From: Arcticibacter tournemirensis
Lineage (GTDB): Bacteria > Bacteroidota > Bacteroidia > Sphingobacteriales > Sphingobacteriaceae
Direction of reading: 5' to 3'
Assembly (NCBI RefSeq): GCF_006716645.1
Contig: NZ_VFPL01000001.1
Location: forward strand, 620,001-684,000
Length of the DNA: 64,000 nucleotides
Each line of letters begins with the position of its first letter. Position 1 is the stretch's first letter. Below, piece after piece: positions 1 through 64,000 of the stretch. Position numbers and translations under genes: made by a program. Under the pieces are notes generated by a model, which was not told the DNA's origin, made no database searches, and saw only the letters and a program-made list of their open reading frames with translations.

Positions 1-363
1 TACCGACTGATTTTGCAGTCCGTCGTTTTTTGTATAGTAAATATATTCACCTTCACGGAAGGGGGCGCTGTAACGCTCATAGTTCCACAGTTTCTCAAGG
101 CGCTGTTTTATCTTTTCTCTGAAAGGTATTTTTGAAAGGTAATTTTGAGTAACTATATTTTCTTCAGTCACCCAGGCCTTTGTATCATCGGCCCTGTCGT
201 TTTCGAGCCAGCGGTAAGGGTCCTGGACCTGTTTCCCAAAATACGTATCCGTAGTGTTGCCTTTTTTAGTAACGGGGTATTGAATCATTTTTTTTGAATT
301 CTTTTGAGCAAAGCCGGGAAGTGTAAGCCCGGTAATAAGCATGAAGATGCAAAGTTTTTTCAT
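1..363 (-). CDS. S9 family prolyl oligopeptidase, N-terminal part
   Basis: Only the first 121 residues are in the window; the gene runs off the left edge. The start ATG (complement of 361-363) is followed by a signal peptide (MKKLCIFMLITGLTLPGFAQ), so the enzyme is probably periplasmic. The following text, with YPVTKKGNTTDTYFGKQVQDPYRWLE and then WNYERYSAP, is the typical beginning of the N-terminal beta-propeller of prolyl oligopeptidases (family S9A), serine peptidases that cut after proline in short peptides. The catalytic Ser/Asp/His lie outside the window, so activity cannot be judged. It is divergent from lpxH. Confidence 0.85.
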   Translation of the reverse strand, partial: MKKLCIFMLITGLTLPGFAQKNSKKMIQYPVTKKGNTTDTYFGKQVQDPYRWLENDRADDTKAWVTEENIVTQNYLSKIPFREKIKQRLEKLWNYERYSAPFREGEYIYYTKNDGLQNQSV

Positions 364-515
364 ATCTTGAATATAGCGTCGATGATGCGGTGTTAGATAC
401 AACGGAAAACATATACTGTTAGTGTTGCCATTTATTCTTTATACTGCTACTAAAGCGCAAAATACAATTTTATATTTATCTTCTAAACGCTTTTAACCAT
501 CCCGAGCTTTTACCT

Positions 516-545
516 TTTGGGTTTCGGCCTTTTACATTAGCTTTG
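516..545 (+). promoter_or_regulatory. Bacteroidota-type promoter of lpxH
   Basis: A -33 element TTTG (516-519) and a -7 element TAGCTTTG (538-545, consensus TAnnTTTG) are separated by 18 bp. Transcription would start near 552, giving a leader of only about 7 nt before the ATG at 559. Confidence 0.55.
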
Positions 546-558
546 TGCTATTACCAGC

Positions 559-1311
559 ATGGCAGAAGAGCGCAACAAAATTTATTTTGCTTCAGACTTT
601 CACCTTGGAGTACCTGATTATTCTAAAAGCAGACAACGCGAGGCACTTATAGTTCACTGGCTTGATTCGATAAAGGAAGATGCCGCGGAGCTATATCTTG
701 TGGGCGATATCTTTGATTTTTGGTTTGAATACAAAAGGGCGGTTCCCCGCGGTTTTATCCGCTTTTTGGGTAAGCTGGCCGAACTCTCAGATAAAGGAGT
801 GAAGGTCACCATGTTTAAGGGCAATCACGATATGTGGATGTTCGGTTACCTCACTCAGGAGATGGGAGTAACAATTGTTTCTGACGAGTTAATCATCGAT
901 CGTAGCGGGAAGAAGTTCTATATCCATCACGGAGATGGATTAGGCCCTGGCGATGCAAAATATAAAATCTTAAAAAAGATATTCAGAAGCCGGATATGCC
1001 AGTGGTTATTTGCAAGGATCCATCCCAATTTAGGTATGGCCATTGCGCTTGGCTGGTCGGGGCATAGCCGATTGAAAAACATGAAAAAAGAAGTGTTTCT
1101 TGGCGAGGACCGCGAATGGCTTGTTGACTATAGCAGGGAGATCCTTAAGAAAGAGCATTTCGACTATTTTATTTATGGACACAGGCATCTGCCTCTGGAT
1201 ATTGCGTTGAACGAAAGCAGCCGGTACATTAATCTTGGCGAGTGGATAAACTATTATTCCTACGGGGTTTTCGATGGAAATGAACTGAAGTTGCAATACT
1301 TTAAACAATAA
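559..1311 (+). CDS. lpxH: UDP-2,3-diacylglucosamine hydrolase (LpxH-type metallophosphoesterase)
   Basis: This 250-aa calcineurin-like phosphoesterase should cut UDP-2,3-diacylglucosamine to lipid X plus UMP, the fourth step of lipid A synthesis, at the inner face of the cytoplasmic membrane. Metal-binding motifs run in the expected order: SDFHLG (about residues 12-17), GDIFDFW (49-55), GNHD (88-91), HHGDG (123-127) and GHRHLP (208-213). The GDIFDFWFEYK and GNHDMW text is typical of LpxH rather than of generic phosphoesterases. It stands alone, with its own short-leader promoter, next to a response regulator. Confidence is high for the family and good for the exact reaction. Confidence 0.85.
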   Translation: MAEERNKIYFASDFHLGVPDYSKSRQREALIVHWLDSIKEDAAELYLVGDIFDFWFEYKRAVPRGFIRFLGKLAELSDKGVKVTMFKGNHDMWMFGYLTQEMGVTIVSDELIIDRSGKKFYIHHGDGLGPGDAKYKILKKIFRSRICQWLFARIHPNLGMAIALGWSGHSRLKNMKKEVFLGEDREWLVDYSREILKKEHFDYFIYGHRHLPLDIALNESSRYINLGEWINYYSYGVFDGNELKLQYFKQ

Positions 1312-1357
1312 AAATGCTTGTTTAATTATTGGAACCTTTATTATGTTTTTTACGTAA

Positions 1358-1365
1358 TATATTTG
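1358..1365 (+). promoter_or_regulatory. -7 promoter element before the receiver gene at 1395
   Basis: TATATTTG fits the Bacteroidota -7 consensus TAnnTTTG and lies 29 bp before the ATG at 1395. No good TTG sits at the usual distance upstream, so only the -7 half is supported. Confidence 0.35.
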
Positions 1366-1394
1366 CATACTATAACATTAAATGTCTATCAATC

Positions 1395-1859
1395 ATGCTG
1401 GATAAGAAAATCGCCGTACTATACGTAGATGATGAGGAGAATAACCTCATCTCCTTTAAAGCTACCTTTAGGCTCAAGTATCAGGTCTATACTGCTATTA
1501 GTGCCGATGAGGCAATCAAAATAATGGAAACTAAACCGGTTGATGTAATTATTACAGACCAGCGCATGCCCAACATGACCGGAGTAGAATTTTTGGAGAA
1601 CATTATTGGAAAATATCCAGATCCGATGCGGATTTTATTAACCGGATATGCCGACATGGGCGCTGTTGTTGATGCCGTAAATAAAGGAAAGATATTCCAT
1701 TATCTTGCCAAACCCTGGGATGAGAACGAACTCGACATGACAATACAGCGTGCATACGAAGTATACAGTGAGAGAAAAAATATAAAGGAAATGAATGGGA
1801 AACTGGCAGTATCGAATGATCAGCTCGAGTTTCTTTTAAGGCAGAAACTGCTTTCCTGA
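1395..1859 (+). CDS. Single-domain response regulator (REC)
   Basis: A 154-aa receiver protein. The ATG at 1395 is preferred over an upstream start at 1329 because MLDKKIAVLYVDDEE begins directly at the receiver fold and the -7 promoter element lies between the two. Acidic pocket DDE (about residues 13-15), phospho-acceptor D in ITDQRMPNMTGVEF, T in RILLTGYAD and K in LAKPWDE are all present. A short helical tail follows but no output domain. The DQRMP/LTGYAD/KPW signature is that of receivers linked to HD-GYP or kinase modules. Its receiver closely resembles that of the kinase at 2281-3366, so the two probably arose by duplication and may share a phosphorelay. Confidence 0.85.
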   Translation: MLDKKIAVLYVDDEENNLISFKATFRLKYQVYTAISADEAIKIMETKPVDVIITDQRMPNMTGVEFLENIIGKYPDPMRILLTGYADMGAVVDAVNKGKIFHYLAKPWDENELDMTIQRAYEVYSERKNIKEMNGKLAVSNDQLEFLLRQKLLS

Positions 1860-1867
1860 TAGCTTAC

Positions 1868-2278
1868 CTATTCTTTCGTCCAGCGCAGGTTATTATTCTC
1901 AAGTATTTTCGATACTACATTGATGTTAATCGGTTTATCGATTACATCCCTTACTGAAGCATAATTTCTGATAGTCCCGATGTCGTTCTTATTTAAAGAC
2001 GACGTAATGGCAATTATAAAATACCGCTTCTTTAATTCTTCAGGAAGGCTTTCAAACTCATCAAGGAAATCGAATCCATTCATTAACGGCATCAGAATAT
2101 CAAGCAGAATTACAGTGGTAACGTCGTCTGCGGGCTGATGGTTTCTGATATCATTTAAGGCCAGCGCAGCGTTAGCATATGTTTTTATGTTTAAGCTTTT
2201 GCCCGTATGTCGTATCAGTTTACCTGCGATAAAGCAATCGAGTTCACTATCGTCGATCACGATAAACGAAAGTTTCAT
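1868..2278 (-). CDS. Response regulator receiver protein
   Basis: A 136-aa stand-alone receiver with DD at residues 9-10 (FIVIDDSELD), acceptor Asp in VILLDILMPLMNGFDF, T/S in IIAITSS and K in VIDKPIN. No DNA-binding domain is present, so it acts by protein contact. It starts 2 bp after the stop of the receiver-kinase gene upstream on the same strand, which indicates an operon and makes that kinase its likely phosphodonor. It is convergent with the receiver at 1395-1859, 8 bp away. Confidence 0.85.
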   Translation of the reverse strand: MKLSFIVIDDSELDCFIAGKLIRHTGKSLNIKTYANAALALNDIRNHQPADDVTTVILLDILMPLMNGFDFLDEFESLPEELKKRYFIIAITSSLNKNDIGTIRNYASVRDVIDKPININVVSKILENNNLRWTKE

Positions 2279-2280
2279 AG

Positions 2281-3366
2281 TTATTTATTAGGTATTGTAA
2301 CTGTAAATGTTGTACCGATGTCTTCCTCTGATTCCACTGTGATATCCCCGCCAAGTTTTAACAAAGCACTTTTAACATTATATAAACCAAATCCCGATCC
2401 CGAACCAAGGTAGGTAGCACGGAAAAAGAGATTAAAAATATCACCAATGTATTTTTTCGGAATACCAATTCCATTATCCTTAACTACAATAGTTGCCTTT
2501 CCTTTGTTTACCTCAATAAGTAATTTAACAGATTTACAAGTAGTATCTCTTTTCTGATATTTAAAAGCATTCGATAATAAATTGTTCAGAATGCTCATCA
2601 GCAGCATTTCATCGTTTCTGAATGGTTCCGAAGTTTGAATTTTAATGTCAAGCTCTGTATTACTGCCGGCAGCGTATATTTTATAAATGTCCTGCAGTTC
2701 ACGTGTGATTTTAGCAAAATCTATCTCCTTTATAGATAACTCTCCCCGTTGCAGGCTATAATAATCGTGCATGCCCTGGATAAAGGCATCAAGATTTTTC
2801 ACCGATTTTTCCATTAAGCCCAGCATCTCTTTAATCTCCGATATTTCATCCATTTCGGCAGATACATTAATAGCACCTAAAATGCCCGAGAGAGGCCCTC
2901 GTATGTCGTGACTAACACTATAGGCAAATTTATCAAGCTCATTATAGGCTTTCTGCAAATCATTGTTTCTAACAATCAGCATGGAGTTTGCCAGGTAAAA
3001 ATTATTTGCTTCCTTAATCGAGGATAACAGATCTTCGTATACCCATGGTTTTCTCACGTATCTGAAGATGTGACTTTTATTAATTGCATCAATTACCGAT
3101 TCAATATCCGCATAACCTGTCAGCAGTATACGTACCGGCAAAGGATATTTGATTCTGATTTCTTCAAAGAACTCGACGCCCGTTTTTTCCGGCATACGCT
3201 GGTCGCAGAAAATAATCCGGATATCGGGGTGTTCTGCCAGGTACTTCTCGGCTACAACTGTGTTATCTGCGATAAACACGTTGCAGTCCATTCTGAGTGA
3301 AGCTTTAAAACTGATCAGGTTATTAGGCTCATCATCAACATATAGTATCTTTATTTTTTCTGACAT
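2281..3366 (-). CDS. Receiver domain-histidine kinase fusion
   Basis: A 361-aa soluble protein with an N-terminal receiver (residues 5-120; YVDDEPNN, CDQRMPEKTG, LLTGYAD, RKPW), a short helical linker, a HisKA domain (YSVSHDIRGPLSGILG, phospho-accepting His near 157) and a HATPase domain (NNLLSNAFKYQ, VKDNGIGIP, GSGFGLYNV). There are no membrane segments, so it probably relays signals from a separate sensor. The order REC-HisKA-HATPase is common in Bacteroidota. It is co-transcribed with the receiver at 1868-2278. Its REC domain is a paralogue of the one at 1395-1859. Confidence 0.9.
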   Translation of the reverse strand: MSEKIKILYVDDEPNNLISFKASLRMDCNVFIADNTVVAEKYLAEHPDIRIIFCDQRMPEKTGVEFFEEIRIKYPLPVRILLTGYADIESVIDAINKSHIFRYVRKPWVYEDLLSSIKEANNFYLANSMLIVRNNDLQKAYNELDKFAYSVSHDIRGPLSGILGAINVSAEMDEISEIKEMLGLMEKSVKNLDAFIQGMHDYYSLQRGELSIKEIDFAKITRELQDIYKIYAAGSNTELDIKIQTSEPFRNDEMLLMSILNNLLSNAFKYQKRDTTCKSVKLLIEVNKGKATIVVKDNGIGIPKKYIGDIFNLFFRATYLGSGSGFGLYNVKSALLKLGGDITVESEEDIGTTFTVTIPNK

Positions 3367-3521
3367 GAGCGATTAACTAAACGGTTCTGTTAGTGGGAAC
3401 GAGAGCAAAAATTTCAAAAAATGGTGTTTTAACAATTATTATACGTTTGTAATGAAAAACAGTTGTGTTTTTCTCGAACTCATTTACAAGTGACCGGCTG
3501 TATTCTATGACGAAACAGCCT

Positions 3522-5672
3522 CTATAACTTATGTATAATTGGTAATTGCAAAGTAAATTCCGTTCCTTCGCCAGGGGTTGATTCTATTAAAATCTGCCCG
3601 CGGTGTTTATTTATGGTGTTAAAGGCGATCGACATCCCTAATCCCGTGCCTTCGCCGACATCTTTCGTCGTAAAAAATGGTTCAAATATTTTCTTCCTGG
3701 TATTCTCATCCATGCCCGTTCCATTGTCAGCAATCTTAATAAAAACGTTTTCTTCGTTAAAAGACGTGCTGATTTTAAGTTCTCCTCCAGGTTTCTCACC
3801 AAATTTTTTATTTACAGCATGTATGGCGTTAGAAAGGATATTAAGAAATACCTGATTTAACTTGCCGGGATAACACTCTATCGGAGGTACACTGTCATAT
3901 TCCTTAATTACCCTGATCCGGTTGTTCAAAAGGTTGTTTACAATTACTAACGTCGACTCTAGTCCCGCGGTAACATCCGCCCTCTTTAAATCATCTTCAT
4001 CAACGCGCGAGAAGATACGCAGTCCCTTTACTATTTCAGCTGTTCTGGTAGCTCCTTCATGTATTCCCTTCAGAAGATGCGATATTTCTATTTTAAGGTA
4101 ATCGAAATCCAGCTCTTCCTTAATGTTCTCTATGCTTTTTTGCTTATCTGTCGTTGAAGTTTCCTCTGATAGAGCAATATCTTCAATTGACGACAGCGCT
4201 TCAATAAGCAGGTCAAAATCCCTCCTCAGAGGCGTTACATTCGATGTAACAAAGTTAATGGGGTTGTTTATTTCATGAGCAATTCCTGCCGTTAACTGCC
4301 CGAGCGAAGCCATCTTTTCTGATTCCACCAGCTGACTCTGTGCCTGCTTTAAATCTTCAAGCGTTACATTGAGTTCGTCGTTCGATTCTTTAAGCTCCAG
4401 CGTACGCTCATTAACCTTTTGCTCGAGTATAACGTTTTGTTCACGGATGATCCGTTCGTTCTCTTTGGCTACCCTTAGCGCTTCTGCCTGCGAAAACTCT
4501 TTCTCTTTCTTAAGTATATTTATGCGATCTGCCAAACCAAAGGAAAGCAGCGACATCTCGATAGCCGAAGCAAGTTGCATCGCATAGCTGGTGAGAGTGT
4601 TATAGGGAAGTATCTGGTAATCTTTCAGCAAAAAGATAATAGCTCCGGCAAGTAACACCGACCATGCCGAGAAAAAGAACTTCGCAGGCTGGTACCCCTT
4701 TATCATGATGGTAAGCGAGGTAACGAATATAACGATGGATGCCAGCGAAGTAGCCGACTGCATTATTTTAAAGCCTAACGGTATATTGCCGGCAAGAGTA
4801 GGCACAAAGCTGAGAATAAATAGTCCCATGCAAAGCCATAACGCCGGTCGTGCTCTTCTGAAGTTTTTACCAACCTCAAGATAGTTGTTGGTAAAGAGCA
4901 GGGCCGCAAATCCGCTGGTTGAGGCGAATAAGATGATACTTTTCGAATCAAAACCAGGCCAGGCAGGCCACAGATACTGGAAATTATAGCCCTTTAAGCC
5001 AACCTGCGTAAGCCCTACAAAAAAGATGTAAATTACATAGTATAAATAGCTCCTGTCCTGAACCGAGAAGTATACAAAGAGGTTGTAAAAGAGCATGATC
5101 AGAACGATACCTATGTAAATTCCCGAAAGCATATTTTCTTTGCTGCTTTGTTGGAACTGCGCTGTTGGCCGGCTTACATATATCGGGAGGAAAATTTGTT
5201 TATCCCCTCGTATCTTCAGAAAAAAAGTTTTAGTAGTATTGACCGGAACATTGAGGTCGAATAGATAATCCGGCGATTTGTATTTCCGCGTATTAAAGAA
5301 AACATCCTTTCCCGATGAAATATGCTCGTAGTCGCCATTTTTTCCGGGCGAGAAGAGTTCTACCTTATCCAGTTCAGGATAAGCAATATGTAATACTAAA
5401 TGATTGTCTGACGACTGATTGCTGATACTAAACTTTAGCCAGATACTTGATTTGCTCAGGCCAAAATTAGGTACGGTTACCGTAGAGGGAACAAAGTCTG
5501 AAGAATGTAAGACCTCTTTAAAGCCAATTTCCTTATTGGGCTGCAATGTGAACAACTCTTTTCCCGCAAGTACCCTTTCTGTAGACTTTGTAATAACAAC
5601 CTGTCCCTTGCAAAAAGAACAAACAAAAACGAAAAGAACAGCAATAAGAAAATTCTTTAGCATGTGGGTCAT
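3522..5672 (-). CDS. 7TMR-DISM sensor histidine kinase
   Basis: A 716-aa membrane sensor kinase. A signal peptide (to about residue 23) is followed by a periplasmic 7TMR-DISMED2-type beta-sandwich domain (about 30-160), seven membrane helices (about 180-395), a coiled coil and a HisKA-like segment with GIAHEINNPINFV (catalytic His in AHE). The C-terminal HATPase has NILSNAIHAVNK, IADNGTGMD and GEGTGLGMSIAFN. The periplasmic sandwich in this family often binds carbohydrates or small ligands. ATGs at 5672 and 5663 are both possible; the second gives a tidier signal peptide. The start abuts the stop of the methyltransferase gene, so the three genes from 7264 down form one operon. No receiver is in the protein, so its partner may be one of the neighbouring receivers. 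Confidence 0.9.
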   Translation of the reverse strand: MTHMLKNFLIAVLFVFVCSFCKGQVVITKSTERVLAGKELFTLQPNKEIGFKEVLHSSDFVPSTVTVPNFGLSKSSIWLKFSISNQSSDNHLVLHIAYPELDKVELFSPGKNGDYEHISSGKDVFFNTRKYKSPDYLFDLNVPVNTTKTFFLKIRGDKQIFLPIYVSRPTAQFQQSSKENMLSGIYIGIVLIMLFYNLFVYFSVQDRSYLYYVIYIFFVGLTQVGLKGYNFQYLWPAWPGFDSKSIILFASTSGFAALLFTNNYLEVGKNFRRARPALWLCMGLFILSFVPTLAGNIPLGFKIMQSATSLASIVIFVTSLTIMIKGYQPAKFFFSAWSVLLAGAIIFLLKDYQILPYNTLTSYAMQLASAIEMSLLSFGLADRINILKKEKEFSQAEALRVAKENERIIREQNVILEQKVNERTLELKESNDELNVTLEDLKQAQSQLVESEKMASLGQLTAGIAHEINNPINFVTSNVTPLRRDFDLLIEALSSIEDIALSEETSTTDKQKSIENIKEELDFDYLKIEISHLLKGIHEGATRTAEIVKGLRIFSRVDEDDLKRADVTAGLESTLVIVNNLLNNRIRVIKEYDSVPPIECYPGKLNQVFLNILSNAIHAVNKKFGEKPGGELKISTSFNEENVFIKIADNGTGMDENTRKKIFEPFFTTKDVGEGTGLGMSIAFNTINKHRGQILIESTPGEGTEFTLQLPIIHKL

Positions 5673-6437
5673 TTATTTTAAAGCAGAAGCTACCACCAGG
5701 TTCATTGAGCAAGCAAAGTAATGGTTCGAATCGGCCCGTTGCAAAGAAGCAATAAACGAATCGTATTCCTCAGCGTTTAAATACCCCTTGCTCTTCATTT
5801 CTGTTAGTGACTGATCAATAAGCAAATAAGTGAAAACTTCTTTCAATGACTTTAATGCGAAGGGAAATACCTCAAGTTTGATGTTTTTGAATTCTGCTTT
5901 TTCGAGATAGCCGGTAAGCTGTCTGGCCGCCCTGCCATTATTTATTTTTTCATCAGTAAGATAACGGCTCACTTTTTCTTCTATCGCAGTATCTGCATTA
6001 TAAAACGAGAGGTTGCTCCAGTCGGTTTCCACAATAACCAGCGGTTGTCCTGGTTTTAATACTCTGTAAGCCTCGTTTATTACTTTCTGTGGCTCTTTAA
6101 GGTGCTGAATCAGTCTTTCGGTACGAATGCCGGAAAGAGTGGCATCTTCAAAAGGGATTGGACTAGCTTCTGAAAGAATGAACTCTACATTCTCATTATC
6201 AGCCGCAGCGCTGATCGCTTTATCAATCATCCGGGAGTCATGATCAATCCCAACAATCTTTACTTCCTTGCCCAGCAAGTTACCCAGATTAATGGCATCA
6301 ATGCCTGTGCCGCAACCCAACTCAAGGACGGTTCCTTTCAGAATGGCAGTAAATGGATTATATGAATATTCCTTTAGTTTTTTTAGGATCGACGCAGTTC
6401 CTTCCAGATAACTGATGTCGTAGTGTTTATCTGACAT
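5673..6437 (-). CDS. Class I SAM-dependent methyltransferase
   Basis: A 254-aa methyltransferase. The ATG at 6437 (MSDKHYDISYLEG) is preferred to a TTG at 6455. The SAM-binding loop VLELGCGTGID (motif I), an acidic end of strand 2 (VGIDHDSRMI) and the motif ATLSGIRTERLIQHL with downstream VLKPGQPLVIVE are those of the UbiE/type-11 family. The substrate is not evident. Genes upstream (GNAT-like protein) and downstream (7TMR-DISM kinase) are almost touching, which argues for one transcription unit and for a role in making or sensing a small molecule; this is inference. Confidence 0.8.
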   Translation of the reverse strand: MSDKHYDISYLEGTASILKKLKEYSYNPFTAILKGTVLELGCGTGIDAINLGNLLGKEVKIVGIDHDSRMIDKAISAAADNENVEFILSEASPIPFEDATLSGIRTERLIQHLKEPQKVINEAYRVLKPGQPLVIVETDWSNLSFYNADTAIEEKVSRYLTDEKINNGRAARQLTGYLEKAEFKNIKLEVFPFALKSLKEVFTYLLIDQSLTEMKSKGYLNAEEYDSFIASLQRADSNHYFACSMNLVVASALK

Positions 6438-6457
6438 TTGGTGTGTGTATTGCAATT

Positions 6458-7264
6458 TTATAAGATATTCAGATTGTTTTCGTCAATAGTAACAGGGCGT
6501 ATTTTTTGAGAGTTTGCGATAGTGTCGGCAAGGCTCCATTTATCCAGGTTGGGAATCTCCAGCTCATAATGGATTTCTATTTCTTTTTTTCTTAACACCT
6601 CGGTACGAACAATATTGAGGTTTTTCCTTAATTCCATCATGGAGTTGCGATCTTCTTCGCTTGCCGTGCTTAATCCGTCCATATCTTCATAGATCATTGT
6701 TGTTGCTATAAGATCTAATTTTGGATAGTAAAACGTGCCGTTATTTCCCACCCTTGTTTCAAGGCGGTATCCTACAGTTTCGGTTAACTTTACAGTATAA
6801 GGGGCACAAAGCGCAAAAAGCGATTTAATACCGATCTGAGGGGCAAGCGATATTGCTGCGCGGGTTAAGAAGATACTGCCGATACCGTAGCCAGCGATTT
6901 CCCTTGAATTCCATAGTCCGCAGCCTTCTCCGGTGCCATACAGTGCATATTTTCTCACCAGACTATGGATTGTCGGATCCATCGCTCCTGTAGCCTGCTC
7001 AATGGGTAAGGGTTCACTTCCGCCTGCAACATGTATGCGGGCGCCGCCATATACTTTCTTTTTGTCCAATGATTCTACTATCAGCACAAAAGCTGCCGGA
7101 TTAGTAAGCCATCCATGCCTTGCAGAGGTGATTTTTTGAATCCCGAAATTAGTAAGCACATGCGTATGTCCTTCTACAAACAATGCACAGGCCTCGGGGT
7201 CATCAATCGCACGGAATGCCCTTAGTCGTACTACTGGCTTCTCTTTGCTTAAAGTATTGTCCAT
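6458..7264 (-). CDS. GNAT-fold N-acyltransferase-like protein
   Basis: A 268-aa protein. ATG at 7264 is chosen over a TTG at 7270. The central part (AAFVLIVESLDKKKVYGGARIHVAGG, EIAGYGIGSIFLTRAAISLAPQIGIKSLFALCAPYTVKLTETVGYR) has the strand-turn-helix order of a GNAT acetyl/acyl transferase, with G(Y)GIG in the place of the acyl-CoA loop and a late ETVGYR motif typical of the fold's last strands. The substrate is unknown. It is the first gene of the operon with the methyltransferase and the 7TMR-DISM kinase. I recognise the fold only, not a characterised family member. Confidence 0.6.
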   Translation of the reverse strand: MDNTLSKEKPVVRLRAFRAIDDPEACALFVEGHTHVLTNFGIQKITSARHGWLTNPAAFVLIVESLDKKKVYGGARIHVAGGSEPLPIEQATGAMDPTIHSLVRKYALYGTGEGCGLWNSREIAGYGIGSIFLTRAAISLAPQIGIKSLFALCAPYTVKLTETVGYRLETRVGNNGTFYYPKLDLIATTMIYEDMDGLSTASEEDRNSMMELRKNLNIVRTEVLRKKEIEIHYELEIPNLDKWSLADTIANSQKIRPVTIDENNLNIL

Positions 7265-7865
7265 CTGCAATCTTTTGCGCTAAATTTTCATAAATATTCT
7301 ATCGAAAGGCAAAAAGCGAATCCAACCCCAAAATAACAATTTATTTTTGTTCTCTCCCAGTATATAATGTGATGTTCTGCTTTACCCGTGGAGGAGCATC
7401 ATACCCTGGTCATGTTTAATGTTCAAAGACGGCCCTATATTATCATTGTTATCTTGTAAGTAGCATCCATAAGTAAATCTCCGGGATACACTTATCACTC
7501 CAATCCCTTAAAAGTCCCAGACCAGTGCCTGACCAGAACCTGATCTTGTCAGCATCTCATTAGGCTCTTGTCAGCATCATGTCAGACTCTCGTCAGACTT
7601 TAGTCTGACATGATCCTGAGGAGATGCTGACAAGATGCTGACGAGATCAGGCTTTGGTTAGACACTTGTCAGGCATTTATCCGGGTTTATCCAGTCCCCT
7701 GTGCTATCTTTTATGTTCTTAAACTAGTTTCCCGGGCGAAAACCTAATGGCCGTTACTTTTTGTATAAAAAGCCTTATTTTTGTGCACTTTGTAAAAAAA
7801 TAAGTATAAACCGCATCAGTCATTGGGGGACGTTCTCCGACTATGCTTTTGCTTTTGAATAAAAC
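7265..7865. other. 600-bp intergenic region
   Basis: Between the divergent GNAT-like gene and prfA I find no credible reading frame. It holds the palindromic repeat cluster described at 7539-7651 and a possible -7 element TATTTTTG (7776-7783) about 80 bp before prfA. The rest shows nothing I can name. Confidence 0.6.
7539..7651. repeat. Nested palindrome built from GTCAGCATC / GTCAGACT units
   Basis: The arms 7539-7557 and 7633-7651 are inverted repeats matching at 18 of 19 positions. Inside them ATCATGTCAGACT (7576-7588) pairs perfectly with AGTCTGACATGAT (7602-7614). Alternatively GTCAGACT (7592-7599) pairs with 7602-7609 across a 2-nt loop. The unit TTGTCAGCATC occurs directly at 7546 and 7568, and inverted at 7623 (exact) and 7634 (one change). 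The whole could fold as a long hairpin or cruciform. It encodes no protein and has no U-tract, so a simple terminator is unlikely. Confidence 0.8.
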
Positions 7866-8939
7866 ATGCTAGATAAATTAGAAGCGATAAAATTACGCTG
7901 GGAAGAGGTGGAGCGGGAGCTGAGTGATCCTGCAACCATCGGCGATATGAAACGTTTTGCTCAGTTGAATAAGGAATATAAGGATCTGGGAAAGATCGTG
8001 GAGGAGTATAAGGTATATCACAATGTCGTATCTAATATAGATGCAAACCGGGATATCCTCAATAACGAGAAAGACGATGAGTTGCGCGAGATGGCGAAGC
8101 TTGATCTTGATGATTTGCTTGAGCAGAAAGAGGAAATGGAGGAGAGAATTCGTCTGATGCTGATACCTAAGGATCCCGAGGATGCTAAAAATGCAGTCGT
8201 CGAAATTCGCGGAGGTACAGGAGGCGACGAGGCAGCTTTGTTTGCTGGAGACCTTTACCGGATGTATACACGGTTTTTCGAGAAGAAAGGCTGGCGAACG
8301 GAGGTGGTGGACGTAACAGAAGGTACTGCAGGTGGCTACAAGGAGGTGATTCTTAAGGTTTCGGGAGAAGATGTCTATGGCCAGCTTAAGTACGAGTCGG
8401 GTGTGCATCGTGTACAGCGCGTGCCGGATACCGAAACACAGGGACGTGTTCACACCTCGGCAGCTTCCGTAGCTGTATTGCCCGAAGTAGAAGAAGTTGA
8501 TTTTTATCTTAATCCTGCCGATGTGGAGATGCAGACTTCGCGTTCGGGAGGTGCAGGAGGACAGAACGTAAACAAAGTAGAAACAAAGGTGCAACTGACC
8601 CATAAACCGACAGGGATGGTGGTAGTTTGCCAGGTAGAGCGTTCTCAGCTTGCTAACCGCGAGCTTGCCATGGAAATGCTGCGTAGTAAACTTTACGACC
8701 TGGAGGTTCAGAAGCAAACAGGAGATATCGCTGCCAAACGAAAGACAATGGTATCTACCGGTGACCGCTCGGCGAAGATCCGTACCTATAATTATCCACA
8801 GGGGAGAGTAACAGAACATCGTATCGGATTAACGATGTATAACCTCCCGGCTATTATGGATGGAGAGATACAGGACATCATCGATGCCCTTCAATTTGCC
8901 GAAAATGCAGAGAAAATGAAAGAAGGATCGGGCATATAG
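7866..8939 (+). CDS. prfA: Peptide chain release factor 1
   Basis: A 357-aa class I release factor that ends translation at UAA and UAG. The catalytic GGQ is in [18 protein letters not shown] (about residues 225-240). The anticodon-like region reads [20 protein letters not shown], in the position of the RF1 PxT motif rather than the RF2 SPF. Length matches the family. ATG at 7866 begins [16 protein letters not shown], the usual N-terminus. No prmC follows; the next gene is tRNA-Asp, 128 bp away. Confidence 0.97.
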
Positions 8940-9021
8940 AGTTAAAAATCGACTTTGTGAATATTCGTTGAAAATTATTTGCCTGATAGTCAGCTTTAAG
9001 GGAACTAATTGAAAATATATA

Positions 9022-9051
9022 TTGACAAATAAAAGAAACAAGCTATATTTG
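9022..9051 (+). promoter_or_regulatory. Promoter of tRNA-Asp
   Basis: TTG (9022-9024) and TATATTTG (9044-9051), a perfect TAnnTTTG, are 19 bp apart. The mature tRNA begins 17 bp further on. This is a textbook Bacteroidota housekeeping promoter. Confidence 0.75.
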
Positions 9052-9067
9052 CAGTCCCAAAAGGAAC

Positions 9068-9141
9068 GGTTCGGTAGTTCAGCTGGTTAGAATACATGCC
9101 TGTCACGCATGGGGTCGCGGGTTCGAGTCCCGTCCGGACCG
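9068..9141 (+). tRNA. trnD: tRNA-Asp (GTC)
   Basis: A 74-nt cloverleaf with acceptor GGTTCGG/CCGGACC (one G-U pair), D-loop AGCTGGTTAGAA, anticodon loop CTGTCAC with anticodon GTC, T-arm GCGGGTTCGAGTCCCGT-type and discriminator G. CCA is not encoded. The sequence is very close to the known bacterial tRNA-Asp pattern. Confidence 0.97.
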
Positions 9142-9142
9142 C

Positions 9143-9170
9143 AAAAGCCACTCAGAAATGAGTGGCTTTT
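9143..9170 (+). terminator. Intrinsic terminator of tRNA-Asp
   Basis: AAAAGCCACTC (9143-9153) pairs perfectly with GAGTGGCTTTT (9160-9170) across a 6-nt loop, ending in a T-tract directly after the tRNA. Confidence 0.85.
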
Positions 9171-9263
9171 GTATTTTTAGTGATTTTGAGATCCGCGGGA
9201 CCGTGGATCGGGGATCCGAATCATCACTTTTATACTTATCAATTTCTAAAGGTGCCGGGTTAC

Positions 9264-9271
9264 AATATAAT
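9264..9271. repeat. Left target-site duplication of the insertion sequence
   Basis: AATATAAT, repeated exactly at 10715-10722 on the other side of the element. Eight bp is the usual ISL3-type duplication. Confidence 0.9.
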
Positions 9272-9294
9272 GGATCAAGCGGAATTCCTGGGGG
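9272..9294. repeat. Left terminal inverted repeat of the IS
   Basis: Begins GGATCAAGCGGAAT and ends in GGGGG; the transposase stop codon is only 10 bp inside it. Confidence 0.9.
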
Positions 9295-9304
9295 GAAGGC
9301 TTTA

Positions 9305-10288
9305 TTAAGCATAAATATTAGCAAGACGGAATAAGAAGAAAGCAGTATCTCTAACACCTCTGGAGGTAGCTCTGAAAGCCTTGATCTTGGCATTGAAAGA
9401 TTCAGCAGCGGCGTTGGTACTTCTGTTGTCAAAGAAGTTCAGGATATATTCGTAATGGCTTTGTACCGATCTGGCTACTGTGCTGAAAGAATCAATAGCA
9501 GAAGTTTCCACATCATTATACCACATGGCCAGTCTTTTAAAAGCCTGTGTCTTGCTCTTACAGATGGTAAAGATGTTACTTAACCTGAGGGCTAACTGAT
9601 AGGCTTTATGTAACAGGGGATAGCGGGGAAATAGGATGTCTGCACGTTCTTTTTGTGATGGAGTCCATTTGCTTTCGTGTTTAAAGAGCAGATATCTGCT
9701 TCGGGCCAGGAGCTGCTTGAGGGTATCGCCATTAGGAAGCACCTCAGGCTGATAGCTTTGTTTGGTTTTCCTGGCCTGGGCAATCCGTCCGTTCTCCTCT
9801 TCCAAAGCTTCCCACCGGTATCTGATCCTGAGCTCCTGAACAGCATCGCTGGCAAGCTTTTGTACATGGAACCGGTCAATGACCCGGCGGGCAGATGGAA
9901 AGCATCTTCGGATAGCTTTGGCCATATTTGCAGCCATATCCAGGGTTACTTCTTTTACTTTTTTTCTCAGGCGGAATGATATACGCTCTAAAACTGCAAT
10001 GATCTGATCGGCCTGAGTGCCTTTCAGCATGGCTACAATGCTCCCTTTTCTCCCTCTTGCAGCCTTATTAGTGATTATAGTATACAATTCTCCGCCAGAG
10101 AGGGCCGTTTCATCTATACTGAGGTATTCTCCCATGTTGGCCGGGAATATCATCCATTCGGCAGCATGATCTTTCTGTTCCCACTGATGGAATGTACTGA
10201 TATGATCTTTATATTGTTCCTGTAACTGTTTACCGTCAATCCTAAAATAGTGTCCCAGTTGATGACAGCTTACCGGATAATTATCCAA
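9305..10288 (-). CDS. ISL3-type DDE transposase
   Basis: A 327-aa transposase. It shows the catalytic elements of DDE_Tnp_ISL3: IDETALSGGELYTIITNK (first Asp), VTLDMAANMAKAIRRCFP followed by VIDRFHVQKLASDAV (second Asp region), and AAESFNAKIKAFRATSRG (Glu) near the end. The likely start is TTG at 10288, overlapping the end of the upstream IS frame by 8 bp, so it is probably translated by coupling or frameshift with it. An in-frame stop lies just upstream, so the frame cannot extend further. The downstream end lies 10 bp from the left inverted repeat, so the gene is complete. Confidence 0.88.
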   Translation of the reverse strand: MDNYPVSCHQLGHYFRIDGKQLQEQYKDHISTFHQWEQKDHAAEWMIFPANMGEYLSIDETALSGGELYTIITNKAARGRKGSIVAMLKGTQADQIIAVLERISFRLRKKVKEVTLDMAANMAKAIRRCFPSARRVIDRFHVQKLASDAVQELRIRYRWEALEEENGRIAQARKTKQSYQPEVLPNGDTLKQLLARSRYLLFKHESKWTPSQKERADILFPRYPLLHKAYQLALRLSNIFTICKSKTQAFKRLAMWYNDVETSAIDSFSTVARSVQSHYEYILNFFDNRSTNAAAESFNAKIKAFRATSRGVRDTAFFLFRLANIYA

Positions 10289-10634
10289 ATATTCCTTTTA
10301 AAAAAGCGGCGAATTCTGTGGTCATCCGCGCTCCTTTCTGTACTAAATCCCAGTCTCTGGTTACTATAGTCCCTTTATCTGCTACTTCCCATCTGCGCCG
10401 TTTTATACACAAGTTTACCTTCTGGCCCCGGATAGGAAAGTCCTGAATGGTGATTTCGGGCATGAACCCCTTGGATTCCAGCTTTTGGTTGTGATATTCC
10501 TGGGGAAGGATATTCTTCTCTTCAAGATATATATGCAGGCCTGCTGCACTTTGAAGCACCTGTGTTAATTCAAAAAATTCTAAGATGCCTTTCGGTAATA
10601 ATATGCTCGCTAACTGTAGGTATGGATCTTGCAA
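10281..10634 (-). CDS. IS transposase N-region protein
   Basis: A 117-aa protein encoded just upstream of the transposase in the same element. It matches the small N-region protein that accompanies ISAon1-like transposases in Bacteroidota. It begins MQDPYLQLASILLPKGILEFFELTQV and contains a basic stretch KVNLCIKRRRWEV, suggesting the DNA-end binding part that in other ISL3 elements is fused to the catalytic part. It ends in TAA at 10281, overlapping the transposase start. Confidence 0.75.
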   Translation of the reverse strand: MQDPYLQLASILLPKGILEFFELTQVLQSAAGLHIYLEEKNILPQEYHNQKLESKGFMPEITIQDFPIRGQKVNLCIKRRRWEVADKGTIVTRDWDLVQKGARMTTEFAAFLKGIFG

Positions 10635-10691
10635 GGGTTACTCTTTTTACGTGTTATTAACTCTCCGCAAAAAAACAACTTTTCATTGTAT

Positions 10692-10714
10692 CCCCCAAGT
10701 ATTCCGCTTGATCC
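10692..10714. repeat. Right terminal inverted repeat of the IS
   Basis: Complement of the left end with two differences; ends in CGCTTGATCC. Confidence 0.9.
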
Positions 10715-10722
10715 AATATAAT
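10715..10722. repeat. Right target-site duplication of the IS
   Basis: AATATAAT, identical to 9264-9271. Confidence 0.9.
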
Positions 10723-11093
10723 TAAACGAAGGGAAGAATGTTGTTAATATCGAGCAGGACAGTTAAGGTTGCCAAATCTTAAGGAGACAAGTATTATTGT
10801 CCACTGATCAGTATAAACGACGAATTTTATGACGAAAAATATTACACCTTGAAAAAAATCTTTAAACCTTTTTTAATTCACTCTTCTGAAATCAGTGATT
10901 TGCGGGAGGGTTGTTCTTTGCTCTGTGCTGTTTTCAAGAAGGGATCAAAGAGATGATTTTTTAAACTAGCTAATAGCCTTCGATTTGATCTGTTATGATG
11001 AATGAAAATAGTGGCTTTGTTTGGTTCCGGTACAGTGGCCGGTATGGAAACAGCAGAACTGTCAGGAACGGTTAAGATTGATATTTTATAGAT
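10723..11093. other. Non-coding stretch before the ECF sigma gene
   Basis: About 370 bp of AT-rich sequence without a credible frame. It does not contain the C6/CGTCTTTA motif found three times downstream, so the sigma gene itself seems to be read from a different, unrecognised promoter. Confidence 0.5.
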
Positions 11094-11702
11094 ATGAATA
11101 TCTGCAACGAACAGTCCGATATGGAATTAGTTACCTTGTTAAAAGCAGGTGATGTTCTTGCCTTTACAAGGCTATACAACAAATACAGTCGAAAAATGTA
11201 TATTAATATGTATAGGATGGTAAAGGACAACGATGTTGTAGAGGAGATGATTCAGGTTTTATTTTCACGGATATGGCAACATCGGGAAGCTATTACTTAT
11301 GAATTTGATTTTTCCTCTTATCTCTACCGTGCCGCATCGAATCTGGTATGCGACTTTTATAGGAAGTTGGAAAGTGACAAAAAAATGAGGGCCCATTTTA
11401 TATCCACCATAACTGAACACTATTCCCATATAGAAGAAGATATATATTTCAAGGAAAGTAAGATGCTTTTAGAGCAGGCGTTGGCTCTGCTTTCCCCTCA
11501 GCAACGGCATGTTTATCAACTATGTAAAATTGACGGTTTTAGTTATAAAGAAACTGCAGGCAGGCTCGGGATTTCTCCATATACGGTTAAAGAATATCTT
11601 TGTACGGCAAAACGCCTGGTTAGAACTTTTATTACGGCGAACATGGAAACTATAGGTTGTTTTACAGCTGTTTCTTTTTTGTTGAGTAAGTTATACTTTT
11701 AA
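11094..11702 (+). CDS. ECF sigma-70 factor, FecI/Bacteroidota type
   Basis: A 202-aa extracytoplasmic-function sigma factor. Sigma region 2 (about residues 20-90: AFTRLYNKYSRKMYINMYRMV, EEMIQVLFSRIWQHREAI) and region 4 (about 125-180: ALALLSPQQRHVYQLCKIDGFSYKETAGRLGISPYTVKEYL, a helix-turn-helix) are clear; region 3 is absent as in all ECF factors. The next gene is a FecR anti-sigma factor, followed by a SusC with an STN domain, the classic trio in which an outer-membrane receptor signals through FecR to the sigma factor. It most likely reads the TCCCCCC-N16-CGTCTTTA promoters at 11711, 13160 and 15004. Confidence 0.92.
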   Translation: MNICNEQSDMELVTLLKAGDVLAFTRLYNKYSRKMYINMYRMVKDNDVVEEMIQVLFSRIWQHREAITYEFDFSSYLYRAASNLVCDFYRKLESDKKMRAHFISTITEHYSHIEEDIYFKESKMLLEQALALLSPQQRHVYQLCKIDGFSYKETAGRLGISPYTVKEYLCTAKRLVRTFITANMETIGCFTAVSFLLSKLYF

Positions 11703-11710
11703 GAACTTAA

Positions 11711-11741
11711 TCCCCCCGTTTTCTTTTGAAATGCGTCTTTA
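11711..11741 (+). promoter_or_regulatory. Putative ECF-sigma promoter P1, before fecR
   Basis: TCCCCCC (11711-11717), a 16-nt spacer, then CGTCTTTA (11734-11741). The same two boxes with identical spacing occur at 13160 and 15004. Transcription would begin about 10 bp before the fecR ATG, which suggests autoregulation of the anti-sigma gene. The -10 box CGTC resembles the general ECF -10 element; the assignment is inference. Confidence 0.6.
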
Positions 11742-11756
11742 GATAAAGCTTAATGA

Positions 11757-13016
11757 ATGAACGACCAGGAACTATCGGTTTTGTTTAAAAAATTATTAGA
11801 AAATAAATGCTCTGAAGAGGAAGCGGAACTTTTATTAACGATACTTGCCGATAAATCTAAAGAGAAGCAATTGTATTGGTTGATCAGGAATCAGCTAAAG
11901 GATACCGGTTTCTCCAATGCTGCCGATGATATCAACGACTCAGTAAAAGAGTCACTCGACCTCCGGCTTCAGCAAATTTTAAATTCTGATATTCCTGTTT
12001 CAAAAAAGCCAACCATGCGAATAATATCACCCAGGCGGTTGTGGTATGCTGCTGCTGTGGTGATCCTGTTTGTTTCTATAGGATCTTATTTCTATATAAA
12101 AGACTCAATAGGATACGTCTCTGAGATACATCACCCCGGCAGGGAGATTGTTGCCGGAAGGAATAAAGCAATATTAACGTTAAGTAACGGGCAAAAAATC
12201 AATTTAGACGACGTATCAGCTGGCAATATCGCAACGCAGGCCAATACCATTATTAAAAAGTCAAAAGATGGCGTTCTTACTTATAATGAAAATAGCGATG
12301 AGGCGGCTTCAAATCAAAGACCCGGTCTAATATTCAATACTGTTACAATCCCTAAAGGAGGACAGTATCAGGTTATACTACCCGATGGATCGAGGGTTTG
12401 GCTAAACGCCGCTTCGTCTCTTAAATTTCCAGCTCAGTTTTCTAAAGACGAACGGGTTGTTGAGTTGCAAGGTGAGGGGTACTTTGAGATAGTCTCCATT
12501 CCGCGTCCGTCATCCGAACCTGGGAACGGCAAAAAAGGTAATCTTCCCTTCATAGTTAGAAGTAACCATCAAAAAATTGAAGTAGTAGGAACAGAATTCA
12601 ATGTGAATGCTTATCCTGACGAAACTTCCGTTAAGACGACTTTAGTTCAAGGCTCCGTAAAAGTTTGCGTTTTAAACGGCCTTACTGATAAGGAACTTAC
12701 ATCAAATCAAACACTTCATCCAGGACAGCAATCTGTAATTACCGGAAATGACCTTGTTATTCAGAATGGGAACATTGAATCAGCTACAGCGTGGAAAAAT
12801 GGAAGTTTTCAGTTTGATAATGAGGAGATACAGGTGGTGATGCGAAAAATAGCCAGGTGGTATGATGTTGAAATCGAATATCATGGTAGCATGCAGGGGA
12901 AGGTTTTCACTGGTACCATATCAAAATATAAAGATGTGAAAGACGTCTTAAAGATGCTGCAATTAACCGGAAGTGTTTCATTTACCATTAAGGATCGTAA
13001 AATATTGGTTTCTTGA
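11757..13016 (+). CDS. FecR-type anti-sigma factor
   Basis: A 419-aa inner-membrane anti-sigma factor. A cytoplasmic N-terminal part of about 93 residues that should hold the sigma factor is followed by one membrane helix (about 95-114, WYAAAVVILFVSIGSYFYI). The periplasmic FecR domain follows (about 195-310; PKGGQYQVILPDGSRVWLNA, ELQGEGYFEI, VVGTEFNVNAY) and then a C-terminal DUF4974 domain (about 345-417; FQFDNEEIQVVMRKIARWYDVEIEY) expected to contact the STN domain of the SusC receptor. It lies 54 bp after the sigma gene with promoter motif P1 in between. Confidence 0.93.
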   Translation: MNDQELSVLFKKLLENKCSEEEAELLLTILADKSKEKQLYWLIRNQLKDTGFSNAADDINDSVKESLDLRLQQILNSDIPVSKKPTMRIISPRRLWYAAAVVILFVSIGSYFYIKDSIGYVSEIHHPGREIVAGRNKAILTLSNGQKINLDDVSAGNIATQANTIIKKSKDGVLTYNENSDEAASNQRPGLIFNTVTIPKGGQYQVILPDGSRVWLNAASSLKFPAQFSKDERVVELQGEGYFEIVSIPRPSSEPGNGKKGNLPFIVRSNHQKIEVVGTEFNVNAYPDETSVKTTLVQGSVKVCVLNGLTDKELTSNQTLHPGQQSVITGNDLVIQNGNIESATAWKNGSFQFDNEEIQVVMRKIARWYDVEIEYHGSMQGKVFTGTISKYKDVKDVLKMLQLTGSVSFTIKDRKILVS

Positions 13017-13159
13017 TGATTGTAAGGGAAGCATAAGTACAAGCTCCAATATCTTTAATCAGCATAGGATGCTGAGACTGCCAATTATTCAAATGACAGT
13101 AAAGATAGAAGGCAGCTTCAATTGACGATTTCTACCCCCTTAAATAAGATTTAAAAGCA

Positions 13160-13190
13160 TCCCCCCTTTTTCTGTCGATACCCGTCTTTA
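13160..13190 (+). promoter_or_regulatory. Putative ECF-sigma promoter P2, before the unknown lipoprotein
   Basis: TCCCCCC (13160-13166), 16 nt, CGTCTTTA (13183-13190). The similarity to P3 extends further: both have CAT before the C-run, CCGTCTTTATT at the second box and then an A-rich run followed by GAATAA. It lies about 95 bp before the ATG at 13286. Confidence 0.65.
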
Positions 13191-13285
13191 TTAAAAAGCC
13201 TGAATAACAAAGCTGTATCAAATAAAATGAATATTTATTATCCGATTTATCAAATTATTTATCACTAATAAAAAAACTAACAATT

Positions 13286-14320
13286 ATGAAAACGATTATT
13301 TTGAAGGAATGGCCAGTTCTTGTCTGCGTTCTTGTATTATCTTTTTTTTTATCGTGCAGAAAGGATTCGGAAAGCAAAGAATTCTCATCGCAGCAAGCTG
13401 ATGCAGTATGGGAAACACAGCTTAAGCAAGTTCTCACGACAGGTAATGACTTCCTAAAAGAATCATCTTTAAAGATGACAGGTTATAAGGAAAAGGAAAT
13501 ATTAGCATCTAGGCCTGAAATTGAAAGATTCAAGAATAGTTTGTTAACAGATGAAAAGGTTTTACCTGATTATTCACCTGTTGATTTAAAGGACCTCCAA
13601 TTGATTAAGATTGGAGAAATAAAGCGGAAAACCTCAGGAGTGAAACATAAAGCCCTTACTTATGATATAACAGGCTCTTCCGTATTTTTAGACTCCGTAG
13701 TTAAGATAGGTCAAAAAATCATTGAGATAGCATGGGAAAATAATGGGGTTCCATTTACCACCCAAGCAGTTGTAGATGATAAAATAGGGATCATCTACGA
13801 TAACTTGATTTCTAACATAATGATTATTAAAGAAGAACATGAGGGAGAAGTTGTTCTGGATCCCAATAAAGCTACACTGACCACCGATATCTGTATCTCT
13901 ATGCCTTTTCCGGAACCAGGTATCACTCCCAGACACAAAACTGTTTCACATGGATGGACAGCTCAATGGTTATGGGGATCTGACCGCGGAGAAGCCAGGG
14001 TGAGTCATACTGTAGAAGGATATACTGATACGAGGACGGGTCATGCAAAGCAAGTTTTAACTTGTTCGGCTGTTGACGCTTATTCTTATATGACTTTAGG
14101 CAAAGGAGATGCGAAAATTGTCAATCATTCTACACATTATGGAGAAGATGGGTCGTCATCTGTACATTGGGGCCTTTACCTTGCCGCTCCAACTGTCTCG
14201 ATTTCTATGACATACTCACCTGGTTCGGGTTTTAGTATAACGTTAGGTACAGCACTCGGCTCTGAGTTACACCATACGGGATCCGAGTTTATTTCTGCCT
14301 TGCATTTTCAAACAATGTGA
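13286..14320 (+). CDS. Exported lipoprotein of unknown function
   Basis: A 344-aa protein with a lipoprotein signal peptide (LSFFLSCRKD, lipobox Cys about residue 24), so it is anchored in a membrane, probably outer. The N-terminal half is charged and helical. The C-terminal half (from about residue 205) is rich in His, Ser, Thr, Gly and aromatic residues, as in WTAQWLWGSDRGEARVSHTVEG and SSSVHWGLYLAAPTVSISMTYS, suggesting beta structure. I do not recognise the family. It is preceded by promoter motif P2, so it appears to belong to the ECF regulon, and sits between fecR and susC where such a gene is not normally found. The gene is visibly AT-rich. Confidence 0.7.
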   Translation: MKTIILKEWPVLVCVLVLSFFLSCRKDSESKEFSSQQADAVWETQLKQVLTTGNDFLKESSLKMTGYKEKEILASRPEIERFKNSLLTDEKVLPDYSPVDLKDLQLIKIGEIKRKTSGVKHKALTYDITGSSVFLDSVVKIGQKIIEIAWENNGVPFTTQAVVDDKIGIIYDNLISNIMIIKEEHEGEVVLDPNKATLTTDICISMPFPEPGITPRHKTVSHGWTAQWLWGSDRGEARVSHTVEGYTDTRTGHAKQVLTCSAVDAYSYMTLGKGDAKIVNHSTHYGEDGSSSVHWGLYLAAPTVSISMTYSPGSGFSITLGTALGSELHHTGSEFISALHFQTM

Positions 14321-14326
14321 CATTTT

Positions 14327-14890
14327 ATGAATAAGCTGCTTTGCCTTTTTGTTATTTTCTGTTGGAAATATACTTTGGCGCAAAATACAGATTCAGTTAT
14401 TTGGAAGGAAAATAAAATAGCGGATAGCTTTTCCGCTATCCCTATATATGACAGCGGCCCGAAGCAATGCAACAGTTGCATTTGCAATCTAAAAAACTTA
14501 TTTCGGTCGTGGAAAAAGGACAATATCATTAATTATGATGAGATTGAGTTAACGGGATACCGATTGGTCGATTCTTTGACCGATAGTCTGAAAATTCGTC
14601 AGTATTATGAGAGGATTGTTGATACCTCGAGTAGTTATTTTATTCAATACAGCGGCAATACAAAAATGCTGAAATTACTAAAGGCCGACACTCTGTCGAA
14701 GGAGTATGAAGAGGCATTGCAGTATATGCGAAATCAGTTAGCGTTGTCACTTACACTTAATAGTACTGTGTATGTTATCGACATGCGACTGAAAGATGGT
14801 ACCAAAATTGAAAATTATGCTGTTTGTGATAAGGCTAAACGAAAGATTACCTATGATAATATGTTTTTTTATTTTTATTTATTTAGATGA
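14327..14890 (+). CDS. Small exported protein of unknown function
   Basis: A 187-aa protein with an N-terminal signal sequence (MNKLLCLFVIFCWKYTLAQ). After it comes a Cys-rich patch (KQCNSCICNLKNLF), then a mixed helix/strand region ending in an aromatic tail (NMFFYFYLFR). No known domain is recognised. It starts 6 bp after the upstream lipoprotein and is surely co-transcribed with it from P2. The pair may modulate the receptor or act on the imported substrate; nothing in the sequence decides this. Confidence 0.65.
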   Translation: MNKLLCLFVIFCWKYTLAQNTDSVIWKENKIADSFSAIPIYDSGPKQCNSCICNLKNLFRSWKKDNIINYDEIELTGYRLVDSLTDSLKIRQYYERIVDTSSSYFIQYSGNTKMLKLLKADTLSKEYEEALQYMRNQLALSLTLNSTVYVIDMRLKDGTKIENYAVCDKAKRKITYDNMFFYFYLFR

Positions 14891-15003
14891 CGACTGGAAT
14901 TAATTCCTATTCACCAGTTCTCTTTTACTATCTCCAACTCATTCTTATTTATTATAGCCGGGAAACGATATTATATCCGTTTTGAAAAAATATTTACGAG
15001 ACA

Positions 15004-15034
15004 TCCCCCCATTTCTTTCAGTTAACCGTCTTTA
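15004..15034 (+). promoter_or_regulatory. Putative ECF-sigma promoter P3, before susC
   Basis: TCCCCCC (15004-15010), 16 nt, CGTCTTTA (15027-15034), followed by the GAAAAACCGGAATAA stretch that parallels P2. It lies about 210 bp before the susC ATG, so the transcript would have a long leader. Confidence 0.65.
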
Positions 15035-15246
15035 TTGAAAAACCGGAATAATACGCGGGTATAGGATAGGTACTATATCGGATGAATTATAGTAATACCA
15101 ATTTTAAATGAAAGGAGTTCGAAATATGATTTAGAATTATATCTATCAGAATAAAACCAGGAGCGGTTGCGACGCTCCCGGTTAATGTTGGCTTCTCAAA
15201 GTCATTCTGTTACTAACAATTATAACTTAATAAAACTAACATTCAA

Positions 15247-18200
15247 ATGTATAAAACTTCTACGGCATTTCGCGGGCTTATAGCACTTTGCGTAATTCCA
15301 AAATTCATCAAGATAATGAAGCTTACTGCTATTTTATTAATAGCCTCACTAGTACAAGTGAGCGCCGCAAGTTTCGGGCAGAGAGTAAGTCTCTCTTTAA
15401 GACGGACTTCACTTGAAGATGTTTTAAAAGAAATTAAAGTACAGACAGGGTACAACATTCTGTATAACCCGGTAGTCCTTCGAAACACCAAGCCTGTAAC
15501 GGTAAAGCTCGGAGATGCGCCGATTGAATACGCACTGGAAAAGTGTTTCGAAGGGCAGCCCGTAAGCTACACTATTGAACAGAAGACAATTATTGTTAAA
15601 AATAAGCCTGCGGATGCTGCCAATAAAATAGTTCGTGCAGAGGTGCCGAAGATTACTATAACCGGCACAATCAGGGATTCGGTAGGAACCTTACCCGGTG
15701 TGTCTATCGTCATTAAGGATACTAAACTTGGTACGAAAAGTGATGAAAACGGACGATTTGTGCTGGACGTTCCCAATGAGAATGTGGTGCTGGTCTTTTC
15801 TATGGTGGGCTATTTGAAACAGGAAGTTCCCGTTAGGGGAAGGGAAGTGTTTAACATCATGCTTAAGCCAGACACTAAAGGACTCGAGGAAGTTGTCGTT
15901 GTAGCCTTCGGAACGCAAAAAAGGACAGACATGATCGGATCGGTTACTTCCGTTAAGGTATCCGACCTTAAAATTCCGTCAAGTAACCTTACTAATGCAT
16001 TAGCGGGACGGGCCGCCGGTATGATTGCTTTTCAGCGCAGCGGAGAGCCTGGGCGCGACAATGCCGATTTCTTTATTCGGGGGGTCACCACCTTTGGTTA
16101 TAAAAACACTCCTTTGATTCTGATTGATGGCATGGAATTGACGACTACCGATCTTGCCCGCCTTCAGCCCGACGACATATCAAGTTTTTCTATCATGAAA
16201 GACGCTACGTCAACCGCGCTGTATGGTGCACGCGGAGCAAACGGTGTTATCCTGGTTACTACTAAACAGGGTGCGGTAGGAAAAGCACAAATTTCATTGC
16301 GTTTAGAAAATTCAGTGTCCGCTTCGGTAAAAGACATTGAACTGGCAGATCCTATTACCTATATGCTGCAGTCTAACGAAGCAATTCTAACACGTAACCC
16401 TTTAGGAACAACGCTTTATAGTGATGAAAAGATCGCAAACACTGCAGCTGGCGTTAATCCCATTGTTTATCCCGCAAATGATTGGCGGAAACTTATGTTT
16501 AAGGATTACGCGGTGAACCAGCGTGTAAACCTGAATGTAAGCGGCGGAGGAGATGTTGCCAGGTACTTCGTTTCGGGTTCCTTAAATAAGGACAATGGAT
16601 TGTTAAAGGTAGATCACCGGAATAATTTTAATAATAATATAGACCTGAAAAGTTATTCGCTTCGATCCAATATCACCGTGAACCTGACTAAATCGACCGA
16701 AATGATCGTCCGTTTGAGCGGAAACTTCGATGATTATACCGGTCCTATGGACGGAGGCGCAGAAATGTACCGCAAAGTGATGCGTTCAAATCCGGTATTG
16801 TTTCCGATGTTTTACCCCGTGGATGCAGCGCATTCATATGTAAAACACATTATGTATGGCAATTTCGAAGAAGGAGGATATACTAATCCCTATGCTGACA
16901 TGACCCGTGGCTATATGGATTATTCAAGATCATTGATGCTGGCGCAGTTAGAGGCAAAGCAGGATTTATCTGTTTTGACGAAGGGGCTCTCTCTGAGGGT
17001 AATGATGAACACTAACCGCGCATCTTATTTCGATGTTAAGCGCGAGTACAATCCTTATTTTTATTCACTCGCCGGCTATGATCCTTCGGCAAATACTTAT
17101 TTTTTAAAGAATATTAACGAAAATACCGCTACAGAATATCTTGGCTACCGTGAAGGAGGAAAGACACTCAATTCCACGTTTTACATGGAATCCATGTTAA
17201 ATTATAATGCTCAGTTCAAAAAGCACGGAGTTAGTGGATTACTGGTTTACATGATGCAGAATAACATTAACGCCAATGCAGGAGATCTTCAGCAATCACT
17301 GCCGTTTAGAAACCTGGGTTTATCTGGGAGAGCGACGTACAATTTTGATAGCCGTTACTATCTTGAATATAACTTTGGCTATAATGGATCGGAAAGGTTC
17401 GCTGAAAAAAATCGTTTTGGGTTTTTCCCGTCTGTGGGGATAGCATGGAGTGTGTCTAACGAAAAGTTTTTTGATAAAGTAAGGCCGGTTATCAACAACC
17501 TCCGGTTAAGGGCAACGTATGGTGTTGTTGGAAATGATGCCATCGGATCGCCTTCAGACCGGTTCTTCTATTTGTCTAATGTCGACATGAACGCCGGGGC
17601 AAGATACGCTGTTTTTGGAAACGGTCAGGGTGCATCATTTGGATTGAATGGAGTTAATATATCCAGATATGCAAACAGTGATATCACCTGGGAAAAATCC
17701 ACAAAGACAAATCTAGCACTTGAACTTGGGCTGCTCAATAAATTAAAGGTAAATGCCGACTTCTACTCCGAACAGCGTAAGAATATCCTGATGAGACGTG
17801 AGGCCATACCTGTTACTATGGGTTTAACCGCAGATGTAAGGTCGAACGTCGGCGAAGCTTCAGGGAAAGGAATGGATATTTCTGCCGATTACCAGCAATC
17901 CATTAGTCGTGACTTCTGGTTTTCGGCGATGGGTAACTTTACGTATGCAAAAAGCAAGTATAAAGTTTATGAAGAGCCGGTATACGACGAAAAATACCGC
18001 AGCCGCATAGGCCATCCCATTTTCCAGGAGTATGGGTATATAGCAGAACGGCTATTTGTTGATGATGCCGAAGCAGCGAATTCCCCAAGGCAAAATTTTG
18101 GAGCCTATGGTGGAGGGGATATCAAGTACACTGATGTTAACCGTGACGGCCAGATTACGGAAGCAGACAGAGTGCCAATTGGAAATCCGAGATTACCTGA

Positions 18201-18675
18201 AATAGTATACGGCTTTGGCTTTTCAGCTGGTTATAAAAGCTTCGACCTTTCTGCCTTTTTCCAGGGTTTAGCTAACGAATCGTTTTGGATAGATGCTGCT
18301 GGTACCTCACCGTTCAATAATCAAACCCAATTACTGAAGGCTTACGCCGACAGCCACTGGTCTGAGGATTCGCGCGATGTATACGCACTGTGGCCCAGGC
18401 TAAGCCCCAATCTCAATAACAATAATAATCAAACCAGTACCTGGTTTATGCGCGACGGTTCATTCTTACGTTTGAAGCAGGTGGAAATTGGTTACAAAAT
18501 TCCTCAAAGTATTCAAAAAAGGCTTCATGCCTCAGGTTTTCGACTCTATGTAAATGCCAGTAACCTGGTCAATATCAGCAAATTCAAGTTGTGGGACGTT
18601 GAAATGGGTGGAGACGGGCTCGGTTATCCTATTCAGCGTGTATTTAATATAGGTTTAAACATATCATTGAAGTAA
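15247..18675 (+). CDS. SusC/RagA TonB-dependent receptor with STN signalling domain
   Basis: A 1142-aa outer-membrane importer. An extended signal sequence (to about residue 45) typical of Sphingobacteriaceae SusC proteins is followed by an STN/secretin-N domain (about 50-115; LRRTSLEDVLKEIKVQTGYNILYNP). Next come a carboxypeptidase-regulatory-like domain (about 135-205), a TonB-box-like stretch (LEEVVVVAFGTQKRTD), the plug (AGRAAGMIAFQRSGEPG, FIRGVTTFG, SFSIMKDATSTALYGARGANGVILVTTK) and the 22-strand barrel. The STN domain is the hallmark of receptors that report ligand binding to a FecR anti-sigma factor, in agreement with the genes upstream. It heads an operon with susD (13-bp gap) and two surface lipoproteins. 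Confidence 0.95.
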   Translation: MYKTSTAFRGLIALCVIPKFIKIMKLTAILLIASLVQVSAASFGQRVSLSLRRTSLEDVLKEIKVQTGYNILYNPVVLRNTKPVTVKLGDAPIEYALEKCFEGQPVSYTIEQKTIIVKNKPADAANKIVRAEVPKITITGTIRDSVGTLPGVSIVIKDTKLGTKSDENGRFVLDVPNENVVLVFSMVGYLKQEVPVRGREVFNIMLKPDTKGLEEVVVVAFGTQKRTDMIGSVTSVKVSDLKIPSSNLTNALAGRAAGMIAFQRSGEPGRDNADFFIRGVTTFGYKNTPLILIDGMELTTTDLARLQPDDISSFSIMKDATSTALYGARGANGVILVTTKQGAVGKAQISLRLENSVSASVKDIELADPITYMLQSNEAILTRNPLGTTLYSDEKIANTAAGVNPIVYPANDWRKLMFKDYAVNQRVNLNVSGGGDVARYFVSGSLNKDNGLLKVDHRNNFNNNIDLKSYSLRSNITVNLTKSTEMIVRLSGNFDDYTGPMDGGAEMYRKVMRSNPVLFPMFYPVDAAHSYVKHIMYGNFEEGGYTNPYADMTRGYMDYSRSLMLAQLEAKQDLSVLTKGLSLRVMMNTNRASYFDVKREYNPYFYSLAGYDPSANTYFLKNINENTATEYLGYREGGKTLNSTFYMESMLNYNAQFKKHGVSGLLVYMMQNNINANAGDLQQSLPFRNLGLSGRATYNFDSRYYLEYNFGYNGSERFAEKNRFGFFPSVGIAWSVSNEKFFDKVRPVINNLRLRATYGVVGNDAIGSPSDRFFYLSNVDMNAGARYAVFGNGQGASFGLNGVNISRYANSDITWEKSTKTNLALELGLLNKLKVNADFYSEQRKNILMRREAIPVTMGLTADVRSNVGEASGKGMDISADYQQSISRDFWFSAMGNFTYAKSKYKVYEEPVYDEKYRSRIGHPIFQEYGYIAERLFVDDAEAANSPRQNFGAYGGGDIKYTDVNRDGQITEADRVPIGNPRLPEIVYGFGFSAGYKSFDLSAFFQGLANESFWIDAAGTSPFNNQTQLLKAYADSHWSEDSRDVYALWPRLSPNLNNNNNQTSTWFMRDGSFLRLKQVEIGYKIPQSIQKRLHASGFRLYVNASNLVNISKFKLWDVEMGGDGLGYPIQRVFNIGLNISLK

Positions 18676-18688
18676 ATCAAAGTAGATT

Positions 18689-20575
18689 ATGAGAAAATAT
18701 CTTATATACGGGGGCTTTTTATTGGCATTTCTCGCCGTGCTCAGCTCCTGCAAGAAATTTTTAGATGTTGTTCCTGATAATGTAGCTACCATCGATAATG
18801 CCTTTACCATGCGTTCTCAGGCTATGAAATTTTTATTTACCTGCTATTCATTTATGCCCAGGACAGGCCAGCTGACGGACGACCCAGCTATGGTGGGTGG
18901 CGATGAGCTGTGGGAGATTCCAGAGCGGGCTGCTTACCTTGATTTAGCTAAGGGTTTTCAGAGCAAAGTAGGGCCTTTGGGCGACCGATGGACTTCCATG
19001 TACCAGGCGATCAGGGACTGCAATATTTTTCTGGAAAACATTGACAGGGTGCCTGATATGCAGGAAGTGGAAAGAGCTCGCTGGATTGGAGAGGTGAAGT
19101 TCCTTAAGGCGTTTTATCATTTCAGTTTAGTGAGGATGTATGGTCCGGTTCCTCTGATCAGGACGAACCTTCCGATCTCGGCAGATGTAAACCAGGTAAA
19201 AGTAATGCGTGACCCGGTGGATTCGTGCTTTAATTATATTGTACAACTTTTGGACGAAGCCATTCCGGGACTTCCAACAACGATAATTAGTCCCGGCACC
19301 GAAGCTGGCCGCATTACCCAGCCAATTGCGATGGCCTTAAAAGCCAGGGTACTTGTTACCGCGGCAAGCCCGTTGTTTAACGGTAACACCGATCAGGTTG
19401 GATTGAATAACCCTGACGGAGAGCCACTTTTTAACCAAACGTACTCCAAAGAGAAATGGGAAATTGCGGCTGATGCATGTAAAAAGGCCATAGATATGTG
19501 TGAATCACAGGGGATGAAACTGTATGTTTATAATCCCGCTTTTCAGCAATATGTGCTTACCGATACCATCGAAACACAGCTGAGTATAAGAAACAGTGTT
19601 ACAGAAAAGTGGAACAGTGAAATCATCTGGGCTAATACCCAATCCAATACAGCTGACCTGCAACGATTGATCTCTACCTGGTGGGATCCCCGCTACCTTG
19701 ACGGCGTTGTAACCAGAGGGGAATTATCGCCACCATTGAAAATTGCGGAAATGTTCTATTCGGATCATGGGGTCCCTATTAACGAAGACAAAACTTGGGA
19801 TTACACCGGAAGATATGCTTTAAGAAAAGCAGGAAAAGACGACAGACTATATATCCGAAATGGCTATACCACAGTGGGACTGCATTTTGACAGAGAGCCG
19901 AGATTCTATGCTGACCTTGGTTTTGACGGTGGTATTTATTACGGACAGGGACATTATGACGATAAAGACGATATGAATCTGTTCTACCTGGAAGGAAAAT
20001 TTAAACAGAGAAATGGAAAAGGAAAATATGGCTTCAATACCGTCACGGGCTATTACATTAAAAAACTGATCCATTTTCAGAATGTAGTGAATTCTTCAAG
20101 CGATTACTCTGTTGTTGATTATCCGTATCCGCTAATGCGTTTGTCTGATCTGTATCTCTTGTATTCGGAAGCACTGAATGAAGCACAGGGCCCCGGTCCG
20201 GAAGTATATAAATATATTGATCTTGTCAGAAAGCGCGCTGGGTTGGGCACCGTAACCTCATCATGGACTAATTATTCTACAAATCCCGCAAAATTTACAA
20301 ATCAGGACGGGATGCGCGCGATCATTCATCAGGAAAGGTTGATAGAGCTGGCTTTTGAGTCGCAACGTTTCTGGGACCTGCGTCGTTGGAAAGAATCAGC
20401 CAGAGAATTGAATAATCCAATCAAGGGCTGGGACCTTTCGCAAACAACTGCCGCTTCTTTTTACCGGACAACTGTACTGTTTAATCAAACCTTTGGAACA
20501 AAGGACTATTTCTGGCCTATTGCTGACAATAATATCACCACCAACAGAAACCTGGTGCAAAACCTGGGCTGGTAA
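18689..20575 (+). CDS. SusD/RagB-type glycan-binding lipoprotein
   Basis: A 628-aa surface lipoprotein (lipobox LSSCKKFLDVVPDN) that forms the lid of the SusC channel and captures the substrate. The SusD_like N-terminal region with TPR-type helices (WTSMYQAIRDCNIFLENID, AEVKFLKAFYHF-type) and the C-terminal SusD domain (YPLMRLSDLYLLYSEALNEAQG, IIHQERLIELAFESQRFWDLRRWK) are intact. It is coupled to susC by a 13-bp gap. At 628 aa it is of the larger SusD class. Confidence 0.95.
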   Translation: MRKYLIYGGFLLAFLAVLSSCKKFLDVVPDNVATIDNAFTMRSQAMKFLFTCYSFMPRTGQLTDDPAMVGGDELWEIPERAAYLDLAKGFQSKVGPLGDRWTSMYQAIRDCNIFLENIDRVPDMQEVERARWIGEVKFLKAFYHFSLVRMYGPVPLIRTNLPISADVNQVKVMRDPVDSCFNYIVQLLDEAIPGLPTTIISPGTEAGRITQPIAMALKARVLVTAASPLFNGNTDQVGLNNPDGEPLFNQTYSKEKWEIAADACKKAIDMCESQGMKLYVYNPAFQQYVLTDTIETQLSIRNSVTEKWNSEIIWANTQSNTADLQRLISTWWDPRYLDGVVTRGELSPPLKIAEMFYSDHGVPINEDKTWDYTGRYALRKAGKDDRLYIRNGYTTVGLHFDREPRFYADLGFDGGIYYGQGHYDDKDDMNLFYLEGKFKQRNGKGKYGFNTVTGYYIKKLIHFQNVVNSSSDYSVVDYPYPLMRLSDLYLLYSEALNEAQGPGPEVYKYIDLVRKRAGLGTVTSSWTNYSTNPAKFTNQDGMRAIIHQERLIELAFESQRFWDLRRWKESARELNNPIKGWDLSQTTAASFYRTTVLFNQTFGTKDYFWPIADNNITTNRNLVQNLGW

Positions 20576-20612
20576 GCATCTGAAGAATTGATTATTAAAT
20601 TAAAACAAAGAA

Positions 20613-21812
20613 ATGAAAAGAATATATTTTATCGGAGGACTGTTGATTGTTTTTTTCTGGTTGGGGTGTTCAAAAGAAGGAAGACTTGACTTCATAGATG
20701 AGGATTTACCTGCTCCCTTGAACGTCAGTAATGTAAAGGTTTCTCCAACGCCGGGAGGAGCTGTACTTACATATAAGCTTCCGTCAGACCCGAACCTTTC
20801 TTATATAAAGGCTGTCTATGAAATTCAGCCAGGGGTATTCAGAGAAGCTAAATCATCACGATACACGGATACACTCCGGCTGGTAGGGTTTGGCGACACA
20901 TTAAAACATGCGGTGAAAGTATTCAGCGTAGGGAAGAATGAGAAAGTCTCGGAACCTATATCGGTCGATGTCATCCCCAGGACACCCGCTGTCAGATCTG
21001 TGTTTGCTACTGCAGATTTTTCTTCAACTTTCGGAGGAGTAAGTGTTTCCTTTAAGAATCCGGATAAGGCAGAACTGTCAATTGTAGTAATGAGGGATTC
21101 AACTGGCAATAATACATGGACAAAGGTGGCCACTTTTTATACTGCTGCCGTGTCCGGGAACTTTGCTGCACGAGGTCTCGAATCTGAACCACAGAAGTTT
21201 GCCATGTTTGTCCGCGACCGCTGGAACAATAGATCGGATACGCTTTTCAAAACACTTACCCCTAAGTTCGAGGTGGAGATCCCAAAAACAACCTGGAGTG
21301 CCCTGGTGCTGCCAACAGACCAAACGGCGCTTGCCGAACCTGGGTTTGTTTTGAGTAATTTGTGGAATAAGGTAATCGGAATTCCGGGTACCGGTGCAAA
21401 TTACGCCTCATCGAATAGCTCTACACTTCCTCAATGGTTTACGATTGACTTGGGTAAGAAAGTGCTGATGAGCAGATTTAAAATGTTTATGGACGCTGCC
21501 GACGGCCATTGTTATGTAGGCTCTGGCGTGAAAAGGTTTGAACTATGGGGTTCAAATTCTCCGGACACAGACGGTGGATGGACTCAATGGCAGCTGCTTG
21601 GAACATTTGAAACGTTTAAACCTTCTGGTTTACCCTTAGGTCAGGCAACCGCTGAAGATACGAATTACGCTTCGATCCTTGGCTGTGATTATGGGTTTGA
21701 TAATCAGCCGCCTGCGGTACGGTACCTTCGGTGGAAAACGCTCGAAACCTATGCCAGCCCAGGACAGGTTGTTATAGCAGAAATCTCACTTTGGGGCCAG
21801 GTTGAACCCTAG
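20613..21812 (+). CDS. Surface glycan-binding lipoprotein, DUF4959/DUF5126/DUF5000 type
   Basis: A 399-aa lipoprotein (lipobox WLGCSKEG). The order is an N-terminal fibronectin-like DUF4959 (about 30-130, PAPLNVSNVKVSPTPGGAVLTYKLP), a middle DUF5126-like domain (about 130-225), and a C-terminal DUF5000 domain resembling F5/8 type C (discoidin) carbohydrate modules (about 250-399, PQWFTIDLGKKVLMSRFKMF, RYLRWKTLE). These proteins accompany SusCD pairs and are taken as auxiliary surface glycan-binding proteins. It is third in the susC operon. Confidence 0.85.
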   Translation: MKRIYFIGGLLIVFFWLGCSKEGRLDFIDEDLPAPLNVSNVKVSPTPGGAVLTYKLPSDPNLSYIKAVYEIQPGVFREAKSSRYTDTLRLVGFGDTLKHAVKVFSVGKNEKVSEPISVDVIPRTPAVRSVFATADFSSTFGGVSVSFKNPDKAELSIVVMRDSTGNNTWTKVATFYTAAVSGNFAARGLESEPQKFAMFVRDRWNNRSDTLFKTLTPKFEVEIPKTTWSALVLPTDQTALAEPGFVLSNLWNKVIGIPGTGANYASSNSSTLPQWFTIDLGKKVLMSRFKMFMDAADGHCYVGSGVKRFELWGSNSPDTDGGWTQWQLLGTFETFKPSGLPLGQATAEDTNYASILGCDYGFDNQPPAVRYLRWKTLETYASPGQVVIAEISLWGQVEP

Positions 21813-21849
21813 TTACCTTACTAATGATCAGTGTAAATTTTATTATATT

Positions 21850-22968
21850 ATGAAGAAGATATTCAGTAATACTATGATGATCGTGGTACTGTTCCTGGCA
21901 TTTTGTGCTCTCCCGGGCTGTACAAAAATGGACAGTACTTATAAAGAGTTTGTTGTTCCGGGCGGCTTAACCTATGCGGGTAAAGCGAATTCGCCGAAAG
22001 TATACCCGGGATTCAATAGAGTAAAGATTGCCTGGGTGAGGGGCTCGGACCCTGATGTGATAAGCGCCCGGGTGTTTTGGAATAACTTTAGAGATTCGAC
22101 AGTGGTGTCAATCCCCCCCACAGGGGATACTATCAGTGTCATTATTGATAATCTGCAGGAGAAAAGTTATTCGTTTGTAATCCGCACCTATGATAAAAAG
22201 GGCAATTCATCCATTCCAGTCGAAGCAATTGGTGGTTCTTACGGCGAGAAATACCAGTCGCAGTTGTTAACCCGGCCAGTGAACTCTACGCTAAGCGATA
22301 CTAAAGGCAAGATTACCATTCAGTGGGGCGCTGCAGATATTTCTAATGGTGCATTCGCCTCGGAAGTTAAATACACCGATGTTAACGGAGACATCAGGTA
22401 TCAAATGTTTCCTACAGATCTTCCGACTTCTGAAATTACTGGCCTTAAACCCAATACGGGCTACCAGTACAGGACCATGTTTAAGCCTGATTCGCTAAGT
22501 ATCGATAGTTTTTATACAGCATATTCAGAGGCCGGATTCTTTAACTTTGATAAAAAAGACTGGCGAGTGATCAGTTATTCAGATCAATATTCAGATGGAG
22601 ATAATGCTGCTGCTAACATTATTGATGGCACTGATGGGACGCGCTGGCATACGAATGGCTCTGCGTATCCGCACTATGCTACGATAGATATGGGGGCTGT
22701 ACGTACAATTTCGCAGTTTGGTGTGTGGAGAACGCTTTTTGATACACCTAATGGTGATGACCGGGCGCCCACCCGTATTGAGTTTTTAATTAGCATGGAC
22801 AATCAAAACTGGACAAGCCTTGGAGAATATGCTTTTAATAATTCAATTAACGGAGAGCAGGTGTTTCCAATATCCGGATCTCCTAAAGGCAGGTATTTTA
22901 AATTTGTGGGACTTAGGGGAAATAATCATTTCATGACGCTCGGAGAGATTAGTGCATACGGTTTTTAA
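21850..22968 (+). CDS. Surface lipoprotein with DUF4998 and F5/8 type C domains
   Basis: A 372-aa lipoprotein. The ATG at 21850 (MKKIFSNTMMIVVLFLAFCALPGCTKMD) gives a proper lipobox, unlike an upstream start at 21802. The N-terminal half fits DUF4998 (YAGKANSPKVYPGFNRVKIAW...). The C-terminal part from about residue 230 is a discoidin-like F5/8 type C module (NIIDGTDGTRWHTNG, HYATIDMGAVRTISQFGVWR, RYFKFVGLRGNNHFMTLGEI) for sugar binding. It is the last gene of the susC operon, followed by a strong terminator. No glycoside hydrolase follows. Confidence 0.85.
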   Translation: MKKIFSNTMMIVVLFLAFCALPGCTKMDSTYKEFVVPGGLTYAGKANSPKVYPGFNRVKIAWVRGSDPDVISARVFWNNFRDSTVVSIPPTGDTISVIIDNLQEKSYSFVIRTYDKKGNSSIPVEAIGGSYGEKYQSQLLTRPVNSTLSDTKGKITIQWGAADISNGAFASEVKYTDVNGDIRYQMFPTDLPTSEITGLKPNTGYQYRTMFKPDSLSIDSFYTAYSEAGFFNFDKKDWRVISYSDQYSDGDNAAANIIDGTDGTRWHTNGSAYPHYATIDMGAVRTISQFGVWRTLFDTPNGDDRAPTRIEFLISMDNQNWTSLGEYAFNNSINGEQVFPISGSPKGRYFKFVGLRGNNHFMTLGEISAYGF

Positions 22969-22991
22969 GTTTAGTTTTTACATTTTGAATA

Positions 22992-23035
22992 GCACAAAAA
23001 CACCAGAGCGTTATCTCCCTCTGGTGTTTTTGTGC
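22992..23035 (+). terminator. Terminator of the susC operon
   Basis: A perfect 17-bp stem, GCACAAAAACACCAGAG (22992-23008) with its complement at 23019-23035, loop 10 nt, with a T-run inside the 3' arm. It closes the transcript 24 bp after the last gene. Confidence 0.85.
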
Positions 23036-23188
23036 TTAACTCTATAGTATATCTCATTTTATGCTTCTGCCTTGAATCAGCGGGTAGATTTTTTTAAAGA
23101 AATTAATCTATAAATTCTATAGACTAATAAATTTAATATAAATTTACACCCTGCAAATTTTCAAAATCCACAAACGGAAGTAGAAACA

Positions 23189-24451
23189 ATGAGTGAGATA
23201 CATCTTAATGGCGAAATACGTGGCGACCAGGGATTCAAAATACTGGTTGTAGGTAAGTGTGCTGAAGCCGCAAAAGCCATTTTATCTTTGAGAAAGAACA
23301 GAGAGGTCAGGGCTGATATATTACATCAGCAGGGAGACGGGTCCGTTCCGGGTTTTGATGAAGGATTAAATGGCGTTGATGCGTTAAAAGAAGATCTCAC
23401 GCCCGAGCTGATCGGCCGGTATGATCTGATCCTGATTAAGAGCCCGGGTACTGCTTTCACAAGAGATATTATAAGGCTTGCTAAAGAAAAAGATGTTTGG
23501 GTATCTGTTGTTGGGGAAGATGCTATAGCGCCAAAGGCGCAAAGTATTATTTCCGGAGAGAGGTATTGGAGAAAAGTAGCAAAGAGATGTCTTTTTGCAC
23601 TTGCCTTTGTACTTACAGGACATGTCATTTCTTCTTATTATCCTTTACACGATTTGTTAAGTGCAGGTAAGTCGTTAGGCGAAAGCCTGAATCTGGATGC
23701 TGCATTCGGCTGGATGCTTCTGGCGGGTTTTTTGGCGCAGATAGTTGATGGTGCTCTTGGAATGGGATATGGTGTAATTTCTACTACTATGCTTCTTTCC
23801 ACCGGCCTTAATCCTGCTGCAATCAGCGGAAGTATCCATACCGCAGAAATGTTTTCGAGTGGTGCTTCGGGCTTTAGTCATTACAGATTTGGTAATATCA
23901 ACAAGAAGTTGTTTAAAACGCTGTTATTACCCGGAGTTTTGGGCGCGGTTGGCGGTGCATTGCTGCTTTCTTATCTGGGGGAAGAATATGGTAACTGGCT
24001 GCGACCGGTATTATCGCTTTACACTCTTCTGCTCGGTACCCGCATTCTCATAAATGCTTTTAAGAAAAAGAATGAATCAAGAAAGGTAAAGCATGCGGGC
24101 TGGTTAGCCGGAGCGGGTGGTTTTCTGGATTCCTTTGGCGGGGGTGGATGGGGCCCCCTGGTAACCAGTACACTCATTGCAAAAGGGAAAACACCGAGAT
24201 ATATTATTGGCACCGTGAGCTTAACGGAATTTTTTGTTACCCTGGGCAGTGCTTTAACCTTTTTTGTTATTCTGGGCACGAGTCATATTGAAACGATAGC
24301 AGGATTGATTATCGGGGGACTTATTGCGGCTCCTATAGCTGCCCGGCTCACAGGTAAACTGAATACGAAATCGATGTTTATCGGCGTAGGCGTACTGGTA
24401 ATAGCGACTAGTTTGCGCACTATTATCAAGACAATCAGTAACTTACTGTAG
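23189..24451 (+). CDS. TSUP-family transporter with N-terminal Rossmann-like domain
   Basis: A 420-aa protein. Residues 15-130 form a soluble Rossmann-like domain resembling the NAD-binding half of siroheme synthase (FKILVVGKCAEAAKAILSLRKN, DIIRLAKEKDVWVSVVGED). From about 130 on come seven to eight membrane helices of the TauE/SafE (TSUP) family, with both repeats (GFLAQIVDGALGMGYGVISTTMLL and GAGGFLDSFGGGGWGPLVTSTLI) intact. TSUP proteins move sulfite, sulfonates or related anions. The soluble domain lacks an evident GxGxxG, so it may be non-catalytic. The gene stands alone after the susC operon terminator. Confidence 0.85.
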   Translation: MSEIHLNGEIRGDQGFKILVVGKCAEAAKAILSLRKNREVRADILHQQGDGSVPGFDEGLNGVDALKEDLTPELIGRYDLILIKSPGTAFTRDIIRLAKEKDVWVSVVGEDAIAPKAQSIISGERYWRKVAKRCLFALAFVLTGHVISSYYPLHDLLSAGKSLGESLNLDAAFGWMLLAGFLAQIVDGALGMGYGVISTTMLLSTGLNPAAISGSIHTAEMFSSGASGFSHYRFGNINKKLFKTLLLPGVLGAVGGALLLSYLGEEYGNWLRPVLSLYTLLLGTRILINAFKKKNESRKVKHAGWLAGAGGFLDSFGGGGWGPLVTSTLIAKGKTPRYIIGTVSLTEFFVTLGSALTFFVILGTSHIETIAGLIIGGLIAAPIAARLTGKLNTKSMFIGVGVLVIATSLRTIIKTISNLL

Positions 24452-24524
24452 GCGGTTTCTTCTCTCACTTAAACCTATATGATGGTCTTGTCGTTTTGCT
24501 GCCCAACCCATACATTTGAGCAAA

Positions 24525-25556
24525 ATGAGCAACCAAAGGATAACCATTTATGACATTGCTAAAGAGTTAGGAATATCAGCAAGTTATATATCAAAAGCTC
24601 TTAATGGTAAGCCGGGTGTCAGCAAACAGGTACGCGAACTTGTTTTGCAAACAGCTGCAAAGATGAACTATAAGAATAATATCTATGCGGCTAATCTGCG
24701 CCATGGGCACTCACGAACGATAGGTGTTATAATCCCTCATATCAACCAGAGTTTTTTTTCGGATGCTATTGCGGGGATTGAACTGGCATGCTCGGAGAAT
24801 AACCATAACCTGATAATATGCCAGTCTCACGATTTATCTGAACTGGAAGCCCGGGCCATAGAATCTTTAATTCGTTATAATGTTGATTGTATCCTGATCT
24901 CTGTTTCTGCAGAAACGGAATCACCTGCCTTGCTTGAGCAGATTATCAGTCATAATATCCGGCTGATCCAGTTTGACAGGGTGATCGAATCAGTTGATAG
25001 TTATAAAGTTCTTAATGATAACCGCGAAATCTCTTATAACGCGGCAGTATGCCTGATAAAAGAGAAATTCAGTAAAATCGCTTTCATCGGAGGCCCTCCT
25101 GCTGTAAACGTTTTCCGGGACAGGAAGGAGGGATATTTAAAAGCCATGAAGGACTTCTCTTTAAATGTACCTCCAAACTTTATCGTCGAAGGAAGATTAG
25201 GCAAGGAAAAGGCCTGTGAAACGGCAATCCAGTTGTTAAGTCTTAGTGATCCCCCGGATGCTTTTTTTACAGTATCTGACCATCAGGCGCTCGGTGTGGC
25301 TATGGCTCTCAAAAAGTTAAATATAGATAAAAACAAAGTGGGGCTGTTCGGATTTGCGAATGAAAGTTTTGGAGAGCTTTTAAGTCCTTCGCTTTCTTCA
25401 GTTGATCAGAAAAGCACCGCCATGGGATATGAAGCCGCCATGCTTTACTTTAGTGAGATGCTCAATGGTAAGGAGCTTGTTAAAGCCAGCAAAACAAAGA
25501 TTATCGAAAGCGAACTAGTTATCCGGGAGAGCTCTAAAAGGATGCATCAGGCATAA
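24525..25556 (+). CDS. LacI-family transcriptional repressor
   Basis: A 343-aa regulator. ATG at 24525 is preferred to a TTG at 24516. The N-terminal helix-turn-helix (ITIYDIAKELGISASYISKALNGKPGVSKQVRE) and hinge (AANLRHGHSRTIGVIIP) precede a periplasmic-binding-protein-like effector domain (about 60-340). It is convergent with the dehydrogenase / aldo-keto reductase / FucP operon, whose promoter has a 20-bp palindrome with a central CG as LacI-family operators do; it is the obvious candidate repressor. The effector is probably the sugar or an intermediate of that pathway. Confidence 0.92.
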   Translation: MSNQRITIYDIAKELGISASYISKALNGKPGVSKQVRELVLQTAAKMNYKNNIYAANLRHGHSRTIGVIIPHINQSFFSDAIAGIELACSENNHNLIICQSHDLSELEARAIESLIRYNVDCILISVSAETESPALLEQIISHNIRLIQFDRVIESVDSYKVLNDNREISYNAAVCLIKEKFSKIAFIGGPPAVNVFRDRKEGYLKAMKDFSLNVPPNFIVEGRLGKEKACETAIQLLSLSDPPDAFFTVSDHQALGVAMALKKLNIDKNKVGLFGFANESFGELLSPSLSSVDQKSTAMGYEAAMLYFSEMLNGKELVKASKTKIIESELVIRESSKRMHQA

Positions 25557-25576
25557 TCCAGAAGATGCATCCTTTT
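25536..25576 (+). terminator. Terminator between the lacI-type gene and the dehydrogenase operon
   Basis: AAAAGGATGCATC (25536-25548) pairs perfectly with 25564-25576 and is followed by a T-run on the plus strand. It overlaps the stop codon of the regulator and may serve both convergent transcripts. Confidence 0.75.
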
Positions 25577-25595
25577 TAAATTTGCTTTTTTAATT

Positions 25596-26609
25596 CTAAA
25601 GTTCCACTATGGCCTTTATTACACCTGTTGCGGGATTGAGCCAGCTTTCAAACTGTTCTTTAACGCTGTCAAAATTAACCCTGTGCGTGATGTAGGTTTT
25701 TGGATCCACAAGGCCTTGTTTCATGGAGGAGATGACATGTTCGAAGTCTTCCCGCGTGGCGTTGCGGCTGCTCATTAATGTTCCTTCTCTTTTATGAAAT
25801 TCGGGATGGCTGAACGAAATTTCACCTTTTTGCAAACCGATGAGTACAAAACGGGCGCCATGGGCCATGTATTGAAAAGCATTATTAATTGCCTTCTGAC
25901 TACCAGTAGCATCAATCACTACAGTAGGCATGTCGCCGTTTGTAATTTCCCACAGTTGCTCAGTAACGTTGGGAGAAAGGGCGTTAACGGTATGCTCCAC
26001 TTTCAATCGGTCCTTACAGAACTGGAGGCGTTCGTTGTTGATATCGAGGGCGATCACATTACCGCCTGAAATACGTGCGAATTCCATTGTTCCCAGTCCT
26101 ATCGGTCCCGCGCCAATCACTAGAACAAACTCACCTTTCTGCACGCCTGCCCTGCGAACTCCATGCGCACCGATAGCCAGAGGCTCAACTAAAGCAAGCT
26201 CATCAAAAGTTAGTCCTTCTCCATGAAGCAAAGATGCAGAAGGTACAGACAGGTATTCGGCCATGCCTCCGTCAACGTGTACTCCACAAACGTTTATATC
26301 CGTACAGCAGTTAGGTTTGCCGTTCCTGCAGGCCACGCATTTACCGCAATTAAAATACGGTATAAAGCTAACGCGTTCTCCTGTTTCAAACCCTTCGGCT
26401 GCGTCAGCCTCGACGAGTTCGCCTGCAAGTTCATGACCAAGAATCCGCGGATAGCTAAAAAACGGCTGTGTTCCCTCGAATGCATGGAGATCAGTTCCGC
26501 ATATCCCTATCCTTTTGATTTTTATTATTGCTTTTCCCTCCTCCAGAACCGGCTTGTCTTTCTCACAATAATCAAACTGTCCTGGTGTTGTACAAACTAA
26601 AGCTTTCAT
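25596..26609 (-). CDS. Zinc-dependent alcohol/sugar dehydrogenase (MDR family)
   Basis: A 337-aa medium-chain dehydrogenase. The catalytic zinc ligands are visible (ICGTDLHAFEG Cys, GHELAGE His-Glu), as are the four structural-zinc cysteines (FNCGKCVACRNGKPNCC) and the NAD loop (VLVIGAGPIGLGTMEFA). It resembles the sorbitol/threonine dehydrogenase branch, which oxidises polyols or sugar acids. It is the third gene of the operon with a FucP-type symporter and a D-threo-aldose-dehydrogenase-like aldo-keto reductase. It may oxidise a later intermediate such as 2-keto-3-deoxy-L-fuconate; that substrate is inferred from context only. Confidence 0.85.
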   Translation of the reverse strand: MKALVCTTPGQFDYCEKDKPVLEEGKAIIKIKRIGICGTDLHAFEGTQPFFSYPRILGHELAGELVEADAAEGFETGERVSFIPYFNCGKCVACRNGKPNCCTDINVCGVHVDGGMAEYLSVPSASLLHGEGLTFDELALVEPLAIGAHGVRRAGVQKGEFVLVIGAGPIGLGTMEFARISGGNVIALDINNERLQFCKDRLKVEHTVNALSPNVTEQLWEITNGDMPTVVIDATGSQKAINNAFQYMAHGARFVLIGLQKGEISFSHPEFHKREGTLMSSRNATREDFEHVISSMKQGLVDPKTYITHRVNFDSVKEQFESWLNPATGVIKAIVEL

Positions 26610-26665
26610 GTATATATTCTTAAAATATTTTATCGATGTTCCAGTGCAGGCATCAATTTATATGT

Positions 26666-27697
26666 CTACAAATAATTATATTCTTTTGAGATTAGCCCTT
26701 TTTCTTTCATAGCCTTCCAGAATGGCGCTGGGACTACCTCATAGGCCATTCCTATATTTTCTTTTACTCTTTTAGGATTTGTAGTATTTAACGCAATGCT
26801 TACAACTCCCGGTGCACTCAGTGCAAACTGTACGCATGCAGTAGCAGGTTTTATGTTAAACTCCCGGCATAATTCAAAAAACTCATCCCTCCATTTAAAT
26901 ATCTCTTTATGCTCGTTGGCATCTGGTTTAATTAGTTTATAGTCGTAATAGTCGCCTCCGGTAAGGAATCCAGCATGAAAAACAGCGGAATTGATAATCT
27001 TAACTCCATCCAGTTTTAGTTTTTCCATGAAATTGAGCAGTTCGGGCGGATGATTTTTAATTGTCATGCTGTTGGCAATCATTACCCAGTCCAGCTTGAT
27101 ATCTGCATATATCCTCTCAATAGCTTTCCAGCTCTTTGCTCCAACTCCTACCAATACCTGATGAGTTTTTTTCAGACTTAAGAGGGCTTTATACGCTTCC
27201 AGGATATCCTGATATAACTTATCCTCTTCGGCAGAGGTTCGGGCAATAGCGAGGTATTCGTCGGGATCGTGAACTGATATTAATTGAGGAGTATATTTTC
27301 CTAGTAATAGGTTTCCTTGCCTGAAGCATTCCAGGATTCCTTCGTAGCTGATTTTTTGTACAGCGTCAAATTTAAGGTCTTTCCATACTCCTGGCTCGAA
27401 AGTTGGTTCGGGAGTCTTCAGATTTGTTCGGTACCAGCCCAGCTTGTTACTGATGATAACTGATTCGGGCGATACATTTAAGTTGTCAAGACAATTACCC
27501 AATGATTCGAGTGCGAGTCCGGCGCCATATTTGCCTGCCGAGTCAAATACAACTGTTCCCTGCGAATTTCTAACACACTCACCTACAATTTCTTCTTTTA
27601 CCTCATAAGGGAGTGCTGTGTACAAATTCCCAAGGGCACTTGTCCCAAAAATTACCCTTGGCAGAGTAATATCTTTCTGTTTTGTATGTGGTGTCAT
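26666..27697 (-). CDS. Aldo-keto reductase, L-fucose / D-threo-aldose 1-dehydrogenase type
   Basis: A 343-aa aldo-keto reductase. FDSAGKYGAGLALESLG carries the catalytic Asp and Tyr, and the C-terminal SIALNTTNPKRVKENI region is the nucleotide-binding part. The overall pattern (RVIFGTSALGNLY..., ISVHDPDEYL, VGVGAKSW) is that of D-threo-aldose 1-dehydrogenases, which oxidise L-fucose and similar sugars to the lactone. Its start codon overlaps the stop of the upstream symporter gene by one base (TAATG), so translation is coupled. The lactonase and dehydratase of a complete L-fucose route are not in the window. Confidence 0.85.
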   Translation of the reverse strand: MTPHTKQKDITLPRVIFGTSALGNLYTALPYEVKEEIVGECVRNSQGTVVFDSAGKYGAGLALESLGNCLDNLNVSPESVIISNKLGWYRTNLKTPEPTFEPGVWKDLKFDAVQKISYEGILECFRQGNLLLGKYTPQLISVHDPDEYLAIARTSAEEDKLYQDILEAYKALLSLKKTHQVLVGVGAKSWKAIERIYADIKLDWVMIANSMTIKNHPPELLNFMEKLKLDGVKIINSAVFHAGFLTGGDYYDYKLIKPDANEHKEIFKWRDEFFELCREFNIKPATACVQFALSAPGVVSIALNTTNPKRVKENIGMAYEVVPAPFWKAMKEKGLISKEYNYL

Positions 27698-28947
27698 TAA
27701 TGAGCTGTTGAAAGTTTAATGTTCTTTACATTGATATTCTTCAACGCAAAGTAGAAGATCACCAGGAAGCATGCAGCTGGCACCAGGTAAGCTATCTGGA
27801 TATTGCTGATGTCGGAAACAGCTCCCATAATTACCGGAAAAATGGCGCCGCCTACAATAGACATGATCAGCAGGGAAGAACCTTCCTTGGTTTTGGTACC
27901 GAGGCCCCGTATTGCCAATGAGAAGATAGTCGGGAACATGATTGACATGAAGAACTCAACGCCAACAAGCGCATATACCGAAAACTTGCCATGACTCAGA
28001 ACGGCTGTTATCAGCAGGACTATGTTTAAAATGCTGTAGATAGCCAGTAACTTAGCAGGAGATATGAAACGCATCAGCGCGGTTCCTATAAATCGCCCCA
28101 CCATAAATCCTAACAGAGCTCCTGACAGGAAGTATGCTGCCGATTTCTCCTGTATGCCAGCAACTCTTTCGGAGAAGCGGATGAAGAAACTGCTTACGCA
28201 CACCTGTGCGCCTACGTAAAAAAACTGGGCTACTACTCCCGCCATCAGGTTTTTCTCTTTAAATATAGAGCCTTCTACTTCCATAGAGTCATCTTCGGCG
28301 ATTTCGGGAAGCGATGTCCTCCATAATAAGATAGCGATAACCAGAACTACGACACCTATAATAATAAAGGGCGTTTGAACCGAAGTGGCTTCGTGATTAA
28401 GATATTGATTTAACTGTTCGGCCGACATGGCTTTTTCTTCAGCGGCAGACAGCGATTTGCCCGATAAAATATACGTTCCGCCAATTAAGGGTGCCAGAAA
28501 TGCTGCCAGACCATTAAATGATTGCGCAAAGTTTAACCGTTGGGTTGAACTTTCGGGACTGCCCAATACAGTAACGTAGGGATTAGCCGCAGTTTCGAGG
28601 AAAGTAAGTCCGCTGGCAATAATAAACAATGCAACGAGGAAGAAAGCATAATCGCGGGTAGCTGCAGCCGGATAAAATAAGAATGCCCCGGCAGAGAAAA
28701 GCAGTAGTCCAAGTATTATTCCTCCTTTATACCCATAGCGTTTCATAAATCTGCCAGCAGGGATTGCCAGAAGGAAGTAGGCGATATACGACGCGGAATC
28801 AATAAACGCAGACTGGCTGTCGGATAGCTGACAAGCCTTTTTTAAATGGGGTATGAGAATAGGATTCAAATTCAATGCAAAGCCCCACAAGAAGAACAGC
28901 GATGTAATTAGAATAAACGCAAATTGTTGCTGGTTTAATTTAGGCAT
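27697..28947 (-). CDS. fucP: FucP-type sugar:H+ symporter (MFS)
   Basis: A 416-aa, 12-helix MFS transporter. ATG at 28947 (MPKLNQQQFAFILITSLFFLWGFALNLNPILIPHLKKA) is chosen because the next upstream frame start lies in the operator. The text FLWGFALNLNPILIPHLK and the later ETAANPYVTVLGSPESSTQRLNFAQSFNG are characteristic of the L-fucose:proton symporter family, which also includes glucose/galactose carriers. It heads the three-gene catabolic operon. The promoter and a LacI-type palindrome lie 28-58 bp upstream. Fucose is the best guess because of the partner aldo-keto reductase. Confidence 0.85.
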   Translation of the reverse strand: MPKLNQQQFAFILITSLFFLWGFALNLNPILIPHLKKACQLSDSQSAFIDSASYIAYFLLAIPAGRFMKRYGYKGGIILGLLLFSAGAFLFYPAAATRDYAFFLVALFIIASGLTFLETAANPYVTVLGSPESSTQRLNFAQSFNGLAAFLAPLIGGTYILSGKSLSAAEEKAMSAEQLNQYLNHEATSVQTPFIIIGVVVLVIAILLWRTSLPEIAEDDSMEVEGSIFKEKNLMAGVVAQFFYVGAQVCVSSFFIRFSERVAGIQEKSAAYFLSGALLGFMVGRFIGTALMRFISPAKLLAIYSILNIVLLITAVLSHGKFSVYALVGVEFFMSIMFPTIFSLAIRGLGTKTKEGSSLLIMSIVGGAIFPVIMGAVSDISNIQIAYLVPAACFLVIFYFALKNINVKNIKLSTAH

Positions 28948-28974
28948 AGTTGATTTATAAAAAATGTTTTCAAA

Positions 28975-29004
28975 CAAAAGTATGATTTGGAAATCGATTT
29001 CCAA
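28975..29004 (-). promoter_or_regulatory. Promoter of the fucP-type operon
   Basis: On the minus strand TTG (29004-29002) and TACTTTTG (28982-28975, consensus TAnnTTTG) are 19 bp apart, the same spacing as in the tRNA-Asp promoter. The ATG lies 28 bp downstream of the -7 box. Confidence 0.65.
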
Positions 29005-29005
29005 A
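28986..29005. promoter_or_regulatory. LacI-family operator, 20-bp perfect palindrome
   Basis: TTTGGAAATCGATTTCCAAA is perfectly symmetric around a central CG, the form of LacI/GalR operators. It covers the -33 box and most of the spacer of the fucP-type promoter, so a bound repressor would block RNA polymerase. The LacI-type gene is 3.4 kb away at the other end of the operon. Confidence 0.75.
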
Positions 29006-29080
29006 ATGCCTCGTGTGTTTTTATTTTTGATTGTTAATGGTCGTTTAGTATAGATAAGTGAGTGTATCTGTGTGTGTTAC

Positions 29081-30184
29081 TCAGAGTTTTACATCGGTTA
29101 GTACTGGATAATGATCTGACAGCTTTTTCTTGATTATTTGATGATTTAAAACTTCAAATTCAGGACTTACAAGAATATGATCAATCTGGTATTTTAGGAA
29201 ACCTTTATAATATGTCACCGGAAATATGCCATGACCTTTCTCTGCAAAGGTGTTTTTCAAACCCCTGGCCATTGAATGGAAAGCATATGATGACGGAGGG
29301 TCGTTAAAATCGCCGCAGATAATATAAGGGTATGGGCAGGTGGACGCATGTTCTTTTACCAGTTTAACCTGGCTGCTTCTTTCCAGGAACGCACGTTTTA
29401 ACTGGCCGGCAATTTTTTTCGATGGGCGTATATTTCGTTCTTTGCCTTTTACAAAACTATCTATGTAGCTTAATTGCTGTGATTGAAGTTTTATAGATTC
29501 AAGATGTACCGCATAAACCCGTAGTGTTTTTCCATCTTTAAGAATGTCGGTAAAGATGCACTGGTTGCCGCTCGGTTCGATGGAGAACGCAATCATTCCC
29601 GTCCGGAGTATAGGATATTTCGAAAAAATGGCCATTCCCCTCGTTTCACCCTCCATTGGTTGAAAGAAGGCATACCTCTTTTTTAGGAATGCTTTAATTT
29701 TGTTCATCCCTTTAGTGGCATCATTATCTTGTCCTGTGTAAAACTCCTGTATGCAAATAACATCGGCTTCGGTACCATTTATAGTGGCAAGCATTTCTTG
29801 CTGCGATTCGGCAAGAGGCCTTAGATATATATCCTGAAAGTAATGGATGTTCCAGGTTAGCAGGCGAATGGTTTCCGGATCTTTTGATTCTATTGCGGAT
29901 GCTGATCTGAGACCAAATGTATCAGTCATGACGTTCCAGCCGAGAAGTATTGCAATCAAAGGAATAAGGAAAGTGATTTTTCGTCTCAAACTATGAAAGA
30001 TCAACAGCAACAGGTTTAACAGAAAAAGAGGAACGTAAGCAAGCCCAATAAAAGCCGATGGCCAAAATACCTGCGGTGAGATATACCTGGCTGTTTCACT
30101 GCTAACAAGAGCGAGGGATGCAATGATGGTTAACAGTAATGTAATCCTTATTATTAAATTATTAAGTTTGTATCTTATTGCCAT
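29081..30184 (-). CDS. Endonuclease/exonuclease/phosphatase-family membrane protein
   Basis: A 367-aa protein with three membrane helices in the first 90 residues, then a periplasm- or cytoplasm-facing EEP domain (about 105-367). Catalytic motifs are present: LTWNIHYFQD, ICIQEFYTG (Glu), YAVHLES, ICGDFNDPPSSYAF (Asp-x-Asn) and SDHYPVLTDV (Asp-His). The family includes phosphodiesterases acting on nucleic acids, lipids and sphingomyelin; the substrate here is unknown. Members of this length with the same helices are frequent in Bacteroidota. It stands alone. Confidence 0.85.
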   Translation of the reverse strand: MAIRYKLNNLIIRITLLLTIIASLALVSSETARYISPQVFWPSAFIGLAYVPLFLLNLLLLIFHSLRRKITFLIPLIAILLGWNVMTDTFGLRSASAIESKDPETIRLLTWNIHYFQDIYLRPLAESQQEMLATINGTEADVICIQEFYTGQDNDATKGMNKIKAFLKKRYAFFQPMEGETRGMAIFSKYPILRTGMIAFSIEPSGNQCIFTDILKDGKTLRVYAVHLESIKLQSQQLSYIDSFVKGKERNIRPSKKIAGQLKRAFLERSSQVKLVKEHASTCPYPYIICGDFNDPPSSYAFHSMARGLKNTFAEKGHGIFPVTYYKGFLKYQIDHILVSPEFEVLNHQIIKKKLSDHYPVLTDVKL

Positions 30185-30341
30185 GTAATTTGCAGCTTTT
30201 TCAATAACGCGCAGGTATCTTTGTAAAGATGCAATATTATTTTCGAATGACGTAAAAAATACATAATCAGATCGTATGGTGGTATACCTGACTACTTTAA
30301 TGGCAGAGTATTTTGTTATGGCTGATGAAAGCTTGGTGATA

Positions 30342-32495
30342 TCAGGCGACTATTAACTGTTCAGCGAAATACCGGTTGAGTGCGTCGTCGAGGCAGGGAA
30401 GGAGGTCTCCCCGGGTACTTCGAAGAGCACTGTAGATGGGACGCATGGCCCTGAAATCCATTTCTGCAGCGGAGATCGGGATGATAAGGGCTGGATCTCC
30501 GCCGCTTCTTTCAGAAATCTGAGCAGCAAGATCAAACCAGCTAAGGGCAACATCATTTGCCAGATGCCATATCCCTTTTTCATCATCAATTAATAAGTCG
30601 AGACATACATTGACTAAATCAGGGACGTACGTCGGCGAGATAATAATATCATTTACTGCCCTAAAAGGGATCCTTTTTTTTACGGCGTTGTGAACTTCTG
30701 AGACAAAATTGTACTTATCCCAGGGACCAAAAAAAGCGCTTGTTCTGATGATGAGCGCGTCAGGGCAACTTTGGAGAACAGCCTGTTCCGCCTTCGCTTT
30801 ACTTAACCCATAATTATTCAGCGGGTTTACATTATCATCTTCAATGTAGGGAATGTTTTTTCGGCCATCGAAAACAAGATCAGAAGAAAATGTCATTAGT
30901 TTTATTCCGTACTTGTTGCAAAGTGCGGCGAGGTGGCCAGGACCGGTTGTGTTGCTAAGAAAACAGTTTAATTCGTCGTCTTCAGCTTCATCTACTCTTA
31001 CGAATCCGGCGGTGTTAATTATGGCCCAGGGTTTCACCTCCCGTATCAGCTTTTCCATTCCGGCAAGATCGGTGATGTCGAATTCCTGTCTTCCCGATAG
31101 CTTATAATCTATATCCCTCAGTTTGCATATTCTGGCAAAAGCATTTCCAAGAGTTCCGGTTTTTCCTACAATTAAAAGCGGAGGGATATTACGTTGGTTG
31201 GTTATATTCTCTATTTTAATGGGATCGTGGTTGTAAATAATCCGCGTGTCCTTTTTCCACCATCCCGGTCTTTCAGTGACTGGATGATTGTATTTTTCTT
31301 TTTTGGAGAGAGACCTGATCATCTTGCATAAGGCTGTTGGGCGGGGCCTTCCTGATCGTACGTCGTAAATTCCGGGCTCGTATTCTCCATTAGGACGTGT
31401 AAGCAGCTTGTTCCAGCCAAAGGAACCAAGCATCGCCCATGTGGTAACAGCCCTGAGATCAATCTTTTCATCTTCAAGTTTAATGGCCGACTTCCAAACA
31501 GAATCGAACCACCGCAATTGTTCTTCCCTTGTGCAATGGAGATGCACCTCCGTTATTGCCATTGGCAAATGATACCGCTCCCATGCTTCTTTAAGAAGAT
31601 TGTAAGGGCCTGACATTTCTGTACCTGCAACTCTCACGGCCTCTACATCGGCATAGCGGTGAAAATGATTGCCTCCATGCGTATGAGAAGGATAATGTTC
31701 AACTCGTTCATCCAGGAATCGCTCAGATGTTACGTAGTGGTTAAAACCGATAATATCAGGGGGGCATGGATTTTCGAGAAAGAAACCGAGATCCCTATCG
31801 TTAATGCCGGCACGTTGCAGGTAGCTCCACAGGGGATGCTTACTGTGTACTTTTCCGCATAGCAGATCGATCGAAAGCCACCGGCGGGTGTTTTCAAAAT
31901 CGGCCTGATATTTCAATAAGGGAGTACTGTGTATTTTTCCGAGATCTTCGGTCTGTACCAGGATAGCCCCGGGGTTGATCTTCCTGATTTCCCTCATTGC
32001 CAGCACTGTAGCTTTACACTCGTTGATAAGTATCCGGAGAAAACTGTTATCGCTGCTTTCGTGGGGGTACCAGTGCCCGTATAAACCACAGAAGCGGGCT
32101 GTGGTAAGCGGTTCGTTTATAGGGGTGTAGTATTTGATCCATGGAAACTTGGCTGCCGTTTTTGTTGCAAAGCCCGCTAATCCTTTGGGAAAGGAGTCGT
32201 CCGTCATTTGTACATAAGCCGGGCCGCTTCCATGATGTACCAAGCCGGCGATGGGATCTATGCCCAGCTCCTTTATTTTAAGCAGTCTTTTTTCAGTGTC
32301 CGACCAGTTAATATCAATATCCGCTTCCGGCAGGTGCCTTTCCCATAGCACCGGATACCGGATCTTGCTGATGCCAAGATCGGCAAAAAGTTCAAGATCC
32401 TCCGTTCTGTTGTAGTGGCCAGAGTAGTCGAGCTGATCTAAATATAGATTGCCGACTCTGTTAATGGTACATTCTATACCTCCCCAGAGTTCCAT
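30342..32495 (-). CDS. Fusion of a GH1-like glycosidase and an RmlD-like sugar-nucleotide reductase
   Basis: A 717-aa two-domain protein. Residues 1 to about 400 form a GH1/clan-A (beta/alpha)8 barrel with acid/base Glu128 in YTPINEPL and nucleophile Glu316 in MAITEVHLH. Residues about 438-717 form a short-chain reductase like dTDP-4-dehydrorhamnose reductase, with LLIVGKTGTLGNAFA (NAD loop), FSSDLVFDG and NNYGLSKAKAEQ (YxxxK). Joining a hydrolase to a nucleotide-sugar reductase is unexpected; either half could have changed function. It follows a glycosyltransferase gene on the same strand (38-bp gap) and is near a second GH1-like gene read the other way. It has no signal peptide, so it works in the cytoplasm. 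Confidence 0.88.
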   Translation of the reverse strand: MELWGGIECTINRVGNLYLDQLDYSGHYNRTEDLELFADLGISKIRYPVLWERHLPEADIDINWSDTEKRLLKIKELGIDPIAGLVHHGSGPAYVQMTDDSFPKGLAGFATKTAAKFPWIKYYTPINEPLTTARFCGLYGHWYPHESSDNSFLRILINECKATVLAMREIRKINPGAILVQTEDLGKIHSTPLLKYQADFENTRRWLSIDLLCGKVHSKHPLWSYLQRAGINDRDLGFFLENPCPPDIIGFNHYVTSERFLDERVEHYPSHTHGGNHFHRYADVEAVRVAGTEMSGPYNLLKEAWERYHLPMAITEVHLHCTREEQLRWFDSVWKSAIKLEDEKIDLRAVTTWAMLGSFGWNKLLTRPNGEYEPGIYDVRSGRPRPTALCKMIRSLSKKEKYNHPVTERPGWWKKDTRIIYNHDPIKIENITNQRNIPPLLIVGKTGTLGNAFARICKLRDIDYKLSGRQEFDITDLAGMEKLIREVKPWAIINTAGFVRVDEAEDDELNCFLSNTTGPGHLAALCNKYGIKLMTFSSDLVFDGRKNIPYIEDDNVNPLNNYGLSKAKAEQAVLQSCPDALIIRTSAFFGPWDKYNFVSEVHNAVKKRIPFRAVNDIIISPTYVPDLVNVCLDLLIDDEKGIWHLANDVALSWFDLAAQISERSGGDPALIIPISAAEMDFRAMRPIYSALRSTRGDLLPCLDDALNRYFAEQLIVA

Positions 32496-32533
32496 AGACT
32501 TTTGTAAATGTGATTTCCTGAATAAGCGTCGAC

Positions 32534-33682
32534 TTAACTTGCGATAGAAATCTTGTCTTTGTTTTGCATCGTATCAAGCATAAGCTTCTGCATTGCTTTG
32601 CAGGTAATATCCCAGGAATTCTGAGCGAGAAAAGCATCTACTCTTTTTAACCATTCTGTTTTTCTTTTCGATTGAAGTTCGTTTTCTATTGCTTCAACAA
32701 ACTCTTCCACGCTCGAAGCAATCGATACAAGCTTATTCTTGCCATACGGATTTACAACGTCTCTGATGGGTGATGATACTACAGGGATGCCTGCAGCAAG
32801 ATATTCAGGTGTTTTGGTCGGGCTTATATAGCGGGTAGAGTCATTCAGCAAGAACGGTATCAGGGCAACATCCCAGCCAGATAAGTAGCCAGTGAGCTCC
32901 TGATAGCTTTTTTGATCAAGATAGTGTATATTACTCTGTTTAGGGAGTATGGCGGGGTCGATTTTAACTACAGGCCCAATTAGTATCAACTGCCATTCTG
33001 GTTTTGCTTTTGCGATGCTCCTGATTAGTTCTATATCAAAACGTTCGTCTATTACCCCGTAGAATCCGATTTTCGGGCCGGTAATGGTAATCTGATCCTC
33101 TGGTTCAATACGGGTTTTTCTTGCTTTTTCGAAATGATTTTTATCGATGCTGCTCGGAAAAGGATAGATGTTTGAATGCTGGTTCTTCTTAGCTTCGTAA
33201 AGTGAATTTCCGCCAGTGAACACGATATCGGCATTTTGCATCAGCTTCTTTTCGAGATCTTTTATCTCTTTAGGTGCGAACTTAAACGCAGACAGCTCGT
33301 CCATGCAGTCGTATATCGTTAACTTAGGGCTATATTTCGCTGAAAACTCCAGCGCCATCGGGGTATAATACCAAAATGCAAAGTCCTCCAGGTCTTTATT
33401 CTGGAAGTATTTATCAAGCAGTTGGGTTAACAGGGCGTTTGTTTGCTGTTTGCTGATTTTCGCAGGCAAATGGGGAACACATAACCATAGGTTATCCAAA
33501 CGCTTTGAGAACGCTAAATATGCTTCGTTATTTGAATCATGTATCGGCTCCTCCATAAAATATACATTACAGAAGTTTGCCATTCTTGTTAGTAAATGTT
33601 GCGGGCGTTGAAATACAAAATCCCAGCGTAAGTGCGAAAAGCACATCAAATTTTGGGGTAAGACTTGAGCTATATTCTTCAT
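32534..33682 (-). CDS. Glycosyltransferase (GT-B fold, family 1/4-like)
   Basis: A 382-aa cytoplasmic glycosyltransferase. The N-terminal MCFSHLRWDFVFQRPQHLLTRMA motif is that of glycosyltransferases often found beside UDP-galactopyranose mutase genes. The C-terminal half shows KIGFYGVIDERFDIELI, WQLILIGPVVKIDP and SPTKTPEYLAAGIPVVSSP, the donor-binding region with the conserved E of EYLAAG. It is first in a two-gene operon with the GH1-RmlD fusion. No signal peptide or membrane segment. Donor and acceptor are unknown. Confidence 0.85.
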   Translation of the reverse strand: MKNIAQVLPQNLMCFSHLRWDFVFQRPQHLLTRMANFCNVYFMEEPIHDSNNEAYLAFSKRLDNLWLCVPHLPAKISKQQTNALLTQLLDKYFQNKDLEDFAFWYYTPMALEFSAKYSPKLTIYDCMDELSAFKFAPKEIKDLEKKLMQNADIVFTGGNSLYEAKKNQHSNIYPFPSSIDKNHFEKARKTRIEPEDQITITGPKIGFYGVIDERFDIELIRSIAKAKPEWQLILIGPVVKIDPAILPKQSNIHYLDQKSYQELTGYLSGWDVALIPFLLNDSTRYISPTKTPEYLAAGIPVVSSPIRDVVNPYGKNKLVSIASSVEEFVEAIENELQSKRKTEWLKRVDAFLAQNSWDITCKAMQKLMLDTMQNKDKISIAS

Positions 33683-33816
33683 AGTTTTAACATAGAGTAT
33701 TATAATTACAGTTAGAAAAGCCCGATTGTTTTATTGACAATAAAATTTCCTATTAGTAGAAAGGCCGTCAAACATTCGGGAATCTTGCTTGTAAGTAGTT
33801 CATATAAATTTAGCCT

Positions 33817-35034
33817 ATGGACAGGAACAAGTTTATGTTCGCAACTGGTATTGAGAACAGTTATCCGATGATCACTCTTCCTGACGGAAGCAGGAAGAGG
33901 GTGGACGAAATGGAAAAGTGCGGACATTATAAATACTGGAAGGAAGATTTTAATCTGGTGCGTGAAATGGGGATTGAGTTTTTAAGATACGGTCCGCCTT
34001 ATTATAAAACTCATATGGCACCGGGACAATACGATTGGTCGTTTACCGACGATACTTTCAATTATATGAGGCAGCTGAATATCGAGCCCATCGTTGATCT
34101 TTGCCATTTCGGTGTGCCTGACTGGCTGGGTGACTTTCAAAATGAGGATCTGCCTGGCTATTTTGAAGAGTATGCGCGTGCCTTCGCTACCCGATATCCC
34201 TATATACGTTTTTACACTCCTATTAACGAGATATTTGTTGCTGCAGCGTTTTCGGGCCAGTATGGGTGGTGGAATGAGTGTAAAAGCGATGACCGGTCGT
34301 TTGTGACAGCTTTAAAGAATATGTGCAAGGCTAATGTGCTGGCTATGAACGCAATCCTGGAAATTCAACCGGATGCTGTTTTTATACAAAGCGAATCTTC
34401 GGAATATTTTCACCCCGAATCCCCTGATTGCGATCCGTTGGCTACTTTTCTAAATCAACGGCGCTTCTTGTCGCTTGACCTGAGTTACGGTTACCCCATC
34501 AGCGTAGTGATGTATGAATATCTTCTGGAGAACGGGATGACGAAGAAGGAATATCAATGGTTTGAAAGCAATGTCATTAAAGGAAATTGCATTATGGGTA
34601 ACGATTATTATGTTACCAATGAGCATATGGTTCACGAAGATGGCAGCACTTCGGCCGCTGGAGAAATATTCGGTTATTATGTGATCACTCACCAGTATTA
34701 CAGTCGGTATAAGTTACCCATAATGCATACCGAAACTAATATTGCAGAGCCAAATTCAGTAAGATGGCTCCAAACGCAGTGGGCAAACGTACGAAGACTG
34801 AAGCGCGATGGAATACCGATCCATGGGTTTACATGGTACAGTCTGACCGACCAGGTAGATTGGGATTCGGCCCTAAGAAACGACGCAGGACGTGTAAACT
34901 CCCTGGGGTTATATGATCTTGACAGAAAGATCCGGCCTGTAGGGGAGGCTTATAAGCGACTCATTGACCAGTGGAAAGTTGCTCTGGAAAATGAGAGCTA
35001 TGTTTTGAAATTTAAATCCGGATATTATAAGTGA
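33817..35034 (+). CDS. GH1-like glycoside hydrolase
   Basis: A 405-aa (beta/alpha)8 enzyme. Acid/base Glu138 lies in FYTPINEIFV and nucleophile Glu306 in PIMHTETNIA, both in the GH1 positions; GFTWYSLTDQVDWDSAL resembles the late GH1 active-site loop. No signal peptide, so it is cytoplasmic. It is divergent from the glycosyltransferase, with 134 bp between the starts, which suggests shared regulation. It resembles the N-terminal half of the GH1-RmlD fusion in outline but is not a close copy. Family GH1 hydrolyses beta-glucosides/galactosides; the substrate is not visible. Confidence 0.85.
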   Translation: MDRNKFMFATGIENSYPMITLPDGSRKRVDEMEKCGHYKYWKEDFNLVREMGIEFLRYGPPYYKTHMAPGQYDWSFTDDTFNYMRQLNIEPIVDLCHFGVPDWLGDFQNEDLPGYFEEYARAFATRYPYIRFYTPINEIFVAAAFSGQYGWWNECKSDDRSFVTALKNMCKANVLAMNAILEIQPDAVFIQSESSEYFHPESPDCDPLATFLNQRRFLSLDLSYGYPISVVMYEYLLENGMTKKEYQWFESNVIKGNCIMGNDYYVTNEHMVHEDGSTSAAGEIFGYYVITHQYYSRYKLPIMHTETNIAEPNSVRWLQTQWANVRRLKRDGIPIHGFTWYSLTDQVDWDSALRNDAGRVNSLGLYDLDRKIRPVGEAYKRLIDQWKVALENESYVLKFKSGYYK

Positions 35035-35071
35035 TCGCTATAGTGATATCCTATTGTAGTTTAGGCGGGAA

Positions 35072-35245
35072 TTAAGGTTTTCGCCGCCTTGACTTTTTCT
35101 GCCTGGATGCATTCTTAATATTAGAACCTTCAGATTTAAACCAGTCGCCCTGTTGTTTATAGGAGACTTGCGGGTTAAAGGAACTCAGGTCTGCATCAGG
35201 TGACATTTTCATTAAAGGCTGTTCAGCCTGGTACATGCTTCTCAT
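35072..35245 (-). CDS. Small basic hypothetical protein
   Basis: A frame for about 57 residues, starting at ATG 35245 (MRSMYQAEQPLMKM) or 35236. It is hydrophilic, ending in a strongly basic tail (ASRQKKSRRRKP). No domain is recognised. A real product is plausible because the frame fills the gap between GH1 and the RNA gene and the composition is protein-like, but support is limited. Confidence 0.4.
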   Translation of the reverse strand: MRSMYQAEQPLMKMSPDADLSSFNPQVSYKQQGDWFKSEGSNIKNASRQKKSRRRKP

Positions 35246-35378
35246 AACTATCAGATTAATAATTTGATAACACACTCCGTTTTTAAAGGTTTTGTTTTTT
35301 GAAAATAAACTAAAAGGTGCTTTTTAAGTGGATGTCTAACATTGGCGTTGTCAAGCCGAGTTGTTTCTCTGTCGACTT

Positions 35379-35408
35379 AAAAAAGAAGCTCCTGATGGGC
35401 AGGAGCTC
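35379..35408 (-). terminator. Terminator of the tRNA-like RNA unit
   Basis: On the minus strand GAGCTCCTG (35408-35400), loop CCCAT and CAGGAGCT (35394-35387) form a strong hairpin followed by TC and six T (35384-35379). Confidence 0.8.
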
Positions 35409-35445
35409 AAACTAACCAATTATAAACCTAAATTATTGAAAGGAG

Positions 35446-35531
35446 TTGCAGGAGAAGGATTCGAACCTTCGAAGATTTACATTTAATATCTCCACCAATT
35501 AAGACAGATACATTTTTCTGTCTTTCCGCAA
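35446..35531 (-). ncRNA. tRNA-like structured RNA (tRNA-Tyr-like or degenerate tRNA)
   Basis: The minus strand carries a perfect tRNA T-arm, GAAGG-TTCGAAT-CCTTC (35470-35454), followed by TCCTGCA and A where acceptor and discriminator would be. TTGCGG (35531-35526) can pair with CTGCAA (35451-35446) to close a multiloop that holds three hairpins: 35523-35502 (7-bp stem, 8-nt loop), 35493-35471 (6-bp stem, 11-nt loop) and the T-arm. The middle loop contains TGTAAA, as in the tRNA-Tyr anticodon loop. An alternative D-arm TCTT-AATTGGTG-GAGA also exists (35504-35489). It is not a canonical tRNA: the anticodon stem and variable loop are too short. A promoter lies upstream and a terminator downstream, giving a transcript of about 175 nt. 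Confidence 0.6.
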
Positions 35532-35560
35532 GTTGAATAATTCCTCGTGAATTATTGATA

Positions 35561-35592
35561 CAAATATAATGCATTTTTATAATTAATTGCAA
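35561..35592 (-). promoter_or_regulatory. Promoter of the tRNA-like RNA unit
   Basis: On the minus strand TTG (35592-35590) and TATATTTG (35568-35561, a perfect TAnnTTTG identical to the tRNA-Asp -7 box) are 21 bp apart. Transcription should start near 35554. An 8-bp hairpin (AATAATTC/GAATTATT) follows immediately. Confidence 0.65.
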
Positions 35593-35757
35593 GTTTTTTA
35601 ATAAATTATTTTATTTTTTATTCTTTTTTTATGATTTACAGTTTTATTTTATGGTATTTGTAGTGATTTATTGTATTTAAAATGCGTTTCGGTAGATTTT
35701 AATATAAAGAAAACTCAATTTTTTTTGCTTTTTGGCATTTTGTAATAAAAATAACGG

Positions 35758-36024
35758 CTATTTATTGTTTTTGTATCGATATTTCAGGATAATCATAGTC
35801 GAATTTGGTAAAATTGAAAATATATTAGTGGATATAATAGGGAAATCATCTTTCTTAAATCCATAATAAGACCACAAGGCGTTTCCAGTTAGCATGATAA
35901 TAAAAAGCAGGAACGACATATCCTGTGCCTTTTTTTTCTTTATTGTAGTTACAAGCTGAGGGACTAAGGCAGAAGATGTAAATATCCCAGCGACAAGGCC
36001 TATGATTTCGTTCGTGTCTTTCAT
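35758..36024 (-). CDS. SemiSWEET sugar transporter (PQ-loop)
   Basis: An 88-aa membrane protein with three helices and the PQ motif in SSALVPQLVTTIKKKKAQDMS. A single triple-helix bundle is the SemiSWEET unit; two copies form a sugar uniporter in the inner membrane. WSYYGFKKDD and the Asn in GNALW match the family substrate pocket. It stands alone between the tRNA-like RNA and osmC. Confidence 0.88.
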   Translation of the reverse strand: MKDTNEIIGLVAGIFTSSALVPQLVTTIKKKKAQDMSFLLFIIMLTGNALWSYYGFKKDDFPIISTNIFSILPNSTMIILKYRYKNNK

Positions 36025-36126
36025 AGTTTGATGATGTTGTGAGAAAACTAAACGGCAACGGCTTTGTTTTAATACTGTTTAATTTGGGGAAAACTCCTCT
36101 ATAGTGTAAAAATTAATTTATAAACT

Positions 36127-36537
36127 ATGATCAGAAACGCAACTGCCGTCTGGAACGGATCCGGCAAAGACGGTAACGGGCATTTAAGCACCCAGAGTAC
36201 GGTGCTTAGCAACACCCAGTATTCTTTTAACTCAAGGTTTGCTGAAGGAGTGGGGACAAACCCCGAAGAGCTTATAGCTGCCGCACATGCAGGTTGTTTT
36301 ACTATGAAACTGAGCTTCGTGCTGAATGAAAAAGGGTTTACAGCCGATCAGCTGAGTACAACATGTAAAATTACTTTCGAAAATGGTGCTGTCACCAAAT
36401 CCCATCTCATTGTGGAAGGAAAGGTTCCGGAGATTAGTGAAGAACAGTTTCAGGAAGCGGTAAAAGATGCCGAGGAAAATTGTCCGATCTCTAAGCTTCT
36501 AAATACTGAAATATCTTCAGAGGCAACACTTCTTTAA
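36127..36537 (+). CDS. OsmC-family peroxiredoxin
   Basis: A 136-aa thiol peroxidase. The two redox cysteines are visible in AAHAGCFTMKLSFVL (peroxidatic, about residue 59) and EENCPISKLL (resolving, about residue 121). It should reduce organic hydroperoxides in the cytoplasm. Length and motifs are standard for the OsmC branch. Single gene. Confidence 0.93.
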   Translation: MIRNATAVWNGSGKDGNGHLSTQSTVLSNTQYSFNSRFAEGVGTNPEELIAAAHAGCFTMKLSFVLNEKGFTADQLSTTCKITFENGAVTKSHLIVEGKVPEISEEQFQEAVKDAEENCPISKLLNTEISSEATLL

Positions 36538-36547
36538 CATTTTATAC

Positions 36548-36570
36548 AACAAGGCGGTCACCGCCTTGTT
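36548..36570 (+). terminator. Possible terminator after osmC-type gene
   Basis: AACAAGGCGG and CCGCCTTGTT form a perfect 10-bp stem with a 3-nt loop 10 bp after the stop codon, but no long T-run follows. Confidence 0.5.
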
Positions 36571-36727
36571 ACCTTGCCGTATCCTATTTACTCTGCAAGG
36601 CATGTTCTCCATATTTCTAAAGGAAAACATGATTGTAACTACCACATATAGCGTTCTACTTTTAACTTACCTGCAGTTTGACCAGTCGTAATTTTTTTTT
36701 ATTATGCCGACTACAAACTATTAAGAA

Positions 36728-37702
36728 ATGAAAGCTGCTATTTCTGCGTTGTGTTTGCTCTTTTCCGTAACGTACGCTGGTACGCAAATGACGCATGGAT
36801 TAACCGGAAAAAAGGATACAAGTTACAGTAACCAAAGTGCGTTTAAGTCTGCTGTAAAAAAATATCCTTATATAAAACTGGTAAGGGAGCAAACGCTGCC
36901 TGAAGTGAAAGAAAAAAGGGATATTATTTATTGCAGCAGGGAGGACAGAAACTTGTATCTTGATGCTTTCTACCCGGAGGCAAAAGGCAACAAACCTGTG
37001 CCCGCTATACTGATAATTCATGGCGGCGGCTGGCGCAGCGGAAGTCGTGCGCAACATATTCCCCTTGCCCAACGACTCGCCGCGCGGGGATATGTTTGTT
37101 TTACAGCAGAATATAGACTCTCTACCGAGGCCCTCTATCCCGCTGCTGTTAAAGACCTGAAAGCAGCCGTTTGCTGGATTCGTTCCCATGCACCGGAGTA
37201 CAATGCAGATGCTTTAAAGATAGCTGCACTTGGGTTTTCTGCAGGAGGAGAGCTTGGGGCATTTATTGGCACCACAAATAACAAGCGTCAGTTTGAATCC
37301 CTTTGTAGTCTCGGGGAATCAGATGCAGTTCAAGCGGTTATAGATATTGATGGAACGCTTTCATTCGTGCACCCGGAGTCGGGAGAGGGGGATGATACGC
37401 GTTCAACGTCGGCTGCAACTTACTGGTTTGGTTATTCAAAAAAAGACAAGCCCGACTTGTGGAAAGAAGCATCGCCCTTAACTCATGCAGGGAAAGACAC
37501 ACCACCTTTTTTATTTATTAACAGTTCTGTCGATAGGATGCATGCTGGACGAGACGATTTTAGAAGCATATTAGATCAGCACGGTATTTATTCTGAAGTT
37601 CACACCTTCCCTGATTCACCACATTCTTTCTGCCTTTTTGAGCCCTGGTTCGATCCAACAGTAGATTATATCTCAGCTTTCCTTGAAAAAGTGTTCAAGT
37701 AA
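36728..37702 (+). CDS. Exported alpha/beta hydrolase (esterase, BD-FAE type)
   Basis: A 324-aa esterase with a signal peptide (to about residue 20, MKAAISALCLLFSVTYAG). The oxyanion motif IHGGGWRSGS, nucleophile Ser in LGFSAGGELG, acid in NSSVDRMHAG and His in PDSPHSFCLF are in the order of carbohydrate esterases and xylan/feruloyl esterases. It may remove acetyl or similar groups from glycans in the periplasm. It stands 83 bp before a receptor gene but with its own start region. Confidence 0.85.
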   Translation: MKAAISALCLLFSVTYAGTQMTHGLTGKKDTSYSNQSAFKSAVKKYPYIKLVREQTLPEVKEKRDIIYCSREDRNLYLDAFYPEAKGNKPVPAILIIHGGGWRSGSRAQHIPLAQRLAARGYVCFTAEYRLSTEALYPAAVKDLKAAVCWIRSHAPEYNADALKIAALGFSAGGELGAFIGTTNNKRQFESLCSLGESDAVQAVIDIDGTLSFVHPESGEGDDTRSTSAATYWFGYSKKDKPDLWKEASPLTHAGKDTPPFLFINSSVDRMHAGRDDFRSILDQHGIYSEVHTFPDSPHSFCLFEPWFDPTVDYISAFLEKVFK

Positions 37703-37785
37703 TGTGAGAACATAATACTTAAAAAGTGTTAAAAATTTTATGGACTAAAGGATTAGTTCTATATTGGCCTCTCTAAATAAGCTCA

Positions 37786-40587
37786 ATGAGAGTAATAACT
37801 TTTATCCTAGGCCTTCTCTTCCTGATACATTTTGGAGGATTTGCGCAAAAACCTTATTCTGTGAAAGGTTCGGTCGTCGATTCTGTGTCGAGTATCAAGC
37901 TCTTCAACACAAGCATCAGTGTCTTATACGCAAAGGATTCTATTCTTTGCAAGTTTACACGTGCGGCAAACGATGGATCTTTCTCTATTACCGGTCTTCC
38001 AAAAGGGAAATTTACGCTGTTGGTTACTTATCCCGGATATGCTGACTATGTTGAAACTTTTAGCCTAGATTCTGTTAAAACTGAGATCAATTTCGGGAAT
38101 ATAAATATGTTCCTTAAATCCCTGCTTCTGCAGGATGTAATAGTTAAAGGAACAGTGGCGGCGATAAAAATAAAAGGCGACACCACTGAGTATAATGCTG
38201 GAAGTTTTAAAATAGAGCCTAATGCGAAAGTGGAGGACCTGCTTAAGCAGTTACCCGGGATACAGGTCGATCAAAACGGAAAAATCACCGCCCAGGGTCA
38301 AACCGTACAGAAGGTACTGGTAGATGGCGAAGAGTTTTTTGGCGACGATCCTACTCTTGTAACCAAGAATCTGAGGGCCGATATGGTTGATAAGGTTCAG
38401 TTATATGATAAAAAAAGCGATCAGGCTACTTTTACCGGAATTGATGATGGTGAAAAGACAAAGACAATTAACGTTAAGCTGAAAGAGGATAAGAAGAATG
38501 GCTACTTCGGGAAGATAGATGCGGGACTTGGAACCGACGACTTTTACCAGGAACAAGCAATGTTCAATGCCTTTAAAGCGAAGAAAAAGATTTCTGCATA
38601 TGGAACGATTGCTAATACAGGTAAGACCGGGCTGGGATGGCAGGATAACAGCAAATATGGCTCCTCTTCAAATATGGAATTTACAGACGACGGAGGGATT
38701 ATGATTTATGGCGGGGGAGGTGATGATCTTGATTCATTTGACGGACAGTATAACGGGCAAGGCATTCCGACAGCTAAAAATGGAGGCGTGCATTACGACG
38801 TTAAATGGAATAACGATAACCAGTCGCTTAATACCAACTATAAGATCGGATCATTGGGAGTAGAAGGATCAAGAACTGATTTGTCCCAGAACAATCTGTC
38901 AGAAGATGTTATCCGCAGCACTTCGGATCAGACATTCGATAACTTTATGTCGAGACAGAAACTCGATGGAATTTACCAGATTAAGTTTGATACCACCTCG
39001 ACGCTGAAGATATCTTTGGATGGTTCAGTGAGAAATAGTGAAACCAGGAACGCCTATCTTTCTGAAAGCAGGAGAGGAAATGACACTTTGATGAATGTGA
39101 GTGACAGAAAGGTAACAAACGATGAGGATGGAAAGGCTTTTAATGCAAGTGCATTTTGGACTAAAAAGTTAAAGAAGAAAGGCCGCACTTTGTCTTTAAA
39201 CGTAAACGGATCGGTCAATCAGAACGATGCAAAAGGCTTTCTAAAATCAGGCATTGAATATTATGGACAGACGGGAGTTCTCGACAGTGTACGGCAGATC
39301 GACCAGTATAAGACGAATAAAACCAATAATTCGGCGTTGCGGAGTAATCTTACGTATTCTGAACCTATAACTAAAGACTTTTCTGTTATTTTTAATTATG
39401 GTTTTTCCATTAATAACAGCAGCGCCGACAGGAAGTCTTTTAATCTATCGGAATCTGGTTATGACCTGCTCGACCGTTCACTGAGTAACGACTATTCTCT
39501 TGACCAGCTCTCTAATCAGGTCGGCGCCATTTTCAGTTACAGGAAGAATAATAAGACGACCGTGAACTTTGGGACACGAGCTTCGGCTGTCAGGTTTCAG
39601 CAGGTCGACGAATATACCGGCACCAGGTATAAACGCAATTTTGCGAACTGGAATCCCGAGGCAAGCTATCACTATAAGTTTACGCAACAGAGGTCAATCA
39701 GGATTTCGTATAACGGGAACACCTCCCAGCCGGGGTTATCGCAAATTCAACCCATACGGGTAAATACCGATCCTTTGAATATAACCCTCGGGAATCCTGA
39801 TCTTAATCCCTCGTTTACCAACCGCTTCAATGCAAGCTATAGTTCATATAAGATATTAAGTGAGCAGTCCGTCTGGATAAATGGATCCTATAATTTTACA
39901 GTCGATCCTATAGTTAGCAGTGTAGCAGTCGACCCCAGTGGGGTCAAAACCTATCAGTCTATTAATCTGAGCGGCAAGAAACCTTCCAGCTTTTACTTTA
40001 GTACCTATCTTGATAAGAAAATTAAGAAGGTAGATATGAATGTCGGTGTGAATGTCAGCGCCAATGGAAATACTTATTTCAGCCTGGTAGATAACATTCT
40101 GAATAAAACGCGCTCATTTAATTACTCAGGAGGTCTAAGAATATCGAAGTATAAGCAGAAGAAGTACGATTTTTATACCAATTTCGGTCCGAATTACAAT
40201 ACCAGCGAGTCGTCGCTTCAAAAGGATCTGAATAATAACGGAGCCGGGTTTAACGGTGATGCGTCTTTTAATGTATATCTGCCGGGAAAATTTCGTATCG
40301 GTTCAGACTGTAATTACGAGTATCGTGCAAAGACGAAGTCTTTTGACGAAAATTTCGAGCGTTTTATCTGGAACGCTTCTTTAAGTAAAACCTTTCTTAA
40401 GCAGGATGCTTTAAAACTGTCGGTCACCGGATATGATTTGTTGGATCAGAACAAAGGATTTAACAGGAGCGCTGGCGGTAACTACATTTCGCAAACCAGC
40501 TATACGAATATAAGACGATATTTTATGTTCTCTCTGGTATGGGACTTTAATAAAATGGGCGGCGGAGTCGCTCAGCAAGCCAAATAA
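37786..40587 (+). CDS. TonB-receptor-like outer-membrane beta-barrel protein
   Basis: A 933-aa outer-membrane protein with a signal peptide (FLIHFGGFAQ), an N-terminal carboxypeptidase-regulatory-like domain (about 22-105), a plug-like region (KVEDLLKQLPGIQVDQNGKI, VDGEEFFGDDPTLVTKNL) and a C-terminal barrel of the OMP_b-brl type. Such barrels resemble TonB-dependent receptors but are usually paired with a GLPGLI protein, which here starts 2 bp after the stop. Ligand unknown. Confidence 0.9.
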   Translation: MRVITFILGLLFLIHFGGFAQKPYSVKGSVVDSVSSIKLFNTSISVLYAKDSILCKFTRAANDGSFSITGLPKGKFTLLVTYPGYADYVETFSLDSVKTEINFGNINMFLKSLLLQDVIVKGTVAAIKIKGDTTEYNAGSFKIEPNAKVEDLLKQLPGIQVDQNGKITAQGQTVQKVLVDGEEFFGDDPTLVTKNLRADMVDKVQLYDKKSDQATFTGIDDGEKTKTINVKLKEDKKNGYFGKIDAGLGTDDFYQEQAMFNAFKAKKKISAYGTIANTGKTGLGWQDNSKYGSSSNMEFTDDGGIMIYGGGGDDLDSFDGQYNGQGIPTAKNGGVHYDVKWNNDNQSLNTNYKIGSLGVEGSRTDLSQNNLSEDVIRSTSDQTFDNFMSRQKLDGIYQIKFDTTSTLKISLDGSVRNSETRNAYLSESRRGNDTLMNVSDRKVTNDEDGKAFNASAFWTKKLKKKGRTLSLNVNGSVNQNDAKGFLKSGIEYYGQTGVLDSVRQIDQYKTNKTNNSALRSNLTYSEPITKDFSVIFNYGFSINNSSADRKSFNLSESGYDLLDRSLSNDYSLDQLSNQVGAIFSYRKNNKTTVNFGTRASAVRFQQVDEYTGTRYKRNFANWNPEASYHYKFTQQRSIRISYNGNTSQPGLSQIQPIRVNTDPLNITLGNPDLNPSFTNRFNASYSSYKILSEQSVWINGSYNFTVDPIVSSVAVDPSGVKTYQSINLSGKKPSSFYFSTYLDKKIKKVDMNVGVNVSANGNTYFSLVDNILNKTRSFNYSGGLRISKYKQKKYDFYTNFGPNYNTSESSLQKDLNNNGAGFNGDASFNVYLPGKFRIGSDCNYEYRAKTKSFDENFERFIWNASLSKTFLKQDALKLSVTGYDLLDQNKGFNRSAGGNYISQTSYTNIRRYFMFSLVWDFNKMGGGVAQQAK

Positions 40588-40589
40588 CG

Positions 40590-41360
40590 ATGAAACGAAT
40601 TGTAATAATAGTCGCAGCCATATTTGTGAGCACATCGGTATGTGCTCAGTATGCAAGGTTTGTCACCGAGGGGACAATCGAGTTCGAAAAATCGGTAAAT
40701 ATGTATGCTTTGATCCGGAAGAATATCAATAAGGATAACGAAAGCTTTCTGCAGCCGGCATTTGAGCAGTACCGGAAGTCGCAGCCGCAGTTCAAAAAGC
40801 TTAAGAGTAACCTAACCTTTTCGAAAGACAGAACACTTTTCAGGCCTTTAGAAGAAACGGAAACCAACGCCGGTTTCTTTGGAGCCAGTCCCATGGTAAG
40901 CCAGAATAACATCATCTATACGAATCTCACAACAGCATCCAGCATTGCACAGAAGAAGGTGTTTGAAGAAACATTCCTCGTTAAGGACAGCATTCGCAAG
41001 ATTAACTGGAAAATTACAACCGAGATGCGCGATATTGCAGGATATCAATGCAGGAGGGCTAACGCGATAGTGCTCGATTCTATTTATGTGGTTGCTTTTT
41101 ATGCCGAGAAAATACCGGTATCAGGAGGCCCCGAGTCGTTTACAGGGCTTCCGGGAATGATCTTAGGGCTCGCGCTACCTCACGAGAATATCACCTGGTT
41201 TGCGACTAAAGTCACTGATCAGTCGGTGCCTGCGAATGCTCTTACTCCTCCGGCAAAAGGGAAGCAAATGAATAATAAGCAACTTCACGAGACGATTCTG
41301 TCGGCCTTGAAAGACTGGGGAGAGTACGCGCAGGCAGCGTTGAAAGCTTTTTTATTATAA
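40590..41360 (+). CDS. GLPGLI family protein
   Basis: A 256-aa exported protein (signal peptide to about residue 20, FVSTSVCAQ). The family signature appears as FTGLPGMILGLALPHENITWFATKV, after WKITTEMRDIAGYQCRRANA. GLPGLI proteins are Bacteroidota-specific, usually encoded right after an outer-membrane barrel gene as here, and are of unknown biochemical role. Confidence 0.92.
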   Translation: MKRIVIIVAAIFVSTSVCAQYARFVTEGTIEFEKSVNMYALIRKNINKDNESFLQPAFEQYRKSQPQFKKLKSNLTFSKDRTLFRPLEETETNAGFFGASPMVSQNNIIYTNLTTASSIAQKKVFEETFLVKDSIRKINWKITTEMRDIAGYQCRRANAIVLDSIYVVAFYAEKIPVSGGPESFTGLPGMILGLALPHENITWFATKVTDQSVPANALTPPAKGKQMNNKQLHETILSALKDWGEYAQAALKAFLL

Positions 41361-41382
41361 CGCAAAAAGAATCCGTCAGATA

Positions 41383-42813
41383 TTACTTAAGGGTTTTCCA
41401 TTCATCGGCATTTTTAATGCCGAGTTCAGTTGGATTAAACTCAGGGTCTCTCCCGGCTTTTAGCTGTCGGCTATAATCTTTCAACGCAAGCAAAGCAGGT
41501 TTCCTAAGAAGGATGATGGCAATAACGTTCAGCCAGGCCATGATACCGACTCCAATGTCTCCAACTGCCCATGCGAGTTCAGCAGTCCTGATAGAACCAT
41601 AAAAAACGGTTACAAGAATTAAAATCCTTAACAACCATAACATCCACCTTCTGCTATGGTACTTGTTGAGGTAACTCAAATTGGTTTCGGCGATATAGTA
41701 ATAGGCCATAATCGTAGTAAAAGCAAAGAAAAACAGAGATACAGCAACGAAACCCGCTCCGATAGAAGGAAAGTAGGTAGATATTGCCTGCTGAGTATAT
41801 TCAGGGCCGATAGCAACCCCGGGCAAGTTTTCGACTATAAAACCACCAGCCGGATTAACAACATTATATTTTCCGGTAAACAAAATCATGAAAGCCGTTG
41901 CAGTGCAAACAAATAACGTATCGACATACACAGAAAAGGCCTGAACAAGGCCTTGTTTAACCGGATGGCTGTTTTCAGCAGCCGCGGCCGCGTGTGGAGC
42001 GGTTCCCTGTCCCGCTTCATTCGAATAAATGCCCCGCTTTACTCCCCATGCCACTGCCATTCCGAAAATTCCTGCAAACGCAGGTTCCAGGTCGAAGGCC
42101 GACCTGAAGATCAGGCCGAACATGGCGGGTACTTCGGGGAGATTCATGCAGATGATAACTACGGCCATCAGAATATAAGCTGCGGCCATAAAAGGTACCA
42201 CTATTTCGGCAACACGGGCTATACGCTTCACTCCACCGAAGATTATCAATCCCAGTAAAAGAGTTACAGCGCCTCCGGTAACAGTGGGGGGGACGTCAAA
42301 GGCATTTTTTATACTTGAGGCGATACTGTTGCTTTGCACGCCAGGTAATAAGAGAGCTGAACTTATTATTGTGGCTACGGCAAAAACTACAGCATACCAT
42401 TTTACTCCCAATCCCTTTTCAATATAATAAGAAGGCCCTCCCCGGTAGTGGCCATCCTTAACCTGTTTATAGATCTGGCCTAACGTTGCTTCGATAAAAG
42501 CGGATGCACTCCCTAAAAAGGCAATCATCCACATCCAGAAGATTGCTCCGGGCCCACCCATTGCAATCGCAGTTGCTACACCAGCGATATTTCCTGTTCC
42601 TACGCGTCCAGCAATGGCCATAGTAAATGCCTGAAACGTGCTGACTCCTTTTTCAGAAGATTCTCCTTTCCAAAGTAATCCTACCATTTCTTTCAGGTAA
42701 CGCACCTGTAAAAAACGGGTAATAAATGAGAAATACACTCCTGCTCCGAGACAAAGAATAATTAGGGCTTGGCTCCAAACGATATCGTTAATTGAATTGA
42801 TGATTTTGTCCAT
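41383..42813 (-). CDS. Alanine/glycine:cation symporter (AGCS family)
   Basis: A 476-aa inner-membrane symporter with about eleven helices. GRVGTGNIAGVATAIAMGGPGAIFWMW, the motif of the family's substrate/sodium site, and AWGVKRGIYSNEAGQGTAPHAAAAAENSHPVKQG are typical of AgcS/DagA transporters that import alanine or glycine with sodium. It stands alone and is convergent with the GLPGLI gene. Confidence 0.93.
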   Translation of the reverse strand: MDKIINSINDIVWSQALIILCLGAGVYFSFITRFLQVRYLKEMVGLLWKGESSEKGVSTFQAFTMAIAGRVGTGNIAGVATAIAMGGPGAIFWMWMIAFLGSASAFIEATLGQIYKQVKDGHYRGGPSYYIEKGLGVKWYAVVFAVATIISSALLLPGVQSNSIASSIKNAFDVPPTVTGGAVTLLLGLIIFGGVKRIARVAEIVVPFMAAAYILMAVVIICMNLPEVPAMFGLIFRSAFDLEPAFAGIFGMAVAWGVKRGIYSNEAGQGTAPHAAAAAENSHPVKQGLVQAFSVYVDTLFVCTATAFMILFTGKYNVVNPAGGFIVENLPGVAIGPEYTQQAISTYFPSIGAGFVAVSLFFFAFTTIMAYYYIAETNLSYLNKYHSRRWMLWLLRILILVTVFYGSIRTAELAWAVGDIGVGIMAWLNVIAIILLRKPALLALKDYSRQLKAGRDPEFNPTELGIKNADEWKTLK

Positions 42814-43359
42814 GTATTGATTTCTGGTATCTGTATTGTAAGTAATAATGTTTTTTTTAACCTCCCCAAGGTTGTGTATGGATGACCGATCCTTAAAGAA
42901 AAGTAATTTTAACGAGAAAGTGGGGGTTGTGATAAAGAAAAAGCCATTTTCGATGAAAAAACAGTCCGTTTTTCTAAAAGGCAGGCGAGATGCTGGTGGT
43001 TTTCTGCTTTAAATCAATTCATTATTAATAGAAGGGTTTATTTTAATTATATAGCCATTAGCAAGTATGTTGTTTAATTAATGTTAATCTGTTTTAGTGA
43101 TTTTCGCTCTGGTAGCCGGCTCCAGTTATACACGCTGACCGGATGTCGAGCGTCGCGGTTAAAAACCATTCTCCGTCTAGGATGTTATAGTTAAATCAGT
43201 TATTTATTAAGAAAATTATATCCATAATGCTTAAAAAGGCAATACGCATCTGTCTTCTTAAACAATAGAAAAGGGATATGATTTTGACTTTAGCCGGCAG
43301 TCTTAGTTTGCTGGTAATTTTTTTCGTGTTGTACTTTAAGTTTATGTTTCAGATTAAAT
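42814..43359. other. Non-coding stretch of about 545 bp
   Basis: Between the divergent AGCS symporter gene and the broken kaiC-like gene I see no credible frame, no RNA gene and no clear promoter. It may include worn-down sequence, given the damaged gene next to it. Confidence 0.4.
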
Positions 43360-44324
43360 ATGAGTAAGAGTAAAGCTCAAGAAAATGAACAAACGGAATC
43401 TGTGAAACCATCACTGCCGAAGACTTTAACAGGCATTTCGGGACTGGACCAGATAACTTATGGAGGAATTCCTACTGGCCGGACCACGTTAATTTGTGGC
43501 GACGCCGGTAGCGGAAAAACCCTGATGTCGCTTGAATTTATGATCAGGGGATCAATGGAGTATAACGAGCCGGGAGTTTTCATGGCCTTTGAGGAAAAAG
43601 CGAAGACCTGTCAACCAATGTTGCTTCTCTTGGATTTGACTTGAATAAGCTGCAGGCAGAAAAAAAAATTAAGATCAGTCATGTGCATATAGACCGAAGT
43701 GAAATTGAGGAAACCGGGGAGTATGATCTTGAAGGACTTTTTATACGCCTTGAACATGATATCAATTCTATAGGGGCAAAACGGGTAGTTTTGGATACTA
43801 TTGAAAATCTGTTTGCAGGATTAAGCAATGAGGGCATACTACGTGCCGAATTAAGACGATTGTTTAACTGGCTAAAAGATAAAGGCGTTACATCTATTAT
43901 TACAGGAGAAAGAGGAGATGGTAAGTTAACCAGGCAGGGCCTTGAGGAATATGTTTCAGACTGTGTTATGATAGCCGGAAATGCTGAACGGCTGGAACAG
44001 GTATTTATGAATCTGGTAAGCAACGCGGTAAAGTACTCGCAGGATAACTATAAAATCATTATTAAAGCTTTTTTAAAAGACAGCATGGCCGAGGTGCGGA
44101 TTACTGATTTTGGCATCGGGCTTTCTGATGATCAGAAGGAGTTGATTTTCGAACGGTTTTATCGGGTAGAAGATAAAAAGTTTTTAGCCTCAGGGCTTGG
44201 TATGGGTCTTTATATATGTTCTGAAATTATTGCTGCCCATAATGGTGTTCTTGGGGTGGAAAGCGAACTGGGCAAAGGGTCTACTTTTTATTTCAGGATT
44301 CCTGTTTCGGCGGCACCAGTATAA
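43360..44324 (+). pseudogene. Frameshifted KaiC-like ATPase fused to a histidine-kinase ATPase domain
   Basis: The first frame (43360-43644) encodes the start of a KaiC/RadA-like ATPase with Walker A GDAGSGKT and stops early. At 43601/43602 one base appears lost; restoring it gives EEKAEDLSTNVASLGFDLNKL, as in normal KaiC proteins, and leads into the second frame (to 44324), which continues with Walker B RVVLDTIENLF and GLEEYVSDCVMI. There, near 43974, KaiC text stops and becomes the HATPase part of a sensor kinase (NAERLEQVFMNLVSNAVKYS, ITDFGIGLS, GLGMGLYI). So the second KaiC domain and the kinase's sensory and HisKA parts are missing. This is a deletion chimera with a frameshift, presumably dead. 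Confidence 0.85.
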
Positions 44325-44430
44325 TGAAAGGTATTTCCCGTTCGTCACATTTTAAGGCATATCCGTCACATTCATTGGTTTCTCATATTTAGCGGGATTA
44401 TCATTGCTCTGTATTCAAAAAACAGAGATA

Positions 44431-46857
44431 ATGAAATTTTTGATGTTAATCATTACGTGCTTTTCTTTTGGTGTTCAGGCGCAAAATACGGAGGTTACTG
44501 GATTCGGGATAAGAGGGAAAGTGGTTGATTCGGTTTCACGGAGGCCCCTCGATTTCGTAACAGTGAGCTTAAAGACCGATAACGAAGCATCGGTCAGGAC
44601 AGCGCAGACTAATGCTGATGGGACTTTTGTTTTCCAAACTCTTCCTTTGGCAAAATATATACTTAAGGTAGCTTCCGTTGGGTATAGTCCCAAGAGCCTG
44701 ACAATAGATTTTGTCTCGAATGGCCTGAAGGTTAAAGACCTTGGCACGATAAATCTTATTGCTGTTTCAAGTCATTTAAAAGAGGTAGTAGTTACTGCCA
44801 GTAAACCCCTTGTCAGCCAGGAGATTGATCGTATCAGCTATGATCTTCAGGCCGACCCGGAAAGTAAAGGGCAGAATGTATTACAAATGATGCGTAAAGT
44901 GCCCCTGCTTTCGCTGGATGCCGACGATAATATTCAACTGCAGGGAAATTCTAACTATAAGATTCTTGTTAATGGCCGTCCTTCCAGCATGATGGAGAGG
45001 AGCCCGAAAGACATTCTCCGTAGTATGCCCGCCACTTCCATTCAACGAATTGAAGTGATCACTAATCCTCCGGCTAAATATGATGCAGAGGGCCTGGCTG
45101 GTATCATCAATATTATTACTTCTAAAAAACTGGATAACGGTTATAATGGCAGTGTGAATGCCAGTTATGGCCTGCCTTCGGGAGGCCCCGGTGTGGGGGG
45201 CTCCGCCGGCATGAAGCAGGGCAAATTTGGAGTATCGATATATGGGGGCATAAGTGACCATAATAATCCGGCGACAGAAAGCTTAACGCGCAGACGTGTG
45301 TTAGGGGCCGAGCCATCTGTCTTAAATCAGAACAGCAGAAGTGAAGGCGACAGCCGGAACGCTTACCTCGGTTCTGAATTGAGTCTGGAAATCGACAGCC
45401 TGCACCTTATTTCTGCTCAATTTAATATTAACGGTAACCGGTCGGAGACGGAGAGTGCTCAGCGGTCGGGACTCACCGAGTCTGACGAAATTTTACAGGC
45501 ATACCGGCTGGATAACAGGAGAAATGGAAGAGGCAATGGTATGGACGCAGGTTTGAACTTTCAGTTGGGCTTTAAATCAAGCAAGAACCGGCTTCTTACA
45601 TTCTCGTATCGTTACTACCGGTTTTCAGACCGGCAGAATTCTAACCTTCTGGTGTCTGAACGAATGAATTTCTTTAATCCGGACTATAGGCAGAACAATC
45701 TTAGCCGTTCTTCGGAGCAGACCCTGCAGGTGGATTATGTTCACGATATCGGAAAGCTAAATATTGAAGGAGGCGTCAAAGCAATATTCAGGGATAATAA
45801 CACTGATTTTGGCTATGATTCATTGAATACGGAGGGCGTTTTTGCAAGGGATTATAGCCGGACAAATCAGTATAATAATACTCAGAAAGTCTTGAGTGGT
45901 TATAATTCCTATCAATATAGTTTAAAAAGCTGGAGCTTTAAAGTTGGGTTCCGCGTGGAGCAGACAATAGTCGATGCAGATTTTGTTTCTAGTGATACCC
46001 AGGTGAAGCAGAACTATTTTAACCTTCTTCCCTCCCTGGCAGTAAATCGTAAGCTTAAAAATAATAGCACTATTAATCTGGCCTTTTCGCAGCGCATTCA
46101 AAGGCCCGGTGTTTTTGAGCTTAATCCGTTTGTAGATCGGTCAAATCCGGCTTTTGAAACAAGTGGAAACCCCGAAATTAAACCTGTATTGATTAACTCT
46201 TACCAATTTAGTTATAGCTTGCAAAAGAAAATCTCATTATATCTAAGTGCCAGCTACATGTATTCCAATACGATGATGTTCAGGGTTTCTTCTTATGATT
46301 CCGTTACCAACGTTACACGCAGTACCCCTAAGAATACAGGTTCAGCAAGATTGCCGGGCCTGAATTATAATGTTAGATTTCCGCTGACAAAAAAAGGAGA
46401 TCTTAGCTTTAACGGGTGGCTCGGGTATGGCATGGTGAAGGGAGTGAACAATGGAATAAGGGTAAAAAATGAAGGATTGATGCACCGAATGAATGTTTCC
46501 GCAGGATATCGCCTTGAGAATAGCTGGAAACTGAATGGCGGATTGTATTGGTATGGTGGTAATATTAGCCCGCAGGGCCGGTCGAATTCGTATATAAGCT
46601 CTTCACTTGGTATTCAAAAAGACCTGGTGAAAAATAAACTCGCATTCTCAGCTTCTGCAAGTAATCCTTTTACCAAATACAGAAATAACCGACAGGAAAT
46701 ATCTGATCCTAACTTTATACAGGTGAATGATAACCAGGTTTATTTCAGAGCTTATAATTTTAACATAAATTACCGCTTTGGAAAATTGAAAGAGGTTTTA
46801 AAGAAAAACAAAAGAGGGATAAAGAATGATGATGTTTCGGGCGGTGGCGGCTTATAA
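44431..46857 (+). CDS. TonB-receptor-like outer-membrane beta-barrel protein
   Basis: An 808-aa protein. ATG at 44431 (MKFLMLIITCFSFGVQAQN) is chosen over a TTG at 44404 because it opens directly with a signal peptide. A carboxypeptidase-regulatory-like domain (about 22-110), a plug (KGQNVLQMMRKVPLLSLDADDNIQLQGNSNYKILVNGRP, DAEGLAGIINIITSKK) and an OMP_b-brl_3 type barrel follow. It lies directly upstream of a LytS-type kinase and LytTR regulator, possibly one transcription unit. Ligand unknown. Confidence 0.9.
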   Translation: MKFLMLIITCFSFGVQAQNTEVTGFGIRGKVVDSVSRRPLDFVTVSLKTDNEASVRTAQTNADGTFVFQTLPLAKYILKVASVGYSPKSLTIDFVSNGLKVKDLGTINLIAVSSHLKEVVVTASKPLVSQEIDRISYDLQADPESKGQNVLQMMRKVPLLSLDADDNIQLQGNSNYKILVNGRPSSMMERSPKDILRSMPATSIQRIEVITNPPAKYDAEGLAGIINIITSKKLDNGYNGSVNASYGLPSGGPGVGGSAGMKQGKFGVSIYGGISDHNNPATESLTRRRVLGAEPSVLNQNSRSEGDSRNAYLGSELSLEIDSLHLISAQFNINGNRSETESAQRSGLTESDEILQAYRLDNRRNGRGNGMDAGLNFQLGFKSSKNRLLTFSYRYYRFSDRQNSNLLVSERMNFFNPDYRQNNLSRSSEQTLQVDYVHDIGKLNIEGGVKAIFRDNNTDFGYDSLNTEGVFARDYSRTNQYNNTQKVLSGYNSYQYSLKSWSFKVGFRVEQTIVDADFVSSDTQVKQNYFNLLPSLAVNRKLKNNSTINLAFSQRIQRPGVFELNPFVDRSNPAFETSGNPEIKPVLINSYQFSYSLQKKISLYLSASYMYSNTMMFRVSSYDSVTNVTRSTPKNTGSARLPGLNYNVRFPLTKKGDLSFNGWLGYGMVKGVNNGIRVKNEGLMHRMNVSAGYRLENSWKLNGGLYWYGGNISPQGRSNSYISSSLGIQKDLVKNKLAFSASASNPFTKYRNNRQEISDPNFIQVNDNQVYFRAYNFNINYRFGKLKEVLKKNKRGIKNDDVSGGGGL

Positions 46858-46913
46858 GGGCGAAAGAAAAATATTTATGATGAGCGATAAATTAGTATGT
46901 TAGAAAGGAAGAG

Positions 46914-48452
46914 ATGAAACAGTTAACAGAAAAACAGGACCTCCTGAAAAAAATCGAGTTCTGGGCAGCAACGGCACTTTTTGTTTTTGCCATGTTCTAC
47001 CTTATCGGAACAGCAGTAAAAAAGGACGGTTCTCTGTTTTTAAATAACAATGGAAATCAGGGGCTGCAAACCTATATCGAGTTGCACTACAATCAATATT
47101 ATTTTTTCCCAAAACTAATAAGCTATATTGCGCTTTATCTCGGCTTTCTGACCTTGAATTTTAGCGTTGTTCCGGGGCTTCTAAAAAAAGAGGAACCAGT
47201 TAAAAATACGGTCTTGCTTATTCTCTCATTTCTGGCCGTCTGGCTTGTTCTGTCAACCGCCGATACATATTTGAAGAACTATATCTTTCTTCAACACCGA
47301 ACCGATAAAGAGGCCTATACTGCTTTTTTCATAAGTGGTTTTCTTTACACTTCCTGGCTGCTGTTTATGTTTGGTTTTTACTCAGTGATTAAATATGCAG
47401 GCTGGTATCTTCTGACTAATTCTGATATTATTCAATCGAAATACCGAATGGTAACGAGGAACGGGATCGCGGCTTTTGTTTTATGGATGATCAGTATGTT
47501 CCTCCTGCTGCTTGCCGATGCCGACAAGGGGGTACTTGTTGTCTGGCTGGTGATTATCCCATTCGGAATATGTCTGTACTGGTATTCTTTCTATGCATTT
47601 ATTCCCGATTCTCTTAAGAAAAAGCAGCCCTTGCTAAGCTACTATTTTAGAGTGCTGCTGGTGCTGCTTGTTTCGCTCGTGCCCCTCTTTCTGATTATAG
47701 GCATTGCCGCAAATGAAATGTCGCTGGCCGCAATGATTGTTGCGTTTAATGCTCCTTTCCAGTTACTGATTACCGCCCCGCTGTCGTGGATGGTTTACCG
47801 GTGGCAACGTCAGGATCAGGAAGAAATAGCAACGCTAAAAACTGCTCTTGGACAATCGAATGCTAACTTTGACTTTTTGCGGTCTCAAATCAATCCTCAT
47901 TTTCTGTTTAATGCATTGAACACTATTTATGGAACGGCTTTGCAGGAAAAGGCAGAACGTACAAGCGAAGGAGTGGAACGGCTTGGCGAAATGATGCGTT
48001 TCATGCTGCAGGAGAATATGCAGGAAAAGATTCCGCTTGCCCGTGAAATCGAATATCTTAACAACTATATTAGTTTGCAGAAGCTCCGTGTTGATCAGAA
48101 CCATGAATCGGGTATCACTATCAGATCGGAAATAGAGCGCCCGGTTGAGCAGTTGCAGGTAGCGCCCATGCTGCTGATTCCATTTGTTGAAAATGCCTTT
48201 AAACATGGTATCAGCCTTCGTGAGGCTTCGTATATCACCATCAGCCTGCAGTTGCGCGATAAAAAATTGTATTTCGATGTAACAAACAGTATTCACCGTA
48301 AAGCGGACGATGATCCGGAAAGAAATAAGGGCGGGATAGGTTTAAATAATGTCCGCCAGCGACTGAAGCTTCTGTACGGAGAGAAGCACGAATTGATAGT
48401 TCGGGAAACAGTACATGAATTTTTTGTTCACCTTACGGTTCAGTTAGATTAA
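46914..48452 (+). CDS. LytS/YehU-type sensor histidine kinase
   Basis: A 512-aa inner-membrane kinase with about eight helices in the first 300 residues. A His_kinase domain follows (about 320-400; LRSQINPHFLFNALNTIYGTAL with the phospho-accepting His), then a HATPase domain (PMLLIPFVENAFKHGI, KGGIGLNNVRQRLKLLYG). These kinases pair with LytTR regulators, and one follows 33 bp later. It may sense the state of the outer membrane or of the receptor encoded upstream. Confidence 0.92.
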   Translation: MKQLTEKQDLLKKIEFWAATALFVFAMFYLIGTAVKKDGSLFLNNNGNQGLQTYIELHYNQYYFFPKLISYIALYLGFLTLNFSVVPGLLKKEEPVKNTVLLILSFLAVWLVLSTADTYLKNYIFLQHRTDKEAYTAFFISGFLYTSWLLFMFGFYSVIKYAGWYLLTNSDIIQSKYRMVTRNGIAAFVLWMISMFLLLLADADKGVLVVWLVIIPFGICLYWYSFYAFIPDSLKKKQPLLSYYFRVLLVLLVSLVPLFLIIGIAANEMSLAAMIVAFNAPFQLLITAPLSWMVYRWQRQDQEEIATLKTALGQSNANFDFLRSQINPHFLFNALNTIYGTALQEKAERTSEGVERLGEMMRFMLQENMQEKIPLAREIEYLNNYISLQKLRVDQNHESGITIRSEIERPVEQLQVAPMLLIPFVENAFKHGISLREASYITISLQLRDKKLYFDVTNSIHRKADDDPERNKGGIGLNNVRQRLKLLYGEKHELIVRETVHEFFVHLTVQLD

Positions 48453-48485
48453 ACTTGTGTATAGAATTATATTATATTGGCTAAC

Positions 48486-49163
48486 ATGAAAGCGATAGCC
48501 ATTGATGATGAACCGGTAGCGTTAGAGGTGGTGAAAGCACACGCAGCGAAAGTGCCTTTTCTCGATCTGAAGGAGACGTTTACGGATGCTTTTAAAGCGC
48601 TGGATTATCTGCAGAAAGAGCCTGTTGATCTTATTTTTCTTGATATAAAAATGCCCGATATATCAGGGATTGAATTTTTTAGCAGTTTAAGCAAAAAGCC
48701 ACTTTTGATATTTACTACAGCTTACTCCGAGCATGCCCTAACGAGCTTTGAGTTGGATGCAGTGGATTATCTCCTGAAGCCGTTCCCGCTTGCACGGTTC
48801 ATAAAAGGCTGTAATAAGGCTTATGAGTTGTATACCGCCCGAAATATATCGGATATCAGTGATCACCTTTTTGTTAAAACCGGATTCGAACAGGTAAAAG
48901 TGCTCTTTGATGAGATCCTATATCTGGAGGCCGCAGGAAACTATGTGACCTTTGTTCTGAAGGACAAAAGTATTCTCTCAAGAAGTACTTTCAATGAGGC
49001 TGTACAGCTTTTACCGCAAGGGAAGTTTATAAGGGTTCACCGGTCTTACCTGGTGGCGGTCTCTAAGATCGACAAGGTTGAAAGGCATCAGGTTACTGTT
49101 AATGCTCAGAAGGTCCCTGTAAGTGAGGCTTACAGTCAGAACCTTTCAGTGCTATTTAAGTGA
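48486..49163 (+). CDS. LytTR-family response regulator
   Basis: A 225-aa regulator. ATG at 48486 (MKAIAIDDEPVALEV) is preferred over a TTG at 48477. The receiver has IDDEP, the phospho-acceptor in LIFLDIKMPDISG, a T in IFTTAYSEHAL and K in DYLLKPF. The C-terminal LytTR domain (about 130-225; LYLEAAGNYVTFVL, FIRVHRSYLVAVSKID) binds DNA through beta strands. Cognate partner of the kinase just upstream. Confidence 0.94.
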   Translation: MKAIAIDDEPVALEVVKAHAAKVPFLDLKETFTDAFKALDYLQKEPVDLIFLDIKMPDISGIEFFSSLSKKPLLIFTTAYSEHALTSFELDAVDYLLKPFPLARFIKGCNKAYELYTARNISDISDHLFVKTGFEQVKVLFDEILYLEAAGNYVTFVLKDKSILSRSTFNEAVQLLPQGKFIRVHRSYLVAVSKIDKVERHQVTVNAQKVPVSEAYSQNLSVLFK

Positions 49164-49286
49164 TAGAGCCATTTTGCAACAATTTTTTTTCGTTACTCAT
49201 TGTACTTTCAGGATAATGTGTTTTATTTGTTGCGGTAAATAATAAGAATAAATTGGGGATTAGCCATTTAATTGGTTGATCAGAAC

Positions 49287-49315
49287 AAGGGCTGCTTGAA
49301 TAGGGCAGCCCTTTT
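49287..49315 (+). terminator. Terminator after the LytTR gene
   Basis: AAGGGCTGC (49287-49295) pairs with GCAGCCCTT (49305-49313), followed by TT; a 9-bp stem with a 9-nt loop. Confidence 0.7.
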
Positions 49316-49375
49316 CTGTGTATGAATGTTAAAACATATTTCTTATTTTTGGGGTATCTAACAAAAATACGTCCG

Positions 49376-49591
49376 ATGAAATCTGTTGTTAATAAAGTTT
49401 TTTATACCCTGGTTTTTCTTTGCTTTAGCGTTGTTAACTCTTTTGCAGTAAATGTTGCCGACAGTGATATAAGTAATACTGCCGGGTCAAATTCAGGCCA
49501 TCAGAATATTGCTCCCTTCATTTTAGTGGTACTTTTTCTTTTGCTAGCTGCTACAGCGCCGTTTTATACGAAGAAAAAAGATAATATCTAA
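49376..49591 (+). CDS. Small membrane protein of unknown function
   Basis: A 71-aa protein starting at ATG 49376 (MKSVVNKVFYTLVFLCFSVVNSFAVN), with a signal sequence or first helix, a short polar stretch rich in Ser/Asn (DSDISNTAGSNSGHQN), a second helix (APFILVVLFLLLAATAPFY) and a basic end (TKKKDNI). No known family. Such two-helix proteins are common in Bacteroidota. Confidence 0.55.
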   Translation: MKSVVNKVFYTLVFLCFSVVNSFAVNVADSDISNTAGSNSGHQNIAPFILVVLFLLLAATAPFYTKKKDNI

Positions 49592-49629
49592 GACAAGACC
49601 AAGGTTTTTTCGAATTATACCACTGATAT

Positions 49630-49660
49630 AAAAAAGGGGCTGGCAATACATGCCACCCCC
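49630..49660 (-). terminator. Terminator of the lysine-rich peptide gene
   Basis: On the minus strand a GGGTGGCA/TGCCAGCCC stem with one bulged base and loop TGTAT is followed by six T. Confidence 0.65.
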
Positions 49661-49690
49661 CTTTACCTTGCCTAATAAATAAACTAATCT

Positions 49691-49861
49691 TTACTTTTTT
49701 ACAGCTTTTTTGGCCTTTGTGGTTTTAACGGCTTTTTTCTTAGCTGTATCAGCCTTTGTAGTAGTAGTTGAAGTTTTTGTTAGAGGTTTTGTTTGTACAG
49801 GTGCAGCAAATGCTCCTAAAGTAAACCCTGCTAATGCTAATACTAAAATTGTCTTTTTCAT
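49691..49861 (-). CDS. Small exported lysine/threonine-rich protein
   Basis: A 56-aa product from ATG 49861 (MKKTILVLALAGFTLGAFAAP); a longer in-frame start at 49924 would bury the signal peptide. After cleavage the mature part of about 35 residues is low-complexity, with TSTTTTKADTAKKKAVKTTK and more Lys/Ala repeats to the end. The C-terminus resembles histone-H1-like tails but the signal peptide puts it outside the cytoplasm. Function unknown. It has its own terminator. Confidence 0.65.
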   Translation of the reverse strand: MKKTILVLALAGFTLGAFAAPVQTKPLTKTSTTTTKADTAKKKAVKTTKAKKAVKK

Positions 49862-50043
49862 TTGTCTGTTTTTTTTATATACCAAAGTTGCGAAGCCAAT
49901 GTGAAGATTTGGTGAAGAACGCACCCTTTATAAATTTAAAATGATTTGAGTTTTTTGCAGAAATCTTAAAGCATAAACCTATATTAGTCTTTCCTTTGAA
50001 CCGGTATAGTTGACCTAAGGATTGTGAGTAGCGTATCATTTAA

Positions 50044-51054
50044 ATGAAGAAATATATCATTCTTCTTCTAGTTCTAATCGCCTGTTTGTCTGTTAAGGCG
50101 CAGCAAAAGCCGCAGTATACCCAATATATTTTCAATGGTTTTTTGCTTAATCCTGCGTTGGCCGGCATAGAGAATTACATAGACCTGAAATTAGGTTACA
50201 GAAATCAATGGCAAGGTCTTGACGGAGCACCTGTTACAAGCTTCATATCAATAAATGCACCCTTAGGGAAGGAATTTCTTTACGGCAATGCAAATTCGTT
50301 TGGCGGACAAGGCAATAATCCTTTAAACAGAAGCTATAAGCAAAACTATATGGCCGCAGAACCACATCATGGTGTAGGGTTACAGGTGGCAAATGATAAG
50401 GCAGGCCCTTTTTCACGTACCGATTTTTCTGCCAGCTATGCCTATCACCTGGGACTTGCCGCTCAGATTAATCTGGCCGTTGGCGTTTCTGCTGGTTTTT
50501 CTCAAATCAAGACCGATGGATCGGAAATAATTACTGATGTTAAAATGGATAATGCGCTGAGTAATATCGACGAAAGTCAGATAGCACCCGATCTCGGCGC
50601 TGGGGTATGGCTATATGGACCTACATTCTTTGCAGGGGTTTCTGCTCAACAGCTTCTTTCTCAAAAGTTACGTTTTTCCGACGAGGCTAGTGTTAATGAG
50701 GGAAAACTGGAGCCTCATTTTTTTGCTACCGCAGGATATAAAATATTCCTTGGAGAAGAGATCGCAGTGATGCCGTCGGTAATGGCGAAATATGTCACAT
50801 CGGTACCCGTCTCGGTTGATCTAAATTGCAAACTTGCATTTTCCGATAAATTCTGGATCGGCGGTGGCTATCGCAATAAGGATTCTTTTTCGGGTATGGC
50901 GGGTTTTAACATAGGTTACTTCCTCAACCTGAGCTATTCATACGATTTTACAACTTCCGAGCTGAATACAGTCAGCAACGGTTCGCACGAGATTGTTATT
51001 GGATTTCTGTTAAATAACCGCTACAAAGCCTCTTGCGCACAGAGACAGTTCTAA
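50044..51054 (+). CDS. PorP/SprF-family type IX secretion membrane protein
   Basis: A 336-aa outer-membrane barrel. The signal peptide ends at VKAQQ. The family motif QKPQYTQYIFNGFLLNPALAGIENYIDLKLGYRNQWQGLDGAP is complete. PorP/SprF proteins link cargo or adhesins to the type IX secretion and gliding machinery. No other T9SS gene is next to it, so it is one of the scattered paralogues that usually serve a specific large surface protein. Confidence 0.93.
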   Translation: MKKYIILLLVLIACLSVKAQQKPQYTQYIFNGFLLNPALAGIENYIDLKLGYRNQWQGLDGAPVTSFISINAPLGKEFLYGNANSFGGQGNNPLNRSYKQNYMAAEPHHGVGLQVANDKAGPFSRTDFSASYAYHLGLAAQINLAVGVSAGFSQIKTDGSEIITDVKMDNALSNIDESQIAPDLGAGVWLYGPTFFAGVSAQQLLSQKLRFSDEASVNEGKLEPHFFATAGYKIFLGEEIAVMPSVMAKYVTSVPVSVDLNCKLAFSDKFWIGGGYRNKDSFSGMAGFNIGYFLNLSYSYDFTTSELNTVSNGSHEIVIGFLLNNRYKASCAQRQF

Positions 51055-51163
51055 CATGTTGGCCGTCTGTTTTCTGTAATTCGCCGAAATGTTCAGTCAC
51101 CCTACCTAATTCTGATTGCCTGATGAGCTTTCTGAGTATACTTTTGAAGAAAAAACAAAGGGT

Positions 51164-51523
51164 ATGAAAAGCGAAAACAATATACAAACTCCTCGTCAGG
51201 GAAAAGCAACGACAGGGATTATTTTTCTTTTATTAGGTGTATTTATGCTTGCAAAAACAACAGGCCTTGCAGCTGATATACCCGACTGGATCATAAGCTG
51301 GCCTATGCTGCTTATAATCATAGGGGTTTTAAGTGGAATTAACCATAAATTCCGTCGTCCGGGAGCGTATTTTATGATTGCCATAGGGGGTGTATTCCTC
51401 GCCGAACGCATTATTCCAGGAGTACAATCTCATGACCTGATATTCCCTGTAATTCTTCTAGCCCTCGGCCTTCACCTGATCTTTGGCAAGAAGTTATGCA
51501 ATAAAGCTGCTGTGCATAATTAG
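51164..51523 (+). CDS. LiaF-like transmembrane protein
   Basis: A 119-aa protein from ATG 51164 (MKSENNIQTPRQ), with four predicted helices (TTGIIFLLLGVFMLAKTTG, WPMLLIIIGVLSG, YFMIAIGGVFLAERI, DLIFPVILLALGLHLIFG). This matches the DUF5668 or LiaF N-terminal membrane unit. LiaF relatives modulate envelope-stress kinases, but the C-terminal domain is absent. Function is a guess. Confidence 0.65.
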   Translation: MKSENNIQTPRQGKATTGIIFLLLGVFMLAKTTGLAADIPDWIISWPMLLIIIGVLSGINHKFRRPGAYFMIAIGGVFLAERIIPGVQSHDLIFPVILLALGLHLIFGKKLCNKAAVHN

Positions 51524-51568
51524 TACAATACTCCGCCTCAGGGCGTCCATCATATAACTTACACTTAG

Positions 51569-51600
51569 AAAAGCCTTCGTTAGGAAGGCTTTTTATTTTT
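51569..51600 (+). terminator. Terminator after the LiaF-like gene
   Basis: AAAAGCCTTC (51569-51578) pairs perfectly with GAAGGCTTTT (51584-51593) over a 5-nt loop and runs into a long T-rich tract. Confidence 0.85.
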
Positions 51601-51710
51601 TTTGCTTTAACCAAAAATACTTCCCAGATTTACACATCCATAAGCCGTTATAATGACTTCTGTTAAAATATCCGATTATCTTATAACACAACCTTAGCCA
51701 CCATCAATAC

Positions 51711-53828
51711 ATGAAACATTCATTGCTCTCACTGTCTATTTGTTCAGTGTTTTTATTATTTACTGTTGATGCCTTAGCACAAAAAGACACAGATTTGCTT
51801 GACCTCGGCCGCGTACAGGTACATAAGAAGTTTACTCAGCATATCAGCATCAAAGGCGGAGATCTCGAAAAATTCCCTGTTGCTAACCTTTCTGAAGCAC
51901 TCAATGTATGGCTTTACGGGACTTTCAGCAATAAGAATACCCTCGTTTATATAATTGATGGTAATATAACTACTGATGTAAATGTATATAGTGTATACGA
52001 TATAGAGGAGGTTACTTTTATTCAGAATGCGATGGTTCAGCTTAATGGTGTCGTCCAGAATGCACAGATGGCCTATATTAAAACTCGCAGAAATCAGCCT
52101 GGAAAATCGGGTGTCACAGTAGCGGCACAAACCAATATGGTTGAAAGAGGACTTTTGTATCCTGAAGATAAACAAGCAGAGGAAACCGACAATGATAAAA
52201 CATCAGCTCTCTCTTTATTCCATCGCTATTATATTTCGGCTTATAAAAATACGAACAGAAGTAAATTCGGTATATCTGCCGCATATCTTAAAGACGTGTT
52301 TCCTGAACCCGAAAGTGAGAAAATGGAAGTAGTCAAACAACCAACTTTAGGCCGCCTGAATTTCAATGGCTATGCAAATGCGGAGATAGGTAAATCATCA
52401 AACTTTGACATTTATTTAAATTATGCCCCCCAACGAATAAAAGAAGAACAAAGCTGGAATTCCAACGATGCTGACGTGGTGCAGAACACGAAGCACAAAA
52501 CAGGGATAATAAATACAGGTATAAAGTTCAAAAATAAGTTTAGCACAGCCATTTCAAATACCCTGAATTTCGAGTACGGTAATTACAATCAGGACGACTA
52601 TGACGGATCAAGATCAGTGTTCAGCAACTCCGCTTATAATTACTATTCCACCAGTGACAAATCGTTACGACAAACAGCAAACAATTTCCTTCTTAGAGAT
52701 AACTTTGTTTATAACAAATCATTTTCAGGCTGGACTATTGAGCCTTCTCTAAACTTTTCCTTCAGATATCGTAACTGGCATAAAAAGGACAGTTTAGCAC
52801 AACTAAGTTACTCAAATGGTGCCAATACTGGATATAGTTACAGTTGGTCGGCTTACAAAGCGTATACACGGGTGTATTTGCTTACTCCTTCAATAAATTT
52901 TCATTACAAAGGCTTATTTAATATTCAGGGCGGATTAGTTGTGAACCTTTCTGAATCGGTGGGAACAGATATAGAAAGAAGATTTCCATTTATATCTTCC
53001 TCCGTCGATGTTGTGCGACTTATAGACAGAAACAGCAAAACGGGACTAAGACTATTTGGTTCGTATGCACAAACTGGTTCATTTGCCGATGATCTCAATC
53101 TTGCTGCAAATCTTGATGATGATTTCCATGCTTCTGATATATATACTCCTTTGGTTTTCGATGGATCGATGTTGTTTCTAAATGATCCGGATGAAAAGTA
53201 TAAGAATATTCAGGCTGGTGCTGATCTAACCCTCTTTGACAGGGTCACCCTATCTTATAGTTATAATCAAAGGGAGTTTAGTTCAGCTGTTTTACAATAT
53301 CTTTATAGCCCGTCTTATCCTTCCAGCCCCTCTTTTCGTTATGTTCCGGCAAGAGGAGAGATGAAGTTACATGCAATACGGCTCGGGGGAGATATTTTGA
53401 GTAACAATAAGTTTAAATGGAATACTTCAGCCAGTATAACTACCGTATTTAATACGGTAGATAATTCAGAAGATTTCGGAATCGGCTATCTCTTTATAAA
53501 TAACACATACGTCGGGATAAATCAGATTCAAGGCAAAAGGGTTTGGTCTGGGGGCTGGGCCAACCGGGTATCCCTTAATAGTTTCACTGCTGAGGTTGAT
53601 CTGCTTACGAAGTTTAGAGGAACAATAAGTAATGGAGACTATTCTTCGGGTATTTATAATTCGGTTATGCTGCAGAATCTGAGCGTCGGTTATCGTATTC
53701 CTTCTTCCAGGCTACAAGGACTTGAGGTGTATCTTAACTCAAGGAATCTTATAGGAAATAATAAGCAAAATATTACAGATGGACGGAGATATTTCGGCTT
53801 TGGGTTTAAAGCCGCATTTACGCGGTAA
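51711..53828 (+). CDS. SusC-like outer-membrane receptor lacking the N-terminal regulatory domain
   Basis: A 705-aa outer-membrane barrel with a signal peptide (DALAQ end at about 23). It goes straight into a plug-like region (LSEALNVWLYGTFSNKNTLVYIIDGNITTDVNVYSVYDIEEVTFIQNAMVQLNGVVQNAQMAYIKTRR) that parallels the SusC plug, then a barrel ending GFGFKAAFTR. The carboxypeptidase-like domain and a clear TonB box are missing and the barrel is short for SusC (about 1000 aa). No SusD follows. It may be a specialised or passive channel. Confidence 0.8.
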   Translation: MKHSLLSLSICSVFLLFTVDALAQKDTDLLDLGRVQVHKKFTQHISIKGGDLEKFPVANLSEALNVWLYGTFSNKNTLVYIIDGNITTDVNVYSVYDIEEVTFIQNAMVQLNGVVQNAQMAYIKTRRNQPGKSGVTVAAQTNMVERGLLYPEDKQAEETDNDKTSALSLFHRYYISAYKNTNRSKFGISAAYLKDVFPEPESEKMEVVKQPTLGRLNFNGYANAEIGKSSNFDIYLNYAPQRIKEEQSWNSNDADVVQNTKHKTGIINTGIKFKNKFSTAISNTLNFEYGNYNQDDYDGSRSVFSNSAYNYYSTSDKSLRQTANNFLLRDNFVYNKSFSGWTIEPSLNFSFRYRNWHKKDSLAQLSYSNGANTGYSYSWSAYKAYTRVYLLTPSINFHYKGLFNIQGGLVVNLSESVGTDIERRFPFISSSVDVVRLIDRNSKTGLRLFGSYAQTGSFADDLNLAANLDDDFHASDIYTPLVFDGSMLFLNDPDEKYKNIQAGADLTLFDRVTLSYSYNQREFSSAVLQYLYSPSYPSSPSFRYVPARGEMKLHAIRLGGDILSNNKFKWNTSASITTVFNTVDNSEDFGIGYLFINNTYVGINQIQGKRVWSGGWANRVSLNSFTAEVDLLTKFRGTISNGDYSSGIYNSVMLQNLSVGYRIPSSRLQGLEVYLNSRNLIGNNKQNITDGRRYFGFGFKAAFTR

Positions 53829-53909
53829 CGTTAGAAATGACGAATTTTTTGCAGAATTATGTAGTACATGGTGCGATGAGGCTGCTTAATAACGTGCGCG
53901 TTATTATCG

Positions 53910-54437
53910 TTACGTTCCTTTTTCTCCTACAAACTGGTCTTCTTTATATTTAAAAAGAATGTTGAATGTGGTAAGACTTCCATAAATACGTGTTATATAT
54001 TGCTGCAAGTTTACCTTTTCTTCGTTATCAAGATTGCTGCTGTTGATACGCTGTTCCATTACCCGGATACGATCTCTTACAAGCACTATTTTGTTGAAGA
54101 ACTGGTCTATGGGGATTTCCTTTGTAGATAGCCCGCTATTAGCAGGCTGAAGGATCATTTTTCCGTTTTTCCATTTATCACCCAATGGCACTGTTTCCGA
54201 TATATCAGACCACCTTTGGAGAAGTTTTTTCAGGGTTTGCTCCACTTCATATGCGCTGACCATATCCGTATCGGGTACCATCTCATCAAGTACATCAAGC
54301 GGTTCGGCAACGGGGATCTCTTTGTATCCACTATCGATGAATGTGATCACGTAAACATCAGAACGAACATTAATCACTACGCCTTTTCCGTATTTATCAT
54401 GCTGTACTCTTGAGCCAATTCCTATATTATCTTTCAT
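53910..54437 (-). CDS. Small protein with Tudor/RID-like N-terminal domain
   Basis: A 175-aa soluble protein. The first 45 residues (IGSRVQHDKYGKGVVINVRSDVYVITFIDSGYKEIPV) look like a small beta-barrel of the Tudor/CarD-RID kind seen at the end of UvrD helicases. The rest is helical, with a coiled-coil-like end (VLVRDRIRVMEQRINSSNLDNEEKVNLQQYITRIYGSL). Not a named family that I recognise. It starts 6 bp after the DEAD-box helicase stop, so the two are co-transcribed and could act together on RNA or with RNA polymerase; this is inference. Confidence 0.6.
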   Translation of the reverse strand: MKDNIGIGSRVQHDKYGKGVVINVRSDVYVITFIDSGYKEIPVAEPLDVLDEMVPDTDMVSAYEVEQTLKKLLQRWSDISETVPLGDKWKNGKMILQPANSGLSTKEIPIDQFFNKIVLVRDRIRVMEQRINSSNLDNEEKVNLQQYITRIYGSLTTFNILFKYKEDQFVGEKGT

Positions 54438-54443
54438 AAAAGT

Positions 54444-55706
54444 TTAGACGTCTTTGTTTTTTTCGCCGTGAGGCCGCGTACTACTATTGTGCTTCTTATT
54501 CTTGTTTTTAAACCGGCCCTGGTTGGAGTTTCTTCTGTTTTTAGAGCCCCCTGCTTTTAAAGGCCTGAATACAGCCTGTTCTCCTATTTCGGCAGGCAGT
54601 TGCATAATTGGTACAGATCTTCCAATCAGTGCTTCAATATTCTGCAGCTTGCGCTGATCACGTTCGTTTACGAGTGTGATAGCTGTACCGGTAGTTTCGG
54701 CCCGCGCGGTGCGGCCAATACGGTGGATGTAGTCTTCGGCATCTGCCGGAGCGTCGAAGTTGACTACCAGGCTAATCCCTTCAATATCTATGCCCCTTGA
54801 AATGACATCGGTACCTATGAGCACCTGTAACTGGCGGTTACGGAAAGCGAGCATAATTTCCTCCCGTTCTGCCTGCTCAAGGTCTGAATGAAACGCTTTA
54901 ACCTGTATTTTCGTCTCTTTTAGGGCTTTATATAACGTCTTTACCTTTTCCTTTGTTGAGGCAAATATAATAACGCTCTTGTATTCTTTCTGCTGCAGCA
55001 GTATGCGTAGCAGAGGTATCTTCTGCTCGTCATGAACTTTATAAACCTGCTGGTCTATTCCGGCGGCTGGTTGTGACACAGCAAGGTTTATTTGCGCCGG
55101 GTCATGTAAAACCGATTTTGCTAATGTTCGGATCTTCGGAGGCATAGTTGCAGAAAACAGCAACGTTTGTCGTTTTTTGGGCAGGAAGCTGATAATCCGC
55201 ATGATGTCATCCAGAAAACCCATGTCGAGCATCCGGTCTGCCTCATCTAAAATAAGACATTTAAGATGTTCGGTTTTAACCGTTCCAGAGTTAAGATGGG
55301 CGATGAGCCGTCCTGGCGTGGCGATAATAATCTCAACGCCTTCTTTCATTGCCCGTTGCTGCTGAGCGTAGATAATGCCGTCTCCGCCTCCGTACACAGC
55401 AACAGAGCTGATGCCGGTAAAGTATCCTAATCCTTCCACTTGCTGGTCTATTTGTTGTGCCAGTTCACGCGTAGGAGCTAGTATGAGGGTATGTGTATGT
55501 TTCTTCTCTGTTTTAGATATATTATTCAAAACCGGAAGAAGGTATGAGGCCGTCTTTCCTGTGCCTGTTTGAGCACAGGCTATTAAGTCCTTGCCCTCAA
55601 GGATCAGAGGGATAGCCTGCTGCTGAATTGGAGTAGCTTCACGGTAGCCCATACTCAATACTCCTTCAAGCAGTTGTTCGTCGAAATTAAAATCCTGGAA
55701 TGTCAA
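54444..55706 (-). CDS. DEAD-box RNA helicase, RhlE-like
   Basis: A 420-aa ATP-dependent RNA helicase. Motifs in order: Q motif (ATPIQQQAIPLIL), Walker A (AQTGTGKT), PTRELAQQ, GG/TPGRL, DEAD in LILDEADRMLDMGFLDD, SAT (FSATMPP), HSDLEQAEREE, RGIDI, and HRIGRTARAE. The C-terminal tail of about 50 residues is basic (GSKNRRNSNQGRFKNKNKKH) for RNA binding. This is the RhlE branch used in ribosome assembly and cold adaptation. First of two genes with the Tudor-like protein. Confidence 0.94.
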   Translation of the reverse strand: MTFQDFNFDEQLLEGVLSMGYREATPIQQQAIPLILEGKDLIACAQTGTGKTASYLLPVLNNISKTEKKHTHTLILAPTRELAQQIDQQVEGLGYFTGISSVAVYGGGDGIIYAQQQRAMKEGVEIIIATPGRLIAHLNSGTVKTEHLKCLILDEADRMLDMGFLDDIMRIISFLPKKRQTLLFSATMPPKIRTLAKSVLHDPAQINLAVSQPAAGIDQQVYKVHDEQKIPLLRILLQQKEYKSVIIFASTKEKVKTLYKALKETKIQVKAFHSDLEQAEREEIMLAFRNRQLQVLIGTDVISRGIDIEGISLVVNFDAPADAEDYIHRIGRTARAETTGTAITLVNERDQRKLQNIEALIGRSVPIMQLPAEIGEQAVFRPLKAGGSKNRRNSNQGRFKNKNKKHNSSTRPHGEKNKDV

Positions 55707-55867
55707 TAGTTATGTTGTGTTTTTCTAATTGGACGCAAGTTAAAGATTATAAGGCAATCGGCAAAGTTCTTGGGTGAATGGCCAGCCGGGACTTTTTCAT
55801 TAAGCGGCACAATGGCATTATTGAAATCAAAAAAAAGAGTAATTTAAACGCTTTAAATTCCAATAAA

Positions 55868-56455
55868 ATGAAAGGATCCTATATAATATGTTTTGCTCTG
55901 GCAATTGGTCTTTCTGCTTGCAAAAACTCTAAAAAAAATGTTTCAGGCAACGACCTGACGGAGCAGTTGAAAGAACAGAAATACAATACCGACCGGCAGA
56001 TCTCTGATAGTTCGTTAATAGTACTTGTGAAAGTTAAAGGCGAAAAAAACCTTGTCCGTGTAGAGAATAAAAGATATCCCCGTAACATTGAAACTACCTA
56101 TAACGTGCTTAAGGACAAAAAAGGCCGCATTATATACCTGGCTGAATTGCCGTATAGCGAAACAAGCGAATGGTTTATTGCCTATAAAAGCTACTATGAT
56201 TCAACCGGAAATCTCTATGCTTTTCAGCGGATAAATAACTTTCTGAATAATGGATGCACGCGCGGGGCCGCAATGGAAAATATGTTAAAGTATTATGATA
56301 GTTCGTTCAAGGTGTTGGACTCGGTTTATACGCTAACAGATACTTACAAGAAGCCGCTTGATAAAGGAGCTTGTAAGTTTCCTTATAATTTCCCTTATTC
56401 AATTTTTAAGACGATAAAAGAATATAAAGAGAGCAAGGGCATCCCCGTTCTTTGA
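55868..56455 (+). CDS. Exported lipoprotein of unknown function
   Basis: A 195-aa lipoprotein. ATG at 55868 (MKGSYIICFALAIGLSACKNSKKNVSG) gives a clear lipobox with Cys at about 18; the frame extends upstream but without a signal peptide. The mature part has beta-rich, aromatic text (RIIYLAELPYSETSEWFIAYKSYYDSTGNLYAFQRIN). No known family. Single gene, divergent from the helicase. Confidence 0.65.
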   Translation: MKGSYIICFALAIGLSACKNSKKNVSGNDLTEQLKEQKYNTDRQISDSSLIVLVKVKGEKNLVRVENKRYPRNIETTYNVLKDKKGRIIYLAELPYSETSEWFIAYKSYYDSTGNLYAFQRINNFLNNGCTRGAAMENMLKYYDSSFKVLDSVYTLTDTYKKPLDKGACKFPYNFPYSIFKTIKEYKESKGIPVL

Positions 56456-56461
56456 TGTTTT

Positions 56462-57684
56462 TTAAGACTGGGCGGTTTTTCTTTTCTTAAAGTGTCTGAT
56501 ACTAAGAAGTGCGCTAATCAGCATGAGCACTGCCCCAAGAAGGAACGGAGCCCCGGGAAACTGAAAAGGAGCATTGTCTCCCGTAAAATAGGCGAACGTC
56601 GTAGTCATCAGGGGCGGCCCTATGATTGACGTTGCGCTCATCAAACTGGTTAAGCCTCCCTGCAGTTCACCCTGCTCATTTGACGGCACCTGTGTTGAAA
56701 TGATCCCTTGTATAGCCGGTCCGGCAATTCCGCCAAGGGTATAGGGATCATAAAAGCAAACATCATCCAGTCTTTATTTGCAACGGAGAACAATAAGAGG
56801 GCGAGACTGTAAAGTAGCAAACCAACATATACTGCCCTTTCCTGTCCTATTCTGGGCAGAATTATTCGGATGAGGCCCGCCTGTACAATGGCAGTTAGGA
56901 GACCTACAAATCCGAGGGAGTATCCCACCCAGGCTTCGTTCCATTTGAACTTTTCCATTACGTAATAGGTCCATGTACTTTGCACAGAATGTGCTGCGAT
57001 GTAAACCAGGATCAGCGAAATGATAAGTCCTGCAATAGCAGGGAAGCGCCTCAGCTGTTTAAGCGAACCCACCGGATTTGCTCTCTTCAATTCGAAAGGT
57101 CTTCGGTTCTCCCTTGGAAGCGACTCCGGAAGAATGAAGAAACCGTAAAGAAAATTGAGCAGGCTTAAGGCCGCTGCAACAAGAAATGGTATTCGGGAAC
57201 CAAATTGGCCTAAGACTCCACCCAGAACAGGCCCTATGATAAAGCCTATTCCAAAAGCCGCCCCGATAAGTCCGAAGTTCTGTGCTCTTTTTTCGGGGGT
57301 GCTAATATCCGCAATATATGCAGAGGCGGCTGTGAAGCTTGCTCCTGTTATTCCTGCGACAACACGACCGACAAACAGCCAGGTTATAGACGGCGCATAA
57401 GCAAGAAAAAGGTAGTCGAGCCCGAATCCTAGAAGAGACAGCAATAAAACCGGCCGCCTTCCAAATCTATCACTCAAATTGCCCAGTACAGGGGCAAATA
57501 TAAACTGCATAAAAGAATAGGCGAACATCATCCATCCTCCGTATTCGGAAGCTACGCTGAGGTCGCTGTGGATCATTTCTGTAATGAGCTTAGGTAACAC
57601 CGGGATGATAATACCCATTCCGATTACGTCAACCAGCAATGTGATGAATATAAAGCTGAGGGCTGCTTGTTTTTTATTTCGCAT
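56462..57684 (-). pseudogene. TetA-like MFS efflux transporter broken by a frameshift
   Basis: The first frame (57684-56650) encodes a MFS drug exporter with the family motifs [36 protein letters not shown] and [20 protein letters not shown] up to MMFAFMIPI, then runs into unrelated text. Near 56744-56747 one base is missing; restoring it gives [20 protein letters not shown] and joins the second frame (56689-56462), which ends in the last two helices (GAPFLLGAVLMLISALLSI). The complete protein would be about 405 aa. Whether the loss is a mutation or a sequencing error cannot be told here. Confidence 0.85.
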
Positions 57685-57889
57685 ACTATATTGTGTATCT
57701 ACCTTTCATCTCTAAACAGCATGAAGCTATGTTGAATAAATCAATCAGGAAAAATGCCAGAAATTAGGTTAATAGGAAGCGTAAATGTTACGGTCCTTTT
57801 TTAAATATTTTGTAAGAGTGTCATGATGTGGCAAAGGTAGAGTTTTGCAGCAAAAATTGGAGGTTTATTTAGGAAAGGAATGTATCAGA

Positions 57890-58318
57890 CTACTCAGATT
57901 TTCTATCTTTTAGTTGTTGTTCAGTAATGATATAAAGTTCTTGTTTGATCTGGTCGAGAACAGGCTGCAGGCCTTTTACTTCTTCCTGGATCTTATTGTG
58001 CTGTACAGTTAAATATTGCTCACTGAGCTGCATCATATCTTCAAGAGTGGCTTTCAGGTTTGATTGATAGCAAAAGATATCATTTAATACCTGATTTTTT
58101 TGCCTTTCAAGTCTTTTGATCTCTGTATTGATAAGATGGATCTTATTAACGTTATCGTCATTGGCATCCGACAGGAAATATTTCATCAACAGCTTTTTGA
58201 AGAACTTTATTTCATCTTCAAAAAACTCTATATAAGAGAGCCAGTTCCTCGAAGAAAGGTATAGTGTCTGAAGTGTTACTCCATTACGTACAGATGAAGA
58301 TATTACGGCTGCTTTCAT
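57890..58318 (-). CDS. Coiled-coil protein of unknown function
   Basis: A 142-aa soluble, almost wholly helical protein with heptad-like repeats (INTEIKRLERQKNQVLNDIF, LTVQHNKIQEEVKGLQPVLDQIKQELYIITEQQLK). No cysteine clusters, no membrane segment, no known family. It begins MKAAVISSSVRNGVTLQTLYLSSRNWLSYIEFFEDEIKFFKKLL. Single gene. Confidence 0.6.
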   Translation of the reverse strand: MKAAVISSSVRNGVTLQTLYLSSRNWLSYIEFFEDEIKFFKKLLMKYFLSDANDDNVNKIHLINTEIKRLERQKNQVLNDIFCYQSNLKATLEDMMQLSEQYLTVQHNKIQEEVKGLQPVLDQIKQELYIITEQQLKDRKSE

Positions 58319-58573
58319 AACTTAACTATTTGTCTGATATAAAATTGCGGTTTATTTCTGTTGATAAAAATGATATAGATCATCGAATGACTTGATATAG
58401 AGAATAAACCATTTTTATAACTAATTGTATTTCAGCGCAGGAAATGCGTCTGGGAGAGTCGAAATATTTTAGCTTAGATGTGCAGTTATTGCTTCATTTA
58501 TATTATTTTTAACATTCGCAACAAGCACGAAATTAGGCTGAATTGCGCGTGTAATGTGTTTATATCAGAATAG

Positions 58574-58981
58574 ATGAAGAAGGTTCTTTTTTCGGGGTTG
58601 ATAGCCGGTGTCATACTTTTTGTAATTAGTTACGGCGGTTTATATCTCGCTATCCGGTTTTTCCCCCAGCTCTTTATTGATTATAATAATCCTTTATTTA
58701 ATTCGGATGGCAGCCGGGATATTATGTTCTATCTGCACGCCTTTATTATCAGTATGGCGCTGTCATGGTTTTGGGAGAGGTTTAAAGGCCTATTCAGAGG
58801 CGGTTTTATCCTAAGGGGGCTTGAATTCGGAATAGTATATGCAATCGTGGCCCTTCTTCCTGTAATGTGGATCACTTTTAGTGCGATGGATATTACAATC
58901 TCCATGGTTTCGAGCTGGCTCTTTTATGGTTTCGTCCAGGCCGTGGTTGCCGGGATCGTTCTTGCAAGGATCAACCCTTAA
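58574..58981 (+). CDS. Integral membrane protein of unknown function
   Basis: A 135-aa protein with four predicted helices (LFSGLIAGVILFVISYGGLYLAI, MFYLHAFIISMALSWFWERF, GIVYAIVALLPVMWITFSAM, SSWLFYGFVQAVVAGIVLARI). The pattern is typical of small uncharacterised Bacteroidota membrane proteins. It is convergent with the YceI gene at 58984, only 2 bp apart. Confidence 0.65.
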   Translation: MKKVLFSGLIAGVILFVISYGGLYLAIRFFPQLFIDYNNPLFNSDGSRDIMFYLHAFIISMALSWFWERFKGLFRGGFILRGLEFGIVYAIVALLPVMWITFSAMDITISMVSSWLFYGFVQAVVAGIVLARINP

Positions 58982-58983
58982 AC

Positions 58984-59607
58984 CTAAATTGATTTCATTC
59001 CGAGCTCGAACTGAACTCTCAGTTTATTGTCTGTCTTGATCATTCCCCCTAGTTTACGGGGAGGAGTAAGATTGAAATCCGAGAAGTGGACATCCCGCTC
59101 ACCTATAAGCCTGATTATCTTCTGCTGATCGCGAAAGAATTTGTAATTAACAATAAACCGACGTGTCACGCCGGCAAGCTCTATATCCACTACTCCTGTT
59201 ACGTTATCTGTTTGCGAATCGAGTTTAGGAAATTCATTCAATGAAAGAAACCTGATCTTGAGTTTAGGGTAATCTTTTGCTTTAAGTGTTTTCCTGAGGT
59301 CGCTCGTCATCACAGGATTGCGGCAATCGAAGAGTTTTACGTCGAGACTTAAACCCCCATTAAGAGATACAGCAGCTGCGTTTCCCTGTTTTTTGTAAAC
59401 AACAATGGTATCGGGACTACTGTATCCGGTAATTGCACAGTTGAATGTGTTAATGTTGGTGCTACCCTGTACTTGCAGGGATCCCCCTTTAAGTACAACC
59501 CATCGGGCCGCCGTCTGCTCGCGATCAGCCTCTCTGAAAGAAATTAAGAGACTAAATGCCGGAAACAGCAGTAAGAAGGACAACAGAAATTTGTGGTAGC
59601 GTATCAT
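58984..59607 (-). CDS. YceI-family lipocalin-like protein
   Basis: A 207-aa exported protein (N-terminal hydrophobic signal, LLSFLLLFPAFSLLI). The YceI fold shows as STNINTFNCAI near the start and DFNLTPPRKLGGMIKTDNKLRVQFELGM at the end; YceI proteins bind isoprenoid lipids such as polyisoprenoids in an eight-stranded barrel. The other YceI copy at 61068 lies on the far side of the porin gene. A hairpin terminator separates this gene from the porin. Confidence 0.85.
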   Translation of the reverse strand: MIRYHKFLLSFLLLFPAFSLLISFREADREQTAARWVVLKGGSLQVQGSTNINTFNCAITGYSSPDTIVVYKKQGNAAAVSLNGGLSLDVKLFDCRNPVMTSDLRKTLKAKDYPKLKIRFLSLNEFPKLDSQTDNVTGVVDIELAGVTRRFIVNYKFFRDQQKIIRLIGERDVHFSDFNLTPPRKLGGMIKTDNKLRVQFELGMKSI

Positions 59608-59630
59608 TATCTGTTAACAACTTAAAATGA

Positions 59631-59665
59631 AAAAAGTCAGGAGGAAATCTCCTGCCTGACTTTTT
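59631..59665 (-). terminator. Bidirectional hairpin terminator after the porin gene
   Basis: AAAAAGTCAGG (59631-59641) pairs perfectly with CCTGACTTTTT (59655-59665), with an inner AGGAG/CTCCT pairing. It lies 20 bp past the porin stop. Confidence 0.85.
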
Positions 59666-59684
59666 GAAAAACGAAAACAGTTTT

Positions 59685-61034
59685 TTAGAATCCTACAACT
59701 GCCTGGATAACATATCCATTAAACTTACCGCCGTGGCGGATGTCAGCTGCATTGAAGTCTTTGTATTTCTGCGTTACATATTCACCCTTTAACAGGATGT
59801 TATTTGTTAAGAACCAACCTGCTGCGAATGTAGTACGATCGATTTTAACGTCATTTTGTACGGAAGCAACGTCTGCTGTTGCAGCCACGTCTGCCTTAAC
59901 AGCATTGTAGCGTGCTCCAACGAAGAGGTTCTCTTTGGAACCGAAGCGGTAAATTCCTTCAACAGCATACTGATTTGCATCTCTCTTGGTTGCTTCGTCA
60001 TAAGCTCTTCCTTTCGCTACTTCATAGGTTCCGAACACTTCCAGACCCGAATATTTAACGAATCCATTGAACTGTGCAGTTGTGATCTTTCTTTTAAAAC
60101 CTGGATCAAAGCGGCCAGATAACGCGTTGTCAGAATATGTTCCTGTATTAGCTTCCATTACCATGAAATAGTTAGAACCAGTACGGTCGCCACCAAATAG
60201 AGTGTTGCCGGCAGCAGCTACCGCATTGTTGTGGTATACAGAGGCAGCTAATCTTACGCGAAGGTTTTCATCAACCTGTTTGTCGTATCCAACTTTGCCT
60301 AAGAAAGACGGCATTTTGCTGATTCCTGCAGGAGCAGCAGCAGTTTGTTTATTTGTACTGTCAATAGTACCTCTGATTGTTCCACCAGTTGCACCGATCA
60401 TCCCAAATAAGCCGTTACCTCCACTTACATATATTTCGGCACCGATCTCTGTCGTAAAGCTGTCCATGATATAGTTTTCTGCGAATGGATTGTACATCGT
60501 TGATCCACCGTCACTTCTGCGGAAGTGGGCATCACCATAGTTAATTTCCATGTGACCTACCTTCAGAGTGATGTTTTTCATCAGATCGTCCCAGAACTGA
60601 CCCTTGAACGGAAGTTTGTCAAACTGGATGTAACCAGCTTTTACCCAGGTGTCGTTATGGCGGCGTGATGACAGGTAAGAGGTTAAGTTTAACCGAATCC
60701 CGTCAGCCAGTTGAGCATCAAACATCAGGTTGGCGCTTGCATTGTTAAAGCCTGGGCTCATGCGATACAAGGACGCGCCGGTAGTTCTGTCATTCTCATG
60801 CTTAAGGCCCTGGTATCCCTGAGTAAATCCTGCTCCGATATTGAATTTCATTCCGTCGAATGAAGTTGCTTCTTTTGGTGCTTCAAATACATTGATACCG
60901 CTTTTGTCATAAGCACGCATATTTTGCATTCTTTCCCCTACAGTTACCTGCTGTGCTTTTAGAAGCGCAGGAGTGCCGGCGATAAACAACACCGCTGCTG
61001 CTTTAAATAGATTTGATTTTAAACGTGTTTTCAT
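59685..61034 (-). CDS. Porin-like outer-membrane beta-barrel protein
   Basis: A 449-aa outer-membrane protein. The signal peptide ends at ALLKAQQ. The mature protein is a run of amphipathic strands (FNIGAGFTQGYQGL, ASANLMFDAQLADGIRLNLTSYLSS, KVGHMEINYGDAHFRRSDGG, FVGARYNAVKADVA) ending NGYVIQAVVGF. This is the pattern of a 16-18 strand porin, near the phosphate-selective (O/P) class. The next gene upstream is a YceI copy 33 bp away, so the two form an operon. Confidence 0.8.
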   Translation of the reverse strand: MKTRLKSNLFKAAAVLFIAGTPALLKAQQVTVGERMQNMRAYDKSGINVFEAPKEATSFDGMKFNIGAGFTQGYQGLKHENDRTTGASLYRMSPGFNNASANLMFDAQLADGIRLNLTSYLSSRRHNDTWVKAGYIQFDKLPFKGQFWDDLMKNITLKVGHMEINYGDAHFRRSDGGSTMYNPFAENYIMDSFTTEIGAEIYVSGGNGLFGMIGATGGTIRGTIDSTNKQTAAAPAGISKMPSFLGKVGYDKQVDENLRVRLAASVYHNNAVAAAGNTLFGGDRTGSNYFMVMEANTGTYSDNALSGRFDPGFKRKITTAQFNGFVKYSGLEVFGTYEVAKGRAYDEATKRDANQYAVEGIYRFGSKENLFVGARYNAVKADVAATADVASVQNDVKIDRTTFAAGWFLTNNILLKGEYVTQKYKDFNAADIRHGGKFNGYVIQAVVGF

Positions 61035-61067
61035 GTTTCAATTTTTAATGTGTACTGCTTATTTGTG

Positions 61068-61658
61068 TTATTTTTTTAGTTTTAAAGTGTATTCTACAGT
61101 TACCTCGTCGCCAACTTTTAGTGCGCCAAGCATAAATGAAGGAGGCGTAATTCCGAACTCGCTCATTTTGATTTTACGTGACCCTGTAATTGTAGCTGAA
61201 CCATCGGCATTTTCGGTGATTTTGCCCTGAAGTGTTACCTGTTTAGTGACACCTGCAATAGTCAACGCGCCTGTTGCTTTTGCTGTTGATTGCGCTATTT
61301 CTGCTGAAGCAAGCTTAAAAGTGATGGTATTGAACTTGTCGGCCTTCATCGCTTTATAGGCTCTGCTATTCATCAGATCCTCTTTTGCCTTCAGGTTTTT
61401 TACCGGTAATGAAATGCTGAGTGCTGTAATATCCTGAACTTCGCTTCCTTTGAAAGAAAGTTGGGCTTCTGCCGGAACATTTTGAGCAACCATTTCCCAG
61501 TCATGAAGATTGGATGTTCCTAAAACCTTAAGAGAAGAACCTGCGACTGTTTTATAGCTCTGAGCCTGGGCACTGAAGCCTATGCTGATTACTAAGGCAA
61601 GTACGCTTAATACCTGGTAGTGTTTAAATGAATTTACGATTGTTTTTACTGTTTTCAT
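61068..61658 (-). CDS. YceI-family lipocalin-like protein
   Basis: A 196-aa exported protein. Signal peptide to about residue 32 (SIGFSAQAQ). YceI signatures: LKVLGTSNLHDWEMVAQNV, MKADKFNTITFKLASAEI and MSEFGITPPSFMLGALKVGDEVTVEYTLKLKK. Probably periplasmic and lipid-binding. It opens the operon with the porin. A possible -7 element (TACATTTG, minus strand 61709-61702) lies 44 bp upstream of the ATG. Confidence 0.9.
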   Translation of the reverse strand: MKTVKTIVNSFKHYQVLSVLALVISIGFSAQAQSYKTVAGSSLKVLGTSNLHDWEMVAQNVPAEAQLSFKGSEVQDITALSISLPVKNLKAKEDLMNSRAYKAMKADKFNTITFKLASAEIAQSTAKATGALTIAGVTKQVTLQGKITENADGSATITGSRKIKMSEFGITPPSFMLGALKVGDEVTVEYTLKLKK

Positions 61659-62062
61659 CTTTCTCGTTTTTACTGTGTATTCTGTTTTTATTCTATACCG
61701 ACAAATGTAGAGAGTGTATAAATCGTGAGGAATGATGTTTCTTACGCTAAAATATGATGTTAAACATTAAATGTTTGAAGCGATATTGTTAGTTGCAATT
61801 AGTGGTACAACCCTTAATTGAAAATACGAGCGTATATCCTGAACTGGAGAGGTAGCGGAAAAAGGAATAAAATGCAGGCACGTTTAAACCCTAAGATTCG
61901 ATATAGTAATAAAAGGAGCCTTTCTGAGTTTAAATTGTAGGTTTTTCGTAAAAAAAAGCCGTAATAATAGGAAATTTTATTTTTAATCGAATAATATGAT
62001 GGCTGTCATAATATTTTTTTAGAGTAAGCCATACCTTCGTGCAGAATTTCAATAAAAGAATT
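61659..62062. other. Divergent promoter region of the YceI and pta genes
   Basis: About 400 AT-rich bp without a credible frame. It holds the -7-like TACATTTG of the YceI gene (minus strand) and, about 25-30 bp before pta, TACCTTCG (62031-62038), one base off TAnnTTTG. Nothing else is recognised. Confidence 0.45.
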
Positions 62063-64000
62063 ATGACCAAAAATATTTTTATTGCAACAGCAGAGCCATA
62101 CAGTGGTAAATCTATTGTGGCGCTGGGCCTTGTAAATATGCTTTTGGGTAAAACCCGGAAAGTGGGTTATTTTAAGCCTATTATTAATTACGATCCAAAA
62201 GAAAAAAAGGATGTTCATATCCAGACGATCGTAGACTATTTTTCACTCCCTGTTAATTACGACGAAACGTATGCCCTGACGAGACAGGAGGCAATGCGAC
62301 AGCTTGAAGGCGAAAGCCAGGGGCAAATGATGGATACCATTATCAGTAAGTTTAAAAAGCTCGAAGAAAACTATGATTTTACGGTAATAGAAGGGAGTGA
62401 TTTTGTAGGAGAAGGGGCTGCTTTCGAATTTGAAGCAAACGTTTCGATTGCAAAAAACCTGGGCGCTCCGGCAATCATAGTTGTATCGGGTGAAGGTAAG
62501 ACCACCGCACAGATAGTGAATTCAGTGTTCACTATGTTGCGGAATTTTGAGGCGCGCGAGGTGCAGGTGCTTGCTATAGTAGCAAATAAGGTAAAGCAAG
62601 ATCAGGCAGCAGATGTAAAAGAACTTCTAACTCTGCAGTTGCCTAAGAATGCGATTCTTGCCGTTATTCCTGAAGACAAGGGCCTTCTGAATCCGACAAT
62701 GAAGGAGATCTATGAGAACCTGGGAGGAAATCTCTTATTTGGAGAAGAGTATTTATCTAATCAGGTTGATAATTTCGTTACCGGAGCCATGAACGTTCCG
62801 AATTTCCTGAGACACATTAAAGATAATGTCCTTATTGTTACACCTGGTGATCGCGGAGATATCATTATAGGATCATTACAGGCAAATATTTCTACAAACT
62901 ACCCGAAAGTTGCTGGTATTGTGCTCTCTGCCGGATCGATTCCGGAAGAACCGATTATCCGCCTGATTGAAGGTTCGCAAACAGTCGTTCCAATTATTTC
63001 GGTAAATACAGGTACCTTTCAAACTATTGCTGAAATCGCCTCTATTAAGTCGAGGATCACTACCGACAACACCAAGAAGATTCAGCTGGCAATTGATACA
63101 TTCGACAAATATGTGGATGTGCAGGCGCTTGATCAAAAAATCGTAACCTTTACACCAGAGGGAATCACGCCTCATATGTTCCAGTACCAACTCGGTAAGT
63201 GGGCTAAGAGTGAGATTAAACATATTGTGTTGCCGGAAGGCGACGATGAACGCGTCCTTAAGGCTGCAGCCCGGCTGATAAGTCAGGAAATTGTAAATCT
63301 GACTATTCTTGGCGACGCCTCTTCTATCGCTGCTGCTGTGAAGCGTTTGGGTCTCGATCTTGATCTCAATAAAGTAAGGATTATTAATCCTGCCCAATCA
63401 GAGTTCTACGATGATTATGTAGAAACACTTTACGAGCTCAGAAAAAATAAGAACGTAACGATGGAGATGGCACGTGACCTGATGACAGATGTTTCTTATT
63501 TTGGAACGATGATGGTCTATAAAGGACACGCTGACGGTATGGTATCGGGTGCAGTTCATACAACACAGCATACGATACGGCCCGCCCTGCAGTTTGTGAA
63601 GACCAAGCCCGGGATTTCTGTTGTATCTTCTGTATTCTTTATGTGCCTGCCTGATCGTGTATCGGTATTCGGCGATTGTGCAGTGAATCCGAATCCTACA
63701 GCCGAACAGCTTGCTGAAATTGCAATTTCATCGGCCGAAAGCAGCATCCGTTTTGGCATCGAGCCACGAATTGCTATGCTTTCATATTCTTCGGGAACTT
63801 CAGGCGAAGGTGCAGATGTTGATAAAGTTCGCAAAGCTACCGAAATTGTTAAGCAGAAGAGACCTGATCTAAAGGTAGAAGGCCCTATCCAATATGATGC
63901 TGCTGTAGATCCGGTTGTTGGTAAACAAAAAATGCCGAATTCAGAAGTAGCGGGACAAGCAAGCGTGCTTATATTCCCTGACCTTAATACAGGTAACAAT
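62063..64000 (+). CDS. pta: Phosphate acetyltransferase, truncated by the window edge
   Basis: The first 646 residues of a long-type Pta, open to the right edge. The enzyme makes acetyl phosphate from acetyl-CoA in the acetate pathway with AckA. The N-terminal P-loop (IFIATAEPYSGKS) and dethiobiotin-synthase-like AAA_26 region (about 1-200), the DRTGG-type middle (about 220-340; VTPGDRGDIIIGSL) and the catalytic PTA_PTB domain (from about 375; HIVLPEGDDERVLKAA, GMVSGAVHTTQHTIRPALQ, VVSSVFFMCLPD, SYSSGTSGEG) are all present. ATG 62063 begins MTKNIFIATAEP. About 50 residues are missing at the end. Confidence 0.95.
   Translation, partial: MTKNIFIATAEPYSGKSIVALGLVNMLLGKTRKVGYFKPIINYDPKEKKDVHIQTIVDYFSLPVNYDETYALTRQEAMRQLEGESQGQMMDTIISKFKKLEENYDFTVIEGSDFVGEGAAFEFEANVSIAKNLGAPAIIVVSGEGKTTAQIVNSVFTMLRNFEAREVQVLAIVANKVKQDQAADVKELLTLQLPKNAILAVIPEDKGLLNPTMKEIYENLGGNLLFGEEYLSNQVDNFVTGAMNVPNFLRHIKDNVLIVTPGDRGDIIIGSLQANISTNYPKVAGIVLSAGSIPEEPIIRLIEGSQTVVPIISVNTGTFQTIAEIASIKSRITTDNTKKIQLAIDTFDKYVDVQALDQKIVTFTPEGITPHMFQYQLGKWAKSEIKHIVLPEGDDERVLKAAARLISQEIVNLTILGDASSIAAAVKRLGLDLDLNKVRIINPAQSEFYDDYVETLYELRKNKNVTMEMARDLMTDVSYFGTMMVYKGHADGMVSGAVHTTQHTIRPALQFVKTKPGISVVSSVFFMCLPDRVSVFGDCAVNPNPTAEQLAEIAISSAESSIRFGIEPRIAMLSYSSGTSGEGADVDKVRKATEIVKQKRPDLKVEGPIQYDAAVDPVVGKQKMPNSEVAGQASVLIFPDLNTGNN

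Follow-up and report, generated by a model that had tools for sequence, protein, structure and literature searches.

A poly-C and CGTC box pair as the predicted promoter of a FecI-like ECF sigma factor at a SusCD locus of Arcticibacter tournemirensis

Three sites in the window (the whole 64,000-nucleotide stretch of the Arcticibacter tournemirensis genome that was analysed), each with a run of cytosines followed by an CGTCTTTA box, are very probably promoters to which the ECF sigma factor encoded at 11094 directs RNA polymerase, as judged by comparative sequence analysis. The sequence of these sites, their uniqueness, their co-inheritance with one clade of sigma factors and their association with the recognition helix of those factors were established here. 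The coordinates of the three sites and of the surrounding genes are given in Table 1.

Table 1. Genes and predicted promoters of the sigma/FecR/SusC locus (window coordinates; the −35 box is the C-run and the −10 box is CGTCTTTA)
Feature	Position	Strand	−35 box	−10 box	Predicted start	Basis or remark
ECF sigma factor, FecI-like	11094..11702	+				Pfam Sigma70_r2, Sigma70_r4_2; alignment and tree
Promoter copy 1 (fecR), predicted	11711..11741	+	11712-11717	11734-11741	~11746	Exact motif; conserved in sigma orthologues
FecR-type anti-sigma factor	11757..13016	+				FecR and FecR_C domains
Promoter copy 2 (lipoprotein gene), predicted	13160..13190	+	13161-13166	13183-13190	~13195	Exact motif
Lipoprotein-like protein, no family assigned	13286..14320	+				Behind copy 2
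187-residue protein, no family assigned	14327..14890	+				ORF
Promoter copy 3 (susC), predicted	15004..15034	+	15005-15010	15027-15034	~15039	Exact motif; conserved before susC in seven orthologous loci; leader ~208 nt
SusC receptor with STN domain	15247..18675	+				Profile matches
SusD	18689..20575	+				Profile match
Two surface-protein genes (DUF4959/DUF5126/DUF5000; DUF4998/F5_F8_type_C)	20613..22968	+				Domain matches

The sigma factor consists of regions 2 and 4 only and, at 202 residues, has the length of about 200 that is typical of FecI-like factors; its gene adjoins those of a FecR anti-sigma factor and an STN receptor. Its best NCBIfam match is the Bacteroidetes sigma subfamily TIGR02985, yet with 106.3 bits, below the cut-off of 126.4, while the superfamily model TIGR02937 was passed (85.7 against a cut-off of 42.9). 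The recognition helix of region 4 reads SPYTVKEYL. The genome holds 39 FecR_C matches, some of them within receptor reading frames, and 31 further fecR loci (the window locus being left out) were taken for comparison. Where susC is the next gene in these loci it starts 44-248 nt after fecR; the window locus is unusual in that a gene pair is inserted between the two. The lipoprotein gene of this pair had no match in Pfam or NCBIfam, and a search of 400 other genomes of the family found no homologue; the 187-residue protein had no match in the family profile searches. The two genes are separated by 6 nt and are probably on one transcript. The two surface-protein genes stay beside susCD in orthologous loci and are probably part of the susC operon. 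An ISL3-type transposase gene was observed between prfA and the sigma locus (9305-10285), and no close sigma orthologue was found in five other genomes of the genus (best 42-43% identity); on these two grounds the sigma locus may have been acquired.

A pattern scan of the window found TCCCCCC-N16-CGTCTTTA exactly three times, all on the + strand and at coordinates identical to those of the initial annotation, before fecR, the lipoprotein gene and susC. No match was obtained in 100 dinucleotide-preserving shuffles of the window, even with a spacing of 14-18, and the chance expectation at fixed spacing with independent bases is 4e-5 per window. That no further copy exists in the window, earlier judged by eye, was borne out by a relaxed scan (C4-N15-17-CGTC) which still returned only these three sites, and CCCCC-N14-20-CGTCTTTA occurs only there in the whole 5.66 Mb genome (pattern searches). 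As CGTCTTTA alone is frequent in the window (8 observed against 2.3 expected), the information resides in the pair of boxes. Flanks shared between copies 2 and 3 were also present as first described.

Orthologues of the sigma factor (65-75% identical) were found in six species of the family (one genome each) and in Flavitalea sp. BT771. All seven orthologous loci have C6-N15/17-CGTCTTTA both in the sigma-fecR gap (one reads CCCTCC) and before susC, and in all seven the susC site is present without the inserted gene pair. In one genome susC lies on the opposite strand, away from fecR, and the site is still found ~290 nt upstream of susC. Among homologues at 47-52% identity the fecR site is kept and the susC site is absent, so that the latter is missing from the more distant half of the C-run clade, and two clade members (L133 and L138) retain the C-run with a diverged −10 box. 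Six homologues at 39-45% identity have no C-run before fecR. The 15 C-run sigmas form one clade in the tree (support 100/100), and a class-wide search of 395 genomes gave no additional orthologue at E<=1e-43.

When the 300 nt preceding fecR were scanned uniformly, a strict match was obtained in 12 of the 15 clade loci and in none of 1838 control segments; at the 31 paralogous fecR loci of the source genome not even five consecutive Cs were present in that interval. In 14 genomes selected for carrying sigma homologues, 24 unique sites were found in 13 genomes, of which 18 belong to the orthologous locus, 3 fall into sigma-fecR gaps of other loci and 3 lie elsewhere (two were checked and both are within genes); the reversed control pattern had no site in the same 14 genomes. 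The initial annotation had proposed such a scan of related genomes, and reasoned that a motif equally common inside genes and unrelated to sigma/FecR loci would speak against a promoter; with 21 of 24 sites at sigma-fecR-susC loci, the opposite was observed. The factor encoded at 11094 looks like a dedicated single-locus sigma. The exact motif was also considered as a general FecI code and rejected: in 151 genomes of the family the matches in other genomes were nearly all intragenic, as by chance, and outside the source genome only one locus (L054) had it between sigma and fecR. The idea of a FecI-type promoter code thus holds for one sigma clade but not for FecI-like factors generally. Four sigma-fecR gaps outside the window clade (L145, L156, L169 and L174, with sigma helices TVKT, TVKE or TVQS) also contain CCCCC-N15/16-CGTCTTTA, which may mean that C-rich −35 boxes came into use independently or at an early date.

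When 22 sites were aligned, the C positions and all eight positions of CGTCTTTA were invariant or nearly so, the spacer was 16 in 17 sites, and conservation was confined to the boxes, a T-rich start of the spacer and an A at the predicted +1. This A is located 12 nt after the C of CGTC, the position expected for the start of an ECF promoter, and the predicted starts in Table 1 were derived from it. The run length varies from 6 to 9, but the 3' edge of the run holds a constant distance to the −10 box, so the functional −35 box is probably formed by the 3'-most part of the run. CGT in the −10 box and AAC in the −35 box have been named as ECF hallmarks (PMC8103513); the sites have the former within the near-invariant CGTCTTTA, in agreement with the earlier view of CGTC as an ECF-type −10 element, and CCCCCC in place of the latter. 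The variation in run length was seen among orthologues (L126-L128 and L135-L138), and a C-run of variable length in a promoter is a possible slippage site for expression switching.

In the alignment, the helix TVKEYL is common to all sigmas of the clade and follows an H or a Y. Helix and box were compared within the family in three further sigma samples (74 loci), where T[VI][NS]DH helices line up with a GAGCAG box and TV[KR]KQ helices with C-rich boxes, for example CTACCCCAT or TACCCCCTAA. The C content of the −35 zone was 3.5 per 7 nt for Lys/Arg helices and 1.8 for Asn/Ser helices (Mann-Whitney P = 1e-6), with no difference in the spacer (P = 0.23), in a comparison which excludes the window clade and whose statistics ignore shared ancestry. 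Automatic anchoring of the −10 box misplaces some loci (e.g. L134 and L138) and was used for class-level contrasts only; by this procedure many of the genome's own paralogues were without a convincing promoter. An out-of-sample set was drawn from the family of Flavitalea, selected by sigma sequence alone. The C-run was present in 9 of 10 T[VIL]KEYL loci (including L256, whose helix reads HTLKEYL) compared to 0 of 8 others, with a background of 28 matches to the C-run pattern in 2438 segments; the exception, L253, has a KEYL sigma and no site in the expected place. GAGC[AC]G was present in all 5 T[VI][NS]DHI loci (GAGCCG in L269).

By motif alignment, the Lys of TVK corresponds to Arg171 of E. 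coli sigma-E, the residue that forms a bond with the template G at −31 (PMC6713349); a Lys facing the Gs opposite the C-run would fit the sigma-E geometry at −31. Taken across samples from two families, with statistics that ignore descent, the data make it reasonably likely that in FecI-like sigmas of Bacteroidota the −35 box in the sigma-fecR gap is determined by the residues at the start of the region-4 helix. The code as we propose it, with similar confidence, pairs T[VIL]KEYL with CCCCCC, T[VI][NS]DHI with GAGCAG, TV[KR]KQ with C-rich boxes such as CTACCCCAT, and TVSNQL with AATAGTGT, together with a CGT or TGT −10 box. Since the motif is present at orthologous loci, absent at the genome's own paralogues and predictable from the helix, it follows the sigma orthologue and not the genome, which supports the original suggestion that it is the recognition sequence of the sigma factor at 11094.

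It is very unlikely that the box pair acts as an operator for a different DNA-binding regulator which travels with the locus, with transcription arising from other promoters. A distance of ~23 nt between the boxes would be compatible with a dimeric regulator too, and the C-run does not resemble known ECF −35 boxes, but the two boxes are not repeats of one another, the second has the form of an ECF −10 box, the interval from sigma to susC holds no gene for a further DNA-binding regulator, and in two families the site is present or absent in step with the sigma recognition helix. The common flanks of copies 2 and 3, together with the restriction of the inserted lipoprotein gene to this genome among the 400 others searched, could be taken to mean that these copies are remnants of a recent duplication which carried the inserted genes, and that only the fecR copy, or none, works; however, the susC site is kept in the seven orthologous loci that lack these genes, and the boxes stay unchanged where spacers and flanks have diverged, so that remnants are very improbable and duplication of a working promoter is likely. 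There is scarcely any probability that the element acts in RNA, within a leader structure: the susC leader is long and has a conserved hairpin farther downstream, but the element ends ~15 nt short of the fecR start codon, the hairpin also occurs in loci without the motif, and Rfam gave no match between 11000 and 15400.

With the three sites read as sigma-dependent promoters, binding, start sites and signal flow are inferred from sequence as follows. The C-run would be the −35 box, read by the region-4 helix TVKEYL, and CGTCTTTA the −10 box, with transcription predicted to begin ~12 nt after the C of CGTC. FecR would hold the sigma factor until the STN-SusC receptor, sensing its substrate, causes FecR to free it; free sigma would transcribe fecR, the susC operon (susC, susD and two more genes) and the inserted two-gene unit, a putatively recruited unit found in the source genome only. 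Both of its genes sit behind their own copy of the motif (copy 2), in keeping with the earlier proposal that the two genes without a family belong to the regulon. The distance of 144 nt from fecR places copy 2 where orthologues retain the susC site, and on this ground the inserted pair probably took the old susC promoter while susC acquired a duplicate, or vice versa. The drive on fecR would form a feedback loop that is either damping or reinforcing, the latter if activation also requires FecR, as it does in E. coli. The autoregulation of fecR, as first envisaged, is supported in that fecR has its own site, and no site was found upstream of 11094 in the motif scan of the window; the sigma gene itself would stay outside the loop, which would run via the anti-sigma factor. 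Judged by the motif only, the sigma gene is not autoregulated, and FecI-like ECFs have been stated to be exceptions to autoregulation (PMC8103513).

Leaders of susC were examined in the window and in the fecR-susC gaps of L063-L092 and L125-L145. Of 49 leaders, 28 contain a Shine-Dalgarno-like stretch followed by ATG and, after one to three codons, a stop; the same arrangement was seen in 9 of 512 controls. Bacteroidota do not usually rely on Shine-Dalgarno sequences. This stretch is the end of fecR where fecR adjoins susC, and stands alone in the window (15111-15134, AAAGGAG...ATGATTTAG) and in L127-L131. Downstream of it, a GC-rich hairpin is present in about 40 of 49 leaders, 60-120 nt before the susC start (15155-15183 in the window), with varied but matching stems, usually an A-run before it and no T-run behind. 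On the opposite strand this hairpin looks like a terminator, a feature that an antisense RNA of the DonS type would require (PMC7366714).

The locus resembles the FecI/FecR/FecA system of E. coli (PMC9249621) in its ECF sigma factor, FecR anti-sigma factor and receptor with an STN signalling domain, in the transcription of the receptor gene by the sigma factor, predicted for the window locus, and in that the sigma gene, here as judged by the motif, is not its own target; it differs in that fecR is predicted to have its own sigma-type promoter, the receptor is the SusC of a SusCD pair, and an extra unit has been recruited. A CGTC −10 box, a spacer of ~16 and a T-rich spacer start are shared with ECF promoters (PMC8103513) and with SigW and sigma-E −35 complexes (PMC6713349), and the sigma-E complex likewise has a basic helix residue where the template G at −31 is bonded (PMC6713349); the −35 box differs from those of ECF promoters in being CCCCCC, without AAC (PMC8103513). 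The ECF-type promoters of SM6 in Flavobacterium psychrophilum, also a species of Bacteroidota, have a CGT box at −10 (PMC9723704), but the SM6 regulon relates to type IX secretion, unlike the dedicated FecI-like sigma and single receptor locus seen here. The clostridial sigma-I cellulosome set also has many paralogous sigmas per cell regulating polysaccharide degradation, in another sigma family, with other sensors and in another phylum (PMC6056542).

Bacteroidota genomes carry dozens of sigma/FecR/SusC loci, where start signals of this kind are hard to find: ECF promoter prediction in Bacteroides has been called challenging and in need of start-site data (PMC3878776), no motif was known for the ECFs of B. 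thetaiotaomicron in 2020 (PMC7366714), and for a Flavobacterium one ECF-type motif has been reported, whose −10 box is of the CGT type (PMC9723704). A −35/−10 pair with an unusual poly-C −35 box is now assigned to one sigma clade, and the place to look for such promoters is the sigma-fecR gap, not the region that precedes the sigma gene. If the proposed code is true, dozens of parallel receptor loci per cell would be insulated by divergence of their −35 boxes. The helix association, if true, would explain how similar receptor systems avoid cross-talk, and would make glycan-uptake regulons predictable from sequence.
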